Source of the DNA: Gulosibacter sp. 10
GTDB lineage: Bacteria; Actinomycetota; Actinomycetes; Actinomycetales; Microbacteriaceae
NCBI RefSeq assembly: GCF_900163695.1
Contig: NZ_FUIC01000053.1
Span: 1-64,000 of the forward strand
DNA: 64,000 bases
Direction of reading: 5' to 3'
The first letter of the stretch is position 1. Every line of letters begins with the position of its first letter. The notes beneath the pieces are model-generated. The model was not told the origin of the DNA. It searched no databases and saw only the letters and a program-made list of their open reading frames with translations. Made by a program: the position numbers and the translations under genes. Shown piece after piece: positions 1 through 64,000 of the stretch.

Positions 1-47
1 GAGGAGGGGGATGGGTCAGATGAGGCGGTGCAGGAGCGCTCGGCCGG

Positions 48-1445
48 CTAGGGGCGGGCGCCGGCGCGCGAGCGCCGCACGCTTCCGAGCGTGGCCCGGA
101 GCGGCGTCGCCAGGCTCAGGCCCAGGGAGGCGCCGGAGGCGAGCGCGATGCCGGTCACGGCGGCCGAGGCGAGCGCGCCGGCCCCCGTGAGGAGCGCCCC
201 GCCCTCGTCGAACTGCACCAGGCCGAGCAGGCCGCGGAACACCGCCATGCCCGGCACCAGCGGCAGGATCGCCGCCGTGGTCACCGCCATCGAGGGGACG
301 TGGAAGCGATGCGCGATCAGCGTGCCGATGAAGCTCGCGCCGAGGGCCGCCACCCCGGCCGCCACCGCGACGTGGAGGTCGAACAGCCGGATGGCGTTGT
401 ACCCGAGCATGGACACGCTGCTGAGCAGGCCGCTGACGATGATGACCCGCGCTCCCGCGCCGTTGGTGACCGCGACGGCGACGGCCACGATCATGGCGCC
501 GATCAGCTGCTCCGGCAGCGGCCCGAAGGACGGCGCATCCGCGGGCACCCCGACGCTGAAGCCGAAGGCCCGGCCGACCTCGAGGCCGGCGAGGATGCCG
601 AGCACGACGCCGAGGGTCTGCAGGGTGAGGTCGAGGATGCGGCCCGTCGCGGTCAGCGCGAAGCCGTCGATCGCGTCCTGCACCGAGCCCACCACGGACA
701 GCCCCGCGAGCATGAGCATGATGCCCGAGGCCACGATGATGGTGGGGTTGATGCCCTGGAAGGCGCCGACCCCGGCCTGGGAGAGCGCGGAGACGGCGAC
801 GGCCACCGCGGTCACCGCGAAGCCGCCGGCCATCTGGCTGAAGAACATCGGCACGCGCGTCTTCGCGAGCCCCGCCTGCACGAGCGATGCGGCGAGCGCG
901 GCGACGAAGGTGAGCCCCACGATCATGGCGGAGGCGCCGAACATCACGGCCACGCCCGAGGCCAGCAGCGCCCGCGCGAGGAGGACGACGCTCGAGCGGT
1001 ACAGGAACGGCGTGCGGCGGATGAGCCGGGCCTGCAGCCTCGCCTCCGCGAGCTCGAGCCCCGTCTCGATGCTCACGACGAGCGCCTGGAGCTGCTGCAG
1101 CTTCGCGTAGTCGGGCACCGACACGCGGACGACCCGCATCAGCGTCAGCGGCTTCTCCTCCTCGCCGAAGAGATACGAGACGGTCAGCGAGTTGTACGTG
1201 AGGCTCACGTGCACGTCGTGCAGGCCGTAGGCGTCCGTGACGCGGGAGACCGCGAGGGACGCCTCGTGCGCCGACGCGCCGACGGTGGTGAGCGAGACGC
1301 CGATGCGCATGGCCAGGTCGAGGATGCTGCGCACGGTGCGCTCGCCGACGGCCGCCATGGGCTTCGTCATCGACAGCGCCCCGCCCTGCCCCTGCAGCAG
1401 CCTGCTCACCGGGCGGAACAGCCGCCGAAAACCATCTCGTGCCAC
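48..1445 (-). CDS. thrE: Threonine/serine exporter family protein
   Basis: Membrane secondary exporter of threonine and serine (ThrE family). The 465-residue product has the family's layout: a soluble N-terminal part of about 170 residues with the signature AMRIGVSLTTVGASAHE near residue 45, then about ten hydrophobic segments. The GTG at 1445 is chosen because a purine-rich GGGGGAG lies about 9 bases upstream; an ATG at 1370 (MTKPMAAV) would lose 25 residues. Length is close to the Corynebacterium exporter (about 490). It follows rarA on the same strand after a 95-bp gap. The family is clear; the exact substrate is inferred. Confidence 0.88.
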   Translation of the reverse strand: MARDGFRRLFRPVSRLLQGQGGALSMTKPMAAVGERTVRSILDLAMRIGVSLTTVGASAHEASLAVSRVTDAYGLHDVHVSLTYNSLTVSYLFGEEEKPLTLMRVVRVSVPDYAKLQQLQALVVSIETGLELAEARLQARLIRRTPFLYRSSVVLLARALLASGVAVMFGASAMIVGLTFVAALAASLVQAGLAKTRVPMFFSQMAGGFAVTAVAVAVSALSQAGVGAFQGINPTIIVASGIMLMLAGLSVVGSVQDAIDGFALTATGRILDLTLQTLGVVLGILAGLEVGRAFGFSVGVPADAPSFGPLPEQLIGAMIVAVAVAVTNGAGARVIIVSGLLSSVSMLGYNAIRLFDLHVAVAAGVAALGASFIGTLIAHRFHVPSMAVTTAAILPLVPGMAVFRGLLGLVQFDEGGALLTGAGALASAAVTGIALASGASLGLSLATPLRATLGSVRRSRAGARP

Positions 1446-1540
1446 GGGACCATTCTCCCCCTTCCCGCCCGCATGCGCGCTCGGAGACCGGCGGTCCGAG
1501 GGATGGGTTTCGGGGCGGCGCCCGCCTGCACCCCTCCGCG

Positions 1541-2872
1541 CTATGGCGCCCCGCCCGAGTCCGCCCCGCCCGCCTCGGACCGCCGGCGTGCGCGGAGCCG
1601 CTCCCACTCCTCGAGGTGCTCGCGGATGATCCGCTCGTAGCCGTTGCCGGTGGGGCGGTAGAAGCGCTCGCGCTCCATGCCCTCGGGGAAGTAGTCCGCG
1701 CCCGAGAACCCCTCCGCGGTGTCGGGATCGTACTGGTAGCCCTCGCCGTAGCCGAGCTCCTGCATGAGCTTCGTCGGAGCGTTGAGGATGTGCGGCGGCG
1801 GCATGAGCGAGCCCGTCCGCCTGGCCGCCTTCCGCGCCGCGCCGAAGCCCCGGTAGACGGCGATCGACTTCGGCGCGGTGGCGAGGTACACGACGGCCTG
1901 CGCGATCGCGAGCTCGCCCTCGGGAGAGCCGAGCCGCTCGTACACGTCCCACGCCGCCAGCGCCTGCTGGACCGCCTGCGGATCCGCGATCGCGACGTCC
2001 TCGTTGGCGAAGCGCACCAGCCGGCGGGCGATGTAGAGCGGGTCCTCGCCGCCGTCGAGCATCCGCGCGAGCCAGTACAGCGCCGCGTCGGGGTCCGAGC
2101 CGCGCATGGACTTGTGCAGCGCCGAGATGAGGTTGTAGTGCCCCTCCTGGGACTTGTCGTACACGGGCGCGCGCCGCTGCACGAGCCGCACGAGCCCGGT
2201 CGCGTCGAGGGGCTCCGCGACGGTCTGGAGCTGCTCGATGAGGTTGAGCAGGTAGCGGCCGTCGCCGTCGGCCATCGCGAGCAGCGCCCGCCGCGCCTCC
2301 GCGTCCAGCGGCAGGGGCGCGCCGATGACCTCCTCCGCCCGCTCCGCCAGCGTGGCCAGCGCCGCCCCGTCGAGCCGTTCGAGGACGAACACCCGGCATC
2401 GCGACAGCAGCGCCGCGTTCAGCTCGAAGCTCGGGTTCTCGGTGGTCGCGCCGACGAGCACGACGGTGCCGTCCTCCACGTACGGCAGGAAGGAGTCCTG
2501 CTGGGCGCGGTTGAAGCGGTGGATCTCGTCGACGAACAGGAGCGTGCCCTGCCCGACCTCCCGCCGCTTCCGCGCGGCCTGGAACACCTTGCGCAGGTCC
2601 GCCACGCCCGAGAACGTCGCCGAGAGCGGCTCGAACACCAGCCCCGTGCCCTCGGCCAGCAGCCGCGCGATCGTGGTCTTGCCGCATCCCGGCGGGCCCC
2701 ACAGCACCATCGAGACGAGCCGGTGCTCGGCGACCATCCGGCCGATGGGCGCATCGGGGCCGAGCAGGTGCTCCTGCCCCACCACGTCCGCGAGCGCCCG
2801 GGGCCGCAATCGGTCGGCGAGCGGCCGGCCCGCGTCGTCGGGTTCGAACAGCGAGGGATGCCCTTGACTCAC
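1541..2872 (-). CDS. rarA: Replication-associated recombination protein A (RarA/MgsA)
   Basis: AAA+ ATPase related to clamp-loader subunits that acts at stalled replication forks. The 443-residue protein shows Walker A GPPGCGKT (59-66), Walker B LLFVDEIHRF (111-120), the ATTENPSFELNAALLSRC sensor region, and the MgsA-type C-terminal domain with YDPDTAEGFSGADYFPEG. Length is normal for the family. Translation starts at GTG 2872, preceded by GGAGG with 7 bases spacing. It is divergent from the MFS gene at 3029; the 156-bp gap between them must hold both promoters, but I see only a TAGTCT -10-like hexamer at 2970 facing the MFS gene and no convincing -35. Assignment is secure. Confidence 0.96.
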   Translation of the reverse strand: MSQGHPSLFEPDDAGRPLADRLRPRALADVVGQEHLLGPDAPIGRMVAEHRLVSMVLWGPPGCGKTTIARLLAEGTGLVFEPLSATFSGVADLRKVFQAARKRREVGQGTLLFVDEIHRFNRAQQDSFLPYVEDGTVVLVGATTENPSFELNAALLSRCRVFVLERLDGAALATLAERAEEVIGAPLPLDAEARRALLAMADGDGRYLLNLIEQLQTVAEPLDATGLVRLVQRRAPVYDKSQEGHYNLISALHKSMRGSDPDAALYWLARMLDGGEDPLYIARRLVRFANEDVAIADPQAVQQALAAWDVYERLGSPEGELAIAQAVVYLATAPKSIAVYRGFGAARKAARRTGSLMPPPHILNAPTKLMQELGYGEGYQYDPDTAEGFSGADYFPEGMERERFYRPTGNGYERIIREHLEEWERLRARRRSEAGGADSGGAP

Positions 2873-3028
2873 GTGGCCGCCTCCTTTCCTCGCCCGGTAC
2901 GCGGCACCCTATGCGGCCGGCTCGGGAAATCGATGGGCCGCGCGGCTCGAATACTCGCCGGAAAGGGTTTAGTCTGATCGACCGCGCAACGGAGCGACGT
3001 CACCGCACCCACTACGAAAGGCCCACGC

Positions 3029-4279
3029 ATGACCGCTCTCGCCCCCGCCCGCCGGGTCGTCGCGCTCTTCGCCATCGCGCTCGGCGGATTCGCCATCGGC
3101 GTCACCGAGTTCGCCTCCATGGGGCTCCTGCCGGACATCGCGCGCGACCTGATGCCCGGGTTCGAGGCCTCCCCGGCCGCCGGCATCGCCCGCGCGGGGC
3201 TGCTCATCACGACGTACGCGCTCGGCGTCGTCGTCGGGGCGCCGGTGTTCGCCGCCTTCGGCGCCAGGGCCTCGCAGGCGCGCCTGACCTTCCTGCTGCT
3301 CGTGCTGTTCATCATCGGCTCGGCGGCCTCCGCGCTCGCGCCCACCTTCGGCTGGCTCTCCGCCTTCCGGTTCATCGCCGCGCTCCCCCACGGCGCCTAC
3401 TTCGCCGTGGTGTCGCTCCTCGCGGCGCGCATCATGGGCCCGGGCAGCCAGGGCAAGGGCATCGCGCTCGCCCTCTCGGGCCTCACCGTGGCGAACGTCG
3501 TGGGCGTCCCGCTCGCAACCTGGCTCGGCCAGAGCCTCGGCTGGCGCTGGGCGTACGTGATGGTCGCGGCCATCTTCGCGCTGGCCCTCGTCCTCGCGCT
3601 GGTCTCGCTGCCCCGCTACCCGGGCGACCCGGAGCGCTCGGCCGCCGCCGAGCTCAGCGCGTTCAAGAACGTCCGCACGTGGATCATGATCGCGGTCGGC
3701 TCGATCGGCTTCGGCGGGTTCTTCGCCGTCTACTCGTACATCGCCGAGGTGTCCACGCAGGTCACCGGGCTCTCGGCGGGCGTGGTGCCCTGGGTGCTCG
3801 CGGTCATGGGCGTGGGCATGACCATCGGCAACCTCATCGGCGGCTGGGCGAGCGATCGCGACCTGACGAAGACGATCGTCTTCGGCTTCGCCGCGCTCAT
3901 CGCCTCCCTCGTGCTCTACACGCTGCTCGCCCCGACCGTGATCGGCCTCTTCGTCACGGTGTTCCTCATCGGCGCGATGCAGTCGGTGCTCATCCCCTCC
4001 ATCCAGGCTCGCCTGATCCGCATCGCCGACAAGGCCGCCCTGCTCGGCGCGGCGGTGAACCACTCGGCGTTCAACATCGGCAACGGCCTCGGCGCGGCGC
4101 TCGGCGGCGCCGCGATCGCGGCCGGGTTCGGCTACCTCTCCCCCGGCTGGGTCGGCGTGGCGCTCGCCGTCGCGGGGCTCGGCCTCGCACTGCTCAGCCT
4201 GCTCGTCACCCGGCGCGACAAGCGCGACGAACGCAACACGGTCGGCATCCGCGTCGTCGACGACGAGCCGATGCCCTAG
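3029..4279 (+). CDS. MFS transporter, DHA1/AraJ-like
   Basis: Twelve-segment major facilitator permease of the drug/sugar proton antiporter type (416 residues). It opens with the family's GGFAIGVTEFASMGLLPDIA motif in helix 1, and has GAPVFAAFGA in the loop after helix 2, RFIAALPHGAYFAV in helix 4 and a WRWAYVM stretch after helix 5. The ATG at 3029 is preceded by GAAAGG. It ends 7 bp before the convergent gluconate permease gene with no room for a terminator. Substrate cannot be told from sequence; arabinose, purine ribonucleoside or drug efflux are all known for this family. Confidence 0.87.
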   Translation: MTALAPARRVVALFAIALGGFAIGVTEFASMGLLPDIARDLMPGFEASPAAGIARAGLLITTYALGVVVGAPVFAAFGARASQARLTFLLLVLFIIGSAASALAPTFGWLSAFRFIAALPHGAYFAVVSLLAARIMGPGSQGKGIALALSGLTVANVVGVPLATWLGQSLGWRWAYVMVAAIFALALVLALVSLPRYPGDPERSAAAELSAFKNVRTWIMIAVGSIGFGGFFAVYSYIAEVSTQVTGLSAGVVPWVLAVMGVGMTIGNLIGGWASDRDLTKTIVFGFAALIASLVLYTLLAPTVIGLFVTVFLIGAMQSVLIPSIQARLIRIADKAALLGAAVNHSAFNIGNGLGAALGGAAIAAGFGYLSPGWVGVALAVAGLGLALLSLLVTRRDKRDERNTVGIRVVDDEPMP

Positions 4280-4286
4280 CGGCCCG

Positions 4287-5672
4287 CTACATCGAGGCGA
4301 ACAGGAACACGACGAGCACCACGAGGAATCCCGCGACCGACTGGATCGCCTGCTGGATCGTCCACGTGCGGAGCGTGGTCGGCACGTCCATGCCGACGAG
4401 GCGTCCGACCAGCCAGAAGCCCGAGTCGTTGACGTGCGAGCCGAACACGGATCCGGCCGCCGCCGCCAGCGTGACGGTCGCCACCTGGAGGTCGGTCATG
4501 CCCGCCGCGAGCACCGCCGGGGCCATGAGCCCCGCGGTGGTGACCAGTGCGACCGTCGCCGAGCCCTGGGCCAGCCGCAGGATGACCGACATGAGGTACA
4601 CCGCGAAGATCAGCGGGATGCCCATGCCGGTGAGCGTGTCGCCGACGGCATCGCCGATGCCCGAGGTCTCGAGGATGCCGCCGAACATGCCGCCCGCTCC
4701 GGTGATGAGCACCACCGAGCAGATCGGCCCGAGCGCGGAGTCGACGAGCTTCTCGAGCACGCTGCCCTTCTCGCCGCGACGGTAGCCGAGCAGCACGAGC
4801 GCGACCAGCACGGTGATGAGCAGCGCGATGCCCGAGGTGCCGAGGAACTGGCCGATCTGCACCAGCAGCATCTCCTCGCTGAGCGCCCCCGCCGCCGCGA
4901 GCGTCGTAAGGCCCGTGTTCAGGAAGATGAGGAACATCGGCAGCAGCAGGAGGAAGATGACGGTGCCCACCGAGGGCGGGTTCTTCGGCAGCTCCTCGTC
5001 GGCCGAGCCGAACAGCTTCGGGATCTCGACGAAGAAGTTGCGGCCGACGTACTTGCCCCACAGGTATCCGGTCAGGTACCAGACCGGGAAGGCCAGCACG
5101 ATGCCGACCAGCAGCACGAGGCCGAGGTTCGCGTCGAAGTAATCCGCCGCCGAGACGGGACCCGGGTGCGGCGGCACGAACACGTGCATGACCGAGAACG
5201 CGCCGGCCACGGGGAACACGAAGGCCAGCACCGATTTATCGGACACCCTGCGCGCGACGGCGAACACGATCGGGAGCATCATCACCAGGCCCGCGTCGAA
5301 GAACATCGGGAACCCGAGCATGAGCGAGGCCACGCCGAGCGCGAAGGGCGCCCGCTTCGGGCCGACCAGCGATACCAGTTTGTCCGCGAGCGCCTTCGCA
5401 CCTCCGGAGCTCTCGATGAGCCGCCCGAGCATCGCGCCGAGGCCCACCAGCAGCGCGACGTTCCCGAGCGTCCCGCCGAAGCTGTCGGTGAGCGCCTCCG
5501 GGATGAGACCGATCGGGATGCCGGACGCCAGCGCGGTGAGCGCCGACACCAGGACCAGCACCAGGAAGGCGTGCATCCGCAGGCCGATGATCAGGATGAG
5601 GATGAGCGCGATGGCTCCCGCCGCGATGCCGAGCAGCGGCCCGGCCCCCAGCGTCTGCGTCCAGTCTTCCAC
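4287..5672 (-). CDS. gntP: Gluconate:H+ symporter, GntP family
   Basis: Proton-coupled permease that imports gluconate or a related sugar acid. The 461-residue, almost entirely hydrophobic protein has the family's characteristic GFPMFFDAGLVMMLPIVFAV stretch near residue 120, VFVPPHPGPVSAADYF, and a C-terminal VFGSHVNDSGFW. It starts at GTG 5672 with GGAGGA upstream. The gluconokinase gene is divergent across a 215-bp gap, which supports gluconate as substrate: GntP imports it and the kinase makes 6-phosphogluconate. No GntR-type repressor gene is adjacent. Confidence 0.93.
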   Translation of the reverse strand: MEDWTQTLGAGPLLGIAAGAIALILILIIGLRMHAFLVLVLVSALTALASGIPIGLIPEALTDSFGGTLGNVALLVGLGAMLGRLIESSGGAKALADKLVSLVGPKRAPFALGVASLMLGFPMFFDAGLVMMLPIVFAVARRVSDKSVLAFVFPVAGAFSVMHVFVPPHPGPVSAADYFDANLGLVLLVGIVLAFPVWYLTGYLWGKYVGRNFFVEIPKLFGSADEELPKNPPSVGTVIFLLLLPMFLIFLNTGLTTLAAAGALSEEMLLVQIGQFLGTSGIALLITVLVALVLLGYRRGEKGSVLEKLVDSALGPICSVVLITGAGGMFGGILETSGIGDAVGDTLTGMGIPLIFAVYLMSVILRLAQGSATVALVTTAGLMAPAVLAAGMTDLQVATVTLAAAAGSVFGSHVNDSGFWLVGRLVGMDVPTTLRTWTIQQAIQSVAGFLVVLVVFLFASM

Positions 5673-5806
5673 GATGTGGTCCTCCGTCGATCGGGGACGC
5701 GGTCAGCGTTGCCCCGCGTCGGCTGTGTAGGGTCACGGTGTCAGGGCGAAGACGTCCCTGCGTCGGGCGCTCGTCGTCGTCGACGTGATGTCCTTCGGCA
5801 CAACCC

Positions 5807-5812
5807 TACAAT
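5807..5812 (+). promoter_or_regulatory. Possible -10 box for gluconokinase
   Basis: TACAAT fits the actinobacterial TANNNT -10 consensus and would start RNA near 5819, giving a leader of about 70 bases. The -35 region at the expected distance is poor (GTGATG-like), which suggests an activator or a weak promoter. It lies in the 215-bp gap between the divergent gntP and kinase genes. Confidence 0.35.
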
Positions 5813-5887
5813 GAAGACGCAGGCCAACAACGCATCGCCGCGACGCCGCGGCCGCCGCCCGAATCCTCCGACGACGAAGGAGCCGCA

Positions 5888-7411
5888 ATGAGCACCCCCG
5901 ACGAATCGCCGCGCTCGCAGCACCAGCCGATCGCGAAGACGGTGCCGATCGCTCAGGCGGTGGAGCCCTTCGTGCTGGCCATCGACATCGGGTCCGGCTC
6001 GACCCGCGGCAGCCTGTACGACGGCTACGCCCGGCCGGTCAAGAAGCGGATCTTCAAGGCGGAGCACGTGTTCACCGAGCTCGCCGACGGCACCGCGGAG
6101 ATCGACGCCGACCGCGTGGTCGACGAGGTCGATCAGATCATCACGCAGCTGGTGGACGGCCTCGACCCGGGCACGATCGAGGCCGTCGTCATGGACACCT
6201 TCGCCTCGTCGTTGGTCTGCGTGGACACGAACGGCCGGGCGCTCACGCCGTGCATCACCTATGCGGACGGCCGCTCGGCCAAGCACCTCGCCGTGCTGCG
6301 CAAGCGCCTGGACGAGACCGAGGTGCACCAGCGCATCGGCGCGCGCCTCCACACGAGCTACCACCCGCCGCGCATGCTCTGGCTGCGCGAGGAGTTCCCC
6401 GGCATCTGGGCCCGGACGGAGAAGTTCGTCTCGCTCGGCGAGTACATCTACGCCAGGCTCGCCGGCGTCGAGGGCGCCGCGACCTCGACGATGGCGTGGG
6501 CCGGCATCCTCAACCGGCATACGCTCGACCTGGACGAGGAGCTGCTCGAGGAGATGGCGCTCACGCGCGACCGGTTCGCGGGCATCGTCGACCCCGAGGA
6601 TCCCATCACCGATGTCTCGCCCGAGGTCGCGAGGCGCTGGCCGGCGCTCGCCGGGGCGGCCTGGTTCCCCGCCATCCCGGACGGGCTCGCGTCGAACCTC
6701 GGCGTGGGCGCCGACACCCCGAACGTGGCCGCGATGTCGGCCGCGACCTCGGGCGCCATGCGCGTGATCGTGCCGGGCACCCCGAAGATCCTGCCCTCCG
6801 GGCTGTGGGCCTATTCGGTCTCGAAGGACGCGTCGATCGTCGGCGGCGCCCTCAACGACGTCGGCCGCGTCATGCTGTGGCTCGAGCGGACGTTCGCGCC
6901 CGCGACCGCGGAGGAGATCGACCGGACGCTGCGCGCGAAGCCGAAGGACGGCACGCCGCTCGTGCTGCCCTTCTTCACCGGCGAACGCGCCACCGGCTGG
7001 GCCGGCGATGCCCGTGCGGTGTTCACGAACGTCTCCTCCGCCTCCACGAACCTCGACTTCTGGCGCGGCGCGGGCGAGGGCATCGCCGTCTCGTACGCGC
7101 GCGTCTTCGAGCAGCTGCAGCTCGTGAATCCGCAGATGCGCCGGGTGGTCGCATCCGGCGGCGTCACGCAGCGCTACGGGGGCGTCATGGACATCGTCGC
7201 GCAGGCGCTCGGATTCCCGGTGCAGGTGGTCGACGTCAAGCGCGTCACGATGCGCGGAGCCGCCGTGCTGGCCCTGCGGTCGATCAATCCCGATCAGCAG
7301 ATCGCGCGCATCCCGGAGACCGGGCTCACGTTCCCGGAGCCGGCCCAGCACTCGTACTACAACGCGCTGCGCCGCCGGTTCGAGGACGTCTACAACGAGG
7401 TCATCGCCTGA
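5888..7411 (+). CDS. gntK: FGGY-family carbohydrate kinase, probable gluconokinase
   Basis: ATP-dependent sugar kinase of the FGGY fold (507 residues, normal length). The N-terminal phosphate loop is AIDIGSGSTRGSLYDG from residue 31; the C-terminal FGGY_C domain shows GGALNDVGRVMLWLER, LPFFTGERATGW and the ATP-site VVASGGVTQRYGG. These match actinobacterial gluconokinases of the FGGY type rather than the small P-loop GntK. About 25 polar residues precede the first beta strand. ATG 5888 has GAAGGAG upstream. Divergent pairing with gntP is the main support for gluconate as the substrate. The next gene's promoter starts directly after its stop. Confidence 0.87.
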   Translation: MSTPDESPRSQHQPIAKTVPIAQAVEPFVLAIDIGSGSTRGSLYDGYARPVKKRIFKAEHVFTELADGTAEIDADRVVDEVDQIITQLVDGLDPGTIEAVVMDTFASSLVCVDTNGRALTPCITYADGRSAKHLAVLRKRLDETEVHQRIGARLHTSYHPPRMLWLREEFPGIWARTEKFVSLGEYIYARLAGVEGAATSTMAWAGILNRHTLDLDEELLEEMALTRDRFAGIVDPEDPITDVSPEVARRWPALAGAAWFPAIPDGLASNLGVGADTPNVAAMSAATSGAMRVIVPGTPKILPSGLWAYSVSKDASIVGGALNDVGRVMLWLERTFAPATAEEIDRTLRAKPKDGTPLVLPFFTGERATGWAGDARAVFTNVSSASTNLDFWRGAGEGIAVSYARVFEQLQLVNPQMRRVVASGGVTQRYGGVMDIVAQALGFPVQVVDVKRVTMRGAAVLALRSINPDQQIARIPETGLTFPEPAQHSYYNALRRRFEDVYNEVIA

Positions 7412-7419
7412 CCTCGTCG

Positions 7420-7466
7420 AGCAACCGAGGTTGACAGACCGCCGTTTAGCAACGTAGGTTGACACC
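7420..7466 (+). promoter_or_regulatory. Leaderless promoter overlapped by twin palindromes
   Basis: TTGACA at 7431-7436 and TAGGTT at 7455-7460 are separated by 18 bases; RNA would start 7 bases after the -10, which is exactly the A of the ATG at 7467, so the transcript is predicted to have no leader. The 17-base block AGCAACNNAGGTTGACA occurs twice (7420-7436 and 7448-7464). Each copy holds a palindrome, CAACCGAGGTTG (7422-7433) and CAACGTAGGTTG (7450-7461), centred 28 bp apart, one on the -35 and one on the -10. This is a classic layout for repression, probably by the HTH protein encoded immediately downstream. Confidence 0.75.
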
Positions 7467-7712
7467 ATGGAGTCGACCGAAGTGGCGGCAGTCGCCGCCG
7501 ATACGAGCGATCCGCGCGCGGGCCTGCGCGCGGTCGCGGTGCTGCGCGCACTCGCGGACACCCTCGAGCTGCGCCAGGTCGAGGCCGCGCTGCGCTCGGG
7601 CATGACCTGGCAGGACGTCGCCGACGCGCTCGGCATCACGCGCCAGGCCGCCCACAAGAAGCACGCCAAGCGCATCGACCCCGCCATCCCCGTGCCCAGG
7701 AGGAAAGCATGA
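7467..7712 (+). CDS. Small helix-turn-helix protein, probable autorepressor
   Basis: An 81-residue DNA-binding protein. A single helix-turn-helix lies at about residues 48-70 (TWQDVADALGITRQAAHKK), and the rest is a short alpha-helical N-terminal region. No ligand domain is present, so any signal must come through a partner. Its stop overlaps the start of the Clp_N-SRPBCC gene by four bases (ATGA), so the two are translationally coupled and probably made in equal amounts. The promoter carries two palindromes, and I infer that this protein binds them. No Shine-Dalgarno sequence precedes the ATG, in line with a leaderless mRNA. Confidence 0.85.
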   Translation: MESTEVAAVAADTSDPRAGLRAVAVLRALADTLELRQVEAALRSGMTWQDVADALGITRQAAHKKHAKRIDPAIPVPRRKA

Positions 7713-8677
7713 GCAAGATGACCCGCATCGTCAGCACGAGCCACACGCTCTCGGTAACCGCGCTCGAGGAGGCCTCGCGGCAGGGCCTCCGGGACGCCGA
7801 CATCGAGCACCTCTTCCTCGCGCTCCTGCTCTCCGAGCAATCCGCGGGCCACGCGCTGCGGAGCCTCGGCATCACGCTCGACGCGGCCCGAGCCGCCATC
7901 CGCGAGCAGCGCTCGGCCCAGCTCGGACAGCTCGGGATCGATGCATCGCTGCCGGACGCGCAGCGCATCGTCTCGCCGCACGAGACGAGCGGCTACGAGT
8001 GGAAGCAGCGCGCCGCCGACCTGATCGGCCGCGCCGCCGGCAAGCACGCCGACGGCAGCGCCTCATCGGTGCTGCGCGAACTGGTGGTCGAGCCGAGCGG
8101 AACGATCGGCGATCTGCTCTCCCACCTCGGCACCTCCCCGGAGGCCGTGCTCGGCGCCCTGGACCGGGCGGAGGCCGAAGCGCCGGATCCCTCCTCGCGC
8201 GAGAGGCGGAGCCGCATCCCCGTGCACGAGACGTTCGTGCCGGCCTCCCCGGAGGAGACCTGGGCGTTCCTCGCGGAGCCGCTGAACATCCCCTCCTGGG
8301 ATCCGAACGTCGACTCCGTCGAGCCGGCGAAGGACGGGACCTGGCTCGGTCACGCGCCGACCGAGCGGCCCGATGGCAAGCCGCTGCGCGTGAAGCCGCA
8401 CTTCCGCAGGAAGCGGTTCGAACGGGTCGTGGCCCGCGAGCCCGAGCACCTCGCCTGGCGGACCGCGTACCCGGATGCGCCCCGGAGCCGGCCGGTCATC
8501 ACGAACTTCATGCTCTCGCCCGCGACGGGCGGCACCCGCGTGACGATCGGCATGGCCTGGCTGCGACGGCCGGGCTGGCGCCGGCTCGTCGGCCTGCCCC
8601 TCCGGCCGTTCCAACGCTATCTCGTCTGGATGACGCTCGTGCAGATCGGCAGCTCGGCGAGCCGGCGGTTCCGGTAG
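7709..8677 (+). CDS. Clp_N domain fused to SRPBCC domain, no ATPase
   Basis: A 322-residue protein with two parts. Residues about 8-150 form a double Clp_N repeat, the substrate and adaptor binding domain of ClpA/ClpC (EEASRQGLRDADIEHLFLAL and, in repeat two, SSVLRELVVEPSGTIGDLL). Residues about 168-315 look like an SRPBCC/START-type ligand pocket (VHETFVPASPEETWAFLAEP, then FMLSPATGGTRVTIGMAWL). There is no Walker motif, so it cannot unfold proteins. Stand-alone Clp_N proteins such as mycobacterial ClpC2 are known to bind Clp-targeting antibiotics and to act with a repressor. The ATGA overlap with the HTH gene suggests the two proteins form a sensor-repressor pair. The ligand is unknown. It ends 5 bp from the convergent TetR gene. 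Confidence 0.85.
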   Translation: MSKMTRIVSTSHTLSVTALEEASRQGLRDADIEHLFLALLLSEQSAGHALRSLGITLDAARAAIREQRSAQLGQLGIDASLPDAQRIVSPHETSGYEWKQRAADLIGRAAGKHADGSASSVLRELVVEPSGTIGDLLSHLGTSPEAVLGALDRAEAEAPDPSSRERRSRIPVHETFVPASPEETWAFLAEPLNIPSWDPNVDSVEPAKDGTWLGHAPTERPDGKPLRVKPHFRRKRFERVVAREPEHLAWRTAYPDAPRSRPVITNFMLSPATGGTRVTIGMAWLRRPGWRRLVGLPLRPFQRYLVWMTLVQIGSSASRRFR

Positions 8678-8682
8678 CCGGG

Positions 8683-9282
8683 CTACGCTTCGAGCGGCCG
8701 GACCACACCCGCGACGACGCGGGCGAGCGCCTCTCGGCCGTCCTCGAAGCCGATCTGCTCGAGCACCAACGCCCGCGCGATCCCGTCCGCCGCGCCGAGC
8801 ACCGCGTGCAGCGCCGCATCCGAGACCTCGCCGCGCTCGACGAACGGCTCGAGGGCGCGGCGGCAGGATGCGCTGAACTCGACGTCGGCCTCCTGCCGCA
8901 GCTCCTCGAGCTCCGTCGAGCCGGAGAGCGCCCCGGCCACGCCGGGCAGCTCGGTGCTCTCGGCGTCGATGCAGCCGATATACGCGTCCGAGATGAGGCG
9001 CGAGACCTCGCCGAGGCAGGCCGGGGTGCGCTCGATCGCGGCATCCAGCGCGAGGCGCGTCCGGCTCTTGAACTCGGCGTAGAGCTCGGCCAGCACCGCC
9101 GACTTGGTGCCGAAGTGCTGGTAGACGAGCGGCTTCGTGACACCCGCCCGCTCGGCCAGCCGCGCGAGCGTGAGCGCATCGCTCCCCTCGTCGCGGATGA
9201 ACTCCCGCGCGACGTCCAGGAGCTGCGCGTGCCGGTCGTCATAGGACATCCGCTTGCGCGCGCCGGTCGCGGTTTCCGCCAT
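8683..9282 (-). CDS. TetR-family transcriptional regulator
   Basis: A 199-residue one-component repressor. The TetR_N helix-turn-helix covers residues about 17-64 (LAERAGVTKPLVYQHFGTKS); the remaining helices form an unclassified ligand domain. Start at ATG 9282, with GGGAGG 8 bases upstream. It is divergent from the NAD(P)H oxidoreductase gene, and the 89-bp gap contains a nested palindrome that is its likely operator, so it probably represses itself and the two downstream redox genes. The inducer is likely a quinone, nitro compound or other electrophile, judged only from the target genes. Confidence 0.92.
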   Translation of the reverse strand: MAETATGARKRMSYDDRHAQLLDVAREFIRDEGSDALTLARLAERAGVTKPLVYQHFGTKSAVLAELYAEFKSRTRLALDAAIERTPACLGEVSRLISDAYIGCIDAESTELPGVAGALSGSTELEELRQEADVEFSASCRRALEPFVERGEVSDAALHAVLGAADGIARALVLEQIGFEDGREALARVVAGVVRPLEA

Positions 9283-9301
9283 TGCGCCGCCCTCCCTCGT
9301 G

Positions 9302-9345
9302 CGATAAGTTACTTTTCGTAAGTTACTGAAAGTAACTTCTTATCG
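9302..9345. promoter_or_regulatory. Nested palindromic TetR operator
   Basis: The perfect inverted repeat AAGTTACTGAAAGTAACTT (9320-9338, 8-bp arms) is preceded by another copy of its left arm, AAGTTACT (9306-9313), 14 bp away. The whole is bracketed by CGATAAG (9302-9308) and CTTATCG (9339-9345), themselves reverse complements. The AT-rich block is striking against the GC-rich background and lies between divergent tetR and oxidoreductase genes. Three half-sites suggest two repressor dimers or overlapping sites. Confidence 0.8.
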
Positions 9346-9371
9346 ATCACTCTACCCGGAAGGCGCTATAC

Positions 9372-9962
9372 ATGCACGCACTCGTCCTCTACGCCCACCC
9401 CGAAGCCGACTCGCTGACCGCGAGCCTCTCGCGCCGGCTCGCGGAGCGCATCCGCGAGACGGGATCGACCGCCGAGATCGCCGATCTCGCGGGCGAGGGC
9501 TTCGACCCCCGCTACTCCGAGGCGGATCTCGCCGTGCTGCGCGGCGCCGGCGAGGCGCCCGAGGACATCCGCCGCGAGCAGGAGCGCATCGAGCGCGCCG
9601 ACGCGATCATCCTCGTGCACCCCGTCTACTGGTGGGGCATGCCGGCCCTGCTCAAGGGCTGGCTCGATCGCGTGCTCACCTTCGGCTGGGCATTCGGCTC
9701 CGAGGACGCGACGGCCCTCGCCGGCCGCGACGTGCACCTCGTGCGCCTCGCGGGCAACGCCCCCGCGACCTACGACAACCACGGCTACCGCGACGCCATC
9801 CGCACGAGCGTCGAGCACGGCGTCTTCGAGTTCGTCGGCGGCCCCGTGGCCTCCTCCCACCTCGTCCACTCCGCCCCCGAGGGGCTCGAGTCCCGCCTCG
9901 ACGAGACGGTCGACGCGCTCGTGGCCTCGGTCGCCGCGGCCCGCGCGGACGCACTGGTCTGA
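9372..9962 (+). CDS. NAD(P)H-dependent oxidoreductase, flavodoxin-like fold
   Basis: Quinone or flavin reductase of the Flavodoxin_2 (NQO1/MdaB-like) family, 196 residues. Signatures are the N-terminal VLYAHPEADSLTASLSRRLA, which binds the flavin phosphate, and the central IILVHPVYWWGMPALLKGW followed by DRVLTFGWAF. The enzyme is expected to carry out two-electron reduction of quinones in the cytosol. It is the first gene downstream of the TetR operator and is followed after 23 bp by the LLM-class flavin oxidoreductase gene, so the pair probably forms an inducible detoxification operon. The ribosome site is weak (GGAAGG, 12 bases from the ATG). Confidence 0.9.
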   Translation: MHALVLYAHPEADSLTASLSRRLAERIRETGSTAEIADLAGEGFDPRYSEADLAVLRGAGEAPEDIRREQERIERADAIILVHPVYWWGMPALLKGWLDRVLTFGWAFGSEDATALAGRDVHLVRLAGNAPATYDNHGYRDAIRTSVEHGVFEFVGGPVASSHLVHSAPEGLESRLDETVDALVASVAAARADALV

Positions 9963-9985
9963 CGGCAGACGAGAGGAGCACAGCG

Positions 9986-11020
9986 ATGAGCAGCGCACTG
10001 CAGCTCGGGGTGGACACCTTCGGCGATGTCGCCGGCCGCGCCGACGGCACCGAGATGACCCCGGCCGAGACCCTTCGCGCGATCGTGGCCGAGGCGGAGC
10101 TCGCCGACCGCGCCGGCCTCGACTTCTTCGGCATCGGCGAGCACCACCGCGCCGACTACGCCGTCTCCTCCCCGGAGATGGTGCTCGCCGCCATCGGCGC
10201 CCGTACCGAGCGCATCCATGTCACGAGCGCCGTCACGGTGCTCAGCTCGGACGACCCGGTGCGCGTGCTCGAGCGCTTCGCGACCCTGCAGGGGCTCACC
10301 GGCGGCCGCGCCGAGATCATCGTCGGCCGCGGCGCGTACACCGAGTCGTTCCCGCTCTTCGGCCTGCCGCTGTCGCGCTACGAGGAGCTGTTCGAGGACC
10401 GCCTCGACCTCTTCGCGAAGCTGCTGCCGGGCGAGCCCGTCACCTGGTCGGGCACCACGCGCGCGCCGCTCGAGGACCAGCGCGTGCATCCCGCCGTCGA
10501 GACGCCCATCCCCGCGTGGGTCGCCGTGGGCGGCACGCCCGAGTCGGTCGTCCGCGCCGCGAGGCACGGGCTGCCCGTGATGCTCGCGATCATCGGCGGT
10601 CCGCCCGCCCGGTTCGCGCCCTTCGCCGAGCTGCACCGGCGCTCCCTGGCCGAGCACGGGCACGCGCCGCAACCGGTCGGCGTCCACTCGCCCGGCTACA
10701 TCGCCGAGACCGACGAGCAGGCCCGCGAGGAGTTCTGGCCGCACTTCTCCGAGGTCATGGACCGCCTCGGGCGCGAGCGCGGCTTCAAGGGGATGTCGCG
10801 GGAGCGGTTCGACGCCGACGCGACCGCCGGCGCCCTCATGGTCGGCTCCCCCGACTCCGTGGCGCGGCGCATCGCCGAGAACCTGCGCGCGCTCGGCGCC
10901 AGCCGCTTCTCGATGAAGTACTCGAGCGGGCACATGCCGCACGAGCTCGCCATGAAGTCGATCGAGCTCTACGGCCGCGAGGTCGCCCCGCGCGTCCGGG
11001 AGCTGCTCGCCGAGGGCTGA
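9986..11020 (+). CDS. LLM-class flavin-dependent oxidoreductase
   Basis: Bacterial-luciferase-like monooxygenase or reductase with a TIM barrel that binds FMN or F420 (344 residues). Seen motifs: ELADRAGLDFFGIGEHHRAD, the HVTSAVTVLSSDDPVRVLER strand-helix, RAEIIVGRGAYTESFPLFG and AWVAVGGTPESVVRAARHG. It belongs to the subgroup often annotated as the atypical oxidoreductase YhbW/CE1758 type. ATG 9986 has GAGAGGAG upstream. It sits in an operon with the quinone reductase under the TetR operator and ends just before a strong terminator. Substrate unknown; a xenobiotic is plausible. Confidence 0.9.
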   Translation: MSSALQLGVDTFGDVAGRADGTEMTPAETLRAIVAEAELADRAGLDFFGIGEHHRADYAVSSPEMVLAAIGARTERIHVTSAVTVLSSDDPVRVLERFATLQGLTGGRAEIIVGRGAYTESFPLFGLPLSRYEELFEDRLDLFAKLLPGEPVTWSGTTRAPLEDQRVHPAVETPIPAWVAVGGTPESVVRAARHGLPVMLAIIGGPPARFAPFAELHRRSLAEHGHAPQPVGVHSPGYIAETDEQAREEFWPHFSEVMDRLGRERGFKGMSRERFDADATAGALMVGSPDSVARRIAENLRALGASRFSMKYSSGHMPHELAMKSIELYGREVAPRVRELLAEG

Positions 11021-11034
11021 TCCGCTCCGCGAGT

Positions 11035-11072
11035 CCGATGAGGGCCCCTGCATCCGCAGGGGCCCTCATCGG
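11035..11072. terminator. Strong bidirectional terminator hairpin
   Basis: A 17-bp perfect stem (CCGATGAGGGCCCCTGC paired with its complement) closes a four-base loop at 11052-11055. It separates the convergent LLM oxidoreductase and PstS-like genes. There is no U-tract, as is common in high-GC actinobacteria. Confidence 0.85.
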
Positions 11073-11089
11073 CGCTGTCGCGGCAGGGG

Positions 11090-12085
11090 TTAGACGCCGC
11101 CGAGCAGTTCGACTACGGACGCGCCCGGCTCCCCGCCTTCGCCGTACATGGTGCCCGGAATGCGATCCTCGTAGCGCGACTGCACGAGCGGATACGCCTC
11201 CTCCGGCAACGCGTAGAAGTACACGCGCGGCAGCACCTCCCGGGCCTCGTTGAGGTAGTACTCGACGAACGACGCGACGCGTTCGTCATCGAGCGCGTTC
11301 ACCGCGACGTAGAGGAAGAGCGGACGGGTCAGCGCGTCGTACTCGCCCGATTGCACCTCCTCGAGCCCGGGAGCCGCCCCGTCGACGCTCACGTTCGTGA
11401 TGCGATTACGGTACTCCTCATCGGCGGCGAGATAGTTGCCGACGCCCATGAAGCCGATGCCGTACTCGTCCTCGGCGACCCACGCGGCGAGCTCGTCCAG
11501 GTCATCCGTGCTGCTGTAATCCTCGCGAATGGCGCCGGTCTCGCCGTTGACCGCCTGCGTGAAGACATCGTATGTGCCCGAGCCGTCGCCCCGACCGTAC
11601 AGGCCGATCGGCTCGTCGGGCCAGGACGGGTCCAGATCCGACCACGCCGACACCTCGGAGCCCGGCTCCCAGATCGCCTGCAACTGCTCGAGCGTGAGGT
11701 CCTCGACAAGGCCGTTCGCCTCGTTGCGGACGATGCTCAGCGCATCCAGACCGATCGGCAGCTCGAGGTACTCGACGCCGTGCTCGGCGCACAGCGCCGT
11801 GTAGTCCGTCTCGGCTCCCGCCCCGGGGATCGGCGCGGATGCGTTGTTGATCGCGGTCTCACCCCGACAGAAGCGGTCGAACCCGCTGTTCGTGCCTTCA
11901 GCCGCGATCTCGACCTCGAACCTCCCCTGCGTCGCAACCGCCTGGGTGATCGGCGCCACGGTCGCGGAGCCGGAGATCTGGATGACTTCCCCGCCGCCTT
12001 CGGCGGAGCAGCCGGTCATGATCAGCGCTGCTGCCGCGGAGCCCGCGATCGCCGCCTTCTTCGCGGCGCTGAATCGCGCGTTCAT
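11090..12085 (-). CDS. PstS-like phosphate-binding lipoprotein
   Basis: Secreted substrate-binding lipoprotein of the PstS/SphX group (331 residues). The signal peptide ends in the lipobox LIMTGC with Cys26 as the lipidated residue. ISGSATVAPITQAVA, EIAAEGTNSGFDRFCRGETAI and YGRGDGSGTYDVF are the phosphate-cleft segments of PstS proteins. It is the last gene of a three-gene operon and overlaps the coiled-coil gene by four bases (ATGA). No pstC, pstA, pstB or phoU lies nearby; instead the operon is headed by a Na/Pi cotransporter. Either it feeds that permease, which would be unusual, or it works as a sensor or scavenger. Confidence 0.88.
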   Translation of the reverse strand: MNARFSAAKKAAIAGSAAAALIMTGCSAEGGGEVIQISGSATVAPITQAVATQGRFEVEIAAEGTNSGFDRFCRGETAINNASAPIPGAGAETDYTALCAEHGVEYLELPIGLDALSIVRNEANGLVEDLTLEQLQAIWEPGSEVSAWSDLDPSWPDEPIGLYGRGDGSGTYDVFTQAVNGETGAIREDYSSTDDLDELAAWVAEDEYGIGFMGVGNYLAADEEYRNRITNVSVDGAAPGLEEVQSGEYDALTRPLFLYVAVNALDDERVASFVEYYLNEAREVLPRVYFYALPEEAYPLVQSRYEDRIPGTMYGEGGEPGASVVELLGGV

Positions 12086-12381
12086 CGCGGGCCCTCCTCG
12101 GCCTCATCGTCTCCGGACGCTTCCTGCGTCCGATCCCCGAGCTCCCGCAGCGCGCTCTCGAAGAAGTCCCGAACGGCGCCCCACCGCACCTGCGCCTGCA
12201 CGAGATACTCGCGCAGCCGGTCGACCTCCTCGTGCTGCTCGCGCAGCTCCGTCTCGCGAGCGCGTCGGGCGCGGGCCTCGTCGAGCTCCCGGCGCAGCTG
12301 CTCGACGGTGTGCTCCGCCTCGGCGAGCAGCCGTTCGATCTGCGCCTCCACGGGCGTCGTCCCGTCGTCGTCCTGTGCCAT
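12082..12381 (-). CDS. Small coiled-coil protein of phosphate operon
   Basis: A 99-residue, highly charged, probably cytosolic protein. Residues about 10-65 are predicted to be a continuous coiled coil rich in Glu, Arg and Leu (QIERLLAEAEHTVEQLRREL and onward), followed by an acidic tail. I do not recognise a family. ATG 12381 is chosen for the strong GGAGGA four bases upstream; an in-frame ATG at 12438 would add 19 residues and overlaps the stop of the Na/Pi gene by four bases (ATGA), so it is a real alternative. Its place between the cotransporter and the PstS-like gene, with overlaps, suggests it helps assemble or regulate that transporter, somewhat as PhoU domains do in other Na/Pi proteins. 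Confidence 0.75.
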   Translation of the reverse strand: MAQDDDGTTPVEAQIERLLAEAEHTVEQLRRELDEARARRARETELREQHEEVDRLREYLVQAQVRWGAVRDFFESALRELGDRTQEASGDDEAEEGPR

Positions 12382-12434
12382 CGATTCCTCCAAGATCCGT
12401 GTCCGTGCCGACCGCTCCAAGGGCTCGCTCCGCT

Positions 12435-13676
12435 TCATAGCAGCATCGTCACCAGCAGGAGCAGGCCGGGGATGACGAGGAACACGCCCAGCACCCAGGC
12501 GACCACGAAGAGCTTGTGCTCGGCGCCGATGCGCGCGAGCCACTGGGCGGCGGCGACCGGGATCGGACGCAGGAAGGGGATGCCGAAGATGACGATCGCG
12601 CAGAACAGGTTGTAGAGCACGTGCACGTAGGCGGCCTGCAGGGCGGCCTGCCCTTCGATGCCGCTGAAGGCGAAGGCCGCGATGAGCGCCGTGAGGGTGG
12701 TGCCGATGTTCGCGCCGACCGTGAAGGGGAAGATCTGCTTGACCGAGAACTTGCCCGAGCCGACCAGCGGCACCGCGAGGCTCGTCGTGGTGGAGGAGGA
12801 CTGCACCATCACCGTGATGAGCGTGCCCGAGAGGATGCCGCTCATGGGACCGCGGCCGATCGCGGTGTGGAACACCCGCTCGGCGCGCCCCACGAGCAGC
12901 ACCTTGAGCATCTTGCCGATGAAATTGATGACCGCGAGGATGAGCACGACGCCGAGCAGGATGAGGACGATGCCGCCCCACACCTCGGGCAGCGGGCTGA
13001 CGATCCAGCGCAGCAGCTCGACGCCGGGTGCTGTGAAGGCGCTCACACCGGCGCCGATCGCCGAGAACACCGCCGCCACCGGGCCGCCGTCCGAGCCGCT
13101 GGTCTGGTCGGCGAGCCAGCCCGAGCTCTTCTCGAGGATGCCGAACATGAGCTCGAGCGGCAGGAAGATGAGGACCGATAGCAGGTTGTACATGTCGTGC
13201 ACGCTCGCGGCGCCGAAGGCGCGGCGGAAGACCTGCTTGTCCCCCGCCATGCCGAGGCTCACGAGCGTGGAGGTCACGGTGGTGCCGATGTTCGCGCCCA
13301 GCAGGATGGGGATCGCGATGCCGATGGGCAGGCCGCCCGCGACCATGCCGACCGTGATCGAGGTCGTGGTCGAAGAGGACTGCGTGAGCACGGTGGCGAG
13401 GATGCCGATGACGAGCCCGACGAACGGGTTCTCGGCGAACTGGAAGAGCTCGCCGGCCCGGTCGCCCGCCGCCATCTTGAACCCCGCGCCGATGCCGGAG
13501 ACGGCGGTGATGAGCACGTAGATCGCGAAGCCGACCACGAACCACTCGACGAGGGACTGCCATCGGCCGGTTACCGGCAGCCAGGCCAGGGGGCTGCGAA
13601 GCGGCTTCGCCGTGGCGTCGTCCGCGGCTGCCGACGTGCGCGACTCCTGCTTCGAGGCCTCGATTGCGGGGGTCAT
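12435..13676 (-). CDS. Na+/phosphate cotransporter family protein
   Basis: Sodium-coupled phosphate permease with two inverted Na_Pi_cotrans repeats (413 residues). Each repeat carries the hallmark QSSSTTTS (99-106 and 292-299), and each is followed by a GANIGTT segment. About 35 polar N-terminal residues precede the first helix. Unlike many bacterial members it has no C-terminal PhoU domain; the separate coiled-coil protein encoded next may stand in for it. ATG 13676 has GGAGGGG upstream. First gene of the operon with the coiled-coil and PstS-like genes. I could not find a clear Pho box in the upstream region. Confidence 0.93.
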   Translation of the reverse strand: MTPAIEASKQESRTSAAADDATAKPLRSPLAWLPVTGRWQSLVEWFVVGFAIYVLITAVSGIGAGFKMAAGDRAGELFQFAENPFVGLVIGILATVLTQSSSTTTSITVGMVAGGLPIGIAIPILLGANIGTTVTSTLVSLGMAGDKQVFRRAFGAASVHDMYNLLSVLIFLPLELMFGILEKSSGWLADQTSGSDGGPVAAVFSAIGAGVSAFTAPGVELLRWIVSPLPEVWGGIVLILLGVVLILAVINFIGKMLKVLLVGRAERVFHTAIGRGPMSGILSGTLITVMVQSSSTTTSLAVPLVGSGKFSVKQIFPFTVGANIGTTLTALIAAFAFSGIEGQAALQAAYVHVLYNLFCAIVIFGIPFLRPIPVAAAQWLARIGAEHKLFVVAWVLGVFLVIPGLLLLVTMLL

Positions 13677-13824
13677 ATCGGCCCCTCCACGAAATACTTG
13701 CGCTGCGTTTCGACCATGGACGTAGGCTGCCTTCGCAGCATATCCACAGGGTATCCGCAGGATTAACGAGAGGTTACGCGACCCGGCGACGATCAGGTCG
13801 GCGGTCTCTAATAGATGCGACGGC

Positions 13825-13856
13825 CATCCGACTCAATCTCCATCCGACTCAATCTC
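13825..13856. repeat. Exact 16-bp tandem duplication in leader
   Basis: The unit CATCCGACTCAATCTC occurs twice in perfect head-to-tail copies, ending 11 bases before the ATG of the Ecm4-like gene. It may be a recent slippage event in the leader, or a pair of sites for a regulator or small RNA. Confidence 0.9.
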
Positions 13857-13867
13857 AGGAGCGACGC

Positions 13868-15004
13868 ATGCACGAGCAGACAACCGGTGGAACATACGTG
13901 GCGAGCGGCGAGTTCACCCGCGATACGGACTACATCGAGGATCGCATCGTCGCCGATCCCGCGGCGGTGCGGCGGCTGCCGGCCCCGCCCGAATCCAAGG
14001 TCGGCTCGCTCGGCGCCGGGCTCGAGCCCGGTGCCGAGGCGTGGCCGGCGGAGCCCGGCCGATACCGGCTCGTCGCGGCGCGGGCCTGCCCCTGGGCCAA
14101 CCGCGCGCTCATCGTGCGCAGACTGCTCGGCCTCGAGGATGCGATCTCGGTCGGCCTGCCGGGGCCGGCCCACGATGCGCGGTCGTGGACCTTCGACCTC
14201 GACCCCGGCGGCAGGGATCCGGTGCTCGGCACGGAGCGGCTGCAGGAGCACTACCTCGCGCGCTTCCCGGACTACGAGCGCGGCATCACCGTCCCCGCGA
14301 TCGTCGACGTGCCCTCGGGGTTCGTCGTCACGAACGACTACCCGCAGATGACCCTCGACTTCTCGACCGAGTGGCGCGAGCACCACCGCGAAGGCGCGCC
14401 GGATCTCCTGCCCGCCGAGGCCGTGGACGAGATGTGGCCCGTGATGACGCGCATCTTCACCGAGGTGAACAACGGCGTGTACCGCTGCGGCTTCGCCGGC
14501 ACGCAGGAGGCCTACGAGGCCGCCTACGATCGGCTCTGGACGGCCATGGACTGGCTCGAGGAGCGCCTCGCGGACCGTCGCTACCTCATGGGCGGCACGA
14601 TCACCGAGGCCGACGTGCGGCTGTTCACCACGCTCGTCCGGTTCGACCCGGTGTATCTCGGCCACTTCAAGGCGAGCCGCAACCGGCTCTCCGACATGCC
14701 GAACCTCTGGGGCTACGCCCGCGACCTCTTCCAGACGCCCGGGTTCGGGGACACCGTCGACTTCGTGCAGATCAAGCGGCACTACTACCTCGTGCACCGC
14801 GATATCAACCCCACCGGGATCGTGCCCAAGGGCCCCGACCTGTCGGGCTGGCTGTCGCCGCACGGCCGCGAGCGCCTCGGCGGCGAGCCGTTCGGCGAGG
14901 GCATCCCGCCCGGACCCGTGCGGCCCGAGGAGCGGGTCGCCGCGGGGCACAGCCCGCTGTATCCGCCCGAGCGCCGAGACGCGGACGGCGGGTCGGCATC
15001 ATGA
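13868..15004 (+). CDS. Glutathionyl-hydroquinone reductase-like thiol transferase (Ecm4/YqjG family)
   Basis: Thioredoxin-fold plus alpha-helical C-terminal enzyme of the Xi-class glutathione transferase family (378 residues). The active-site motif is ARACPWANRALIVRRLLG, with Cys74-Pro-Trp as catalytic residues; TVPAIVDVPSGFVVTNDYPQ and the C-terminal MDWLEERLADRRYLMGG are also typical. The family removes glutathione from glutathionyl-hydroquinones. Actinobacteria use mycothiol, so the natural thiol is probably mycothiol; that is inference. ATG 13868 follows CAGGAG. Its TGA overlaps the ATG of a small membrane protein gene (ATGA). Confidence 0.88.
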   Translation: MHEQTTGGTYVASGEFTRDTDYIEDRIVADPAAVRRLPAPPESKVGSLGAGLEPGAEAWPAEPGRYRLVAARACPWANRALIVRRLLGLEDAISVGLPGPAHDARSWTFDLDPGGRDPVLGTERLQEHYLARFPDYERGITVPAIVDVPSGFVVTNDYPQMTLDFSTEWREHHREGAPDLLPAEAVDEMWPVMTRIFTEVNNGVYRCGFAGTQEAYEAAYDRLWTAMDWLEERLADRRYLMGGTITEADVRLFTTLVRFDPVYLGHFKASRNRLSDMPNLWGYARDLFQTPGFGDTVDFVQIKRHYYLVHRDINPTGIVPKGPDLSGWLSPHGRERLGGEPFGEGIPPGPVRPEERVAAGHSPLYPPERRDADGGSAS

Positions 15005-15351
15005 TCGAGAACCGCGCCTCGGGCAAGCTCCGCTCGGCCGCGGCGCTCCTCGTGCTCACCGCGATCCTCGCCGTGATCCCGACGGTGATGCCGCTGTTCA
15101 TCCCGCCCAACGTGGATCCGGCGAGCATGGACGTGCTCATCATCGTGATGTCGGGGCTCACCGTCGCCGCGGTCGTGTTCGGGGTGATCGCCCTCGTGCT
15201 CATCCTCTACGGCGTCGCGGCCCACTTCGAGCAGCAGCACGAGTGGCACCGCAAGCAGTACCGGCTGCTCGAGCAGCGCAAGGCGGCATCCGCCTCGGCC
15301 ACCGCCCGCCGCTCCCCGACCACGGAGCACACGCAGCCGTTCTCGAGCTGA
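15001..15351 (+). CDS. Small membrane protein, two TM segments
   Basis: A 116-residue protein that I cannot assign to a family. Hydrophobic stretches at about residues 12-34 (AALLVLTAILAVIPTVMPLF) and 44-72 (LIIVMSGLTVAAVVFGVIAL) predict a helical hairpin with both ends on the same side; a short charged helix (HFEQQHEWHRKQYRLLEQR) follows, then a Ser/Thr-rich tail. The start codon overlaps the preceding stop by four bases (ATGA), so it is translationally coupled to the thiol transferase gene. No function can be proposed beyond a membrane role in the same stress response. Confidence 0.75.
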   Translation: MIENRASGKLRSAAALLVLTAILAVIPTVMPLFIPPNVDPASMDVLIIVMSGLTVAAVVFGVIALVLILYGVAAHFEQQHEWHRKQYRLLEQRKAASASATARRSPTTEHTQPFSS

Positions 15352-15387
15352 ACCGCGACGGGACGACGGGCCCTGTGCTCGTCATCT

Positions 15388-15417
15388 TTGACACTACAAA
15401 TTAGCGCGCTCTAAAGT
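15388..15417 (+). promoter_or_regulatory. Promoter with LacI-like palindrome in spacer
   Basis: TTGACA (15388-15393) and TAAAGT (15412-15417) are separated by 18 bases, predicting RNA start near 15424. The spacer contains TTAGCGCGCTCTAA (15401-15414), a 12-of-14 palindrome with a central CG, as bound by LacI-family repressors. It would block the Gfo/Idh/MocA gene at 15466. No lacI gene is adjacent, so the regulator is encoded elsewhere. Its sequence differs from the operator near 26.5 kb. Confidence 0.65.
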
Positions 15418-15465
15418 GGTCATACCGCCGCACGATGCCGCGGGAAACCACGAGAGGATTCCACC

Positions 15466-16587
15466 GTGACCAAGCTCAGAGTCGCGCTTGTCGGTGCCGG
15501 GATGGCCGGACAGGCCCACGCATTCGGCTACCGCAACGCCTCCATGGCCGACGATCTCGCGGGGCTCGACGTCGAGCTCGCCGTGGTCGCCGACACCGCG
15601 GAGCACCTCGCCCGGGACGTGCAGTCGCGCTACGGCTTCGCCGAGGCGACCGCCGACATCCGCCGCATCACCGAGGACCCGAGCATCGACGCCGTCAGCG
15701 TCGCGCTGCCGAACTTCACCCACGAAGCCGTGCTGGAGCCGCTCATCCGCAGCGGCAAGCACATCCTCACCGAGAAGCCGCTCGGGGCGGACCTCGCGCA
15801 GGCCCGGCACCTCGCCGCGCTCGGCGCCGAGCACCCCGACGCGGTGCACGGCGTGGGCTTCTCCTACCGCCGCATCCCCGCGCTCGCCGAGATGGCGCGC
15901 ATCGTGCGCTCGGGCGAGCTCGGCGACGTGTGGCACTTCGAGGCGAGCTACTACTGCGACCACGCCGCACCCGCCGACTACCCGTACACGTGGCGCTTCG
16001 ACCACGCGGCCTCGGGCGGCGGCGCACTCATGGACCTCGGCATCCACGTGCTCGACGCGGTCTCCTTCGCGGTCTCCCCCATCGAGGAGGTCGTCTCCTC
16101 GCAGCTGCGCACCGTCATCCCGCAGCGCCCCGACCGCGAGGGCGAGATGCGGCCGGTCACGAACGACGACGTCGCGACGATGCTCGTGCGCACCGCCTCG
16201 GGCGCCTCCGGCGCGGTGACCACGAGCCGCGTGGCCCACGGCCGCCCCAACCGGCTCATGGTGTCGGCCTACTGCAGCGGCGGGTTCGCGAGCTTCGACA
16301 CCGAGCACTACAACGACCTCACGATCCTGCCCGCCGACGGCTCGGACCAGCGCATCGGCGGCCCCCGCACCGTCGTGATCGGCCCCGAGAACCCCCGCTA
16401 CTCGGACGTCTCCTCGTTCCGCTCGCGCGGCGTGAACACCGGCTACGGCGAGGCGTTCATCGCCGAGGTGCAGGACTTCCTGCGCGCGATCCTCGGCGTC
16501 GCGCCGATGCCGACCACCTTCGAGACCGCCGTCGACGCGATGCGGCTCGTGCAGAGCGTGTACGACGCGCACGGCGTGCGGCGCTAG
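15466..16587 (+). CDS. Gfo/Idh/MocA-family oxidoreductase
   Basis: NAD(P)-dependent sugar or cyclitol dehydrogenase (373 residues). The Rossmann motif is LRVALVGAGMAGQAHAFGYR at residues 4-23, the EKPLGADL segment bears the catalytic Lys of the family, and DLGIHVLDAVSF contains the DxxxH active-site pair. Start is GTG 15466 with GAGAGGA upstream. It is a single-gene unit with its own promoter and a terminator after it. Substrate not determinable; a myo-inositol or 3-keto-sugar substrate would fit the other three family members in this window. Confidence 0.92.
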   Translation: MTKLRVALVGAGMAGQAHAFGYRNASMADDLAGLDVELAVVADTAEHLARDVQSRYGFAEATADIRRITEDPSIDAVSVALPNFTHEAVLEPLIRSGKHILTEKPLGADLAQARHLAALGAEHPDAVHGVGFSYRRIPALAEMARIVRSGELGDVWHFEASYYCDHAAPADYPYTWRFDHAASGGGALMDLGIHVLDAVSFAVSPIEEVVSSQLRTVIPQRPDREGEMRPVTNDDVATMLVRTASGASGAVTTSRVAHGRPNRLMVSAYCSGGFASFDTEHYNDLTILPADGSDQRIGGPRTVVIGPENPRYSDVSSFRSRGVNTGYGEAFIAEVQDFLRAILGVAPMPTTFETAVDAMRLVQSVYDAHGVRR

Positions 16588-16597
16588 CCCGGGCAGG

Positions 16598-16625
16598 CGG
16601 CGGGCGGGGCCTTCTCAGCCCGCCG
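16598..16625. terminator. Probable terminator hairpin
   Basis: CGGCGGGC (16598-16605) pairs with GCCCGCCG (16618-16625) across a 12-base loop, 10 bases after the stop of the Gfo/Idh/MocA gene. Confidence 0.55.
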
Positions 16626-16669
16626 TCTCCGGGACGAATAGCCCGAGCATCCCCGCCTACGACGTCGAG

Positions 16670-16954
16670 CGGCTATTCACCCCAATGCGACGCCCCGCTT
16701 CCCAGAGAAGCCACCACGATTGAGGCACATAGCTCCGCCACCCACACACCCGGCCCCAAGCGGCTATTCACCCCTGCGACACTCCACTTCCGAGAGAAGC
16801 CACCACGATTGAGACACATAGCTCCGCCACCCACACACCCGGCCCCAAGCGGCTATTCACCCCAATGCAGCCCTCCACTTCCGAGAGAGGCCGCCACGAT
16901 CGGGACGGATGGCTCCGCCGGCCGTGCAGGCGGCGCCGAGCGGCTATTCACCCC
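16670..16954. repeat. Tandem array of 89-91 bp units
   Basis: Units start at 16670, 16761 and 16850 (91, 89 and 91 bp) and a fourth, partial one at 16941; each begins with CGGCTATTCACCCC. Units 1 and 2 are nearly identical over their full length, including GAGAAGCCACCACGATTGAG; unit 3 is more diverged; unit 4 keeps only the core. On the minus strand units 1 and 2 each contain GGAG placed just before an ATG that opens a short reading frame; in unit 1 this ends after 17 codons (MCLNRGGFSG...) at the core TGA, while in unit 2 it runs on. This is probably coincidental. No inverted termini or transposase are seen. Confidence 0.85.
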
Positions 16955-17085
16955 AAACGGCCGCACGCCGACTCGGTCGTCCAAGACCGCGATGCATCCG
17001 AGGAGGCGGCGCTTCAGGCACGCGCTACCGCGCCCCCGCCGCGGCGGGGCTGCTCGAACGACCGGCAGGACGCCCGGCCCCTCCC

Positions 17086-17760
17086 TCAGCCGGCCTTCTG
17101 CCGCCGCACGATCTCGGCGATCCAGGCCGGCGCGAACGGCGAGGTGCAGTTCGGCGGCGTCGGGTAGTCCTTGAGCACCTCGAGCCGCTCGCCGATGTCG
17201 ATGGCCCGGGACCGCAGTGCCGGATGCGCGATGCCGATCTGCGCGAGGCAGGTGTTCATCGCCCACTGCAGCCGCTCGGGCGCCTCCTTCATCTCCGCCT
17301 CGATCGTGTCGAGGAGCCCCTCGAGGTCGAGCCCCTCGGGGCGCTTCGCGATCCGTTCCCCCGTGAGCGCCCAGCCGGCGCTCGCGACATCGGGATCCGC
17401 ATCCGCGAACCACGCCTGCCGCAAGGGCTCCGCGTGCTTGCTCTTGCGCACGACGTAGCTCACGAACCAGTCCTGCTCCTTGGGCGTATTCGCCTCGCGC
17501 AGCATCTCGTCGAGCCGCTCGGGCGAGAGCGACCCCGGCCTGCAGACGAGAATCGCGAGGAGCCGGGCCGCGGAGTCCCCGGTCGCCCAGAGCTCCTCGG
17601 CCAGCTCCGGCTGCGTCTTGATGCGCTTCGCGACCGCGCGCAGCTTCGAGAGGTTGACGCCGTGGGCGTCGCCGTGCCGCTCGTTGACGGCGCGGATTCT
17701 CGGATCCTCGAGGGCGGCCAGCTCGGCCAGCACCTCCTCGAGCGCGGGAGCGTCGCCCAT
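17086..17760 (-). CDS. DNA alkylation repair-like HEAT-repeat protein (AlkD family)
   Basis: A 224-residue all-helical protein resembling the AlkC/AlkD DNA alkylation repair family. Seen: NLSKLRAVAKRIKTQPELAE near residue 38, ELWATGDSAARLLAILVCRP, DWFVSYVVRKSKHAEPLRQ, and the C-terminal WAMNTCLAQIGIAHPALRSR. AlkD excises 3-alkylpurines by wrapping DNA with HEAT repeats. This shorter actinobacterial form may be a diverged, non-catalytic member, since the key aromatic and Asp residues are hard to place by eye. It starts 11 bp after the SUKH-like gene, so the two are likely co-transcribed. No clear ribosome site precedes ATG 17760. Confidence 0.8.
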   Translation of the reverse strand: MGDAPALEEVLAELAALEDPRIRAVNERHGDAHGVNLSKLRAVAKRIKTQPELAEELWATGDSAARLLAILVCRPGSLSPERLDEMLREANTPKEQDWFVSYVVRKSKHAEPLRQAWFADADPDVASAGWALTGERIAKRPEGLDLEGLLDTIEAEMKEAPERLQWAMNTCLAQIGIAHPALRSRAIDIGERLEVLKDYPTPPNCTSPFAPAWIAEIVRRQKAG

Positions 17761-17771
17761 CGAGCCCGCGC

Positions 17772-18341
17772 CTAGGCCCCGGCCTCGAGCTGCTCGCGCA
17801 GCCAGTCGCCGAACTCGTCCTCGCCGACCTCGGGCCATTCCTCGGGCACCTCGACGTCGAGCGTCTCGCCCACCCACTCCCGGAACTCCTCGACCGCGTC
17901 CACCGCGTCCGGGTCCTCCGGCGGCTCCCCGAAGTCGAACTCCTTCATCTCCTCGTACCCGATCGCCAGCAGCACGAGGAAGTCCTCCGCGCTGTCCGCG
18001 AGCACGTAGCCCTCGCCGTCCGAGTCGAGCGCCACGACGCGCGTCGCGCCCTCCTCGTCCACCCAGAGCGCCGCCTGCGATCCGTCCCCCGCGATCTCGG
18101 CGATGGGCAGCAGCCGCCGCGCCGCGGGCGCATCGGCCGCGAACCAGCCCTCGAGCGTGAGGTTCGGCGCGAACACCGGCCCGAGCTGCTCGTCGCCCTC
18201 GTACGGGGCGAGCACGTAGCCGGAGGCGGCGTCGGACCCGAAGCCCTGCGCCTCCATCCATCGCCACGCGCGTTCGAGCGCCTCCGGGATCTCGATGGCC
18301 GTGCCGTGCTGCTCGATCAGAAGGTCGTTGAATCTCGACAT
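17772..18341 (-). CDS. SUKH (SMI1/KNR4)-like protein
   Basis: A 189-residue acidic protein with a SUKH-type fold: N-terminal helices (EIPEALERAWRWMEAQGFG), LLPIAEIAGDGSQAALWVDE, RVVALDSDGEGYVLADSAED followed by FLVLLAIGYEE, the usual core of the SMI1/KNR4 superfamily. SUKH proteins are often immunity proteins to polymorphic toxins, but no toxin gene lies here, so a housekeeping scaffold role is as likely. ATG 18341 has no ribosome site; TACGCT ends 6 bases before it, so the message may be leaderless. An in-frame start further upstream (18443) would run through the promoter region of the divergent regulator gene and is less likely. Confidence 0.78.
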   Translation of the reverse strand: MSRFNDLLIEQHGTAIEIPEALERAWRWMEAQGFGSDAASGYVLAPYEGDEQLGPVFAPNLTLEGWFAADAPAARRLLPIAEIAGDGSQAALWVDEEGATRVVALDSDGEGYVLADSAEDFLVLLAIGYEEMKEFDFGEPPEDPDAVDAVEEFREWVGETLDVEVPEEWPEVGEDEFGDWLREQLEAGA

Positions 18342-18410
18342 GCGGGCAGCGTAGCCGACGCCCACGACACGTTCCCGAGGGTCGTGGCCCGTCTCGTCGC
18401 GCCACCTGAG

Positions 18411-18444
18411 TGCAATAGTTACGGAATTACGGAATTTATGCAAT
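18411..18444. promoter_or_regulatory. Iterated repeats upstream of winged-helix regulator gene
   Basis: Two abutting copies of TTACGGAA (18419-18426 and 18427-18434) are flanked by two copies of TGCAAT (18411-18416 and 18439-18444). The AT-rich block ends 9 bases before the ATG of the winged-helix regulator and lies between it and the divergent SUKH-like gene. Likely an autoregulatory site; no good -35/-10 pair is visible. Confidence 0.6.
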
Positions 18445-18453
18445 CATGTCGGC

Positions 18454-18972
18454 ATGACGAAATCGACGCACATCGACGACCGGCTCGACGACCTCGAGCG
18501 ACGGGTGCGGGCGCTCGAGGATCGCGAGGACGGCACCCCGCCGGACGAGCCCGCCCGCACGGAGCAGGAGACCTTCTGGGCGCTCGACGGCCTCAAGCGC
18601 GAGATCGAGGACGAGAACGGCGCGGTCATGATGGTCGGCGCGGTTCGAATGCCCAACGGGCAGCGAGCCGACTGGCAGTTCGCGGCGCTCACCGACGACC
18701 TCTGCGCGCAGGAGTTCGACGAATTCGCGGAGGGTCTCTCGGCCATCGCCCATCCCATCCGGCTGCGGCTCCTGCAGCGCCTCCTCACCGACGCGCAGAC
18801 GGTCAACGACCTGCTCGACGGCGGCGACTTCGGCACCTCGGGGCAGATCTACCACCACCTGCGGCCGCTCGTGAGCGCCGGGTGGCTGCGGCAGACGAGC
18901 CGCGGGCACTACGAGGTGCCCGCGCATCGCATCGTGCCGCTGCTGACGACCTTCCTGGCGGTGCGGCGATGA
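18454..18972 (+). CDS. ArsR-like winged-helix regulator
   Basis: A 172-residue regulator with a heptad-like acidic N-terminus (DDRLDDLERRVRALEDRED) likely to dimerise, a central linker (MMVGAVRMPNGQRADWQFAA), and a C-terminal winged helix at about residues 95-170 (SAIAHPIRLRLLQRLL, then SGQIYHHLRPLVSAGWLRQ). The final gene overlap (ATGA) couples it to the M23 peptidase gene. ArsR-like regulators paired with membrane M23 peptidases recur in actinobacteria and Bacillota, so the regulator may respond to the envelope through its partner. Confidence 0.87.
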   Translation: MTKSTHIDDRLDDLERRVRALEDREDGTPPDEPARTEQETFWALDGLKREIEDENGAVMMVGAVRMPNGQRADWQFAALTDDLCAQEFDEFAEGLSAIAHPIRLRLLQRLLTDAQTVNDLLDGGDFGTSGQIYHHLRPLVSAGWLRQTSRGHYEVPAHRIVPLLTTFLAVRR

Positions 18973-19880
18973 GGCGAGCGATCGCCTCCCTGCGGCCGCT
19001 CTGGGGCGGGCTGATGGGCCTCCTGCTGCTGCTCGTGGCGGTGGAGGTGATCCTCGGCCTCATCCCGGGGCTGCCGCCCCTCCGGCTCGAGCCGGGCTAC
19101 CTCCTGCCGCTCGTCGGATTCTCCGCGCTGCTCGCGCTGACGCTGCTGTGCAACGTCGCCCCGCGGCCCTCGCGCCGGGAGCCGGTGGAGCTCGAGAGCC
19201 CGGTGCGCGGCGAGTGGGTCGCGATGAACTCGCCGGGCCAGCGGCTGCCGAGCCACGGCACGCTCACCCGCGGGCAGTTCTCGGCGGTGGACGTCTGCAC
19301 GCCCGCCGACGAGCGCACTCCCCCGCTCGTGCACGGCGGGCTGCTCGGCGATCGGCCCGAGCGGTACGGCGCCTTCGGGCGGCCCATCCGGTCGATGGCC
19401 GCCGGCGTCGTCATCCGCGTCCGCGACGGCCAGCGCGACCACCGGGCGCGCAGCACCTGGCCCGCGCTGCTGTGGATGATGACCGGGGAGGCGATGCTCC
19501 GCGAGATCGGCGGCACGCGGAAGGTGCTCGGCAACCACGTCGTCGTGGACCACGGCGACGGCACCTTCGCGGCCTACGCGCACGTCCGGCGCGGCACCGC
19601 GGCGGTGCGCGAAGGGGATCGCGTGGCCGCGGGGCAGGTGCTCGCCGAGGTCGGCAACACCGGCAACTCGTCGATGCCGCACCTGCACGTGCAGCTCATG
19701 GATCGCGCCCGCACGGATGCGGCGTCCGGCATCCCCATGCGCTGGCGCGGCATCGAGCCCACGGGCCGCCTCGACCCCGTCTTCGCGCAGTACGCGAAGG
19801 AGCCCGCCGCATCCGCCCTCGCGGGCATGCCGCGGAACGGCGAGGTCTTCACGGCCCCGCCCGAGCCGGGAGCCGGATAG
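18969..19880 (+). CDS. Membrane-anchored M23 (LytM) peptidase
   Basis: A 303-residue cell-wall hydrolase. Two hydrophobic segments (about residues 12-34 and 44-62) anchor it, and the rest is extracytoplasmic. The M23 zinc site can be read: His96 in PSHGT, Asp108 in FSAVDV, His205 in AAYAHV, and the HxH pair His238/His240 in SMPHLHVQL; GDRVAAGQVLAEVGNTGNS is the usual preceding segment. The first ligand is spaced further from the Asp than in LytM but as in its own subgroup. Start ATG 18969 overlaps the regulator's stop (ATGA). It probably cleaves peptidoglycan cross-bridges; which bond is unknown. Confidence 0.88.
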   Translation: MRRAIASLRPLWGGLMGLLLLLVAVEVILGLIPGLPPLRLEPGYLLPLVGFSALLALTLLCNVAPRPSRREPVELESPVRGEWVAMNSPGQRLPSHGTLTRGQFSAVDVCTPADERTPPLVHGGLLGDRPERYGAFGRPIRSMAAGVVIRVRDGQRDHRARSTWPALLWMMTGEAMLREIGGTRKVLGNHVVVDHGDGTFAAYAHVRRGTAAVREGDRVAAGQVLAEVGNTGNSSMPHLHVQLMDRARTDAASGIPMRWRGIEPTGRLDPVFAQYAKEPAASALAGMPRNGEVFTAPPEPGAG

Positions 19881-19980
19881 CCGGGGGCGGACGCCCGGAG
19901 CCAGGCTCGGGCCCCTGCAGGATGGCGCCGGGGCCGACGAGCCGGCCGGGGCCGGGCTCCGTCGGGCCGGCGCCGAGCCG

Positions 19981-20120
19981 GGATCCGGCTGGCCGAGCCG
20001 GGATCCGGCTGGCCGAGCCGGGATCCGGCTGGCCGAGCCGGGATCCGGCTGGCCGAGCCGGGATCCGGCTGGCCGAGCCGGGATCCGGCTGGCCGAGCCG
20101 GGATCCGGCTGGCCGGGTTC
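19981..20120. repeat. Minisatellite, 20-bp unit, seven copies
   Basis: GGATCCGGCTGGCCGAGCCG repeats six times exactly from 19981 to 20100, with a seventh partial copy to about 20115; half a unit precedes it. There are no spacers, so it is not a CRISPR. Perfect copy identity implies recent expansion. Each unit has a BamHI site and can fold on itself (CCGGCTGGCCGAGCCGG). Confidence 0.95.
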
Positions 20121-20171
20121 CGGTGGGCTGGCGCCGGGCCTTCGGGCGGCCGCCCGGACGCCCCGAAAGCA

Positions 20172-20230
20172 CAGATGCGTCGCAGAATGCGGTTCTGGCC
20201 AGCCCGAAACCGCATTCTTTAACGCATCTG
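20172..20230. repeat. Long interrupted hairpin
   Basis: CAGATGCGT (20172-20180) pairs with ACGCATCTG (20222-20230) and AGAATGCGGTT (20184-20194) with AACCGCATTCT (20208-20218): 20 bp of stem with a 3x3 internal loop and a 13-base loop. It is lower in GC than its surroundings. It may end transcription of the convergent M23 and HAD genes, or be a REP-type element. Confidence 0.8.
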
Positions 20231-20361
20231 CGCGCACAAGGCCGGCGGGCCCGGTCGGACCGGCATGGGCGGACCAGCAGGGGATCAGACCGGCGGGAAA
20301 TCAGACCAGCGGGAGCGAACCGGCGGCCCGGACGGGGCCGGCGGGCGCGATGTCCGGGGCG

Positions 20362-20401
20362 CGAGGCCCGAGGTCAGGGGCCCGAGGCCCGAGGTCAGGG
20401 G
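20362..20401. repeat. Two-copy tandem repeat, 21-bp period
   Basis: CGAGGCCCGAGGTCAGGGG occurs at 20362-20380 and 20383-20401. It lies just downstream of the HAD gene (minus strand) and has no clear role. Confidence 0.8.
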
Positions 20402-20434
20402 TCCGGGCCCCGGCGACCACAGGCCCAAATAGCC

Positions 20435-21268
20435 TCAGTAGGCCAGCAGCCTCCGCAGCACCCGGCCGACGCCGTCCTCGGCGTTCGAGGGCGCGAGGTA
20501 CCGCGCCTCCTCGCGGATGACGGGATGCGCGTTCGCCATCGCGAACGACCAGCCGGCCTTCGCGAGCATCTCGCGGTCGTTGAGGTAGTCGCCGAACGCC
20601 GCGGTCTGCGCGGGCGCGACGCCGAGGGCCCGCTGGAGCGCCTCGACGCCCCGGCCCTTGTCGACGCCGTTGCGCATGATGTCGATCCAGTGCTCGCCCG
20701 AGACGACCACCTGCTGCTCCTCGCCGAACGCGTCGAAGATCTCGCGGGCGGCGCGCTCGGCGCCGTGGAAGTCGAAGACGGCGAGCTTGAGCAGGTCGTC
20801 GGAGACCGCGTCGAGGTCGTCCACCACGGAGTACTTCGCGTAGTACTTCTCCACCTCGTCGAGGAAGGCGCGGTCGCTCCGCTCGACATAGGCCTGCCGC
20901 GCGCCGCACAGCACCAGCCCGAGGTCGAACTCCGCCGCGTTCGCGCGGACGGCGCCGATCACCTCGCGGGCGGCGGCCTCCGGCACCGTGGTGGTGGAGA
21001 CCGTCTCGCCGCCGTGCACGACGAGGTTGCCGTTCTCGGCGATGCAGGAGGCCGAAAGCTCGCCCGGGAAGAGCCGCTCGAGCGTGGCCCGCTGCCGGCC
21101 GCTGGCGGGGACGAACACGACGCCCTCGGCGCGCATCCGCTCGAGCAGCGGCCAGAACGAGTCCGGCACGCGGCCCGACTCGTCGAGCAGCGTGCCGTCC
21201 ATGTCGCACACCACGAGGCGCATGTCCTGGCGGTCTTCGGGCAGCGAGGTCCAGTTGATCGCGGTCAC
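20435..21268 (-). CDS. Cof-type HAD-IIB phosphatase
   Basis: HAD-superfamily hydrolase of the Cof/type IIB group (277 residues). Motif I is CDMDGTLLD with nucleophile Asp22 and Asp24; motif II lies in FVPASGRQRATLER; motif IV in AAFGDYLNDREML. Such enzymes dephosphorylate sugar phosphates. I chose GTG 21268 because its GTGA overlaps the stop of the preceding gene by four bases and the SLPEDRQD lead-in is typical of relatives; ATG 21223 (MRLVVCDMDG) is the alternative. Last gene of the six-gene minus-strand cyclitol/sugar operon, so it may remove phosphate from a pathway intermediate. Confidence 0.9.
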   Translation of the reverse strand: MTAINWTSLPEDRQDMRLVVCDMDGTLLDESGRVPDSFWPLLERMRAEGVVFVPASGRQRATLERLFPGELSASCIAENGNLVVHGGETVSTTTVPEAAAREVIGAVRANAAEFDLGLVLCGARQAYVERSDRAFLDEVEKYYAKYSVVDDLDAVSDDLLKLAVFDFHGAERAAREIFDAFGEEQQVVVSGEHWIDIMRNGVDKGRGVEALQRALGVAPAQTAAFGDYLNDREMLAKAGWSFAMANAHPVIREEARYLAPSNAEDGVGRVLRRLLAY

Positions 21269-22128
21269 CCGTCCAGGCTGGCGCGCTCGAAGGCCGCGAC
21301 GCTCGTGTCGTGGGCCACGCGCAGCGCTTCCTCGAGCGGGCGGGCGCGATGCGCGGCCGAGAGGATCTCGACGCCCCACGCACCCTCGAAGCCGACGCGC
21401 CGCATGGTGCGGATGAAGCCGGTCACGTCCTGCTCGCCCTCGCCGAGCAGCTCGCGACGGTCGCGCGTGTCCTCGAAGAGCGTCCCGATGCGCTCCTCGC
21501 GGGCATCGTTCAGCTCCACGCAGAAGACGATCTCGGGCGAGAGCGACGCCTCGAGTTCCGCGAGCGAGGTGCCGGCCCGGAACACGTGCCAGAAGTCGAC
21601 GCAGAGCCCGGCGGCCGGGTGGTCGACCGCGCGCACGAACTCCGCGCCGAACGGGATGGTCGCGAAGCGCCCGAAGGGCAGCGGCTCGAGGGCGACGCGA
21701 GCGCCGACCGCCTGCGCCTCCTCGGCGAGCCGGCGGAACGGCGCCACGTACGGCCCGAAGTCGTCGATCGGATCGGCGAAGTCGGAGCCGGCCTTGATGA
21801 GCACCGCGCGGAGCTCGCGGGCGGCCTCGAGCAGGAGCGCCCATCCCTCGCGCCAGGGGCCCTCGGGCTCCCACCAGCCGGAGACGAGCTCCACCTCCAC
21901 GTGCCGGAGCCCCGCCGCCTCGATCGCCGCGCGCAGCGCCGGGAAGCCGATCGTGTCGCGCACGTGCCGCAGGTCGTCGAGGACGAACCCGATGCCCGAC
22001 CAGCCGGTGTCCGCGGCCGCCCGCACCCGGTCGAGCGGGTCGAAGGGGCTGCGCTCGGAGTCGGCGGCGGGCATCGCGGCGCCCGCGCTGGTCCAGCAGG
22101 TCGCGACGAGCGGAGGCGCGGCCGTCAT
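21265..22128 (-). CDS. Sugar phosphate isomerase/epimerase (TIM barrel)
   Basis: Xylose-isomerase-like TIM-barrel enzyme, AP_endonuc_2 family (287 residues). Metal-site residues can be read in ALRAAIEAAGLRHVEVELVS, RVALEPLPFG, GLCVDFWHVFRAG and the C-terminal EGAWGVEILS. Family members isomerise or epimerise keto-sugars, or dehydrate inososes. It overlaps both neighbours by four bases (ATGA and GTGA), so it is tightly coupled between the inositol dehydrogenase-like gene and the HAD gene. Exact reaction unknown. Confidence 0.87.
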   Translation of the reverse strand: MTAAPPLVATCWTSAGAAMPAADSERSPFDPLDRVRAAADTGWSGIGFVLDDLRHVRDTIGFPALRAAIEAAGLRHVEVELVSGWWEPEGPWREGWALLLEAARELRAVLIKAGSDFADPIDDFGPYVAPFRRLAEEAQAVGARVALEPLPFGRFATIPFGAEFVRAVDHPAAGLCVDFWHVFRAGTSLAELEASLSPEIVFCVELNDAREERIGTLFEDTRDRRELLGEGEQDVTGFIRTMRRVGFEGAWGVEILSAAHRARPLEEALRVAHDTSVAAFERASLDG

Positions 22129-23138
22129 GCCGAGAGGTCCACCGGCACCGAGACGCCCTCGCGCGCCGAACGCTCGGCGGCGTCGGCGAGCACGAGCGCC
22201 GCACGGCCGTCCTCGAAGCCGGGGCTGGGCTGCACACCCTCGCGGATCGCGGCGACGAAGGCCGAGAGCTCGTTGCGGTAGGCGGCCGCGTAGCGCTCGA
22301 GGAAGAAGGTCTGGTACGGGGCCTGGCCCTCGACGGTCTCCGCCGTGTAGAGGCGGACGTTGCTGTCGCCGACGTTGGAGGCCTGGAGCATGCCCGCGTC
22401 GCCGAAGACCTCGAGGCGCTGATCGTAGCCGTAGCTGCTGTGCCGCGAGTTCGTGATGGTCACGACCTCGCCGCCCGCGCCGCGCAGGGTCACGACGGCG
22501 GCGTCGAAGTCGCCGGCCTCGCGGATGCCTTCGCTGAACTGGTTGAAGCCGCGCGCGGTGACCTCGACGATCTCGGGCACGAAGAAGCGCGCCATGTCGA
22601 AGTCGTGGATGGTCATGTCGCGGAAGATGCCGCCCGAGACCTTGACGTACTCGACCGGGGGCTCCGCGGGGTCGCGGCTGATGATGGTCACCTGCTCGAC
22701 CTTGCCGATCGCGCCGTCCCGCACGAGGCGGTGGAGGTCCGCGAAGTGCGTGTCGAAGCGGCGGTTGAAGCCGAGCGCGATCGGGGTCGCCGAGGCGGCG
22801 GCCTTCTCGCGCAGCGCGTCCACGCGGGCGATGTCGAGGTCGATCGGCTTCTCGCACAGGGCGGGCACGCCGGCGTCGAGGGCCGCGCCGAGGAGGTCGA
22901 CGTGGGTGGGGGTCGGCGAGGCGATGATGATCGCGTCGACGTCCTCGGCCGCGATGACCTCGGCGGCGTCGGTCGTGACGTTCGCGACGCCGTACTGCTC
23001 GGCGATGGCGTTCGCCCCGGCGATGAACGGATCGGCCACCCACTGCAGGGTGGTCTCGGGCAGCGCGGCGATGCTCGCGGCGTGCACCTGGCCGATGCGG
23101 CCGGTGCCGATCAGTCCGACGCGGATGGGTTGGGTCAT
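22125..23138 (-). CDS. iolG: Inositol 2-dehydrogenase-like Gfo/Idh/MocA protein
   Basis: NAD-dependent dehydrogenase (337 residues) whose sequence resembles IolG: Rossmann IRVGLIGTGRIGQVHAASIA at 5-24, CEKPIDLDI carrying the catalytic Lys, GFNRRFDTHFADLHRLV, and SGGIFRDMTIHDFDMARFF with the DxxxH pair. IolG oxidises myo-inositol to scyllo-inosose in the cytosol. Of the three family members in this operon it is the closest to true inositol dehydrogenases, so the symbol is tentative. It overlaps the next gene by four bases and follows the second dehydrogenase gene by 43 bp. Confidence 0.85.
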   Translation of the reverse strand: MTQPIRVGLIGTGRIGQVHAASIAALPETTLQWVADPFIAGANAIAEQYGVANVTTDAAEVIAAEDVDAIIIASPTPTHVDLLGAALDAGVPALCEKPIDLDIARVDALREKAAASATPIALGFNRRFDTHFADLHRLVRDGAIGKVEQVTIISRDPAEPPVEYVKVSGGIFRDMTIHDFDMARFFVPEIVEVTARGFNQFSEGIREAGDFDAAVVTLRGAGGEVVTITNSRHSSYGYDQRLEVFGDAGMLQASNVGDSNVRLYTAETVEGQAPYQTFFLERYAAAYRNELSAFVAAIREGVQPSPGFEDGRAALVLADAAERSAREGVSVPVDLSA

Positions 23139-23181
23139 AAGTCGAATTCTTTCTCTCGAGGAGGAGTGGGGCGGATGGAGT

Positions 23182-24234
23182 CTAGACGAGGTCGACGCGC
23201 CGCCCCGTGCGCAGCGACTCGTCGGCGGCGAGCGCGATCTCGATGGCGGCGAGCCCCGCGCGCGGCGGGGTGAGGTTCTCGCCGCTGCCGCGGATGAGGT
23301 CGACGAAGGCGGCGACCTCGGCGCGGAACGCGCGCTCGAAGCGGTCGATGAACTCCGTGTACGTGCGCTCGGGTGCGGGCACGCCGGGCTCGGTGGAGAC
23401 GATCGGCGTGCGCGGCTCGATGCCGACGCCGAACGTGTTCTCGGAGCCGAACACCTCGAGCCGCACGTCCTGGCCGGCCTCGTTGCGGCGGAGGCCGCTG
23501 ACCGTGGCCGTGACGCCGGATTCGAAGACGAGCACCGCCACTGCCGAGTCGACGTCGTCGTGCTCGGCGTGCGCCTCGTAGTCGAGCACCGATCCGGTGG
23601 CCCAGACGGACTTCACCCGCTCGCCGACGACCCAGGGCACCGAGTCGAAGTCGTGGATGAGCATGTCGAGCCAGATGCCGCCGGAGGTGGGGATGTACTC
23701 GGGTGTGAGCCGCGTGCGGTCGTGGCCGTGCGCGGTCACGGCGCGCACCGTGCCCGCCTCGCCGGCCTGCACGCGGCGGCGCAGCTCGCGGTGGGCGGGG
23801 TCGTAGCGCCGGTGGAAGGCGACCATGACCTCGGTGCCGGTGGCCTCGAGCTCGTCGGCGAGGGCCGAGAGCTCCTCGCGGTCGAGCGCGAGCGGCTTCT
23901 CGACGAGCACGGGCACGCCGGCCCGGGCGGCCTGCAGGCTCAGCTCGGGATGCGTGGCCGTGGAGGTCGCGATGACCGCGCCGTCGAGCGAGGGCAGCTC
24001 CTCGCCGAACCCTCCCCCGACGACGATGCGCGCCGGCGCGGAATCCGGGGCGAGTTCGCCCGCGAGCCCGGCCGGCGCGCCGGGGGCGAGGGCGCGTTCG
24101 AGCTCGACGGCCGCGGCCGCAACCCGCTCGGGGTTGCGGCCGCAGAGCACGACCTCGTCGACACCCTCGGTCTGCGCGAGATTCCGCGCGTGCATCAGCC
24201 CGATGCGGCCGAGTCCGATGATGCCGATGCGCAT
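23182..24234 (-). CDS. Gfo/Idh/MocA oxidoreductase
   Basis: Second dehydrogenase of the operon (350 residues). Rossmann MRIGIIGLGRIGLMHARNLA at the N-terminus, VEKPLALDREEL with catalytic Lys, FHRRYDPAHRELRRRV, and GGIWLDMLIHDFDSVPWV with the DxxxH pair. It is longer than IolG by an insertion of about 20 residues after beta strand 3 (LAPGAPAGLAGELAPD). It starts 3 bp after the stop of the IolE-like gene. It probably oxidises a different position or stereoisomer of the same cyclitol or sugar. Confidence 0.9.
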   Translation of the reverse strand: MRIGIIGLGRIGLMHARNLAQTEGVDEVVLCGRNPERVAAAAVELERALAPGAPAGLAGELAPDSAPARIVVGGGFGEELPSLDGAVIATSTATHPELSLQAARAGVPVLVEKPLALDREELSALADELEATGTEVMVAFHRRYDPAHRELRRRVQAGEAGTVRAVTAHGHDRTRLTPEYIPTSGGIWLDMLIHDFDSVPWVVGERVKSVWATGSVLDYEAHAEHDDVDSAVAVLVFESGVTATVSGLRRNEAGQDVRLEVFGSENTFGVGIEPRTPIVSTEPGVPAPERTYTEFIDRFERAFRAEVAAFVDLIRGSGENLTPPRAGLAAIEIALAADESLRTGRRVDLV

Positions 24235-24237
24235 CCG

Positions 24238-25134
24238 CTAGGCCTCCTGCTCGAGTTCCGCGATGAGGCCGCGGAGGTACTCCACGCTCGCGCGGGCGTC
24301 GTCGATCGGCCCCTCGCCGGGCGCCGGCTCCTCGACGAGCACCTTGTCCTGCTCGAGCACGAACCAGCCCTCGTAGCCGGCCTCGACGAGTGCCTCGACG
24401 ATCGACCGCAGGTCGACATCGCCCTGACCGAGCGGACGGTAGAGGCTGTCGGCCTTGATCGCGTCGTAGTAGGAGACCTCGCCGCCCTTGACGCGCTGCA
24501 TGCCCTCGATCGCGACGTCCTTGAGGTGCGTCACGGCGATGCGCGAGGCGTGGCGCTGGGCGAACTCGACGGGGTCGACGCCGCCGATCATGAGGTGGCC
24601 GGTGTCGAAGCAGAAGTCCATGGTCGAGCCGTCGACCACGCGCTGCACCTCCTCGGCGGTCTCGACGACCGTGCCGACGTGCGGGTGCAGCGAGGCGCTG
24701 ACGCCGCGCGACTCGGCGAGGTCGCGGATGCGGTCGAGGTTCGAGAAGAGGGTGGCCCACTCCTGCTCGGTGAGCGGCTCGCGCACGACGTCGTAGCCGT
24801 CCTGCCCCGTCACCGCGGCGACGATGAGCGTGTCGGCGCCGGTGACCCGGTAGGTGTCGAGCTCGCGCTCGATGCGCGGCAGCGGGTCGATCGCGGCGTC
24901 GTGGACGACGACCGGCACGAAGCTGCCGACGGGCTTGAGGCCGAACTTCGCGAGCTCGGCGGCCTTGTCGGCGGGCGCCTCGGGGAGGAAGCCGTCGGGG
25001 CCGATCTCGCTCGCGGTGAAGCCGAGCTCGCGCATCTCGGAGAGCACGCGCTCGGGCGGGTACTGGAAGCCCCAGTCGTCGACCTCGCTGATGCCCCAGC
25101 TGATGGGTGCGGTGGCGATCTTCGGTGCGGCCAT
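24238..25134 (-). CDS. IolE-like inosose dehydratase / sugar phosphate isomerase
   Basis: TIM-barrel metal enzyme (298 residues) of the IolE branch: TAPISWGISEVDDWGFQYPP at residues 8-27 is close to the IolE signature, followed by LHPHVGTVVE, FCFDTGHLMIGG and AVTHLKDV with metal ligands. IolE removes water from scyllo-inosose. Its presence beside IolG-like dehydrogenases is the best support for an inositol-type pathway, although iolB, iolC and iolD are not in the window. Start and upstream stop overlap by one base (TGATG). Could instead be a 2-keto-myo-inositol isomerase. Confidence 0.85.
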   Translation of the reverse strand: MAAPKIATAPISWGISEVDDWGFQYPPERVLSEMRELGFTASEIGPDGFLPEAPADKAAELAKFGLKPVGSFVPVVVHDAAIDPLPRIERELDTYRVTGADTLIVAAVTGQDGYDVVREPLTEQEWATLFSNLDRIRDLAESRGVSASLHPHVGTVVETAEEVQRVVDGSTMDFCFDTGHLMIGGVDPVEFAQRHASRIAVTHLKDVAIEGMQRVKGGEVSYYDAIKADSLYRPLGQGDVDLRSIVEALVEAGYEGWFVLEQDKVLVEEPAPGEGPIDDARASVEYLRGLIAELEQEA

Positions 25135-26381
25135 CAGTTGCTTCCTTCCTTGCGGACGTTCGAGGTGTTGCCCGGCACGACCGGGGTGTCGACCCACTGG
25201 CCGGACTCGGCCGACTGCTCGGCCGCGGTGAGCACCTGCGCCGAGGCGAGGGCGTCGTGGATGTTCGAGCTCTCGCTCGCGTCGCCGAGCACGGACTGCA
25301 CGAACTTCTTCGCCTCGATGACCTTGAGGTCGTCGTAGCCCATGGGCGTGCCGGGGCTCGGCTGGAAGCGCGAGAACTCGGGGAAGGAGGCGTCGGCGAG
25401 CATGCGCGTGTAGGTGCCGCCGTTCACGTCGCGGTAGGCGACCTCGATCTCGTTGAGTCGCTCGAAGTTCCAGCGGAACGAGCCCTCGGTGCCGAACACC
25501 TCGATGCCGTACTCGGCCTTGGGGCCGATCGCGATCCAGGAGGCGTCGAGGCTGCCGAGCGCGCCCGCGGCCGCGGCCGAGTCGTCGAAGCGGATGAGCA
25601 TGTTCGCGAAGTCCTCGTTCTCCACGGGGAGCTTCTTGTCGGCGTCGGGCGAGCCGGGCATGCCAGGGCGCTCGGTGATGTAGGTGCCGGTGGTGGCGGT
25701 CACGGAGGCGATGGGGCCGAGCAGGAAGTGCGTGAGGTCCACGAGGTGGCCCATGAGGTCGCCGAGCACGCCCGAGCCCGAGAGCTCGCGGCGGAAGCGC
25801 CACGCGAGGGGGAACTCCGGGTCGGAGTTGAAGCCGCCGAAGAACCGACCGCGCACGTTGGTGATCCGGCCGAGCCCGCCGTCGAGGATGAGCTGCCGGG
25901 CGAACTGCACCGCCGGAGGCTGGCGATAGTTAAAGCCGATGGCGCTCGCGACGCCCGCCTCCTCGGCGGCCTCGCGGATCGCGGCGGTCTCGTGCGCGCC
26001 GCGGCCGACGGGCTTCTCGATCCAGATGTGCTTGCCGGCCTTCGCCGCGGCGATGCCGATCTCGGCGTGCAGGAAGTTCGGGGCGCAGATCGAGACCACG
26101 TCGACCTCGGGGTTCGCGAGCACCTCGCGGTAGTCGGCGGTGGTCGACTCGTAGCCGAGCACGTGCTGCGCGTAGTCGCGCGCCGAGTCGACCGGGTCCG
26201 CCGCCTGCACGAGGCGGGGCTCGACGCCGAGGTCGGGGTACACGAAGGGCAGGTTGCGATAGGCGCGGCTGTGCAGCTTGCCCATCCAGCCGACGCTGAC
26301 GAGGCCGACGCCCAGGCGGCGCTTCTCGGTCGCGGCAGCGAATGCGGCTTCGGTACGCGGGGTGGATGCAGATGCGGTCAT
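25134..26381 (-). CDS. Gfo/Idh/MocA oxidoreductase, operon head
   Basis: First gene of the LacI-controlled operon (415 residues). Rossmann LGVGLVSVGWMGKLHSRAYR starts near residue 23, after a 20-residue polar extension; IWIEKPVGRG holds the catalytic Lys and GDLMGHLVDLTHF the DxxxH-like pair. The longer C-terminal part (NFERLNEIEVAYRDVNGGTY) matches the large subgroup of sugar dehydrogenases rather than IolG. ATG 26381 is preceded by GGAG 6-9 bases away; ATG 26393 is possible. It could oxidise an inositol isomer or a 3-keto-glycoside. Confidence 0.9.
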   Translation of the reverse strand: MTASASTPRTEAAFAAATEKRRLGVGLVSVGWMGKLHSRAYRNLPFVYPDLGVEPRLVQAADPVDSARDYAQHVLGYESTTADYREVLANPEVDVVSICAPNFLHAEIGIAAAKAGKHIWIEKPVGRGAHETAAIREAAEEAGVASAIGFNYRQPPAVQFARQLILDGGLGRITNVRGRFFGGFNSDPEFPLAWRFRRELSGSGVLGDLMGHLVDLTHFLLGPIASVTATTGTYITERPGMPGSPDADKKLPVENEDFANMLIRFDDSAAAAGALGSLDASWIAIGPKAEYGIEVFGTEGSFRWNFERLNEIEVAYRDVNGGTYTRMLADASFPEFSRFQPSPGTPMGYDDLKVIEAKKFVQSVLGDASESSNIHDALASAQVLTAAEQSAESGQWVDTPVVPGNTSNVRKEGSN

Positions 26382-26505
26382 GGCAATCTCCATTGGTCTG
26401 TGGCATGAAGCCGAGCTGGCAGGCGGCACGTCGTCGGTCCCGGCTGATCGGCTTCCGATCTCGCCCGCGCGCGACGCTGCGCCTGTTCCGTTGTGTGCGT
26501 CCCGG

Positions 26506-26549
26506 TTTGGAACGGTCCAAATGTATGCCCGCGCGGGAAATGGTGTCAA
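26506..26549 (-). promoter_or_regulatory. LacI-repressed promoter of cyclitol operon
   Basis: On the minus strand, TTGACA (complement of 26544-26549) and TACATT (complement of 26520-26525) are 18 bases apart, a near-ideal promoter. The palindrome TTTGGAACGGTCCAAA (26506-26521) has perfect 6-bp arms around a central CG and overlaps the -10 and start site. This is a textbook LacI-family roadblock operator, most likely for the LacI protein encoded at 26574-27629. Confidence 0.85.
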
Positions 26550-26573
26550 GCCGGAATCGCCGCCGGGGCGGGG

Positions 26574-27629
26574 CTATCGGGGCATCGTGGAAGAGTCGCG
26601 CACCGCGAGGGTGGGCTCGACGAGCACCTCGCGCCGCCCGAGCGGCTCGCCGTCCTCGAGCGCGGCGACCATGCGGGCGGCCTGATCGCCGATCTCCACG
26701 TTGTGCGGATCCACGCTCGTGAGCGAGACCCGCTGCAGCCGGGCCGTCGACGTGTTGTCGTACCCCACCACGGCGATCGCGCCGTCGAGTCCCGCCTCGG
26801 CGATCGCGCCGAGCGCGCCGATGGCGGAGAGGTCGTTCACGGCGGTGATGGCCGTCGGCCGCTCCCCCGCCTCGAGCAGCCGCCGGGTCGCGGCATAGCC
26901 GCCGCGCTCGGTGTAGTCCGAGGCCTCCACCCTGGCGAGCCCGCCGAGGCCCAGCGCATCCATCGCCGCCCGGTAGCCCGCGACGCGGTTGCGCGCCACG
27001 GCCCCGCCCGCGCCGCCGATGTGGGCGATGCGCTCGTGCCCGAGCCCGACCAGGTGCTCCACCGCGAGCCGGATGCCCGCCCAGTCGTCGGTGCGCACGG
27101 TCGCCGCGACCGCGAGGTGCTCGACGATCGCGCTCGCCACCACGATGGGCACCTGGGGCACGAGCTTCACGAGCTTCTCGAGCTCGGGCACCGTGCCCAC
27201 CACGAGCACGCTGCGCGGTCGCAGGTCGGCGAGCGCCTCGAGCGCCTGGCGGTCGAGGCGCAGCGCGCCGTCGGCGTCGGAGATCGCGGCCGACGTGAGC
27301 AGCGCGCCCCGGTCGGTGCGCGAGAACTCGGCGCGCGCGGCCTCGACGATCTCAACGAAGACCGAGTTGTGCAGGTCGGCCACGAGGATGCCGGTGAAGT
27401 CGCCGTCCGCGCCCGCGAGGGACCTCGCGGTCTTGTTCCTGCGGTAGCCGAGCTCCTCGGCCGCGGCGAGGACGCGCTGCTTGCGGTCCTCGCTCACGCT
27501 GCCGCCGGAGAACACGAGCGAGACGAGCGATTTCGAGACGCCCGCCCGGGCCGCGACATCGCGAATGGTGGGGCGCTTGGGGCGGATCCGGCCGGCCGCC
27601 TTGCCGGCCCCGCCGAAGGAGGGCTTCAT
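26574..27629 (-). CDS. LacI-family transcriptional repressor
   Basis: A 351-residue repressor. The LacI helix-turn-helix and hinge occupy residues about 20-75 (PTIRDVAARAGVSKSLVSLV ... ARSLAG), followed by a periplasmic-binding-like sensor domain (GILVADLHNSVFVEIVEAA, then HIGGAGGAVARNRVAGYRAA). ATG 27629 is 7 bases after TACTAT on the minus strand, so the message may be leaderless or nearly so. It separates the six-gene enzyme operon (same strand) from the divergent IolT-like importer, and near-identical operators lie at both promoters, so it very likely controls both. Effector probably inositol or a related cyclitol. Confidence 0.95.
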   Translation of the reverse strand: MKPSFGGAGKAAGRIRPKRPTIRDVAARAGVSKSLVSLVFSGGSVSEDRKQRVLAAAEELGYRRNKTARSLAGADGDFTGILVADLHNSVFVEIVEAARAEFSRTDRGALLTSAAISDADGALRLDRQALEALADLRPRSVLVVGTVPELEKLVKLVPQVPIVVASAIVEHLAVAATVRTDDWAGIRLAVEHLVGLGHERIAHIGGAGGAVARNRVAGYRAAMDALGLGGLARVEASDYTERGGYAATRRLLEAGERPTAITAVNDLSAIGALGAIAEAGLDGAIAVVGYDNTSTARLQRVSLTSVDPHNVEIGDQAARMVAALEDGEPLGRREVLVEPTLAVRDSSTMPR

Positions 27630-27663
27630 AGGGGCAATAGTACGCGTCGTTGCAATCGTGCGG

Positions 27664-27679
27664 ATCGGAACGGTCCAAA
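27664..27679. promoter_or_regulatory. Second LacI operator between repressor and importer
   Basis: ATCGGAACGGTCCAAA shares the core GGAACGGTCC and right arm with the operator at 26506-26521, with two arm mismatches. It sits in the divergent lacI-importer gap, upstream of a likely importer promoter (TTGCGC at 27695-27700, 18-base spacer, TATGGT at 27719-27724). Confidence 0.75.
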
Positions 27680-27815
27680 ATTTTACGGACTTGCTTGCGC
27701 ACAGACTTTGTCCTGACGTATGGTGCCCGAGGCGCGGCGTTCGATTCAGTTGCTTGCCGCTGCACGTGACGTCCTGAATACTGACATCACGAGATCATGG
27801 GACGAAGGAGTCTGT

Positions 27816-29357
27816 ATGTCCGGAAATACCACAGGGAGTGACAGCGGCATCAAGCTGCCCGCACTCACCAACGGGCCGCATCGCAAGCGGCTCGGCCTCA
27901 TCTCGATCGTCGCCTGTTTCGGCGGCCTGCTCTTCGGTTACGACACCGGTGTGAGCAACGGCGCCGAGACGCCGATGCAGCACGAACTCGGGCTGGACGA
28001 CTTCCAGCTCGGCTTCGTCATCAGCTCGCTCGTGTTCGCCGCCGCCGTCGGCGCGCTCATCTGCGGTCGCATCTCGGATGCCTGGGGCCGTCGCAAGACG
28101 ATCATCCTCCTCGCCGTGATGTTCTTCCTCGGCACGATCCTCGTGATCTTCTCCCCCGGCGGCGAGCCCTTCCTCGTCCCGGCGTCCGAATGGACCGACG
28201 AGCCGAACTTCTCGCTGGTCGGCTACGTCATCCTGGTCTCCGGCCGCATCATGCTCGGCCTCGCGGTCGGCGGCGCCTCCACGATCGTGCCCGTCTACCT
28301 CGCCGAGCTCGCGCCCTTCGAGATCCGCGGCGCGATCACCGGCCGCAACGAGGTCGCGATCGTCACCGGTCAGCTCTCCGCCTTCGTCATCAACGCCATC
28401 ATCGGCAACATCTTCGAGGAGACCGCCGGCGTCTGGCGCATCATGTTCTCGATCTGCGCGCTGCCTGCCATCGCGCTGTTCTTCGGCATGCTCCGCATGC
28501 CCGAGTCGCCGCGCTGGCTGGTCGAGAAGGGCCGCAACGAGGAGGCCCTCGCCGTGCTGAAGACCGTCCGCCCGGACGACCGCGCCGAGGCCGAGCTCAA
28601 GGACGTCCAGCGCATCGCCACCGAGGAGGCGGAGCTCGGCGAGAAGACCATCGGCATCAAGGCCGTGCTCACCAACAAGTGGCTCTTCCGCATCATCCTC
28701 ATCGGCATCGGCGTCGCGATGGCGCAGCAGCTCACGGGTATCAACTCGATCATGTACTACGGCACGCGAATCCTCGAGGAGGCCGGGTTCTCGGCCAACG
28801 CGGCCCTCATCGCGAACATCGCCTCCGGCGTCGCGGCGGTGGTCGGCGGGTTCATCGCCCTGTACAACATGGACCGCCTCGACCGCCGCAAGACGTTCGC
28901 GATCGGTCTGACGCTGACCACCACGTGCCACCTGCTCATCGGCATCGCCGACATCGCCCTGCCCGCGGACCTGGCCGCCAAGCCCTTCGTGCTGCTCGTC
29001 CTCATCGTGGCCTTCGTGTTCTCGATGCAGACGTTCCTCAACGTGGCCGTCTGGGTGTGGCTGGCCGAGATCTTCCCGCTGCACATGCGCGGCATCGGCA
29101 TCGGCGTCTCGGTGTTCTTCGGCTGGACCACGAACGGCTTCCTCGCCCTCTACGTCCCCTCGCTCATCAGCGGCGTCGGCATCACGGGAACCTTCTTCCT
29201 GTTCGCCGCCGTGGGAGCGCTCGCGCTGATCTTCGTGATCTTCGCGGTGCCGGAGACGCGCGGCCGCACGCTGGAGGCGCTCGAGCAGGATGTCACCACC
29301 GGTGCCATCCACCTCGACACCAAGGCGCGCCGCACGCAGAAGGCGCGCAAGCAGTAG
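27816..29357 (+). CDS. Sugar porter MFS transporter, IolT-like
   Basis: Twelve-segment sugar:proton symporter of the SP family (513 residues). Signatures: FGGLLFGYDTGVSNGAE in helix 1, GRISDAWGRRKTI after helix 2, ELAPFEIRGAITGRNE after helix 4, PESPRWLVEKGRNEEAL at the end of helix 6, QQLTGINSIMYYGTRIL in helix 7 and PETRGRTLEALEQD at the C-terminus. These resemble myo-inositol importers of Bacillus and Corynebacterium. ATG 27816 has GAAGGAG. It is divergent from lacI with a shared operator and probably brings in the substrate of the enzyme operon. Confidence 0.92.
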   Translation: MSGNTTGSDSGIKLPALTNGPHRKRLGLISIVACFGGLLFGYDTGVSNGAETPMQHELGLDDFQLGFVISSLVFAAAVGALICGRISDAWGRRKTIILLAVMFFLGTILVIFSPGGEPFLVPASEWTDEPNFSLVGYVILVSGRIMLGLAVGGASTIVPVYLAELAPFEIRGAITGRNEVAIVTGQLSAFVINAIIGNIFEETAGVWRIMFSICALPAIALFFGMLRMPESPRWLVEKGRNEEALAVLKTVRPDDRAEAELKDVQRIATEEAELGEKTIGIKAVLTNKWLFRIILIGIGVAMAQQLTGINSIMYYGTRILEEAGFSANAALIANIASGVAAVVGGFIALYNMDRLDRRKTFAIGLTLTTTCHLLIGIADIALPADLAAKPFVLLVLIVAFVFSMQTFLNVAVWVWLAEIFPLHMRGIGIGVSVFFGWTTNGFLALYVPSLISGVGITGTFFLFAAVGALALIFVIFAVPETRGRTLEALEQDVTTGAIHLDTKARRTQKARKQ

Positions 29358-29373
29358 TCCTGCGACCAGACGG

Positions 29374-29407
29374 GGCGGGCCCGGTGCTTCGGCGCCGGGC
29401 CCGCCCT
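29374..29407 (+). terminator. Rho-independent terminator
   Basis: GGGCGGGCCCGG begins a 15-bp stem with one mismatch that closes a TTCG tetraloop (29389-29392), 17 bases after the importer's stop. Confidence 0.85.
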
Positions 29408-29443
29408 CGTCTTCCCTCAGGATGCACCCCTAGGGTCGGGGGC

Positions 29444-30250
29444 ATGGGTAGTGTGCAGACCTCCGATGCGTCCCCGGCTCCCTGTCTCGGCCTCGCCCTC
29501 GGCGGCGGCGGCGCCCTCGGCGCGGCGCACGCCGGCGTCCTGCGGGCACTGCGGGAGCGCAGGATCCTGCCTCGCGTGGTCGTCGGCACGAGCGCGGGGG
29601 CGCTCGTGGGCGCGGCCTACGCGGCCGGGCTCACCCCGGACCAGATCGACGAGGCGGTCCGCCGGGCGACGTGGTCGGATTTCGGCTCCTTCCGACCCTC
29701 CCTGCGCCTCGGGCTGCTCGACAGCGCCGCGCTGATCGACACGATCCGGCTGCTCGGCGGCGAGCGCTACGGCGAGAACCCGCGGATCGAGGACCTGCGG
29801 CTCCCCTTCGCCGCCACCGCCACCGACCTGCGCACCCGCAGCCTCGTGATCCTCGACCGCGGGCCGCTCGCCCCGGCGCTGCGCGCGAGCATGGCGGTGC
29901 CGGGCATCTTCCCGCCCGTGGTGACCGGCGCGCAGATCCTCGTGGACGGCGGCCTGGCCGACAACCTCCCCATCGACGCCGCGCGCCGGCTGGGCGCGAC
30001 GTTCACGATCGCGGTCCGGCTGCGCCCGGAGTGGGACCGGCTGCCGGTGGTCCGCGAGCGGCAGAACCTCGACGAGCTCGAGAACGCCGACGACGTGCTC
30101 ATGATCCGCCCCGACCTCGAACGCCATTCGCAGTGGACCCGGCACCACCTGGCCGAGAGCATCGAGGCCGGCTACGCGGCCGCGAGCAAGGCGCTCGACG
30201 CCGACTCCTATGCCAGGCGGCAGCTGACGCGGATGCTGCGGCCGAACTAG
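29444..30250 (+). CDS. Patatin-like phospholipase (RssA/YchK type)
   Basis: Serine lipid hydrolase with a Ser-Asp dyad (268 residues). Oxyanion loop GLALGGGGALGAAHAGVLRA at residues 16-35, nucleophile elbow GTSAG (Ser50), and the catalytic Asp168 in VDGGLADNLP. Cytosolic, no signal peptide. TAGGGT ends 7 bases before the ATG, so the transcript may start at the ATG. It lies alone between the importer's terminator and the YceI gene. The natural lipid is unknown. Confidence 0.92.
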   Translation: MGSVQTSDASPAPCLGLALGGGGALGAAHAGVLRALRERRILPRVVVGTSAGALVGAAYAAGLTPDQIDEAVRRATWSDFGSFRPSLRLGLLDSAALIDTIRLLGGERYGENPRIEDLRLPFAATATDLRTRSLVILDRGPLAPALRASMAVPGIFPPVVTGAQILVDGGLADNLPIDAARRLGATFTIAVRLRPEWDRLPVVRERQNLDELENADDVLMIRPDLERHSQWTRHHLAESIEAGYAAASKALDADSYARRQLTRMLRPN

Positions 30251-30402
30251 CGCCCGATCGGGTGGTTCCGGGGATGGTCTCTCCGTTCTCCGCCCTTCCG
30301 ACCGCCCGGTACTCCATAGGCTGAGGGACTGACTGTCCGCGAGGAATCCCCCGGCTCACCCACGACCAGGTGGGGCGACGCCCGATATCAAGGAGCTACC
30401 CA

Positions 30403-30996
30403 ATGGCCATTGACCCTCAACTCGTCGGTACCTGGATCGTCGACGGGGCGCACTCCCGAATCGGCTTCTCCACGCGGCATGCGATGGTCACGAAGATCCG
30501 CGGCGCCTTCAACACCGTGGCGGGCGAGGTGCACATCTCCCCCGAGGGCTACACCGAGTCGAACGTGCAGATCGTCATCCAGGCCGCGAGCATCGACACG
30601 CGCCAGCCCGGCCGCGACGACCACCTGCGCGGGCCCGACTTCTTCGACGTCGAGCGCTTCCCGCAGATCACCTTCGCCTCCACCTCCATCGACGAGATCG
30701 CGGACGAGAACTTCATCGTGACCGGCGACCTCACCATCCGCGACGTCACGCGTCCCGTCTCGCTCCCCCTCGAGTTCGTCGGCGTCGAGACCGACCAGTT
30801 CGGGCTGCTGCGCGCGGGCGTCGAGGGCACCCGCCGCATCGACCGGCGCGACTGGGGCGTCAAGTGGAACACCCCGCTCGACTCGGGCGGCGTGATGGTC
30901 AGCGACAAGATCTCGCTCGAGTTCGAGCTCTCGCTCACCAAGCAGCAGGAACCCGCGGAGCAGCAGGCCCCCGAGGACCAGCAGCAGGGCTGGTAG
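30403..30996 (+). CDS. YceI-family lipid-binding protein
   Basis: Lipocalin-like beta barrel (197 residues) that binds polyisoprenoid or similar lipids. Typical stretches are GTWIVDGAHSRIGFSTRHAM, the DIxxxxTRxPGRDDHLRG loop with FFDVERFPQITFAST, and FIVTGDLTIRDVTRPVSLPL. No signal peptide, unlike E. coli YceI, so it is cytosolic, as is common for actinobacterial members. ATG 30403 has AAGGAG; TAGGCT at 30317-30322 is a possible -10. A Gln/Glu-rich tail ends the protein. Confidence 0.92.
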   Translation: MAIDPQLVGTWIVDGAHSRIGFSTRHAMVTKIRGAFNTVAGEVHISPEGYTESNVQIVIQAASIDTRQPGRDDHLRGPDFFDVERFPQITFASTSIDEIADENFIVTGDLTIRDVTRPVSLPLEFVGVETDQFGLLRAGVEGTRRIDRRDWGVKWNTPLDSGGVMVSDKISLEFELSLTKQQEPAEQQAPEDQQQGW

Positions 30997-31037
30997 GGGC
31001 GGGCGCCGCCGATCGCCGAGCCGGTAGCGTGAGGGGC

Positions 31038-31619
31038 ATGACGGATTACTTCGCCGACGACCCCCGCACGAACTACGAGCGCATGCTCGCCGGCGAGGAG
31101 TACATCGCCGACGAGCCGGAGTTCGGCATCCGCACGCGCCGCGCCGCGAAGCTCGCGCACGACTACGGCGCCCGCATCCACGAGGACGAGGAGGGCGCGA
31201 AGGCGCTCCTGGCCGAGCTCATCGGCGAGCTCGGCCAGGATGTCGTGATCCGGCCGCCGATCCGCGTCGACTACGGCGACCGGATCTCGATCGGCGAGGG
31301 CACGTTCATCAACTACAACCTCACCGCGCTCGACGTCGCGCCCATCCGCATCGGCCGCCACTGCCAGCTCGCGACGAACGTGCAGCTGCTCACGCCCACG
31401 CATCCGCTGGCCTCGGGCCCGCGGCGCGACGGCGTGGAGGGCTCGGCGCCGATCACGATCGGCGACAACGTGTGGCTCGGCGGCGGCGTGATCGTGCTGC
31501 CCGGCGTGACGATCGGCGAGCATTCGGTGATCGGCGCGGGCGCCGTCGTGACGAAGGACGTCCCGCCCTACTCGCTGGCGGTCGGCAATCCCGCGAGGGT
31601 GATCCGCCGGCTCGACTGA
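31038..31619 (+). CDS. Sugar O-acetyltransferase, hexapeptide-repeat (Maa/LacA type)
   Basis: Left-handed beta-helix acetyltransferase that moves acetyl from acetyl-CoA to a sugar hydroxyl (193 residues). N-terminal Mac domain (DYFADDPRTNYERMLAGEEY), then hexapeptide coils: RISIGEGTFINYNLTALDVA, IRIGRHCQLATNVQLLTPTH with the catalytic His, ITIGDNVWLGGGVIVLPGV and the closing VGNPARVIRRL. TAGCGT ends 7 bases before ATG 31038, which also has GAGGGG, so leaderless and led translation are both possible. Confidence 0.92.
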   Translation: MTDYFADDPRTNYERMLAGEEYIADEPEFGIRTRRAAKLAHDYGARIHEDEEGAKALLAELIGELGQDVVIRPPIRVDYGDRISIGEGTFINYNLTALDVAPIRIGRHCQLATNVQLLTPTHPLASGPRRDGVEGSAPITIGDNVWLGGGVIVLPGVTIGEHSVIGAGAVVTKDVPPYSLAVGNPARVIRRLD

Positions 31620-31705
31620 GCGGTTCATGACGGCCGGCGTCACGGACCGGACGAGCGAAGCATCGCCCCCGTAGACTGGCCGCCCACGAGCATTGGAGGT
31701 GCGGG

Positions 31706-32600
31706 ATGGCTGCGGACGCTCCCGCGGGGCGCGGGCAGCCGCGCGACGAGGGCGACGCCTGGGCCGTCGGCCCCGACGGCACCCGCATGTGGGGACGATT
31801 CGGCGCGGCCGGCCTGCTCGCCTTCGACCGCCGCCGCGGCATCCTGCTCCAGCACCGGGCGCTGTGGAGCCACCACGGCGGCACCTGGGGCATCCCGGGC
31901 GGCGCCATCAACAGCGGCGAGACCGCCATCGAGGGCGCCGTGCGCGAGGCCGGCGAGGAGGCCGGGGTGCCCGCGGACGCGCTCGACCCGCTGTTCTCCC
32001 GCGTCCTCGACCTCGGGTTCTGGTCCTATACGACCTTCGCCGCCGAGGCCACGCGGAGCTTCGAGGCGGCGATCACCGATGCCGAATCCCTCGACCTCGC
32101 ATGGGTCGCCCCGGAAGGCGTCGCCGAGCTGCCGCTGCATCCCGCGTTCGGCGACTCCTGGCCGCTGCTGCGGCCGATGCTCGCCGAGCGCCCCCTCGTG
32201 ATCGCCGATGTCGCGAACCTCGTCGGCACGCGGCCCGACGGCTGGTGGCGCGACCCGGCGGGCGCGGCTGCGGCGCTCATCCGCGAGGCCTCCGCCATCG
32301 CCGGGCGCGGGGCGCCCGCACCGCTCTTCGGCCTGGACGCGCACACCGTCTGGCCCTCGCTCGTCTGCGTCCTCGAGGGGCGCCAGCGGGCGGCGGAAAG
32401 CCCGGCCGCCCATCGGGTGCGCACCGATCGCGCGCCCGGCAGCGGCGACGACCGCATCGTGGAGCTCGCGGCCGCGGCCGCCGACCGCCCGGTCCTCGTC
32501 GCCACGAGCGATCGCGAGCTCCGCGGACGGGTCGAGGCCCTCGGCGCGCGCACCATCGGCGCCCGCGCCTTCCTCGACCTCCTCGGCGACCCCCCGCTGA
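31706..32600 (+). CDS. Nudix hydrolase with C-terminal NYN-like domain; stop apparently lost
   Basis: Residues 25-150 are a Nudix hydrolase: GILLQHRALWSHHGGTWGIP and the Nudix box at about residues 66-88 (Gly66, Glu72, Arg80-Glu81, Glu84-Glu85, Gly87). Residues about 165-295 resemble an NYN/PIN-like nuclease fold (PLVIADVANLVGTRPDGWW, VLVATSDRELRGRVEALGA, ARAFLDLLGD). ATG 31706 has GGAGGT. The frame has no stop and continues into the galactokinase-like gene. A run of six C at 32590-32595 offers an explanation: with five C the frame would end at TGA 32598-32600, giving ...LLGDPR. I give that as the natural end; the single-base slip may be real or a sequence error. TAGACT at 31672-31677 is a possible -10. 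Confidence 0.7.
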
Positions 32601-32770
32601 ACGCCGCATCGACCGGCCCCGATACCGCGGCCCTCGACGCAGGTGCAAAGGATAACGTCCGATTCCCCGAACGTGCTTCCCGGCGTGGGAGTTCGCCTCA
32701 GAAACGGGTCGTACCCTCGAAGGAGACCCGCTCCGGGCAGTCGTGCAGCTGCAGTCATCATGGGGGAAGA

Positions 32771-33961
32771 ATGTTTCGGAACACGAGTACGGTCGTCGCA
32801 GAAGCGTTCGCGAGCACATTCGGCGCAGCGCCGGAGGGGGTGTGGTCGGTACCGGGCCGCGTGAGCCTGATGGGCGACCACACCGACCGCGAGGACGGGC
32901 TCTCGTTCGGCATCACCCACCCCGCCCGCTCCGCGGTCGCGGTCTCGCGCAACGAGGACGGCATGGTGCGGATCGTCACCGACCTCGTCGAGGAGCGCGT
33001 CGAGATCGCCCTCGACGACATCGAGCCGCCGGCCGAGCGCGCGTGGCACGACTACCCGCTCGGCACCATCTGGGCGGCGCTCGGGCACCTGCGGGAGCTG
33101 GAGGAGGAGAACCCCGACGCCCCGACGCCCTCCCCCGCCGGCCTCGACGTCTTCCTCACCACCGACCTGCCGATCGGCGGCGGACTCGCCTCCAGCGCGT
33201 CCCTGTGCGGCGCGATGGCGCTCGCGATCAACGACCTGTGGTCGCTCGGGCTCGACCGCGAGGCGCTCGCCCACTTCGGCTACCGCGTCGAGAACCACTT
33301 CGTGGGCGCGACGACCGGCATGGCCGACCACGTGACCGTGCTGCACGGCGACGAGCGCAAGCTCGTGTTCTACGACTCCCGCGGCTCCGACGTCTCGCTC
33401 ATCGACTCCCCCGTGCTCGAGGACGAGGGGCTCACCCAGATCCTCGTCGAGTCGGGCGAGATGCACCGCAACTGGGAGCGCATCGTCGTCGACCGTCACC
33501 AGGCCTGCGACCGCGTCGGCGAGGCGCTCGGCTACCGCTTCCTCCGCGAGGCCCCCGTCGAGGAGTTCGAGGCCGCCGCCGACCTCGATCCCGTCGACCG
33601 CCGCCGGGCGAAGTACGTCATCACGGAGATCCAGCGCGTGCTTGCCCTCGTCCGCATCCTGCGCACCGAGGGCGCAGCCGCGGTCGCCCACCTGTTCAAC
33701 GAATCCGAGCGCTCGCTCAAGGAGGACTTCGAGGCGACCTCGGAGCGCATCGACCTCATCTGCGATCTCGCGCTCGCCTCCGGTGCGCTCGGCGCGCGCA
33801 TGACCGGCACCGGATTCGGGGGCTCGGTCTACGTGCTCATCCCCGCGGACCGAGTGGTGGAGTTCACGACGAACCTCGCCGAGGCCTACGCGGAGCACGG
33901 CTGGGATGCGCCGCGCGCCTACGAGTTCGCCAGCGCGCCCGGCGCGCGCCGCGACCGCTGA
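32771..33961 (+). CDS. Galactokinase-like GHMP kinase
   Basis: GHMP-superfamily sugar kinase (396 residues) with all three family motifs: GRVSLMGDHTDREDG (29-43), PIGGGLASSASL (134-145) and TGTGFGGSVYVLI near residue 340. Catalytic Asp186 lies in TGMADHV, where classical galactokinases have GIMDQ; Gln is replaced by His, and motif 1 has GDHTD for GEHTD. This casts doubt on galactose as substrate, and no galT or galE is near. ATG 32771 follows GGGGGAAGA and is the start expected from homologues, although the reading frame is open back to the Nudix gene at 31706. It lies 37 bp before a butanediol-type dehydrogenase gene, likely an operon. Confidence 0.85.
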   Translation: MFRNTSTVVAEAFASTFGAAPEGVWSVPGRVSLMGDHTDREDGLSFGITHPARSAVAVSRNEDGMVRIVTDLVEERVEIALDDIEPPAERAWHDYPLGTIWAALGHLRELEEENPDAPTPSPAGLDVFLTTDLPIGGGLASSASLCGAMALAINDLWSLGLDREALAHFGYRVENHFVGATTGMADHVTVLHGDERKLVFYDSRGSDVSLIDSPVLEDEGLTQILVESGEMHRNWERIVVDRHQACDRVGEALGYRFLREAPVEEFEAAADLDPVDRRRAKYVITEIQRVLALVRILRTEGAAAVAHLFNESERSLKEDFEATSERIDLICDLALASGALGARMTGTGFGGSVYVLIPADRVVEFTTNLAEAYAEHGWDAPRAYEFASAPGARRDR

Positions 33962-33998
33962 TCGAGCCGAACCAGTCCACCACGAGTCAGGAGGCACC

Positions 33999-35069
33999 AT
34001 GCGCGCAGCGCGCTACTACGGCAAGCAGGACGTCCGCGTCGAGGAGATCGAGGAGCCCCGGGTGGGACCCGGCGCGGTGAAGATCGCCCCGGCCTTCAAC
34101 GGCATCTGCGGCAGCGACCTCCATCTCTACCACGACGGCCCGCTCTCCCCCGCGCCCGACGAGGCGCACCCGCATCCGCTCTCGGGCGAGCACCTGCCCG
34201 TCGTGTTCGGGCACGAGTTCTCGGGCGTCGTCGAGGAGCTCGGCGAGGGCGTCACCGGCCTCGAGGTCGGCGACCGCGTCGTCGTCGAGCCGCTCATGGT
34301 GTGCGACGAGTGCTCGGCCTGCCGCAGCGGCCGGTACAACCTCTGCGAGAAGATGGGCTTCATCGGCATCTCCGGCCGCGGCGGCGGGCTCTCCGAGCAC
34401 ATCGTCGTCGAGCGCCGCTGGGTGCATCCCGTCGGCGAGCTCCCCCTCGACGAGGCGGCGCTCATCGAGCCGCTCGCCGTCGCGGTGCACGCCGTGCGCC
34501 ACGCCGGCATCGGCCCCGATGCCTCGGGCCGGATCGCCGTGGTCGGCGGCGCGGGCCCCATCGGCCTGCTCACGGCGGCCGTGCTCCGCGCCTACGGGCT
34601 CAAGACCGTGGTCAGCGAGGTCTCGGACGTGCGCCGCCGCAAGGCGGAGGAGTCCGGCGTGGCCGATATCGCGGTGGACCCCGCGAACGAGGACCTCGCC
34701 GGGATCGTCCGGGAGGCGAGCGACGGCGCGATGGCGGACGTCGCCTTCGACGCCTCGGGCGTGAGCGTGGTGCTCGACCAGCTCTTCGAGACCCTCGGCG
34801 CGGGCGGTCGGCTCGAGGTCGTGGCGATCCACACGAAGCCCTACACGCTGAACATCACCGGCGCCCTCACCATGCAGGACCGCGAGATGGGCGCCGCGAT
34901 CGGCTACGCCCACGACCACGAGGAGGCCATCCGCCTCGCGCGCGAGGGCCTCGTCGACCTCGCGCCCTTCATCACCAGCCGCATCAAGGTCGACGACATC
35001 GTCGAGCAGGGCTACGAGAAGCTGCTGCACGACCGCAGCGAGGTGAAGATCCTCGTCTCGATGCGCTAA
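33999..35069 (+). CDS. Zinc-dependent dehydrogenase, 2,3-butanediol dehydrogenase-like
   Basis: Medium-chain zinc dehydrogenase (356 residues). Catalytic zinc ligands Cys37 in GICGSDLHLY and His72-Glu73 in VVFGHEFSGVV; structural zinc loop CDECSACRSGRYNLC; NAD site VVGGAGPIGLLTAA. The long HDGPLSPAPDEAHPHPLSGE insert after the first ligand is characteristic of (R,R)-butanediol dehydrogenases. ATG 33999 has AGGAGG. Position directly after the galactokinase-like gene suggests a shared pathway, but the two activities do not form a known one. Confidence 0.9.
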   Translation: MRAARYYGKQDVRVEEIEEPRVGPGAVKIAPAFNGICGSDLHLYHDGPLSPAPDEAHPHPLSGEHLPVVFGHEFSGVVEELGEGVTGLEVGDRVVVEPLMVCDECSACRSGRYNLCEKMGFIGISGRGGGLSEHIVVERRWVHPVGELPLDEAALIEPLAVAVHAVRHAGIGPDASGRIAVVGGAGPIGLLTAAVLRAYGLKTVVSEVSDVRRRKAEESGVADIAVDPANEDLAGIVREASDGAMADVAFDASGVSVVLDQLFETLGAGGRLEVVAIHTKPYTLNITGALTMQDREMGAAIGYAHDHEEAIRLAREGLVDLAPFITSRIKVDDIVEQGYEKLLHDRSEVKILVSMR

Positions 35070-35421
35070 CCGCGGCGGGAACGCGCCCGGCCGGGTCCGA
35101 GATCCGGCCGGGCTGTCGTTCCCGATGCGAATGGGTCACAGAGCCCGGATATACGGTCCTGAGCGCCATACGCATCCGGAACAGCAGCTCCCCGCGAGAA
35201 CCGGGCGGCGGGTGCGGGGCGGCGCGTCTCCTCGCCCGCACGAACTCCGCGGGGAGAGACAACATCCGCGCACGGGACGCCAAGGATCCGCTTGGTCCTC
35301 CGCGACGGCGTGTCTATGCTGAGGCCTTGGCAGGGGGCTGCCGATTCCCGCTCCGGTCATGGAGGACCGCGGAGCGCGTCGTGCGAAGTGCGCGGCCTCC
35401 ACGAGAGCGAGGAGGCGAGCC
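35070..35421. other. Intergenic region with dispersed repeat and araC promoter
   Basis: No gene. It holds copy A of the 110-bp dispersed repeat (35079-35187), about 100 bp of GC-rich sequence without visible signals, and a probable promoter for the AraC gene: TTGGTC (35292-35297), 17-base spacer, TATGCT (35315-35320). Confidence 0.6.
35079..35187. repeat. Dispersed 110-bp repeat, copy A
   Basis: Matches 42956-43065 at about 94% identity. Two parts: a 10-bp terminator-like stem (GCCCGGCCGG at 35085-35094 with CCGGCCGGGC at 35104-35113) and a long imperfect palindrome from GTTCCCGATGCG (about 35119) to CGCATCCGGAAC (ending 35182), whose arms pair with three mismatches over about 18 bp. Both copies lie just downstream of dehydrogenase genes, in the same orientation, so the element may serve as a portable terminator. 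Confidence 0.9.
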
Positions 35422-36348
35422 ATGCGAACGATCACGACGGATCACGTCGACGCCCGGAGCCGCATCGACTTCTGGGAGTCGTGGAACCAGGATTCGCTGG
35501 TGGGGCTGCACTGCTCCTCGCCGCTCCCGGACAGGTTCACGGCCACCTCGAGCCAGTTCGAAACCCCGGACGCGACCATCACGCGCATCCAGGCCTCGCC
35601 TCACGCGATCGACCGCAGTCACAAGAGCATCAGCGCCCTGCCGAAGCACTCCGTGTTCGTCACGACGCTCCTCAAGGGCACGGCGTTCATCTTCCACGCC
35701 GGGGGCATGCAGACGTTCGAACCCGGCGACGTCCTCACCTATTCGACGATGCAGCCGTACCTGCTCGGCTTCGACCACGACATGGATCTGCTGATCGTCG
35801 ACCTCGGCCTCGACACCGTCTGCGACGACTGGGGCATCGACCCCGGTGCCACCGCCCCGAGCATCGCCACGGCGAAGTCCGCGACCGCCCGCCTCGCCGA
35901 TACGGCGCTCGAGCTGTTCCGCACGGACGGCGGCCCCGGCGCGCAGGGCGCCCGGCTCACCGACCTCTGCCGGGAGCTCCTGCTCGGGCCGAACCGGGCC
36001 GACGAGCTCTACGAGCGCGCTCGGGCGCTCATCCGCGCCAACCTCGCCGACGCCGACTACTCGGCCGCCGCGCTGGCCGAGGACCTGCACGTCTCCGAGC
36101 GGCACCTGCGGCGCATCTTCGCCGACCGGGACGAGAGCCCGGGCGCGAGCATCCTGCGCCACCGGCTGGAGGCGGCGCGGGCGCGGCTGCTCGCCGACGG
36201 GCGGACGACCGTGAGCGAGGTCGCCGGCGCGAGCGGGTTCCGCTCCCCCTCGACCTTCACCCGCGCCTTCCGCACGAAGTTCGACATCAGCCCGAGTGAG
36301 CTGCGGGGCGCCGGGCAGCGCCCGGCACCCCGCGACCCGATCGTCTGA
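35422..36348 (+). CDS. AraC-family transcriptional regulator
   Basis: A 308-residue regulator with an N-terminal AraC_binding_2-type cupin (SVFVTTLLKGTAFIFHAGG) and two C-terminal helix-turn-helix motifs at about residues 200-300 (SAAALAEDLHVSERHLRRIF; EVAGASGFRSPSTFTRAFR). It resembles FeaR/XylS-like activators, which respond to aromatic compounds. ATG 35422 has GAGGAGG. It is convergent with the SnoaL-MoaF-dehydrogenase-MFS operon with only 3 bp between stops, and is the only regulator beside the aromatic cluster. Confidence 0.92.
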   Translation: MRTITTDHVDARSRIDFWESWNQDSLVGLHCSSPLPDRFTATSSQFETPDATITRIQASPHAIDRSHKSISALPKHSVFVTTLLKGTAFIFHAGGMQTFEPGDVLTYSTMQPYLLGFDHDMDLLIVDLGLDTVCDDWGIDPGATAPSIATAKSATARLADTALELFRTDGGPGAQGARLTDLCRELLLGPNRADELYERARALIRANLADADYSAAALAEDLHVSERHLRRIFADRDESPGASILRHRLEAARARLLADGRTTVSEVAGASGFRSPSTFTRAFRTKFDISPSELRGAGQRPAPRDPIV

Positions 36349-36351
36349 GGG

Positions 36352-36723
36352 TCAGAACAGCGCGGTGTCCGCGAACTGCTCGAAGCGGACGATCTCCTCG
36401 CCGGAGACCTCCCACACGTGCACCGCGCGGCACCGGAACGCCTCGCCGTCGCGCCGCACGCCGCGGTAGTCGCCGATCGCCGCGACGACGTCGCCCTCCG
36501 CCAGGATCCGCTCGGGGACGAACCCGAACTCCGCGAAGTCCGCGCCGATCCGCTCGAACACGTTCGCCCTCACCTCGTCCGGCCCGACGAACGTCCCCGC
36601 GTAGGGCGATCCGGCCATCTCCGTCCAGGCGATGCGCGGCGAGAAGTCCGCGAACATCCCCGCGGCGTCTCCGGCCGCTCCGGCGGCGTAGTGCCGCTCG
36701 ACGAGTGCCTTGCCAGTGCTCAT
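36352..36723 (-). CDS. SnoaL-like/NTF2-fold protein
   Basis: A 123-residue cone-shaped NTF2-like protein: GKALVERHYAAGAAGDAAGM, AWTEMAGSPYAGTFVGPDEV and VHVWEVSGEEIVRFEQFAD fit the SnoaL_2 family. Members act as isomerases, hydrolases, dehydratases or pure binding proteins on polycyclic and aromatic compounds. ATG 36723 has GAAGGAG. Last gene of the four-gene operon after MoaF-like (26-bp gap); a role in handling the product of the flavoprotein hydroxylase is plausible. Confidence 0.88.
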   Translation of the reverse strand: MSTGKALVERHYAAGAAGDAAGMFADFSPRIAWTEMAGSPYAGTFVGPDEVRANVFERIGADFAEFGFVPERILAEGDVVAAIGDYRGVRRDGEAFRCRAVHVWEVSGEEIVRFEQFADTALF

Positions 36724-36749
36724 GACGCGCTCCTTCCTCGTCCCCGGCC

Positions 36750-37571
36750 CTAGACCGGCTGGACGTCGGGGTACCGGATGGTTCCGAGCGGGTAGATGTG
36801 CCCGCCGGCGCGGCTGTGCTCCGACTCGCCCTCGCCGTTGATGCCGAGGAAGATGCCGGTGGTCTTGAGGTTGTAGCCGAGGTCGTGCAGCCACACGCTC
36901 GCCACCGAGATGCGGAACTCGCGGAAGCAGAACAGGTACAGGCCGTCGTCGAGCTTCCACACCGTGGAGAGGTCCATGTCGCCGTGCCCGCGCTGGACGC
37001 CCTGGAGGTTCTGCCACGCGTAGCGCTCCGTGGACATGTACACGTGCTCGTAGAGGTGCTGCGGGCTGTAGCGGTAGATGTTGCGCATGCCGATCAGGTC
37101 GCGCGACTCCCCCGGGACCTCGCCCGAGGCCTGCGCGCCGGCGAGCTCGGCGGCGAAGAAGTCCTGCTTGACCTGCGGCTCGCCCTCGACCTTCTCGGCG
37201 TCGATGTGCGAGTGGGTCACGATCGCCCGGTTGGTGGCCTCCGACCACACGATCGTCACGGCCTCGCGCTCCCGGCTCGTGAGCGGCAGGTTGAGGAAGT
37301 ACACGTCCGAGCGCACGGCCACGGCGTCGTAGGGGTCGCTGAGCGAGTCCGCGCCGATCGAGCCCGTCGCGCTCCAGCGCACCGTCGCGTCGTCCTCGAA
37401 GTCGAGGGCGAGCCGGCTGCCGTCCTCGAGCGCGAGCTCGAGCCGCCTGCCCGCGAGGGAGACCTGCGGCAGGCGGTAGGTGTCGATGCCGGCCGCGAAT
37501 TCGTCGTACGTGGCCCACTCGTCCACGCCGCGGCGGTCGTCCGCGAGGTCGCCGATCACTGGTTCAGTCAT
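36750..37571 (-). CDS. MoaF-like lipocalin-fold protein
   Basis: A 273-residue protein matching the two-domain MoaF family: VSLAGRRLELALEDGSRLAL and VYFLNLPLTSREREAVTIVW in the first half, RNIYRYSPQHLYEHVYMSTE and LYLFCFREFRISVASVWLHD in the second. The name comes from the molybdenum-cofactor/monoamine operon of Klebsiella, but a role in cofactor synthesis was never clear. There are no other moa genes here. Co-transcription with an aromatic uptake and oxidation set suggests it binds or transforms an aromatic intermediate. ATG 37571 has GGAGA. Confidence 0.83.
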   Translation of the reverse strand: MTEPVIGDLADDRRGVDEWATYDEFAAGIDTYRLPQVSLAGRRLELALEDGSRLALDFEDDATVRWSATGSIGADSLSDPYDAVAVRSDVYFLNLPLTSREREAVTIVWSEATNRAIVTHSHIDAEKVEGEPQVKQDFFAAELAGAQASGEVPGESRDLIGMRNIYRYSPQHLYEHVYMSTERYAWQNLQGVQRGHGDMDLSTVWKLDDGLYLFCFREFRISVASVWLHDLGYNLKTTGIFLGINGEGESEHSRAGGHIYPLGTIRYPDVQPV

Positions 37572-37622
37572 GGTGTTCTCCTTTGTCGATCACTGGTTTC
37601 GGTTGCGGTTGGTCTGGTGGAT

Positions 37623-38723
37623 CTACAGCTGCGGGGTCAGGACGGCCTTGAGCACGCCGTCCTTCTTGTGGCGCACGACGTCCATCGCGTCGGCCACCCG
37701 GTCGAGGGGGAATCGGTGGGTCACGAGCTCGGCGAAGGGGTACGAGCCGTGCTCGAGCATGCTGATGGCCGACTCGTAGCCGCCCGCAGAGAGGAACGAG
37801 GCGACGATCTCCACGTCGCGGAGCAGGATGTCCTCGTCCTGCAGGAACGTGACGGGCGCCTGGCTCCCGAGCGCGCCGGCAAGCACGGCGCGGCCGCCGC
37901 GGCGCGTCATCCGCACCGCCTGCACTTGCGCATCGGCCACGCCGGCGGTCTCGATCACCACGTCGGCGAGCCGGCCCCCGAGCGCCTCGCGGAGCTCGCC
38001 GACCGGGTCCTCGCTCGTCCTCGAGTTGACGGTGCCGTCGACGCCGAAGTCGGCGCCGAGCGCGAGCCGGACGTCGCGGGTGCCGACGAGCACGACCCGG
38101 CGGGCGCCGGCCTCCTTCGCGGCGGCCGCGGCGAGCAGCCCCACCGGGCCGGGCCCGATCACGGCCACGTCGTCGCCGAGGGTCACGCGGCCGCGCTTCA
38201 CGCAGCGGCACGCGACCGAGAGCGGCTCCACAAGCGCCGCCGCATCCCACTCGACCCGCTCGTCGAGCCGGTGCACGATCGCGCTCCCCGGCACGAACAG
38301 GTGCTCCGAGTAGCCGCCCCAGAATCCCGGCTCGCGGGCCTGCCCCATGTTGATGCCGTACTGGCGGCCGCTGCCGCCGTGCACGACGTCGTCCTCGGCG
38401 CACACGTTGTACTCGCCGCGGCGGCACCACTCGCACGTGCCGCACGGCAGCAGCATCTCGACGGCGACGCGGTCTCCCGGCGCGAGACCGCGGACGCGGG
38501 CCGCGCGCTCGCCGATCTCCGCCACCTCCCCGACGAACTCGTGGCCGGGCACGAGCGGGAACGGATCCCCGATGTAGCCCTCGAGCACGTGCACGTCGGT
38601 CGCGCAGATGCCCACCCGGTGCACCCGGAGGAGCAGGTCCTCGGGCCCGATCTCGGGCGTCGGGTTGTGCTGGATCTCGATGCGGTCGCGCGCGGTGAAG
38701 ACCACCTGCTTCGATGTCGTCAT
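37623..38723 (-). CDS. Zinc-dependent alcohol dehydrogenase (MDR superfamily)
   Basis: Medium-chain dehydrogenase (366 residues). Catalytic zinc ligands Cys40 in GICATDVHVL and His61-Glu62 in PLVPGHEFVGEV; structural zinc loop CGTCEWCRRGEYNVC; NAD-binding VIGPGPVGLLAAAAAKEAG. Start ATG 38723 overlaps the stop of the MFS gene by four bases. It lies in the aromatic operon and may oxidise an alcohol side chain or a ring-cleavage alcohol; no closer substrate can be read. Confidence 0.9.
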   Translation of the reverse strand: MTTSKQVVFTARDRIEIQHNPTPEIGPEDLLLRVHRVGICATDVHVLEGYIGDPFPLVPGHEFVGEVAEIGERAARVRGLAPGDRVAVEMLLPCGTCEWCRRGEYNVCAEDDVVHGGSGRQYGINMGQAREPGFWGGYSEHLFVPGSAIVHRLDERVEWDAAALVEPLSVACRCVKRGRVTLGDDVAVIGPGPVGLLAAAAAKEAGARRVVLVGTRDVRLALGADFGVDGTVNSRTSEDPVGELREALGGRLADVVIETAGVADAQVQAVRMTRRGGRAVLAGALGSQAPVTFLQDEDILLRDVEIVASFLSAGGYESAISMLEHGSYPFAELVTHRFPLDRVADAMDVVRHKKDGVLKAVLTPQL

Positions 38724-40048
38724 CGGGCGCCGCCCCCTTCGACCGCGAGCCCCTTGCGGCGCGCGAGGATCGGCGAGGTCTCGCGCAGGAACAGCGCGAG
38801 GATCGCGACGACCACCGCGGCGCCGGTGCACATCCAGAACGTGGCGTCGAGGCCGTAGGAGTCGGCGATGATGCCGCCGATCCACGGCGCGATGAACCCG
38901 CCGCCGATCTCGCCGACACCCATGATCAGGCCGAGGCAGGAGGCCATGACGCGCGGCGCCACCGTCTCCGCCGGGATCGTCGCCATGTAGAGCGTGAAGC
39001 AGCCCATGCCCGTGTAGGTGAGGGCCATGGCGAAGAAGAACATCGTCGGGCTGTTCACGTTCATGATCAGGATCGGGGCGAAGGCCGCGATCACCGCGAA
39101 CAGGACGATCGTGGCGCGGCGGCCGAAGCGGTCCGAGAACGCCGGCACGAGCGCTCCCCACAGGACCCAGCCGACGCCCACGCCGGTGAGCGCGAACGCG
39201 GTCTCGCCGCCGGACCAGCCGTCCTTCATCTCCGCCAGGTACGTGGGCGTGAAGGTCTGGGTCGTGATGAACCAGGTGATGAAGAAGACGGCGATGAGCA
39301 CGCACAGGATGATGTTGCGGTTCTTCAGCGCGGCGCCGAAGGTCTCGGGTCGGTCCGCGAGCGCGATGGCGCTGGTGGGCGGGTCCATCTGCTGCTCGGG
39401 GGCGACGGCCTCGCCCTTCTTGCCGAGCCGGAGCTCCTTCACGAAGAGCAGGATGAGCAGCGAGAGGATGAGGCCCGGGATGATCGTGAAGAAGAACGCG
39501 CTGCGCCAACCCCATGCCTCGGCCATCGCCACGGTGACGAGCGGGCCGACGATGCCGCCGAGCAGGCCCGCGGAGGAGCCCTGCAGCAGCCCCATGTTCA
39601 GGCCTCGGCGCTTCTCCGAGGACGAGAACATCATCAGCGTCTGCGAGAGCGGCAGCACGCCGCCCTCGAACATGCCCATGATGGCCCGCAGCAGCAGGAG
39701 CGACGCGAAGCCGCCGACGAATCCGGACATCGCCGAGAAGATCGAGAAGCCGATCGCGCAGATCACGATGAGCGGCTTGCGGCGGTCGATACGGTCCGAG
39801 AGCACGCCGAGCAGCAGGCCGGAGATCGCCCACGTGAGCGCCGGGATGCCGCCCAGGATGCCGAGGGCCGAGTGGTCGAGCCCGAGCTCGGGCATCCAGT
39901 ACGGGGCGAGGTAGTTGAGCGCGAGCCGGTCGAAGAACACGAACCCGAAGGTCGCGAACAGGATGGCCAGCAGCACGTTCTGGTAGTGGCCGCCCTGGGG
40001 CGGCGGGGTGTAGGCCCGCGCGGTCTTCGCGGGATTGCTTGTCGCCAT
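38720..40048 (-). CDS. MFS transporter (ACS/AAHS-like), probable aromatic acid uptake
   Basis: Twelve-segment permease (442 residues): FVFFDRLALNYLAPYWMPEL in helix 1, GVLSDRIDRRKPLIV after helix 2, EGGVLPLSQTLMMFSSSEKR between helices 4 and 5, and the long central loop near residue 210. These fit the anion:cation or aromatic acid:H+ symporter families. ATG 40048 has GAGGAG. First gene of the minus-strand operon and divergent from the flavoprotein hydroxylase, which points to an aromatic acid or phenol as cargo. Confidence 0.88.
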   Translation of the reverse strand: MATSNPAKTARAYTPPPQGGHYQNVLLAILFATFGFVFFDRLALNYLAPYWMPELGLDHSALGILGGIPALTWAISGLLLGVLSDRIDRRKPLIVICAIGFSIFSAMSGFVGGFASLLLLRAIMGMFEGGVLPLSQTLMMFSSSEKRRGLNMGLLQGSSAGLLGGIVGPLVTVAMAEAWGWRSAFFFTIIPGLILSLLILLFVKELRLGKKGEAVAPEQQMDPPTSAIALADRPETFGAALKNRNIILCVLIAVFFITWFITTQTFTPTYLAEMKDGWSGGETAFALTGVGVGWVLWGALVPAFSDRFGRRATIVLFAVIAAFAPILIMNVNSPTMFFFAMALTYTGMGCFTLYMATIPAETVAPRVMASCLGLIMGVGEIGGGFIAPWIGGIIADSYGLDATFWMCTGAAVVVAILALFLRETSPILARRKGLAVEGGGAR

Positions 40049-40119
40049 GCTTCGTCTCCTCATTGAGCTGACAAACGATGATGTCCCCAGCCTGATGACG
40101 CGGGCGCCGCCGCGCATGC

Positions 40120-40203
40120 CGAAACCGGCCCATCCGCTTGACGATTCCGGACCGGCTCGCCGCCGCTGTGCAATTCCGGACCGGCGCCGTGCGAAACCGG
40201 CCC
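40120..40203. promoter_or_regulatory. Paired direct repeats in divergent aromatic promoter
   Basis: CGAAACCGGCCC occurs at 40120-40131 and 40192-40203; ATTCCGGACCGGC occurs at 40144-40156 and 40173-40185, 29 bp apart. All four share a CCGG core. They fill the 238-bp gap between the divergent MFS and hydroxylase genes and look like AraC- or IclR-type activator sites. No good -10 is visible for either gene, in line with activator dependence. Confidence 0.6.
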
Positions 40204-40286
40204 GACCGGACGCGGCCTCTGGCCGGGGCGCCGCGCATGCGCCCACACTGTTCGCAGCCCCGACAACGACGTGAGGAAGGTGTGCG

Positions 40287-42158
40287 ATGGAGCAGTTCCA
40301 CCACCGCGGATATGTCTCGACGGATCCGAGGATCCTGCCGGCCGAGGGGGTCGGCCTCGATCGCCCCGCGGATGTCCCCGAGGAGCTCGACGTGCTCATC
40401 GTGGGCACCGGCCCGGCGGGCATGATCGCCGCGGCGCAGCTCTCGCGCTTCCCGGCAATCCGCACCCGGATCGTCGAGCGGATGGAGCATCGCCTCGAGA
40501 TCGGCCGCGCGGACGGCATCCAGACCCGATCGGTGGAGACCTTCGACGCGTTCGACTTCGCCGAGGAGATCACCGCCGAGGCCTTCAAGCTCACCGCCAT
40601 GAACTTCTGGGGACCGGACCCCGAGGACCCCGGGCGCATCGTCCACAACGGCTGGGCGCCCGACGACGACCGCGGGATCAGCGAGTACGTGCAGCTCATC
40701 GTGAACCAGACCCGCGTCTACGACTACTTCGAGCGGTACATGCGATGGTCGCCCTCCCGGAGCACGCCCGACTACGGCTACGAGTTCGTCGCCGTCGAGG
40801 AGCACGAGGGCGAGGAGCTGCCGCTGCTCGTCACGCTGCGGCGCACCGCGGGGCCGGATGCCGGGCGGGAGCGCCGCGTGCGCACGAAGTACCTCATCGG
40901 CGCCGACGGGGCGCGCTCGGCGGTGCGCCGCGCGATCGGCCGCAGGCTCGTCGGCGAGCCGCAGAACCAGGCCTGGGGCGTGCTCGACCTCCTCGCCGTC
41001 ACCGATTTCCCGGACATCCGCACGAAGTCGGCGATCGCGAACCGCCACGGCTCGATCCTCGTGATCCCGCGCGAGGGCGGGCACCTCTTCCGCCTCTACG
41101 TGGACATGGGCGAGGTGCCGCCGGGCGGGAGCGACCGCATCCGCGCCATGACGGCCGAGGACGTCATCGCCGTCGCGAAGCGCATCCTCAACCCCTACTC
41201 CCTGAAGGTGAAGGAGGTCGTCTGGTCGACCATCTACGAGGTCAACCACCGCGTGGCCGACGGCTTCGACAACGGCTCGGAGCGGAAGCCGCCGAACGTG
41301 TTCATCGTCGGCGACGCCTGCCACACGCATTCCGCGAAGGCCGGGCAGGGCATGAACGTCTCGATGCAGGACGGCTTCAACCTCGCCTGGAAGATCGCGT
41401 ACGCGCTCTCTGGGCTGGCGGCTCCCGAGCTGCTGCGCACCTACGAGCTCGAGCGCAGGGTCGCGGCCGTGAACCTCATCGAGTTCGACAAGGCCCTCTC
41501 GAGCCGGTACGCCCACGCCGAGGAGGAGGGGACCGAGAAGGAGCTCGAGGAGTTCTACCTGCGGACCATCGAGTTCGCGGCCGGCCACTCCACGGAGTAC
41601 CAGGAGTCGCTCATCACCGAGGGGCCGGAGCACCAGCGGCTCGCCACCGGGTTCCCGCTCGGGAAGCGCTTCAAGTCGGCCCGGGTGATGCGCCGCGCCG
41701 ACGCCTACGACCTCCACCTTGGCCACACCCACGAGGCCGACGGCTGTTTCCGCGTCTACGTCTTCGCGGACCGCGACGGGCTCGCCGCCGACTCCCCGCT
41801 GCGCCGCTGGGCGGACTGGGTGCTCCGATCGCCCGAGTCCCCGGCGAACCGCTACCCGCTGCGCGACGGCACCCGCGACAGCGCCTTCGACATCAAGGTC
41901 GTCTACCAGCAGGCGCTCTCCGAGTTCGCCTTCGACGACGCGCACCCGCTGTTCAAGCCCGAGACGGGCCCCTACCGCCTCCGGGACTATTCGAAGGTCT
42001 TCGCCGTGCTCCCCGAGGAGGACGTCTTCGACCTCCGCGGCATCGACCGCGACGGCGCGGTCGTCGTCGTGCGCCCCGACCAGTACGTCTCGGCCGTCCT
42101 CCCGCTGGCCGATCCGGAAGCCCTCGGACGGTACTTCGACCGGTTCATGGCCGGATGA
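40287..42158 (+). CDS. FAD-dependent aromatic monooxygenase (phenol 2-/3-hydroxybenzoate 4-monooxygenase-like)
   Basis: Class A flavoprotein hydroxylase (623 residues). FAD site GTGPAGMIAAAQLSRFP from residue 40, the DG motif in KYLIGADGARSAVRRAIG, the GD motif in NVFIVGDACHTHSAKAGQGM, and a C-terminal thioredoxin-fold domain with the phenol-hydroxylase dimerisation region (RLRDYSKVFAVLPEEDVF). It should hydroxylate a phenol or hydroxybenzoate with NADPH and O2. It is closest in layout to MobA-type 3-hydroxybenzoate 4-hydroxylases. Divergent from its likely transporter and followed by an SDR gene after 44 bp. Confidence 0.92.
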   Translation: MEQFHHRGYVSTDPRILPAEGVGLDRPADVPEELDVLIVGTGPAGMIAAAQLSRFPAIRTRIVERMEHRLEIGRADGIQTRSVETFDAFDFAEEITAEAFKLTAMNFWGPDPEDPGRIVHNGWAPDDDRGISEYVQLIVNQTRVYDYFERYMRWSPSRSTPDYGYEFVAVEEHEGEELPLLVTLRRTAGPDAGRERRVRTKYLIGADGARSAVRRAIGRRLVGEPQNQAWGVLDLLAVTDFPDIRTKSAIANRHGSILVIPREGGHLFRLYVDMGEVPPGGSDRIRAMTAEDVIAVAKRILNPYSLKVKEVVWSTIYEVNHRVADGFDNGSERKPPNVFIVGDACHTHSAKAGQGMNVSMQDGFNLAWKIAYALSGLAAPELLRTYELERRVAAVNLIEFDKALSSRYAHAEEEGTEKELEEFYLRTIEFAAGHSTEYQESLITEGPEHQRLATGFPLGKRFKSARVMRRADAYDLHLGHTHEADGCFRVYVFADRDGLAADSPLRRWADWVLRSPESPANRYPLRDGTRDSAFDIKVVYQQALSEFAFDDAHPLFKPETGPYRLRDYSKVFAVLPEEDVFDLRGIDRDGAVVVVRPDQYVSAVLPLADPEALGRYFDRFMAG

Positions 42159-42202
42159 CCCCTCGGGCGCGACGCCCGGGATCTCGAGAAAGGAACACGA
42201 AC

Positions 42203-42943
42203 ATGACCGCAGCATCCGCATTCGCACCGGACCTCTTCGCCGACAGGACGGTGCTGGTCACCGGCGGGACCTCGGGCATCGGGCTCGCGACCGCCGCGGC
42301 CTTCGCCCGGCTCGGCGCCCGGGTGGTGGCCATCGGCCTCGGCGCCGACCGCGCCGCGGTCCCGGAGGACGTCGAGCTCGACGTCCGCGAGGTGGACGTG
42401 ACCGATGACGCCGCCCTGCGCCGCGTCGTCGACGGACTCGACCGGCTCGACGTGCTCGTGCCCGCCGCCGGCATCAGCCTCGGCGACCGGGAGCTCGAGT
42501 GGGAGGCCTTCAACGCGGTGCTCGCGGTGCAGCTGCAGGCGGTCTACCGCATCGCGCAGCTCGCGCATCCGCTGCTCCGCGAGTCCGCCGGCGCGATCGT
42601 GACCATCGCGTCCATGTACTCGTACTTCGGCGGCGGCTCCCGCGCCGCTTACTCGACGGCCAAGGGCGGCGTCGTGCAGCTCACGAAGTCGCTCGCCGAG
42701 GCGTGGGCGCCCGACGGCATCCGCGTCAACGCGGTGGCCCCGGGCTGGATCGACACTCCCCTGCTCGCGACGATCGACGACCCGGCGGTGCGCGAGCGCC
42801 TGCTCTCGCGCACGCCCCTCGCCCGTTTCGGGGATGCGGACGAGGTCGGCCAGGCCATCGCGTTCCTCGCCTCCGGTGCGGCCTCGTTCGTGACGGGCAC
42901 CGTGCTGCCCGTGGACGGCGGCTACCTCACCGTGGGGATCTGA
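42203..42943 (+). CDS. SDR-family oxidoreductase
   Basis: Classical short-chain dehydrogenase (246 residues). Cofactor motif VTGGTSGIGLATAAAF (19-34), PAAGIS at 87, catalytic Ser137, Tyr150 and Lys154 in AAYSTAKGG, and PGWIDTPL after the active site. ATG 42203 has AAAGGA. It forms a two-gene unit with the hydroxylase and could oxidise a dihydrodiol or a side-chain alcohol of the same substrate. Its stop is followed within 13 bp by copy B of the dispersed repeat. Confidence 0.92.
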   Translation: MTAASAFAPDLFADRTVLVTGGTSGIGLATAAAFARLGARVVAIGLGADRAAVPEDVELDVREVDVTDDAALRRVVDGLDRLDVLVPAAGISLGDRELEWEAFNAVLAVQLQAVYRIAQLAHPLLRESAGAIVTIASMYSYFGGGSRAAYSTAKGGVVQLTKSLAEAWAPDGIRVNAVAPGWIDTPLLATIDDPAVRERLLSRTPLARFGDADEVGQAIAFLASGAASFVTGTVLPVDGGYLTVGI

Positions 42944-42955
42944 CCCCGCGCACGC

Positions 42956-43065
42956 GAACGCGCCCGGCCGGATCCGAGATCCGGCCGGGCGCGTCGTTCC
43001 CGATGCGAATGGGGCGCAGAGCCCGGATATACGGTCCTGAGCGCTATACGCATCCGGAACGGCAG
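42956..43065. repeat. Dispersed 110-bp repeat, copy B (with terminator hairpin)
   Basis: Second copy of the element at 35079-35187, about seven differences in 110 bp. Terminator stem GCCCGGCCGG (42962-42971) with CCGGCCGGGC (42981-42990); palindrome from GTTCCCGATGCG to CGCATCCGGAAC. In this copy inner bases change to GGCGC...GCGC where copy A has TCA...TGA, so pairing is kept though the sequence differs. It separates the convergent SDR and YkvI-like genes. Confidence 0.9.
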
Positions 43066-43073
43066 CCCGGCGG

Positions 43074-43126
43074 CTGCTCCAGCCGGGCGGCTGCTCCTGC
43101 CCGGCGACCTACTCCTGCCCGGCGGC
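43074..43126 (-). repeat. Decaying 18-bp tandem repeat over a stop codon
   Basis: On the minus strand GCCGCCGGGCAGGAGTAG (43126-43109) is followed by GTCGCCGGGCAGGAGCAG and by a 17-bp degenerate copy. The TAG stop of the YkvI-like gene is the last codon of the first unit; the later copies have CAG there. Confidence 0.8.
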
Positions 43127-44278
43127 CGGCTCGGCCTCGACGGCCGGGTCCTCGAGCGGGGTGCGGCGCGCGATGCGCCAGACGACCTTGATGATCATGA
43201 GCACGAGCAGGCCGATGCCCACGTAGCCGTTGATGACGTACACGAGGTTCACCATCTCGTCGAACGGCAGGATGAGGCCGACGACGGTGCCCAGCGCGGC
43301 CAGGACGAGCGTCATGCGCTTGAACTTGCGGCTGCTGTCCGAGAAGAACCGCGAGGACACCGTCCAGAGCAGCGGTACCGCGGTGGTGTAGATGCCCGCG
43401 AGGATCATGACCGAGATGATCGCCGCGATGACCGGGCCGATCGTGCCGGCCATCACGAGCATGGGGATCTGCGCGTCGTAGACCTCGCCGATGTTCGCGA
43501 GCAGCCCCAGCCCGACCAGCATGCAGGAGATCGAGAAGAGCACGCCGCCGGAGACGCCGCCGGCGGATGCCTCGGCGCGGTTCCGCGCGTTCTTGCCGAG
43601 CGCCACCAGGAAGGCCGCGAGCCACAGCATGCAGAAGCCGACGTAGGACAGCCCCGACAGGAACCAGTTCGACGAGGCCTGCGTGACGTCGAGCGTGGGC
43701 AGGAGCGCGTTGCCCGCGGCGATGCCGTCCGGGTTGCGGAGGATGCCGTAGACGCCCAGCGCCACCGCCGCGATGACGATGATCGGGCCGATCTTGCCGA
43801 TGATGTCGACGAGGTTCTTCAGCCCGAACCACACCGTCAGGCCGACCACGACGGCCAGCCCGACCCCGCCGATGTACTTCGAGAGTCCGTACTGCTCCTC
43901 GAACACGGCGCCGGCGCCGGAGACCATCACCGTGTAGCTGAGGAAGACGAACAGCACGGAGAAGTAGTCGAAGAACGTGCCGAGGTACTTGCCGCCGTAG
44001 TAGCGGAACACCTCGGAGGGCCGCTCGTACTGCTTCGCGTGGCCGACCCGGAAGAACTCCACCGAGACGAAGCTGATGAGCACCAGCACGAGCAGCCCGG
44101 TGCCGAAGATGCCCCAGTACCCGTAGGAGGTGAAGTACTGCATGATCTCCTGGCCGGTGGCGTATCCCGAGCCGATGAGGAACGCGAGGATCGCCCCCGC
44201 GTAGGTGAAGATGCGGAGGAGGCTGCCCTTCTCCTTGGTGACCAGTCGAATGCTCTTGGTGACCGGCGCGTTCGCCAT
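43109..44278 (-). CDS. YkvI-family membrane transporter
   Basis: A 389-residue integral membrane protein with about ten or eleven hydrophobic segments and a LeuT/APC-like start (YAGAILAFLIGSGYATGQEI in helix 1). It matches the poorly characterised YkvI group. Being the last gene of the sarcosine operon, 119 bp after purU, it may move sarcosine, glycine, serine or a betaine. ATG 44278 has GGAGA. The last codons (AGQE) and stop lie in a tandem repeat, so C-terminal length may vary between strains. Confidence 0.85.
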   Translation of the reverse strand: MANAPVTKSIRLVTKEKGSLLRIFTYAGAILAFLIGSGYATGQEIMQYFTSYGYWGIFGTGLLVLVLISFVSVEFFRVGHAKQYERPSEVFRYYGGKYLGTFFDYFSVLFVFLSYTVMVSGAGAVFEEQYGLSKYIGGVGLAVVVGLTVWFGLKNLVDIIGKIGPIIVIAAVALGVYGILRNPDGIAAGNALLPTLDVTQASSNWFLSGLSYVGFCMLWLAAFLVALGKNARNRAEASAGGVSGGVLFSISCMLVGLGLLANIGEVYDAQIPMLVMAGTIGPVIAAIISVMILAGIYTTAVPLLWTVSSRFFSDSSRKFKRMTLVLAALGTVVGLILPFDEMVNLVYVINGYVGIGLLVLMIIKVVWRIARRTPLEDPAVEAEPAAGQE

Positions 44279-44397
44279 GTGATCTCCTTTGATCCACGTA
44301 GTGGCCGTCGTCGTGCGGCCTGTTCGGTTCGGTCTCCGGGCTAGTCGCCCGGAGCCGGTGCGGGTGCGGGGTGAAGTCGGTGGGGGCTCGGGCCGCC

Positions 44398-45300
44398 TCA
44401 GGTGAAGACGACGGTGCGCCGGCCCCGGATGAGGATGCGGTGCTCGCAGTGCCAGCGCACGGCGCGAGAGAGCGCGAGCGCCTCGGCGTCCTGACCGAGC
44501 GTCGCCAGCGTGCGCGGGTCGGCGGCGTGGTTCACCCGCAGGATCTCCTGCTCGATGATGGGCCCCTCGTCGAGATCCGCGGTGACGTAGTGCGCGGTGG
44601 CGCCGATGAGCTTCACGCCGCGCTCGTACGCCTGCTGGTACGGGCGGCCGCCCTTGAAGCCCGGCAGGAAGGAGTGGTGGATGTTGATCGCGCGGCCGAA
44701 CAGCTCCTGCGCCAGCTCGTCCGAGAGCACCTGCATGTAGCGCGCCAGCACGACGAGATCGGCGTCGTACTCCTCGATGAGCTCGCGCAGGCGGTCCTCC
44801 GCCTCGGGCTTGGTGTCGTTCGTGACGGGCACGACGTGATAGGGCAGGCCGGTGGCCTCGGCCATCGAGCGGAGGTCCTCGTGGTTCGAGACCACGGCGA
44901 CGATGTCGCCCCCGAGGGTGCCGCCCCGCCAGCGGAACAGCAGGTCGTTCAGGCAGTGGGCGGCCTTCGACACCATCACGAGGATGCGCGTGCGGCGGGG
45001 CGCGTGGAAGGCGAACTCCATGCCGAAGCGGTCGGCCACCTCCTGGAACTCGCGCTCGAGGGCGGCCACGGCGATCTCGTCGTCCGCGGTGAAGGAGGTG
45101 CGCAGGTGGAAGACGTCGTTGTAGGCGTCGTCGAACTGGTGGTGCTCCTCGATGTTGCAGCCGCGCTCGTAGAGGAACACCGTCACGGCCTGCACGATGC
45201 CCGCCGCCTGCGGGCAGTGGAGCGTGAGCACGTGCGGCTGCGGCTTCCCGGAGCCCTCGCGGGCGGGGAGCGGAACGGTGGTGGAAGCGGTCGATGTCAC
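44398..45300 (-). CDS. purU: Formyltetrahydrofolate deformylase
   Basis: Hydrolyses 10-formyl-THF to formate and THF (300 residues). N-terminal ACT domain (HVLTLHCPQAAGIVQAVTVF) and formyltransferase domain with NIHHSFLPGFKGGRPYQQAY, GATAHYVTADLDEGPIIEQE: the catalytic Asn, His and Asp are present. GTG 45300 is chosen for the AGGAG upstream. In the sarcosine operon it recycles THF and drains excess one-carbon units as formate. PurU is a regular companion of soxBDAG in proteobacteria as well. Confidence 0.95.
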   Translation of the reverse strand: MTSTASTTVPLPAREGSGKPQPHVLTLHCPQAAGIVQAVTVFLYERGCNIEEHHQFDDAYNDVFHLRTSFTADDEIAVAALEREFQEVADRFGMEFAFHAPRRTRILVMVSKAAHCLNDLLFRWRGGTLGGDIVAVVSNHEDLRSMAEATGLPYHVVPVTNDTKPEAEDRLRELIEEYDADLVVLARYMQVLSDELAQELFGRAINIHHSFLPGFKGGRPYQQAYERGVKLIGATAHYVTADLDEGPIIEQEILRVNHAADPRTLATLGQDAEALALSRAVRWHCEHRILIRGRRTVVFT

Positions 45301-45355
45301 GGGGACTCCTGGGGTCGTGGTCCGGTGGTTCGGGTCGGATGCCCGGATGGGCGGC

Positions 45356-46162
45356 TCATTCCGCGTCGGCGGCGACGCGTCCCGCCGGTGCCGGCTTCGG
45401 CAGGGTGTTGAAGGTGAAGACATGCCGGCCGGCGACCAGGGAGCGCGCCGCCTCGGGCAGCTCCGCGAGCTCCTGCTCCAGCTCGGCGCGCAGCTCGAGC
45501 GGGTCGAAGCTGCCCAGCAGCCGGCGGTGCGAGCGATGCCGGAGCATGCCCATCGAGGAGCCGACGCCGATGCGCATGCCGATGCGGGCGAGGCGCGCGA
45601 GGCTCACCCGCGCCGGGGTCCCGAGCCACAGCGGCAGCTCGATGCCGGCCGCCGATGCCGCGCGGACGAATCCCGCGACGGCGGGCGCGTCGAAGCACAT
45701 CTGCGTGATCGCGAAGTCGGCGAGCGGCGCCTTCTGCGAGAGCAGGCGGATGCCCGCCTCGACGTCGAAGGCCGGGTGCCCCTCCGGGTAGGCCGCGACG
45801 CCGAGCCGGAACCGGTCGCCGCTGCGCTCCCGGATGGCCTCGAGCAGCTCGCCGCCGTCCGCGAACGGGCTCTCGCCGCGATCGTGGTCGCCGCCGATCA
45901 CGAAGAGCGCCCGCACCGGGGAGTCCTCGAGCCGCACGAGGAGCTCGGACAGCTCCTCGCGGCTGCGGAGCGCCCCGGCCGGCAGGTGCGGGATCGCGTC
46001 GAATCCCGCCGCGGCCAGGGCGAGCACGGTGCTCGCGGTCTCCTCGAGCGTCTGCTTCGGCAGCGCCGTGACGCTCACGGCTGCACCGGGCTCGAGCGAC
46101 CGGACGGCGCGGTCGACGATGTCGACCGCGGGTACGAGCTCGAATCGCTGCCGGCTCAGCAT
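45356..46162 (-). CDS. Methylenetetrahydrofolate reductase-like protein
   Basis: TIM-barrel flavoprotein related to MetF (268 residues). AVSVTALPKQTLEETASTVL, ALFVIGGDHDRGESPFADGG, DFAITQMCFDAPAVAGFV and FTFNTLPK fit the family, but it is shorter than MetF and diverged, as are versions found in demethylation gene sets. It may reduce methylene-THF or act on a related C1 carrier. The start overlaps sdaA by 7 bases, so translation is coupled. A second, canonical MetF would be expected elsewhere in the genome. Confidence 0.85.
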   Translation of the reverse strand: MLSRQRFELVPAVDIVDRAVRSLEPGAAVSVTALPKQTLEETASTVLALAAAGFDAIPHLPAGALRSREELSELLVRLEDSPVRALFVIGGDHDRGESPFADGGELLEAIRERSGDRFRLGVAAYPEGHPAFDVEAGIRLLSQKAPLADFAITQMCFDAPAVAGFVRAASAAGIELPLWLGTPARVSLARLARIGMRIGVGSSMGMLRHRSHRRLLGSFDPLELRAELEQELAELPEAARSLVAGRHVFTFNTLPKPAPAGRVAADAE

Positions 46163-47544
46163 CGGATCATGCTCACGTTGAGGGCGAGGCCGCCCTCGGC
46201 GGTCTCCTTATACTTGTGGCTCATGTCCTTGCCGGTCTCCCGCATCGTCTTGATGGCCATGTCGAGCGACACGTGGTGCACGCCGTCCGAGCGGACCGCC
46301 ATCCGCGCCGCCGTCACCGCCTTGACGGAGGCGACGGCGTTGCGCTCGATGCAGGGGATCTGCACGAGGCCGTTGATGGGGTCGCACGTGAGTCCGAGAT
46401 TGTGCTCGATGCCGATCTCGGCGGCGTACTCGACCTGCTCGGGAGTGCCCCCGAGCACCTCGGCCAGCGCTCCCGCCGCCATGGAGCAGGCGGAGCCCAC
46501 CTCGCCCTGGCAGCCGACCTCGGCGCCGGAGATGGAGGCGTTCTTCTTGAAGAGCGTGCCGATCGCGGCCGCGACGAGCAAGAAGCGGATGACCCCGTCC
46601 TCGTCCGCTCCCGGTACGAAGCGCGTGTAGTAGTCGAGCACGGCGGGGATGATCCCGGCGGCCCCGTTGGTCGGGGCGGTGACCACCCGCCCGCCCGCCG
46701 CGTTCTCCTCGTTGACCGCCAGCGCGGCGAGCGTGACCCACTCCATGGCGTGCAGGGGGTCGTTCGTGTGCCCGGCCTCGATGAGCTGCTCGAGCTGCGC
46801 CTTCGCGCGTCGACGGACGCTGAGGCCGCCCGGCAGCACGCCGCCGTTGCGGGTGCCGTTGTCGATGCACTCGCGCATCACCTCCCAGATCTGCAGGATT
46901 CCGGTGCGGACCTCGTCCTCGCTCCGCGCGACGAGCTCGTTCTCGAGCATGATGTCGCTGATGCGCTTGCCCGTCCGCGCCGCGATCTCGAGGAGCTCCG
47001 CGCCGGAGTCGAAGGGGTGGGGGATGGCGGCGTCGTCCTCGGCGGCCACGGCCTCGACCGTCTCATCGGTCTCGGCCTCGTCGACGACGAACCCGCCGCC
47101 GATCGAGTAGTACTCGCGGCGGTCGAGCAGCGAGCCCTCCCGGTCGTAGGCGTCGAAGCGCATGCCGTTCGGGTGGAAGTCGAGCCGCTCCCCCAGGTTG
47201 AGCACGACGTCCCGCTTGAGCTCGAAGTCGATCTCGTGCGTGCCGCCCAGGAGGAGGTCCCCGGCCTCCTTCGACTCCTCGAAGCGCCGGGTGGCCTCCT
47301 CCGGATCGACCGTCTCGGGCTCCTCCCCGAGCAGGCCGAGCACGACGGCCTTGACGGTACCGTGGCCCTCACCGGTCAGCGCGAGCGAGCCGAACAGGTG
47401 CGTCTCGATCCTGCCGACGCGGTCGAGCTCGTCCCGGTCGCGCAGGCGCTGGACGAACGTGACCGCCGCCCGCATCGGGCCCACGGTGTGCGAGCTCGAG
47501 GGGCCGATGCCGATCTTGAACAGGTCGAAGGTACCGAGGGCCAC
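46156..47544 (-). CDS. sdaA: L-serine ammonia-lyase (iron-sulfur)
   Basis: Converts serine to pyruvate and ammonia using a [4Fe-4S] cluster (462 residues, single chain with beta and alpha domains). GIGPSSSHTVGPMRAAVTF at residues 11-29 is the substrate loop; cluster cysteines lie in GCQGEVGSACSMAAG and LTCDPINGLVQIPCIERN. The protein ends in a cysteine (SMIRC), as in enzymes where the C-terminal Cys enters the active site. GTG 47544 lies 2 bp after the soxG stop, with GGAG 9 bases upstream. It completes the route sarcosine - glycine - serine - pyruvate. Confidence 0.95.
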   Translation of the reverse strand: MALGTFDLFKIGIGPSSSHTVGPMRAAVTFVQRLRDRDELDRVGRIETHLFGSLALTGEGHGTVKAVVLGLLGEEPETVDPEEATRRFEESKEAGDLLLGGTHEIDFELKRDVVLNLGERLDFHPNGMRFDAYDREGSLLDRREYYSIGGGFVVDEAETDETVEAVAAEDDAAIPHPFDSGAELLEIAARTGKRISDIMLENELVARSEDEVRTGILQIWEVMRECIDNGTRNGGVLPGGLSVRRRAKAQLEQLIEAGHTNDPLHAMEWVTLAALAVNEENAAGGRVVTAPTNGAAGIIPAVLDYYTRFVPGADEDGVIRFLLVAAAIGTLFKKNASISGAEVGCQGEVGSACSMAAGALAEVLGGTPEQVEYAAEIGIEHNLGLTCDPINGLVQIPCIERNAVASVKAVTAARMAVRSDGVHHVSLDMAIKTMRETGKDMSHKYKETAEGGLALNVSMIRC

Positions 47545-47546
47545 GG

Positions 47547-48158
47547 TCAGACTCCGCGGGTGGCGGGGTAGGCGAGCGGGTCGCGCACCGCGTCCAGCAG
47601 CCATTCGGCGACGTGCCTCGCGAACGTGGTGCGGAACACCAGCTCGACCCGGCTCGCGTCCTCGGAGCGGTTGACGTAGAGCACCACGGCCTGCGTGAGC
47701 AGTCCCTGCAGCGAGGCGCCGCGCGGGAACGCCTCCGGCCCGAGGTCGAGCGCGGTGCCCTTGCTCAGGAGCCCCCTGGCGTCGCCGTCGACCAGCAGCG
47801 AGACGAAGTGCCCCGACTGGTCCGTGACGGCGCCGTGGGCGCCGAGCGCGGCGCGCAGGTCGCCCTCGAGGGCCGCGGACCGGCTCGGGTCCGCGACGAG
47901 CCATTCGTCGGGGCCGATCCAGTGGACGCTCAGGCCCGCCGCGGTGGTGACGGATTCGTGCACGCCCGGCAGCGCGGCGCCGAGCACGCCGGCCACGGCC
48001 TCCGCCGCCCCGGCTTCGGGCGCCACCCGCAGGTTGAGGTGGGTGGTCAGGGGCAGCGGGATGAGACGGACGGGGCCGTCGACCGCGGCGAGGCGGTCCG
48101 TGTAGGGTGCGAGGGCTCCACGAGCCCGCAGCGGGGTGGTCACAGCAGCGTTAGCCAT
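47547..48158 (-). CDS. soxG: Sarcosine oxidase gamma subunit
   Basis: Small subunit of heterotetrameric sarcosine oxidase (203 residues), GcvT-like fold. LTTHLNLRVAPEAGAAEAVA, LSVHWIGPDEWLVADPSRSA, TDQSGHFVSLLVDGDARGLL and the C-terminal FRTTFARHVAEWLLDAVRD are typical. It caps the folate-binding region of the alpha subunit. Start overlaps soxA by 8 bases, with its GGAAGGAG inside soxA. Confidence 0.93.
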   Translation of the reverse strand: MANAAVTTPLRARGALAPYTDRLAAVDGPVRLIPLPLTTHLNLRVAPEAGAAEAVAGVLGAALPGVHESVTTAAGLSVHWIGPDEWLVADPSRSAALEGDLRAALGAHGAVTDQSGHFVSLLVDGDARGLLSKGTALDLGPEAFPRGASLQGLLTQAVVLYVNRSEDASRVELVFRTTFARHVAEWLLDAVRDPLAYPATRGV

Positions 48159-51009
48159 CTCGGCGCGCTCCTTCCGGGTCGAAGAGGACGTGACTGGTGA
48201 TCGTGGCGGGGACGAGTTCGCCGTCCACCACGGCGTTGATGCGCTCGCCGATGCGCGAGTGGCCGCCGTCGACGAGGGCGAGGGCGAAGTTGCTCCGCAG
48301 CGCGACGCTCTCGTAGGCCGAGGTGACGAAGCCGTGCATCGGGACGGGGATCTCGGCGAGGCTCTCCGCCGTGACGAGCTGGCTCCCCTCGGGGATGAAG
48401 CGCTCGGGGTCCTCGGGCAGCAGCCCGACGAACTGGCGGCGGCCCTCGGCGAGGTTCGCCTCGCGCTGGAAGGAGCGCTTGCCGACGAAGTCCTCCTTCT
48501 TCTTGGAGACGACCCAGGACATGCCGAGGTCCTGCGGAGTGACGGTGCCGTCGGTGTCCTGCCCGATGATCGGGTAGCCCTTCTCGGCGCGGAGCACGTG
48601 CATGGTCTCGGTGCCGTAGGGGGTGATGCCGTAGGGCTCCCCCGCCTCGATCAGCCGCTCCCAGAGGTCGAGGCCGTACCAGCTCACGATGCTCACCTCG
48701 AAGGCGAGCTCGCCCGAGAAGCTGACGCGGCCGACGCGGACGGGCACGCCGTCGAGCTCGGTGTCGCGCCACTTCATGAAGGGGAAGGCCTCGTTCGAGA
48801 CGTCGAGGTCGGGCAGCACCGCACCCACCACCTCGCGGGCCTTCGGGCCGACCACCGGGTAGGTCACCACGTGGTCGGTGACGGAGGTGAGCCACACCCG
48901 CAGCTCGGGCCATTCGGTCTGGTGCCACTCCTCGAGCCAGTCGAGGATGTGCGCCGCGCCGCCCGTGGTCGTGTAGATGAGGTAGCGGTCCTCGGCGAGG
49001 CGCATGACGGTGCCGTCGTCGATGATCATGCCGTCCACGCCGCACATGGCGCCGTAGCGCACCGAGCCGACCTTGAGCGTGCTCATCATGTTCGTGTAGA
49101 TGCGGTCGAGGAACTCGGGCGCATCGGGGCCCTGCACGTCGATCTTGCCGAAGGTCGAGCCGTCGAGGATGCCGACGCCCGTGCGCGCGGCCGCGGTCTC
49201 GCGCAGCACGGCGGCGCGCATGTCCTCGCCCTCCTGGGGGTAGTACCAGGGGCGCTTCCACTGCCCGACGTCCTCGAACTCGGCGCCGCGGGCGACGTGC
49301 CATTCGTAGGCCGGGGTCACCCGCACCGGGTCGTAGAGGTCGCCGCGGTCGCGGCCGGCCAGCGCGGCGAAGGCCACGGGGGTGTACGGCGGGCGCAGGT
49401 TCATCGTGCCCACCGAGTCGATCGTCGTGCCGAGCAGCGCGGAGGTGATGCCCGAGGCGATCACGCCGGAGGTCTTGCCCTGGTCGTGCGCGGTGCCGAT
49501 GGTCGTGTAGCGCTTGATGTGCTCGATGGAGCGCAGCCCGGCGCCGATGGCCGTGGCGATATCGGCCACCGTCGCGTCGCGCTGCACGTCCACGAAGTGG
49601 GTGTCCAGCGTGATCGGGTCGCCCGAGGGCACGAACCAGAGCACCTCGCCAGCGACCGAGGCGTACGGCTCCTCGGCCTCGCCGGGCGTCGCCGCGCCCG
49701 GCTCGATCTCGATGGACTCGAGCACCTCGCCGGTGGCGTCGGCGGCCTGGCCGAGCACCTCGCCGAGCCCGAACACGCCGGCGGCCGAGCCGACGGCGAC
49801 GAGGTCGTCGGCGGGGCCGTCCGGCACGAAGGCGCCGAGCGAGTCCTCGTAGCGGAGCGTGCCGTACGCCTGGCCGTAGAGCGCGAGGGCCGGGTTCCAG
49901 CCGCCGCTGACGAGCAGCGCATCCGCCGACACGGTCTCGTGCTCGCCGAGCCCGCCCTCGCGGAACGGGGCGACGAAGACCTGCTCGAGCCGCTCGGCGC
50001 CGTCGGTGCCGGCGACCACGTGGCCCGTGCGCAGCTCGATGCCGCGCTCGGCCGCGCCGGCGCGCAGCCGCTCGTCGACCTCCTGGCGGGAGTCGAGCAC
50101 GAGCGCGATCTCGGTGCCCGCGTCGTGCAGGTCGAATGCGGCCGCGTACGCGCTGTCGTTCGTGGTGAACACCACCGCCCGCGCTCCGGCGCGCACGCCG
50201 TAGCGGTGCAGGAACGTCCTGGCGGAGCCGGCGAGCAGGATGCCGGGCCGGTCGTTGTCCGCGAAGACGACGGGGCGCTCGTGCGCGCCCGAGGCGAGCA
50301 CGGTGCGCTTGGCCCGGATGCGCCAGACGCGCTGGCGGAGGGAGTCCGGCGCGGCGTCGGCGCCGAGATGGTCCGTGCGCCGCTCGAGCGCGAGGACGTA
50401 GGTGTCCGGGTACACCGCGAAGGCGGTCGTGCGCTGCAGGTGCACGGCGCCGAGCGAGGCGAGCTCGGCGACCGCCTCGGCCGCCCATTCGCGGGCGTCG
50501 CGGCCGTCGATGCGCTCCCCCGCGGAGCCGAGCAGCGAGCCGCCGGCGATCGGGTTCTCGTCGACGAGCACGACCTTCGCCCCGGAACGGGCGGCGCGCA
50601 GCGCCGACGTCAGGCCCGCGGGGCCCGCGCCGATGACGAGCACGTCGGCGTGCAGGTGCGCGCGGTCGTAGCGCGCCGGGTCGGCCTCGTCGGCGAGCGC
50701 GCCCTGGCCGGGCACGCCGTGCGCCTCGATGCCGGGGGCGAGCTCCACCGTGGCGGCGAGCTGCAGCGGGTCCGGGAACGGCTCGGTGATCTGGATGACG
50801 CCGGTGGGGTCCTCGGGCCCGGCCGCGGTGATGCCGCGGGCCCGGCCGAACTTGATGCTCGACGTCACCTCGTGGATGCCGTTCGCCAGCAGCGCCGAGG
50901 CGAGCGTGTCGCCGGCGTAGCCGTGCACGGTCCGCCCCTCGAACACGAAGGAGCGCGGGCGGGTGCGGTCGATCTGCTGGCCGCCGGATGTGCGGAATGG
51001 CTGGGTCAT
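48151..51009 (-). CDS. soxA: Sarcosine oxidase alpha subunit
   Basis: The 952-residue alpha subunit binds NAD, and THF through its C-terminal GcvT-like half. N-terminal ferredoxin-like domain (VHGYAGDTLASALLANGIHE), NAD/FAD Rossmann VLVIGAGPAGLTSALRAARS around 123-142, and from about residue 575 the folate-dependent domain (CGVDGMIIDDGTVMRLAEDR). The complex oxidises sarcosine to glycine, passing the methyl as methylene-THF and making H2O2. ATG 51009 overlaps soxD (ATGA). Length and order are as in Corynebacterium and Pseudomonas. Confidence 0.96.
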   Translation of the reverse strand: MTQPFRTSGGQQIDRTRPRSFVFEGRTVHGYAGDTLASALLANGIHEVTSSIKFGRARGITAAGPEDPTGVIQITEPFPDPLQLAATVELAPGIEAHGVPGQGALADEADPARYDRAHLHADVLVIGAGPAGLTSALRAARSGAKVVLVDENPIAGGSLLGSAGERIDGRDAREWAAEAVAELASLGAVHLQRTTAFAVYPDTYVLALERRTDHLGADAAPDSLRQRVWRIRAKRTVLASGAHERPVVFADNDRPGILLAGSARTFLHRYGVRAGARAVVFTTNDSAYAAAFDLHDAGTEIALVLDSRQEVDERLRAGAAERGIELRTGHVVAGTDGAERLEQVFVAPFREGGLGEHETVSADALLVSGGWNPALALYGQAYGTLRYEDSLGAFVPDGPADDLVAVGSAAGVFGLGEVLGQAADATGEVLESIEIEPGAATPGEAEEPYASVAGEVLWFVPSGDPITLDTHFVDVQRDATVADIATAIGAGLRSIEHIKRYTTIGTAHDQGKTSGVIASGITSALLGTTIDSVGTMNLRPPYTPVAFAALAGRDRGDLYDPVRVTPAYEWHVARGAEFEDVGQWKRPWYYPQEGEDMRAAVLRETAAARTGVGILDGSTFGKIDVQGPDAPEFLDRIYTNMMSTLKVGSVRYGAMCGVDGMIIDDGTVMRLAEDRYLIYTTTGGAAHILDWLEEWHQTEWPELRVWLTSVTDHVVTYPVVGPKAREVVGAVLPDLDVSNEAFPFMKWRDTELDGVPVRVGRVSFSGELAFEVSIVSWYGLDLWERLIEAGEPYGITPYGTETMHVLRAEKGYPIIGQDTDGTVTPQDLGMSWVVSKKKEDFVGKRSFQREANLAEGRRQFVGLLPEDPERFIPEGSQLVTAESLAEIPVPMHGFVTSAYESVALRSNFALALVDGGHSRIGERINAVVDGELVPATITSHVLFDPEGARRDG

Positions 51010-51371
51010 CGCTCCGAGCTCCCCTCGTGGATGGTGGTACCGGTTTCGGGCTCGCCCTCCGAGGAGTCGGAGGTGGGCGCGGCGAGCTGCGCCCGGAACT
51101 CCTCCGGCGGCTGCTCGCCGATCGAGTAGGTGGCGAGGAACTTGTAGTCGCGGGTGTCGCGCAGGGCGTTGAACCAGCGGCGGCAGCCCGCGCTGTGGTT
51201 CCAGCGCTCCGCGAAGACGCCGTTGGTGTTCTTGCGGAAGAAGACGTAGTGGGCCCACTCGGTGTCGGTGAGCGAGGCGGGCTCGCTCGGATAGGCGACG
51301 TGCGCCTCGGCCCCGTAGGAGAATTCGATCTCCTCGCGGGCGCCGCACCAGGGGCAGGTGATGTATCGCAT
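51006..51371 (-). CDS. soxD: Sarcosine oxidase delta subunit
   Basis: Zinc-binding small subunit (121 residues). Ligands Cys6, Cys9, His59 and Cys63 (CPWCG near the start; WNHSAGCRRWF) fall at exactly the positions known for the Corynebacterium protein. The tail after residue 95 is acidic and longer than in most homologues. ATG 51371 has AAGGAC. It overlaps soxA by four bases and follows soxB by 23 bp. Confidence 0.95.
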   Translation of the reverse strand: MRYITCPWCGAREEIEFSYGAEAHVAYPSEPASLTDTEWAHYVFFRKNTNGVFAERWNHSAGCRRWFNALRDTRDYKFLATYSIGEQPPEEFRAQLAAPTSDSSEGEPETGTTIHEGSSER

Positions 51372-51394
51372 GAGGTCCTTCTGGGTGGTTCGTA

Positions 51395-52636
51395 CTAGTG
51401 CGCGACGGCGGCGGCGCCGTGCTCGTCGACGAGTCGGCCCGTGACGAAGCGGTCGAGGGTGAACGGCGCGGCCACCGGATGCGGCTCGCCGGTCGCGATG
51501 GTGTGCGCGTAGGCGTCGCCGAGGCCGGGGGTGACCTTGAATCCGCCGGTGCCCCAGCCGCAGTTGACGAACAGGTTCTCGTACGGGGTGAGGCCCACGA
51601 TGGGCGAGGCGTCGGGGGTGACGTCGACGATGCCGCCCCAGGTGCGCAGCACGTGCGCCCGGGCGAAGATCGGGAACAGCTCGACCGCGGCGGACATCTG
51701 CCGCTCGATGATGTGGAAGGAGCCGCGCTGCCCGTAGCCGACGTAGGAGTCGATGCCCGCGCCCATCACCAGTTCGCCCTTGTGCGCCTGCGACACGTAG
51801 ACGTGCACGGCGTTGGACATCACGACGGTGGGGTGCACGGGTTCGAGCAGCTCCGACACCAGCGCCTGGAGGGGATGGCTCTGCACCGGCAGGCGGAACC
51901 CGAGCATGTCGGTGAGCGTGGAGGTGCGGCCCGCGGCGGCGAGCGCCACCCTCCCCGCGGCGATGTCGCCGCGGTTCGTGCGGACGCCGGTCACGCGGTC
52001 GCCCTCGGTGAGGAAGCCCGTGACCTCGGTGTCCTGGATGAGGTGCACCCCGGCCTCGGCGATCTTGCGGGCGTAGCCCCACGCCACGTAGTCGTGCTTG
52101 GCGATGCCCGCGCGGGGCTGGTAGGTCGCGCCCATGACGGGGTACCGGATGTCGTCCTCGACGTTGACGATCGGGCAGATCTCCTTGACGCCCTTCGCAT
52201 CCACCCACTCGGCGTCGATGCCGTTGAGCACGTTCGCTCCCACCCGGCGCTTCGAGTCGCGCACGTCCTGCAGGGTGTGAGCCAGGTTGAGCACGCCGCG
52301 CTGGCTGAACAGGATGGGGTACTCGAGCTCCTCCTCGAGGCCCTCCCACAGCTTGAGCGAGTGCTCGTAGAACGCCGAGCTCTCGTCCCACAGGTAGTTG
52401 GAGCGGATGATGGTGGTGTTGCGGGCCATGTTCCCGCCGGCCAGCCACCCGCGCTCGATCACGGCGATATCGGTGATGCCGTGGTGCTTCACGAGGTTGT
52501 ACGCGGTGGCCAGGCCGTGTCCGCCGCCGCCGACGATGACGACGTCGTAGGAGCGCTTGGGCTCCGGGCTGTTCCACAGATGGGTGGGGTGGTCCGGCAG
52601 CTCCGCGCCGGGCGTCCTCCGCTGATGTTCGGTCAT
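51395..52636 (-). CDS. soxB: Sarcosine oxidase beta subunit
   Basis: Catalytic flavoprotein of the DAO fold (413 residues). FAD site [17 protein letters not shown] at 32-48; the His in [16 protein letters not shown] (His181) fits the residue that carries covalent FMN in this family; C-terminal [20 protein letters not shown] closes the second flavin site. It oxidises sarcosine and passes the electrons between its two flavins. Second gene of the operon, 31 bp after glyA. The ribosome site is weak, so it may be translated by coupling to glyA. Confidence 0.96.
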
Positions 52637-52667
52637 ATGTGCCTGCTCGCTCTCGGTTGCCGGTGGG

Positions 52668-53972
52668 TTAGTCCGTGGTCAGGGGCCTGTAGAGGGGGAA
52701 TCGGCTCGCGAGGTCCGAGACCCGCCGCGCCAGCGCGTCGAGCGTCTCCTCCCCCGCGCCCGGCTTTAGCGCCTCGGCGATGATGTCCGCGACCTCGGCG
52801 AACTCCTCGTCGCCGAACCCCCGGGTCGCGAGGGCCGGCGTGCCGATGCGCACGCCCGAGCTCACCATCGGCGGGCGCGGGTCGAAGGGCACCGCGTTGC
52901 GGTTGACGGTGATGCCCGCGCGGTGCAGGCGGTCCTCCGCCTGCCTGCCGTCGAGCTCGGAGTCGCGCAGGTCGACGAGCACGAGGTGCACGTCGGTGCC
53001 GCCGCTCACGACGCCGATGCCGGCCTCCGCCGCGTCCGGCCGCGTGAGCCGGTCGGCGAGGATCCTCGCGCCGCGCAGCGTGCGCTCCTGCCGCTCGCGG
53101 AACGCCTCCTCGCCGGCGAGCTTGAAGGCCACGGCCTTGCCCGCGATGACGTGCTCGAGCGGCCCGCCCTGCTGGCCGGGGAAGACGGAGGAGTTGAACT
53201 TCTTCGCGAGCTCCTGCTTCGCGAGGATGATGCCGCCGCGCGGACCGCCCAGGGTCTTGTGGGTGGTCGAGGTCACCACGTGCGCGTGCGGCACGGGGTC
53301 GGGGTGCAGCCCCGCCGCCACGAGCCCGGCGAAGTGCGCCATGTCGACCATGAGGTACGCGCCCACCGAGTCCGCGATCCGGCGGAACTCGGCGAAGTCG
53401 AGGTGGCGGGGGTAGGCCGACCAGCCGGCGACGATGAGCTTCGGCCGGTGCTCCTGCGCGAGGCGCTCGACCTCCTCGTAGTCCACGAGGTGCGTGTCCT
53501 CGGCGACGTGGTAGGCGACCGCGTTGTAGAGCTTGCCCGAGAAGTTGAGGCGCATCCCGTGCGTGAGGTGGCCCCCGTGGGCCAGATCGAGGCCGAGGAT
53601 CGTGTCCCCCGGCGAGAGGAGCGCGAACATGGCCGCGGCGTTCGCCTGCGCGCCCGAGTGCGGCTGCACGTTGACGTACTCCGCGCCGAAGAGCGACTTG
53701 AGCCGGTCGATCGCGAGCTGCTCGATCTCGTCCACGTGCTCGCAGCCGCCGTAGTAGCGGCGGCCCGGGTAGCCCTCGGCGTACTTGTTGGTGAGCACCG
53801 AGCCCTGCGCCTGCATGACCGCGAGCGGCGCGAAGTTCTCGCTCGCGATCATCTCCAGGGTGTTGCGCTGGCGCTCGAGCTCCGCGTTGATCGAGCGGTG
53901 GACCTGCTCGTCCAGGACCGCGAGGTCCTGCTCGAGGACGTTCGCTGCCGACGGTGATGGCAATTGATTCAA
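52668..53972 (-). CDS. glyA: Serine hydroxymethyltransferase
   Basis: PLP enzyme joining glycine and methylene-THF to serine (434 residues). [49 protein letters not shown] and the PLP-lysine Lys239 in [13 protein letters not shown] are all present. The start is taken as TTG 53972 because AAGGAGG lies 8 bases upstream and the N-terminus then has normal length; no ATG fits. First gene of the sarcosine operon, so this copy is probably dedicated to sarcosine use, with another housekeeping glyA elsewhere. Confidence 0.95.
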
Positions 53973-54000
53973 CGCCCCAGCCTCCTTGCTAATCGGCGAT

Positions 54001-54051
54001 TGATATATCAGTGACGGAAGCGACACTATCGGGCGCGTTCGGGAGAGTCAA
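54001..54051 (-). promoter_or_regulatory. Promoter and operator of sarcosine operon
   Basis: On the minus strand TTGACT (complement of 54046-54051) and TAGTGT (complement of 54023-54028) have a 17-base spacer. The perfect palindrome TGATATATCA (54001-54010) lies just downstream of the expected start site, where a bound repressor would block transcription. It resembles sites of FCD-type GntR regulators; the gene for one starts 120 bp away on the other strand. Confidence 0.8.
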
Positions 54052-54130
54052 GCGCGGCCCGGGAACCGGCGCTCCCACGCGGATCCGATAGGCTCGACCC
54101 CAGGATTTTCGACACGGGGAGGGCGGCATC

Positions 54131-54817
54131 ATGGAGATGGTCTCGACCATGGACTCCGGCGCCGGCGCCCCCGATCTGCAGGGGCTCTCCCGGGCCGAGT
54201 ACGCCACGAGGGTGCTGCGCGATCGCCTCATCGTGCTCGAGATCGCGCCCGGCAGCCCGATCCACGACGAGGCGATCGGCCGCGAGCTCGGCATCGGGCG
54301 CACCCCGGTGCGCGAGGCCCTCAAGCGGCTCGAGTCCGAGCATCTCGTGACGATGTTCCCCCGTCGGGGCACCTTCGCCAGCCAGGTCCACATCAGCGAC
54401 CTCGCCGAGATCACCGAGATCCGCCTCCGCCTCGAGCCGCTCGCGGCATCGCGCGCGGCGAGGTTCGCGACGCAGTCCGACCGGGAGCGCATGGCCGCGT
54501 TCGCGGACGAGCTCGAGGGCACCGAGCCCGAGACCATGTCGATGCGGCGGGCGATGCGCGCCGACCTGCGCGCGCACCGCCTCGTCTACGCCGCCAACGG
54601 CAACGCGTTCCTCGAGGAGGACCTCATCAAGTACGACAACCTCGCCACGCGCATCTGGTGCCTGGTGGCCGAGCGGCTGCCGAGCATCGGCGAGTCGGTG
54701 AAGGAGCACACCCGGCTGCTGCGGCTCGTGGGCTCGGGCGAGGCCGAGCGCGCCGCGGAGGACACCTACGAGCACGTGCTCGACTTCGAGCGGCAGATGC
54801 GCTCCGTGCTGGGCTGA
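54131..54817 (+). CDS. GntR/FCD-family transcriptional regulator
   Basis: A 228-residue regulator: winged helix at about residues 20-85 (RDRLIVLEIAPGSPIHDEAI, GIGRTPVREALKRLESEHLV) and a C-terminal FCD ligand domain (RLRLEPLAASRAAR, ANGNAFLEEDLIKYDNLATR, SVKEHTRLLRLVGSGEAERA) that usually binds a metal and a small acid. Divergent from glyA-soxBDAG, it likely represses that operon at the TGATATATCA site and is relieved by sarcosine, glycine or a related amine. A TAGGCT -10-like box precedes it. Confidence 0.92.
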   Translation: MEMVSTMDSGAGAPDLQGLSRAEYATRVLRDRLIVLEIAPGSPIHDEAIGRELGIGRTPVREALKRLESEHLVTMFPRRGTFASQVHISDLAEITEIRLRLEPLAASRAARFATQSDRERMAAFADELEGTEPETMSMRRAMRADLRAHRLVYAANGNAFLEEDLIKYDNLATRIWCLVAERLPSIGESVKEHTRLLRLVGSGEAERAAEDTYEHVLDFERQMRSVLG

Positions 54818-54836
54818 GCGCCGCCGCGCGGCGCGA

Positions 54837-54871
54837 AGCGGGGCCGACCGGCATCGCCGATCGGCCCCGCT
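54837..54871. terminator. Bidirectional terminator hairpin
   Basis: AGCGGGGCCGA (54837-54847) pairs with TCGGCCCCGCT (54861-54871) between the convergent GntR and TRAP DctP genes. Confidence 0.8.
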
Positions 54872-54883
54872 CCCCCGCACCGG

Positions 54884-56017
54884 CTAGCGGTCGGCGAACT
54901 GCTCCACGCAGTTGCTGGTCGTGTCGCTGTACTCGGCGCCCTCGTGCTCGGCGTAGGCGTCCTTGTACGCGTCGAGGAAGCCCGCGGCGTCCTCGAGCCC
55001 GTAGCTCTCGGCGATCTCCTGCCATTCGGCCTCGGCGCTGTCGCCGACCTGCTCGCGCCACTCCTCCGTGGCCGACTCGTCCCACGCGGTGAGGGATTCG
55101 ACCGTCGACGCGCCGAGCATGTCGTCGCACTGCGAGACCGCGGTCTCGTTGAAGACGTCGATCGCCGCGCCGCCGTTGAACTCGGCGGTCACGTCGTCGA
55201 CCACCTGCTTGAGGTCGTCGGGCAGGCTCTCGTAAGCGCTCTGCGAGAACCACATGCCGAAGGTGGAGTACTGCCCGACGCCGGGGTCGGCCCAGTGCGG
55301 GATGAGCTCCATCAGCCCGTAGTTGACCGGGAAGTCGAGGGGCGCCCCGACGGTGGTGATGACCCCGCGCTCGACCGCCTCGTAGGTCTCGCTCGCGGTG
55401 ATGGCGTTGATGTTCATCCCGGCGGCCGCGAGGACCTCCTGGATCACCGGCCCGGAGGCGCGCGCCTGCAGCCCCGCGAGGTCGGCGACGGAGGTCGTCT
55501 CGTCGGGCGTGCCGATGAGGAAGCGGCCGACCGGCCACGCCGAGACGTAGTGCAGCCCCGCGGAGTCGAGGCTCGCGAGCGCGGCCTCGTTCGTGGTGTG
55601 CAGGTCGTAGAGCGCGGCGGTGACCGCCTGCGAGTTCTGGTTGAGGAAGGGGATGCCGACCACGCTGACGGTCGGGAAGTACTGCGGCGTGTAGTCGGGG
55701 ATGGTCACGCCGATGTCCGCCCGTCCGTCGCGGATGCACTCGACGATCTCCTCGGCCACGCACAGCGCCTCGTTCGTCGTGCGCTCGAACGTGATCCGCC
55801 CCTCCGAGGCCTCCTCGATGCGGTCGAGGTACCAGTCCTGCACGGCCGCGTTGGGCGTGCCCTCGGCGGCGCTGGTGGCGAGCGTGAAGTGGAACTCGGA
55901 GCCGTTGCCGCCGCCTCCGCCGCCCTCGGCGCAGCCGGAGAGCAGCAGCGCGGAGACGGCGCCGATCGCGAGCGCCGCCTTCTGCAGGCGCCTCGCGGTG
56001 GATGTGGGTTTCGACAT
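54884..56017 (-). CDS. TRAP transporter substrate-binding lipoprotein (DctP)
   Basis: Extracytoplasmic solute receptor of a TRAP transporter (377 residues). Lipobox LLLSGC with Cys29; DctP signatures include IEEASEGRITFERTTNEAL, CIRDGRADIGVTIPDYTPQY, and SVADLAGLQARASGPVIQEV, whose Arg normally salt-bridges a carboxylate. Ligand is therefore probably a carboxylic acid. Last gene of the dctQ-dctM-CMD-dehydrogenase-dctP set, and separated from the dehydrogenase gene by 112 bp. A poly-Gly linker follows the lipidated Cys. Confidence 0.92.
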   Translation of the reverse strand: MSKPTSTARRLQKAALAIGAVSALLLSGCAEGGGGGGNGSEFHFTLATSAAEGTPNAAVQDWYLDRIEEASEGRITFERTTNEALCVAEEIVECIRDGRADIGVTIPDYTPQYFPTVSVVGIPFLNQNSQAVTAALYDLHTTNEAALASLDSAGLHYVSAWPVGRFLIGTPDETTSVADLAGLQARASGPVIQEVLAAAGMNINAITASETYEAVERGVITTVGAPLDFPVNYGLMELIPHWADPGVGQYSTFGMWFSQSAYESLPDDLKQVVDDVTAEFNGGAAIDVFNETAVSQCDDMLGASTVESLTAWDESATEEWREQVGDSAEAEWQEIAESYGLEDAAGFLDAYKDAYAEHEGAEYSDTTSNCVEQFADR

Positions 56018-56129
56018 GATTCGTCCTTTCTGGTGCCGGCGTTCTGGGGCGGCGGGTGCGTCGCCGTCGACTGCGCGCGCCGCTCGCCGGCCTGCGGTGG
56101 TGTTGGGTGGGTGGCGGTTCCGGACGCGG

Positions 56130-57035
56130 TCAGCGCCCGTCCCAGAACCGGTAGGCCTCGGTGTGATCCACGTTCCCGAGCGCCTGGAGCGCGTCGTCGA
56201 GGGCGCCGGTGACCGCCTCGCAGACGGGGGCCTCGTGCCCCACGGACTCCTGCACCGCCTTCGCGATCTTGACGTCCTTGGTCATGAGGGGCAGCGCGAA
56301 CCCCGTCGCGAACGCGCCGTCGACGATGTGTTCGCCGAGCACGTTGAGCGTCACGAAGCTCTGCCCGGTGGAGGTGTTGAAGATGTCCACCATCGTCTGC
56401 CGGTCGAGGCCGAACCGCTCCCCCGCGATGAGCGCCTCGGAGGAGGCGGTGTACGCGGCGGCCGCGACGAAGTTGTTGAGCGCCTTCATGGCGTGCCCCG
56501 TGCCGAGCCCGCCCGTGCGGAAGATCCGCTCGCTCATCGCCTCGATCACGGGCACGGCGCGGGCGATGGCGTCCTCGTTCTCGCCGCCGAGCATGATCGA
56601 GAGCGTGCCGGTGACGGCGCGCTCCTTCGCGCCCGAGACCGGGGCGTCGACGAGGTGCACGCCGGCCCGCGCGAGCACGGCGCCCGTCTCGATCGTCTCG
56701 TTCGGGTTCGAGGAGCTCATGTCGACCACGACGGCGCCCGAGGCGAAGGGGATCCGCGGCTCGGGGCTCCCCGACTCGTCGTCGACGAGCACCGAGCGCA
56801 CGATCGCGCTCGTGGGGAGCATCAGCACGATGACATCGCAGTCGGCGAGCCCGGCGGGCTCCTCGACCGCGGTCGCGCCGAGGCGCTCCGCGAGCGCCCG
56901 GGCCCGGGCGACGTCCGTGTCGTAGAGGCGCAGCGGGAACCCGGCCTTCGCGATGTTCGTCGACATCGGGTCGCCCATGGTGCCGAGTCCCACGAACCCG
57001 ACGACGGGCCGTTCGGCGTCCTGACTGGAATGCAT
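56130..57035 (-). CDS. Beta-hydroxyacid dehydrogenase (GarR/MmsB-like)
   Basis: NAD(P)-dependent 3-hydroxyacid dehydrogenase (301 residues). Rossmann VVGFVGLGTMGDPMSTNI at 11-28, the DAPVSGAKERAVTGTLSIML substrate loop, and the catalytic Lys in TGHAMKALNNFVAAAA. Members act on 3-hydroxyisobutyrate, tartronate semialdehyde and similar acids. I chose ATG 57035 for its GGAGGA; ATG 57068, which overlaps the CMD stop (ATGA), would add 11 residues. Placement inside a TRAP operon suggests it works on the imported acid. Confidence 0.9.
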   Translation of the reverse strand: MHSSQDAERPVVGFVGLGTMGDPMSTNIAKAGFPLRLYDTDVARARALAERLGATAVEEPAGLADCDVIVLMLPTSAIVRSVLVDDESGSPEPRIPFASGAVVVDMSSSNPNETIETGAVLARAGVHLVDAPVSGAKERAVTGTLSIMLGGENEDAIARAVPVIEAMSERIFRTGGLGTGHAMKALNNFVAAAAYTASSEALIAGERFGLDRQTMVDIFNTSTGQSFVTLNVLGEHIVDGAFATGFALPLMTKDVKIAKAVQESVGHEAPVCEAVTGALDDALQALGNVDHTEAYRFWDGR

Positions 57036-57064
57036 GGTGTCTCCTCCTGCGTCGTTCGCGGGGC

Positions 57065-57487
57065 TCATACGGCGCCGACCGTCGCCGACTCGCCGTCGAG
57101 GTCGAAGGCGATGCCGCGCTCCTCGAGGATCTCCTCGAAGGCGCGGATGCCCTCCACCGCCCCGGGGATGCCGATGTACAGCATCGAGTGGATGATGATC
57201 TCGCGGATCTCGAGCGGCTCGACGCCATTGGCGAGGGCGCCGCGGATGTGGATGCGGATCTCGTGGGCCTTGCCCTGCGCGATGAGCATCGCGAGGGTGA
57301 CCTTGCTGCGGTCGGTCATCGAGAGCCCGTCGCGCTGCCAGATGTCGCCGAAGCACACCCGGGTCACGAACTCCTGGATCTTGTCGTTCACGTCGGTCGT
57401 GGATTCGGTCTGGCCCTCGGCGCCTTCGGGGCCGAACATCGCCCTTCGCTGGCGGATGCCGATGTCGTAGAGGTCGTCTCGTTGCAT
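57065..57487 (-). CDS. Carboxymuconolactone decarboxylase-family protein
   Basis: AhpD/CMD fold protein (140 residues): NDKIQEFVTRVCFGDIWQRD, TLAMLIAQGKAHEIRIHIRG and GVEPLEIREIIIHSMLYIGI. It lacks the CxxC of peroxide-reducing AhpD, so it resembles the true PcaC decarboxylase branch; no other protocatechuate genes are near. ATG 57487 has AAAGGA. Its co-expression with a TRAP transporter and a hydroxyacid dehydrogenase hints at decarboxylation or lactone chemistry on the imported acid. Confidence 0.9.
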   Translation of the reverse strand: MQRDDLYDIGIRQRRAMFGPEGAEGQTESTTDVNDKIQEFVTRVCFGDIWQRDGLSMTDRSKVTLAMLIAQGKAHEIRIHIRGALANGVEPLEIREIIIHSMLYIGIPGAVEGIRAFEEILEERGIAFDLDGESATVGAV

Positions 57488-57537
57488 TTCGCGTCCTTTC
57501 GTCCCGCCGGGGCGGGCTTGCGGTGGTGGTGGTCGTC

Positions 57538-58971
57538 TCAGCCGGCCCCGACGGCCACGAGACTCGGGAGGAAGAGGGTGATCGCGGGCACGAGGAACAG
57601 CAGCACCACGGTGCCGAGGTCGATGAGGAACAGCGGCAGGATGCCGCGGAAGACCTGCTCGGTCGGCACGCCCGAGGTGCCGGCGACCACGAAGACGTTG
57701 ATGCCCACGGGCGGCGTCACCATGCCGATCTCGATGAGCTTGACGATGAGGATGCCGAGCCAGATGCCGTCGAAGCCGAGCTCCATGGCGATCGGGTAGA
57801 GGATCGGCACCGTGATCACGAGGATCGACAGCGACTCGAGCACCATCCCGAGCGGGATGAGGCAGAGCAGCAGCAGCGCCATGGTGAGCATCGGCGGCAT
57901 GTTCAGGCCCGCCACGGCGCTGGTGATCGCGTCCGGCACCCGGGCGGCGACGAAGAACGTCGAGAGGATGCCCGAGCCGATGATGATCATGAACACCATC
58001 GCCGTGGTCGAGCCCGTGTCCTGCAGCGCTCCGCGGAAGCTCGCGAAGATGCTCCGCAGCCCCTTGCGCCGGTTCTCGAGCACAAGCATGACGAAGGCCG
58101 CGAGGGCGCCGATGGCCGCCGACTCCGTGGAGGTGAACAGGCCCGAGTACATGCCGCCGAGCACCACGGCGAACAGGATCACGACGCGCACGAGGCCGCG
58201 CCAGGGCATCGAGCGCCAGGACTGCTGCTGCGCCTCCCCGGCTGCCGGCGGCGCGGTCTTGAGCGCCGTGACGTCGCGGCCCTCGCGGATCGTGCGGGCC
58301 TCGACGGCGTCCTGATGCGCCTTGCCCGCGACCCCGGCGAGGCTCTCCTCCGCCATCGCCTGCGGCGTGATCCGCGAGCCGGCGATCATGATGTAGACGG
58401 TGTAGGCGAGCGCCGAGATGATGCCGGGGATGATGCCCGCGGCGAGCATCTGCCCGACCGACTCCTGCGCGAGGATCGCGTAGAGCACGAGGAAGGTGCT
58501 GGGCGGGATCATCACGCCGAGCGTGCCCGCCACCGCCACGAGCGCCGAGGCCAGGTGGGCCGGGTAGCCGTGGCGGCGCATCTCCCCCACCGCGAGCTTG
58601 GACATGGTCGCGGCGGTGCCGATGCTCGAGCCGGAGACCGCGGAGAACCCCGCGCAGGCCATGACCGTGGCGACGCCCAGGCCGCCCGGCGCGCGGCGCG
58701 CCGCACGGCTCGCGATGGCGAACACGTGCTCGGCCATGTTGGCCCGCACCGCGAACATGCCCATGAGGATGAACAGCGGGATGATCGTGAGGCTGAAGCT
58801 CGCGGTGTTCGTGAAGGGCGAGGAGCCGATCACGCTGCCGGTGTAGCCGAAGCCCTTGAGGAGCAGCAGCCCGGCCGCGCCGGCGACGCCGAGCGCGATC
58901 GCGACGGGCGTGCGGATCGCGAGCAGCACGAGCAGCAGCGCGAGCGCGACGATGACGGCGATGGTGGTCAT
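57538..58971 (-). CDS. TRAP transporter large permease (DctM)
   Basis: Ion-coupled membrane subunit with about twelve segments (477 residues). DctM signatures: FSLTIIPLFILMGMFAVRAN, CAGFSAVSGSSIGTAATMSK, GTLGVMIPPSTFLVLYAIL, and GMVTPPVGINVFVVAGTSG near the end. A cytosolic insert of about 60 residues (VEARTIREGRDVTALKTAPP) lies between the two halves, longer than in SiaM-like proteins. Overlaps dctQ by four bases (ATGA). Confidence 0.94.
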   Translation of the reverse strand: MTTIAVIVALALLLVLLAIRTPVAIALGVAGAAGLLLLKGFGYTGSVIGSSPFTNTASFSLTIIPLFILMGMFAVRANMAEHVFAIASRAARRAPGGLGVATVMACAGFSAVSGSSIGTAATMSKLAVGEMRRHGYPAHLASALVAVAGTLGVMIPPSTFLVLYAILAQESVGQMLAAGIIPGIISALAYTVYIMIAGSRITPQAMAEESLAGVAGKAHQDAVEARTIREGRDVTALKTAPPAAGEAQQQSWRSMPWRGLVRVVILFAVVLGGMYSGLFTSTESAAIGALAAFVMLVLENRRKGLRSIFASFRGALQDTGSTTAMVFMIIIGSGILSTFFVAARVPDAITSAVAGLNMPPMLTMALLLLCLIPLGMVLESLSILVITVPILYPIAMELGFDGIWLGILIVKLIEIGMVTPPVGINVFVVAGTSGVPTEQVFRGILPLFLIDLGTVVLLFLVPAITLFLPSLVAVGAG

Positions 58972-59567
58972 GAGCGGGCCCCGCTTCCATTCGTCGTGAC
59001 GGCCGGCTCCCCGGCGGCGCCGGGGACCTCGGCGAGGTCCGGCTCGGGCAGGGTCTCCGCCACGAGCTCCACCTCGTCGCGGGCGCCCAGCGGCTCCCGG
59101 CCCCGGATCGTGCGGGCGAGGTTGAGGATCGCCACCAGCAGGAACATGAGGATGCCCGCGAGGATCACCCAGCGCAGCGGCCACATCGGCCAGCGCACGA
59201 GCCCGAAGCGCTCCTCTCCGCGCTGGGTGGCCTCGACCGCGCGCAGCGCCGAGGCCCACGCCATCCAGGCGAGGAACACCGCGGTCACCGCCCAGGTGAC
59301 CACGAGGCAGACCTGCGCCGCGCGCTTCCCGAGCCGGTCGGTGAGCAGCGTCACGGCGACGTGCTCGCCGCGCACCGCGGCGATCCCGAGCCCGAAGAAG
59401 ATCGCGATCACCAGGCTCGTCTCCGCGAGCTCGATCATGCCCGGCAGGCTCTTGTCCGTGATGTTCCGCACGACCACGTCCACCGTGATCGCGAGCATGA
59501 GCACCACGAGGCACAGCGCCGCGATGACCGCCATGGCCCTCGCCGCCGCCGTCACGATGCGTTCCAT
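58968..59567 (-). CDS. TRAP transporter small permease (DctQ)
   Basis: Four-segment small membrane subunit (199 residues): ALCLVVLMLAITVDVVVRNI in helix 1, GMIELAETSLVIAIFFGLGI in helix 2, and RWVILAGILMFLLVAILNLA in helix 4. It binds DctM and stabilises the complex. A 35-residue acidic and Pro-rich tail extends into the cytosol. ATG 59567 has GAGGTG. First gene of the operon; a 276-bp gap to the divergent AraC gene must hold the promoter, but I see no clear -35/-10 there. Confidence 0.9.
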   Translation of the reverse strand: MERIVTAAARAMAVIAALCLVVLMLAITVDVVVRNITDKSLPGMIELAETSLVIAIFFGLGIAAVRGEHVAVTLLTDRLGKRAAQVCLVVTWAVTAVFLAWMAWASALRAVEATQRGEERFGLVRWPMWPLRWVILAGILMFLLVAILNLARTIRGREPLGARDEVELVAETLPEPDLAEVPGAAGEPAVTTNGSGARS

Positions 59568-59843
59568 ATCATTCACCTCTTTCGCTCCCGTCGGGGCGCC
59601 GGCCGTCCTCGTCGCCGAGTCCGGCCCGCCCCGGCTCCGTCCGCGCGCTGCGCTGCGCGCTCGTGGCGGAGCCGTCGATCGGGTTCTGTCGTCCATTCGA
59701 GTATCGATCCGGATCGGAATCCGGTGTTGTCCGCCGCCGCACAGGGAGTTTCCCCTCGGCGCAGCCCTGCCCGCCCGCCCCTCGGCGCGGTAGTACCCTG
59801 GGAGGGCCCCTCCCCACGGTCCGAGGAAGTATCTGGAGGTCAC

Positions 59844-60899
59844 GTGCCGTTCGCATCCGCGCAGGAGCCCGTCGCCGCGCAGCTGGCCGAGCCCGACGGC
59901 CCCGACGCCGTCGTCAAGGAGTTCATCCCGCCGACCACGCCCGGCGGCGCCATCCTGCAGCGCGCGCACGTGAGCAGCTTCGAGCAGTGGCGGCAGATCG
60001 TCAGCAGGCAGTTCGTGCAGCTCAGCCTGCGCACCACGCTGGACGAGTTCGGCGGCTTCCTCGAGCGCATCTGGATCGAGGACATGTGCGCCACCTACAT
60101 GCGCGCCGACGAGCACAGCGTCCACCGGCTCGCCTCGGCCATCGACCCCGACGAGCCGCAGCAGCTCAAGCTCTCGCTGCTGCTCGAGGGCGACTGCATC
60201 GTCACGCAGGGCGAGAACCGGGCCCGCCTGCAGCCGGGCGACGTGACCGTCTACGACACCGGCCAGCCGTACTCGCTCGAGTACGAGGGCGGCATGACCA
60301 CCTTCGTGCTCGTGTTCCCCAAGCACCTGCTCGGCATCTCCCGCCGGCTGCTGACCGGGGCCACCGCCCTCCGCCTCCGCGGGGACGAGGGCATCGGCAA
60401 GGTGATCAACCCGTTCATGCAGCACATCGCCGAGAACCTCGAGATCCTCACCGGCTACAGCGGCGTGCGCGTCATGCGCAGCGCCCTCGAGCTCATCTCC
60501 ACGCTGCTGTCCACCGAGCTCGCCGCGCACGCCGCCGAGCAGCCCGGCGGCTACCGGGCCGACATGGAGAAGTACCGCGACTACATCGAGGCGCACCTGG
60601 GCGACCAGGACCTCGGCACCGACTCGATCGCCGCGGCGCACTACCTCTCCACGCGGTACCTGCAGCACCTCTTCAACGAGGAGGGCACCACGGTCTCGGA
60701 CTACATCCGCACCCGCCGCCTGGAGCGCTGCCGGCTGGCGCTGCTCGACCCCGCGCAGGCGCCGCTCAGCATCTTCCAGATCGCCCAGCAGTGGGGCTTC
60801 ATCGACGCGGCCCACTTCAGCCGCACGTTCAAGTCGGCCTACGGGGTGAGCCCGAGCGTGTACCGCCGGGCCCACAAGGATGCGGAGGCGGGCGGGTAG
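59844..60899 (+). CDS. AraC-family regulator of TRAP operon
   Basis: A 351-residue activator with an AraC_binding_2 sensor (LSLLLEGDCIVTQGENRARL, LQPGDVTVYDTGQPYSLEYE) and C-terminal double helix-turn-helix (AAAHYLSTRYLQHLFNEEG; IAQQWGFIDAAHFSRTFKSA). It resembles regulators of aromatic or amine catabolism such as FeaR. GTG 59844 follows GGAGGT by only 4 bases. Divergent from dctQ and therefore the likely regulator of the transport genes. Confidence 0.92.
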   Translation: MPFASAQEPVAAQLAEPDGPDAVVKEFIPPTTPGGAILQRAHVSSFEQWRQIVSRQFVQLSLRTTLDEFGGFLERIWIEDMCATYMRADEHSVHRLASAIDPDEPQQLKLSLLLEGDCIVTQGENRARLQPGDVTVYDTGQPYSLEYEGGMTTFVLVFPKHLLGISRRLLTGATALRLRGDEGIGKVINPFMQHIAENLEILTGYSGVRVMRSALELISTLLSTELAAHAAEQPGGYRADMEKYRDYIEAHLGDQDLGTDSIAAAHYLSTRYLQHLFNEEGTTVSDYIRTRRLERCRLALLDPAQAPLSIFQIAQQWGFIDAAHFSRTFKSAYGVSPSVYRRAHKDAEAGG

Positions 60900-60914
60900 C
60901 CGCGCCTCCGCATC
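60879..60914. terminator. Terminator hairpin overlapping a gene end
   Basis: GATGCGGAGGCG (60879-60890) pairs with CGCCTCCGCATC (60903-60914) over a 12-base loop. The left arm encodes the last residues of the AraC protein. Serves the convergent AraC and PEBP genes. Confidence 0.75.
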
Positions 60915-60927
60915 GCGGGCGCCGGGG

Positions 60928-61461
60928 CTAGTGCCCGAACGTGCCCATCACGTGGCCGCGCGCGAGGGTGCTGCCGAACATCATGAAGCCGAGCCGCGCG
61001 GGCGAGGCCGTCTCGTCGATGTCGAGCGTCTCCACGTCGAGCGCGTGCACGACGAAGTAGTAGCGGTGGTCGCCGTGCCCCGGAGGGGGCGCGGAGCCGA
61101 CGAAGCCCTGCAGGCCGCCGTCGTTCCGGAGGATCGTCGCGGCCTCGGGGAAGCCGCTGCGATCGCCGAGCACGACCGCGCCCTCGGGGATCGAGGTCGT
61201 ATCCGCGGGGATGTTGAACGCGGCGAAGTGCCAGAAGCCGCTCATCGTCGGCGCGTCGGGGTCGTAGCAGGTGATGGCGAAGCTCTTCGTGCCCTCGGGC
61301 GCGCCGCTCCAGGCCAGGTCGGGCAGCGCGTCGCCGCCGTCATCGGGCCGCGCCATGGCCGACACCTGCCGGGGCGCCAGCGCCTCGCCGTCGGCGACGG
61401 CCCGCGAGGTCACCGTCAGGGCCGGTACCTCGGGCAGTGTTTCGAACGGGTTGATTCCCAT
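60928..61461 (-). CDS. YbhB/YbcL-type PEBP (Raf-kinase-inhibitor-like) protein
   Basis: Phosphatidylethanolamine-binding-protein fold (177 residues). DLAWSGAPEGTKSFAITCYD, the CYDPDAPTMSGFWHFAAFNI anion pocket and GDHRYYFVVHALDVETLDI are diagnostic. Cytosolic; biochemical role in bacteria is not established. ATG 61461 has AAGGAGAGG; an ATG at 61476 overlapping the SDR stop would add five residues. Third gene of the symporter-SDR-PEBP operon, an unusual company for this family. Confidence 0.92.
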   Translation of the reverse strand: MGINPFETLPEVPALTVTSRAVADGEALAPRQVSAMARPDDGGDALPDLAWSGAPEGTKSFAITCYDPDAPTMSGFWHFAAFNIPADTTSIPEGAVVLGDRSGFPEAATILRNDGGLQGFVGSAPPPGHGDHRYYFVVHALDVETLDIDETASPARLGFMMFGSTLARGHVMGTFGH

Positions 61462-61475
61462 ATCCCTCTCCTTCA

Positions 61476-62168
61476 TCAGATCGTCCAGCCGCCGTCCACG
61501 GCGACCGTCTCACCATTCATATACGAGCTGTCGGAGCTCACGAGGAAGCTCGCGACGCCCGCGACCTCCTCCGCCCTGCCGGGCCGTCCGGCGGGGATCT
61601 CTCGCGCCATGCGCTCGGCATGGGCGTCGTCCTCCCATCCCGACGCCGTCATGGGCGTGAGGATGGATCCGGGCGCGATCGCGTTGATGCGCGCCCCGAA
61701 CTGCGCGACCTCCCTCGCCGCGGAGGCGGCGAGCGCGGCCACGGCCGCCTTGGAGGCGTTGTACGCGGGCTGGTCCTCGACGGCGTGGCGGATGACCGCG
61801 GAGGAGAGCACGACGCCGGCGAACCCCGGCGCGGCCGCTCCCGACCGGACGGCTCTCGCGCACCAGCGCAGTGCCAGGAAGGTGCCCTCGACGTTCACGG
61901 CGGTCACGCGGCGGAAGGCGTCGAGCCCCGTCTCGTGGAAGGCGCCGCGGCCGCGGATGCCCGCGCAGTGCACGAGCGCCGCCGCGCCGTCGGGGGCGAG
62001 CGCGTCCCACGCCGCCTCGTCCGTCACGTCGAAGGCCGGGGCCGCGCCGCCCTCCGCCGCGAGGTCCAGGCCGGTCACGGCCCAGCCGTCGGCGCGGAGG
62101 CGCTCGGCCACGGCCGCCCCGATGCCGGACGCGGCGCCGGTCACGATCGCGCGGGGTTCAGGCTGCAA
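61476..62168 (-). CDS. SDR-family oxidoreductase
   Basis: Short-chain dehydrogenase (230 residues). Cofactor motif VTGAASGIGAAVAERL (9-24), CAGIRGRG at 68, catalytic Ser122/123, Tyr136 and Lys140 in PAYNASKAAV. Start is TTG 62168, supported by AGGAGG 7 bases upstream, so the first residue is read as Met. The gene overlaps the symporter gene by 11 bases. It probably oxidises the solute brought in by the symporter. Confidence 0.9.
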   Translation of the reverse strand: MQPEPRAIVTGAASGIGAAVAERLRADGWAVTGLDLAAEGGAAPAFDVTDEAAWDALAPDGAAALVHCAGIRGRGAFHETGLDAFRRVTAVNVEGTFLALRWCARAVRSGAAAPGFAGVVLSSAVIRHAVEDQPAYNASKAAVAALAASAAREVAQFGARINAIAPGSILTPMTASGWEDDAHAERMAREIPAGRPGRAEEVAGVASFLVSSDSSYMNGETVAVDGGWTI

Positions 62169-63600
62169 CGTCCGCCTCCTGCTTCGCCTCGAGCTCCTGC
62201 TTCCATCCGGCGCCCGCGCGGGTCTCCCCGGCGATGAGCGCCGTCAGCACGTACACCACCAGTGAAGCAGCAATCGCGGGGACGATCGCCGGGAGTCCGC
62301 CGACGACGAGCACCCCGGTCACGCCCAGTGCGGCGACCGCGCCGCCCGCGACGACCGAGAGCAGGGAGGCCCACTTGCCGCCGAACGGCGTGAACAGGCC
62401 GAAGACGAAGGAGACGAACACGCCGGAGCCGTACATCGTGAACGCCATCGTGAGCACCTGGATGATCCCCGGCACCACGAGCGAGATGCCGAGCGCCACG
62501 AAGCCGAGCACGACCGTGAGCGCCTGCGACCACACGAGCTGCCGCCTCGGGCTCTCGCGGATCGAGCGGACCTTGAGCAGGAAGTCCTGCGAGATGTTGC
62601 TCACCGCGGCGAGCAGCAGGGCGTCGGCCGTGGACATCACCGCCGAGATGATGGCGGCGATGAGGATGCCCGCGGCCCAGACCGGCAGGACGTTCTCGAT
62701 GAGCGCCGGCACCGCGCCAACGCTCGGGTCGAGGTCGGGGAAGAGCACCTTCGCCGCCATGCCCGCGAGCGCGGGGACCACGGCGAAGAGCGCCGTGAGC
62801 ACGCCGGCCAGCGCGGCGCCGCCCGCAGCGACCCGGCCGCTCTTGGCCGCGAAGACGCGCTGCATGACGTCCTGGCCCACCATCTTGTGCACGACCACCG
62901 GCAGCGCGGCGCCGAGGAAGAACGACCAGCCCTGATTGAGCGGGTTGAAGGACTGCTCGACCCCCGCCGAGTGGAACGCCTCGGTGATGGCGCCGAGGCC
63001 GCCCGCCGCCTGCACCGCGATGACGGCGACGAGCACCATGCCGACGACGATCACGCAGAACTGGATGAAGTCGGTGATGGCGACGCCCCACATGCCCGAG
63101 ACCACGGTGAAGACGATGATGAGCACCATGCCGACCACGGCGCCCCAGGGCTGCCCGAGGCCGAGCGCGCCGAACGCCGAGGCGGCGGCGCCGACCTGGC
63201 CCGCGAGGATGCCGAGCAGCGCGATCACCGAGAGCGCCGAGAGCAGCAGCTGCAGGCCGCGGCTGCGGTAGCGGCTGCCCAGGAAGCCCGGCACGGTCGT
63301 GAATCCGCCGTTGCGCATGGGCTTCGCGACAAACACGGCGAGGAGGCACAGGCCCGCGCAGACGCCGATCGCGAACGAGATCGCCGCGAAGCCCACGGCG
63401 TAGGCGTCCTGGCTCGTGCCGAGCACGAACGCGCCGCCGAAGTTGATGGCGAGCAGCATCGTCGCCGTGAGCACGGTGCCCATCTTGCGGCCGGCGAGCA
63501 GATAGTCGTCATCGCTCTTGACGCGGGTGCGCAGCCAGGCCGCGATGCCGAACATGCCCACCAGGTACAGCACGATGACGATGAGGATACCGAGGTTCAT
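62158..63600 (-). CDS. Sodium:solute symporter (SSS family)
   Basis: Sodium-coupled permease with about thirteen segments (480 residues). DDYLLAGRKMGTVLTATMLL in helix 1, GGFTTVPGFLGSRYRSRGLQ, and the sodium-site region AIISAVMSTADALLLAAVSN with Ser-Thr. Substrate unknown; the family takes up sugars, amino acids, pantothenate, urea and short acids. ATG 63600 has AAAGGAGG. First gene of a three-gene operon and divergent from an Lrp/AsnC regulator, which points to an amino acid or related acid. Confidence 0.92.
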   Translation of the reverse strand: MNLGILIVIVLYLVGMFGIAAWLRTRVKSDDDYLLAGRKMGTVLTATMLLAINFGGAFVLGTSQDAYAVGFAAISFAIGVCAGLCLLAVFVAKPMRNGGFTTVPGFLGSRYRSRGLQLLLSALSVIALLGILAGQVGAAASAFGALGLGQPWGAVVGMVLIIVFTVVSGMWGVAITDFIQFCVIVVGMVLVAVIAVQAAGGLGAITEAFHSAGVEQSFNPLNQGWSFFLGAALPVVVHKMVGQDVMQRVFAAKSGRVAAGGAALAGVLTALFAVVPALAGMAAKVLFPDLDPSVGAVPALIENVLPVWAAGILIAAIISAVMSTADALLLAAVSNISQDFLLKVRSIRESPRRQLVWSQALTVVLGFVALGISLVVPGIIQVLTMAFTMYGSGVFVSFVFGLFTPFGGKWASLLSVVAGGAVAALGVTGVLVVGGLPAIVPAIAASLVVYVLTALIAGETRAGAGWKQELEAKQEADVAA

Positions 63601-63639
63601 CGACCCTCCTTTGGTAAAGAGAACGCTGCTTTGCGTTCA

Positions 63640-63651
63640 TATTGATCAATA
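63640..63651. promoter_or_regulatory. Palindrome between symporter and Lrp genes
   Basis: TATTGATCAATA is a perfect 12-bp palindrome in an AT-rich stretch 40 bp upstream of the symporter ATG, within the 177-bp divergent gap. Candidate Lrp/AsnC site; no confident -10 or -35 is seen. Confidence 0.55.
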
Positions 63652-63777
63652 ACTTACATACTTCCCTCCGATATGGCAATTACCGGGTTCGAGACATTCC
63701 ACTATCCTGGAGTTCCGACGCGCTGCGGCGCCGGAATCGACCAGCCGCCGGCTCGGCCCTCACAGAACGGACACACG

Positions 63778-64000
63778 ATGACGCGTGGACAGATGCCCAT
63801 CATCGACGCGGTGGACAAGCGCGTGCTCGAGGCGCTGCGCGACCACCCCCGCGCCACCACGAGCGAGCTGGCCGAGATCGCGGGCGTCTCCCGCCCCACC
63901 TTCCGCACGCGACTCGACCGGCTGTGGGACAGCGGCGTGATCATCGGCCACGAGCCCCAGCTCGATCTCGGGCTGATCGGCTTCACGGTGCAGGCCTGGG
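63778..64000 (+). CDS. Lrp/AsnC-family regulator (truncated by window edge)
   Basis: First 74 residues of an Lrp/AsnC regulator: IIDAVDKRVLEALRDHPRAT, then the helix-turn-helix TSELAEIAGVSRPTFRTRL and the wing leading to a LGLIGFTVQAW strand that starts the RAM domain. Starts at ATG 63778; the rest lies beyond the window. Divergent from the symporter operon, which it likely controls in response to an amino acid. Confidence 0.88.
   Translation, partial: MTRGQMPIIDAVDKRVLEALRDHPRATTSELAEIAGVSRPTFRTRLDRLWDSGVIIGHEPQLDLGLIGFTVQAW

What the first reader, a model, noticed from the sequence alone, without database searches (positions are those of the whole stretch)
7420..8677. Clp_N-SRPBCC fusion protein with its own small repressor and a leaderless twin-operator promoter
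An 81-aa HTH protein and a 322-aa protein joining a double Clp_N domain to an SRPBCC ligand pocket are coupled by ATGA overlap. The promoter puts one palindrome on the -35 and one on the -10, and the predicted start site is the A of the ATG. Known: ATPase-less Clp_N proteins such as mycobacterial ClpC2 bind Clp-directed antibiotics and take part in repressing their own gene. Inference: here the Clp_N part holds the repressor or a Clp substrate or toxin, and the SRPBCC part senses a hydrophobic ligand, giving a two-protein alarm for attacks on the ClpCP protease. I do not know of a described system with this fusion.
Basis: partly seen in the sequence, partly recalled or inferred. Interest (0 to 1): 0.78.

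Follow-up and report, generated by a model that had tools for sequence, protein, structure and literature searches.

The report
Split ClpC2-like self-repressing sensor operon
A small DNA-binding protein and a partner that joins a Clp-protease docking domain to a ligand-pocket domain form what looks like a self-repressing two-gene operon, a split and rebuilt version of the mycobacterial antibiotic sponge ClpC2.

Summary
Window 7467-8677 encodes an 81-aa HTH protein and a 322-aa protein that overlap by ATGA. The 322-aa protein has a complete double Clp_N domain (residues 1-160) and an SRPBCC domain (166-322), by Pfam and predicted structure. Two palindromes (7420-7435, 7448-7463) sit on the -35 and -10; the predicted transcription start is the A of the ATG. 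The exact motif occurs nowhere else in the 3.65-Mb genome. Of 159 loci with this HTH family, 29 have Clp_N-SRPBCC, 95 Clp_N alone, 16 an ABC-transporter gene, 14 HTH and Clp_N in one protein (ClpC2), 5 other. The HTH is homologous to the ClpC2 N-terminus (98%), and published ClpC2 operators have the same anatomy. So this is a split ClpC2-type putative autorepressor with an added SRPBCC domain, one clade on the Clp_N tree. Ligand unknown; nothing was tested at the bench. New variant of a known kind.

The parts
7420..7435 (+). Distal palindrome AGCAAC-CGAG-GTTGAC; its right half lies in the -35 TTGACA (7431-7436)
   Evidence: both sites found in 27 of 29 Clp_N-SRPBCC loci against 0.03% of shuffles
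7448..7463 (+). Proximal palindrome AGCAAC-GTAG-GTTGAC; contains the -10 TAGGTT (7455-7460)
   Evidence: found in 28 of 29 Clp_N-SRPBCC loci at -19 or -20 from the start codon against 1.45% of shuffles
7431..7467 (+). Predicted leaderless promoter: TTGACA, 18 bp, TAGGTT, start at A of ATG (7467)
   Evidence: TTG[AC]-N17..21-TAnnnT-N4..9-start in 27 of 29 Clp_N-SRPBCC loci against 0.07% of shuffles; generic sigma-70 scan calls none
7467..7712 (+). 81-aa helix-turn-helix protein of the ClpC2-N/RelI family, predicted autorepressor
   Evidence: profile A3 hits RelI 9sdc E 5.9e-10 and ClpC2 8ada E 2.9e-5; hhalign to ClpC2 N-terminus 98%, E 2.1e-13; model pLDDT 90.9, four helices
7698..7704 (+). Shine-Dalgarno-like AGGAGGA of the second gene
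   Evidence: read directly
7709..8677 (+). 322-aa Clp_N-SRPBCC fusion protein; ATGA overlap 7709-7712
7709..8188 (+). Double Clp_N domain (residues 1-160) without ATPase
8204..8674 (+). SRPBCC domain (residues 166-322)

Best explanation
A two-gene autorepressing sensor, homologous to ClpC2 but split. Dimers of the HTH protein bind the two palindromes that cover -35 and -10 and shut off the leaderless transcript that encodes the HTH protein and, by translational coupling, Clp_N-SRPBCC. Clp_N-SRPBCC is the receiving half: it touches the HTH protein as the Clp_N part of ClpC2 is joined to its HTH, and when its Clp_N groove or SRPBCC pocket is filled by a ligand or an unfolded client, repression is lifted and more of it is made to soak up that ligand. 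Shown here: gene anatomy, homologies, predicted folds, conserved operator with its place and its change alongside the HTH. Inferred: DNA binding, contact between the two proteins, ligand, direction of the switch, sponge role.
For: HTH gene upstream of the fusion in 12 of 12 relatives. Both sites in 27 of 29 Clp_N-SRPBCC, 81 of 95 Clp_N, 14 of 16 ABC and 13 of 14 fused loci; the same test on shuffled upstreams gives at most 0.07%. Profile-profile match of the HTH to the ClpC2 N-terminus, 98%, E 2.1e-13. Others showed that ClpC2 represses its own twin-operator promoter, whose position suggests a leaderless transcript, and is released by cyclomarin A (sections read). HTH and Clp_N are one protein in 14 loci, a domain-fusion argument for contact. 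Operator type follows recognition helix: RQS with xCTG in 12 of 12 (a 13th, L065, has no proximal site in the table), non-S with xCTG in 5 of 136; fused ClpC2 with a 5-bp spacer in 14 of 14, split with 5 bp in 2 of 134. The HTH also heads ABC-exporter genes with the same kind of sites and no Clp_N beside it (15 loci), so the sites seem to belong to the HTH. The motif has no other exact copy in the genome.
Against: No binding, expression or ligand data. On the Clp_N tree the RQS helix arose once, so the 12 of 12 is about one evolutionary event and the Fisher p of 4e-14 overstates it. Others place DNA contact in the Clp_N half of ClpC2 (R185A/R189A weakens binding). Two of 13 fusion loci found by the fusion profile lack an intact HTH gene, so the partner may work without it. 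Cyclomarin-contact residues are replaced, so the trigger cannot be copied from ClpC2. The structure search with the HTH model gave only weak HTH matches and did not list 8ADA.
Confidence: 0.55

Rival explanations
1. The HTH protein is a plain autorepressor, and Clp_N-SRPBCC is only its cargo: a chaperone-like or ligand-binding protein that plays no part in repression.
For: 15 ABC-exporter loci have the same HTH family and operators without Clp_N beside it; two fusion loci keep the partner without an intact HTH gene.
Against: HTH and Clp_N are one protein in ClpC2 (14 loci), where the Clp_N ligand controls repression; in 124 of 159 loci the HTH sits just before a Clp_N or Clp_N-SRPBCC gene.
Confidence: 0.25
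2. Clp_N-SRPBCC is an adaptor or decoy for ClpCP proteolysis: it competes for ClpC clients, and the HTH protein is itself a ClpCP substrate, so protease load sets repression.
Against: No degron was tested. The drug-contact surface of the Clp_N domain is rebuilt in this clade. The rival does not explain the SRPBCC domain.
Confidence: 0.15
3. Toxin-antitoxin pair: the HTH protein is an antitoxin like its relative RelI, and Clp_N-SRPBCC is the toxin.
For: The HTH is homologous to the antitoxin RelI (9sdc, E 5.9e-10); overlapping bicistron with a twin-operator promoter.
Against: In L184 the HTH gene is truncated and in L185 only its 3' tail remains, both with an intact partner ORF, though their promoters are lost too. 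Neither protein hits the PADLOC library. Other members of the HTH family sit before ABC exporters.
Confidence: 0.04

Closest known systems
ClpC2 (Rv2667 type) of mycobacteria, Taylor et al. 2023, PMC10030653
   Same: ATPase-less double Clp_N domain; homologous HTH; two palindromes on -35 and -10; start suggesting a leaderless transcript
   Different: HTH is a separate protein here; spacer 4 not 5 bp; left half-site AGCAAC instead of GTCAAC; extra SRPBCC domain; cyclomarin contacts replaced
Split HTH + Clp_N operons across Actinomycetes (95 of 159 loci here; no description seen in the papers searched)
   Same: Same HTH family, operator positions, leaderless-type start, Clp_N gene just downstream
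   Different: No SRPBCC domain; the cyclomarin-contact surface is kept more often: F2 58, F80 48, K85 67, L92 59 of 95
RelI antitoxin family, PMC13284704 (passages seen)
   Same: Homologous HTH; that paper reports an HHpred match of RelI to the HTH region of ClpC2 and RelI homologues fused to DUF3887 or DUF2812
   Different: RelI sits with the rRNA-cleaving toxin RelS; the passages name no Clp_N or SRPBCC partner gene
SRPBCC / Polyketide_cyc2 proteins
   Same: Fold and Pfam score
   Different: Fused behind Clp_N in this clade

Membership tests
ClpC2 (Rv2667 type) | Double Clp_N domain without AAA+ ATPase | tested here: met
ClpC2 (Rv2667 type) | N-terminal HTH/dimer domain on the same polypeptide | tested here: not met
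   Separate 81-aa gene, although homologous
ClpC2 (Rv2667 type) | Two pseudopalindromes over -35 and -10, with a start codon one to two nt behind | tested here: met
   Same places; spacer 4 bp instead of 5, left half AGCAAC, 3 nt to the ATG
ClpC2 (Rv2667 type) | Cyclomarin-contact residues F96, F172, E181 (by alignment ClpC F2, F80, E89) | tested here: not met
   Window M, W, G; fused ClpC2 F, F, E in 14 of 14; contact list
ClpC2 (Rv2667 type) | Represses own gene and is released by its ligand | not testable with these tools
   needs gel shift and reporter assays
RelI / ClpC2-N HTH family | Significant profile match including the recognition helix | tested here: met
   RelI E 5.9e-10; ClpC2 N-terminus 98% over 52 columns with the recognition helix
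SRPBCC superfamily | Pfam score over cut-off and matching fold | tested here: met
SRPBCC superfamily | Binds a hydrophobic ligand | not testable with these tools
   no pocket or ligand assay
Type II toxin-antitoxin system | Partner is toxic without the HTH protein | tested here: inconclusive
   Partner ORF kept with truncated or lost HTH gene in L184, L185; expression there unknown

The most novel reading that the evidence does not exclude
Clp_N is a ligand-sensing co-repressor module in its own right across Actinomycetes: a class-wide family of HTH/Clp_N two-protein switches, of which ClpC2 is a one-piece form. In this clade the Clp_N groove no longer reads ClpC1 drugs and an SRPBCC pocket has been added as a second input, so the operon is a receptor for an unknown hydrophobic compound. 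A corollary is that ClpC2 itself reads DNA with its N-terminal HTH: the crystallised fragment 8ADA ends at residue 72, just before the recognition helix.
Probability: 0.3. Interest if true: 0.8.

Novelty: new variant of a known kind. Interest (0 to 1): 0.6.

Why it matters
ClpC2 is studied as the protein that blunts cyclomarin, and its DNA contact was placed in its Clp_N half. The split operons put the two jobs on two proteins, and the same kind of operator stands before the HTH even where no Clp_N gene is beside it, which points to the N-terminal HTH as the DNA reader and makes the question testable with two small proteins. The SRPBCC clade suggests that Clp_N sensors have been given new ligand domains, so the natural signals of such systems may go beyond ClpC1-directed drugs.

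Tried and rejected
Lax motif scan was no better than shuffles, so I relied on conservation and the exact genome count. The palindrome ranking mixed true sites with chance palindromes; the table requires CAA/CAG and TTG/CTG cores. Its automatic start choice misses the twin in some loci (L096, L119, L134, L145, L160), so twin counts are low estimates; on the other hand it picks the best start per locus, while the shuffle control keeps the start fixed. One search read minus-strand loci on the wrong strand and was redone. One search failed on wrong coordinates and was redone. Neighbour search around 11 fusion loci (window plus 10 of 12; L011 and L013 left out for short flanks): the only window frames with relatives elsewhere are antisense readings over the two genes, and so are the 14 most widespread matches printed; the rest of that list was not printed. 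No match of the 322-aa protein in plasmids (E 1e-5) or of the HTH in phages (E 1e-3). Neither protein hits PADLOC. Cyclomarin sensing was tested on conserved contacts and rejected for the window's protein. HTH fold search gave only weak HTH matches; 8ADA was not listed. Paper searches with 0 papers: ecumicin + self-resistance + Clp, Clp_N + SRPBCC, SRPBCC + ClpC. Clp_N + HTH + operon gave 1 paper, on vWA-MoxR systems with ClpN repeats (passage seen). ClpC2 + leaderless + helix-turn-helix + ABC transporter (3 of 4): 26 papers, 10 listed, none of the 10 naming ClpC2.

Rows dropped or hand-set before counts: the table of 159 leaves out L185 (no HTH), L173-L178 (weak hits of other HTH proteins, left out by me) and 11 duplicates. 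L188 and L189 were put into the fusion class by a hand rule and confirmed by Pfam. L115 (same locus as L191) counts as a fusion though its Polyketide_cyc2 score is 26.1 against a cut-off of 27.4. The 16 ABC rows include L077, an HTH-DUF3887 protein before an ABC gene; 15 are small HTH proteins before an ABC exporter. Covariation counts use only rows with a proximal site and a readable helix.

Full report

Relatives of the fusion. A pattern-based scan of a collection of 84,980 species with the 322-aa protein, which finds close relatives only, gave 12 loci in Rathayibacter, Microbacterium and Marisediminicola. All 12 have the HTH gene upstream, overlapping by 4 nt in 10 and by 1 nt in 2. In a class-wide set of 394 genomes (5 candidates scored per genome, so a lower bound), 14 match the fusion profile at E <= 1e-10; 13 of those carry an SRPBCC part and one is Clp_N only. 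The 13 come from family groups f1, f4, f24, f27 and f34. Eleven of the 13 keep an intact HTH gene; L184 has it truncated beside an ORF that looks like IstB (recalled, not searched), and L185 has only its 3' tail. These sets overlap with the 12 named loci. Of the 70 HTH loci that I examined from 299 genomes of the window's family, 20 carry the fusion.

The HTH family. A 13-row profile matches 147 of 299 family genomes; a 36-row profile matches 280 of 394 class genomes. I examined 70 loci from the first search and 68 from the second, the best matches plus a spread that I chose, not a random draw. All 68 of the second set have a Clp_N ORF downstream. Together with loci, and after duplicates were removed, 159 loci divide into 95 Clp_N, 29 Clp_N-SRPBCC, 16 ABC, 14 fused HTH-Clp_N and 5 other; one ABC row, L077, is an HTH-DUF3887 protein. 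DUF3887 fusions of RelI relatives are in print (passages of PMC13284704).

The operator. The proximal site is found in 28 of 29 fusion, 90 of 95 Clp_N, 15 of 16 ABC and 14 of 14 fused loci; both sites in 27, 81, 14 and 13. Shuffled upstreams pass the same test in about 1.5% (proximal) and at most 0.07% (both). TTG[AC]-N17..21-TAnnnT-N4..9-start fits 27 of 29, 69 of 95, 11 of 16 and 13 of 14, against 0.07 to 0.29% of shuffles. The site changes with the HTH: helix RQS goes with an xCTG half-site in 12 of 12 (non-S: 5 of 136), KQT with CAGC in 3 of 3, and the fused KQAAQKR with a 5-bp spacer in 14 of 14 (others: 2 of 134). These are few evolutionary events: RQS arose once on the Clp_N tree, and the independent-pairs test had one pair and no power. 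In the window's genome the exact motif occurs only at these two sites.

Link to ClpC2. Taylor et al. 2023 (PMC10030653; abstract and sections 7, 10, 11 and 13 read) report that ClpC2 binds cyclomarin A, represses its own gene through CGTCAAC-n5-GTTGACG sites on -35 and -10 whose position suggests a leaderless transcript, and is hindered in DNA binding by the drug. I found this n5 form before 14 fused genes of one genus, at the same distances from the start codon. Profile-profile comparison of the split HTH proteins with the ClpC2 N-terminus gives 98%, E 2.1e-13, recognition helix included. The split profile hits the ClpC2 crystal fragment 8ADA at 2.9e-5 and RelI at 5.9e-10; the single 81-aa sequence alone reached 8ADA only at 0.68. 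8ADA ends at residue 72...GKSMGV, right before the recognition helix (the G of GVTKQ is residue 71 in 13 of 14 relatives as started). The paper read the fragment as a dimer domain and put DNA contact in the Clp_N half, since R185A/R189A weakens binding; the Clp_N half alone and a dimer mutant were impaired as well. The equivalent positions (by alignment ClpC 93 and 97) are R in 60 and 26 of 95 split Clp_N proteins and are not conserved in the SRPBCC clade, though all share this operator type. I infer that the N-terminal HTH reads the DNA and the Clp_N half modulates it.

What the SRPBCC clade changed. On a quick tree of the Clp_N domain the 29 SRPBCC rows need one change (branch support 97), and on the HTH tree likewise one (95, few columns), so HTH and partner seem to have travelled together. 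Positions on the drug-binding face (F2, F80 and E89 from the contacts; the others recalled as part of that face): F2 is F in 14 and L in 7 of 29 (window M); I13 is S in 24; Q17 is M in 22; F80 is W in 23; E89, L92 and L96 are variable. Fused ClpC2 keeps F2, F80 and E89 in 14 of 14. A 2026 study (PMC12913811, passages seen) found that of three compounds that bind ClpC2 only desoxycyclomarin induces it. A cyclomarin-type trigger for the window's protein is therefore unlikely, and its ligand is open.

How it most likely works is stated in Best explanation. DNA binding by the HTH protein I hold likely (about 0.85); the role of Clp_N-SRPBCC as ligand-responsive co-repressor is an inference from ClpC2 (about 0.5); sponge function and ligand are guesses. 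The two loci with damaged or lost HTH genes argue against a toxin-antitoxin reading and mildly for a function of the partner by itself, with the reserve that their promoters are gone too.

Novelty. Known: ClpC2 autoregulation and drug sponge; HTH similarity between RelI and ClpC2. In an open-licence library only, the searches (listings, some capped) showed me no description of the split HTH/Clp_N operons, of the Clp_N-SRPBCC fusion, or of this operator before ABC-exporter genes. I therefore call it a new variant of a known kind.

Noticed in passing
L073 (window's own genome, G000:C18:7629-10332): A second HTH of the same family with twin sites GTCAATGAATGTTGAC and GTCAACTAATGTTGAC, overlapping a 645-aa ABC exporter gene; 15 such small HTH + ABC exporter loci among 159.
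   Followed up: partly
PDB 8ADA (ClpC2 4-72): The crystal fragment stops just before the recognition helix, which may be why the HTH of ClpC2 was not recognised in the structure.
   Followed up: yes
L184 and L185: L184: HTH gene truncated next to an ORF that looks like IstB (recalled, not searched). L185: only the 3' tail of the HTH gene remains. Both keep an intact Clp_N-SRPBCC ORF.
   Followed up: partly
L053, L056, L058, L061, L098 and others: A Clp_N subfamily whose HTH has RQSVHAK/RQSVHTK and whose operator is GTCAGT-n4-ACTGAC.
   Followed up: partly
L154-L156: The genus with fused ClpC2 also has a split HTH + Clp_N operon, with only a proximal site found; it may be what a review calls ClpC3 (passage; not checked).
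   Followed up: no
L076, L077: HTH domain at the start of a longer protein of about 200 aa, DUF3887 by Pfam in L077; L076 looks alike.
   Followed up: no
8683-9282 (-) and 9372-9962 (+): Divergent TetR regulator and flavodoxin-fold oxidoreductase with a repeated GTTACTTTC/AAGTTACT-like operator between them, near 9305-9345.
   Followed up: no
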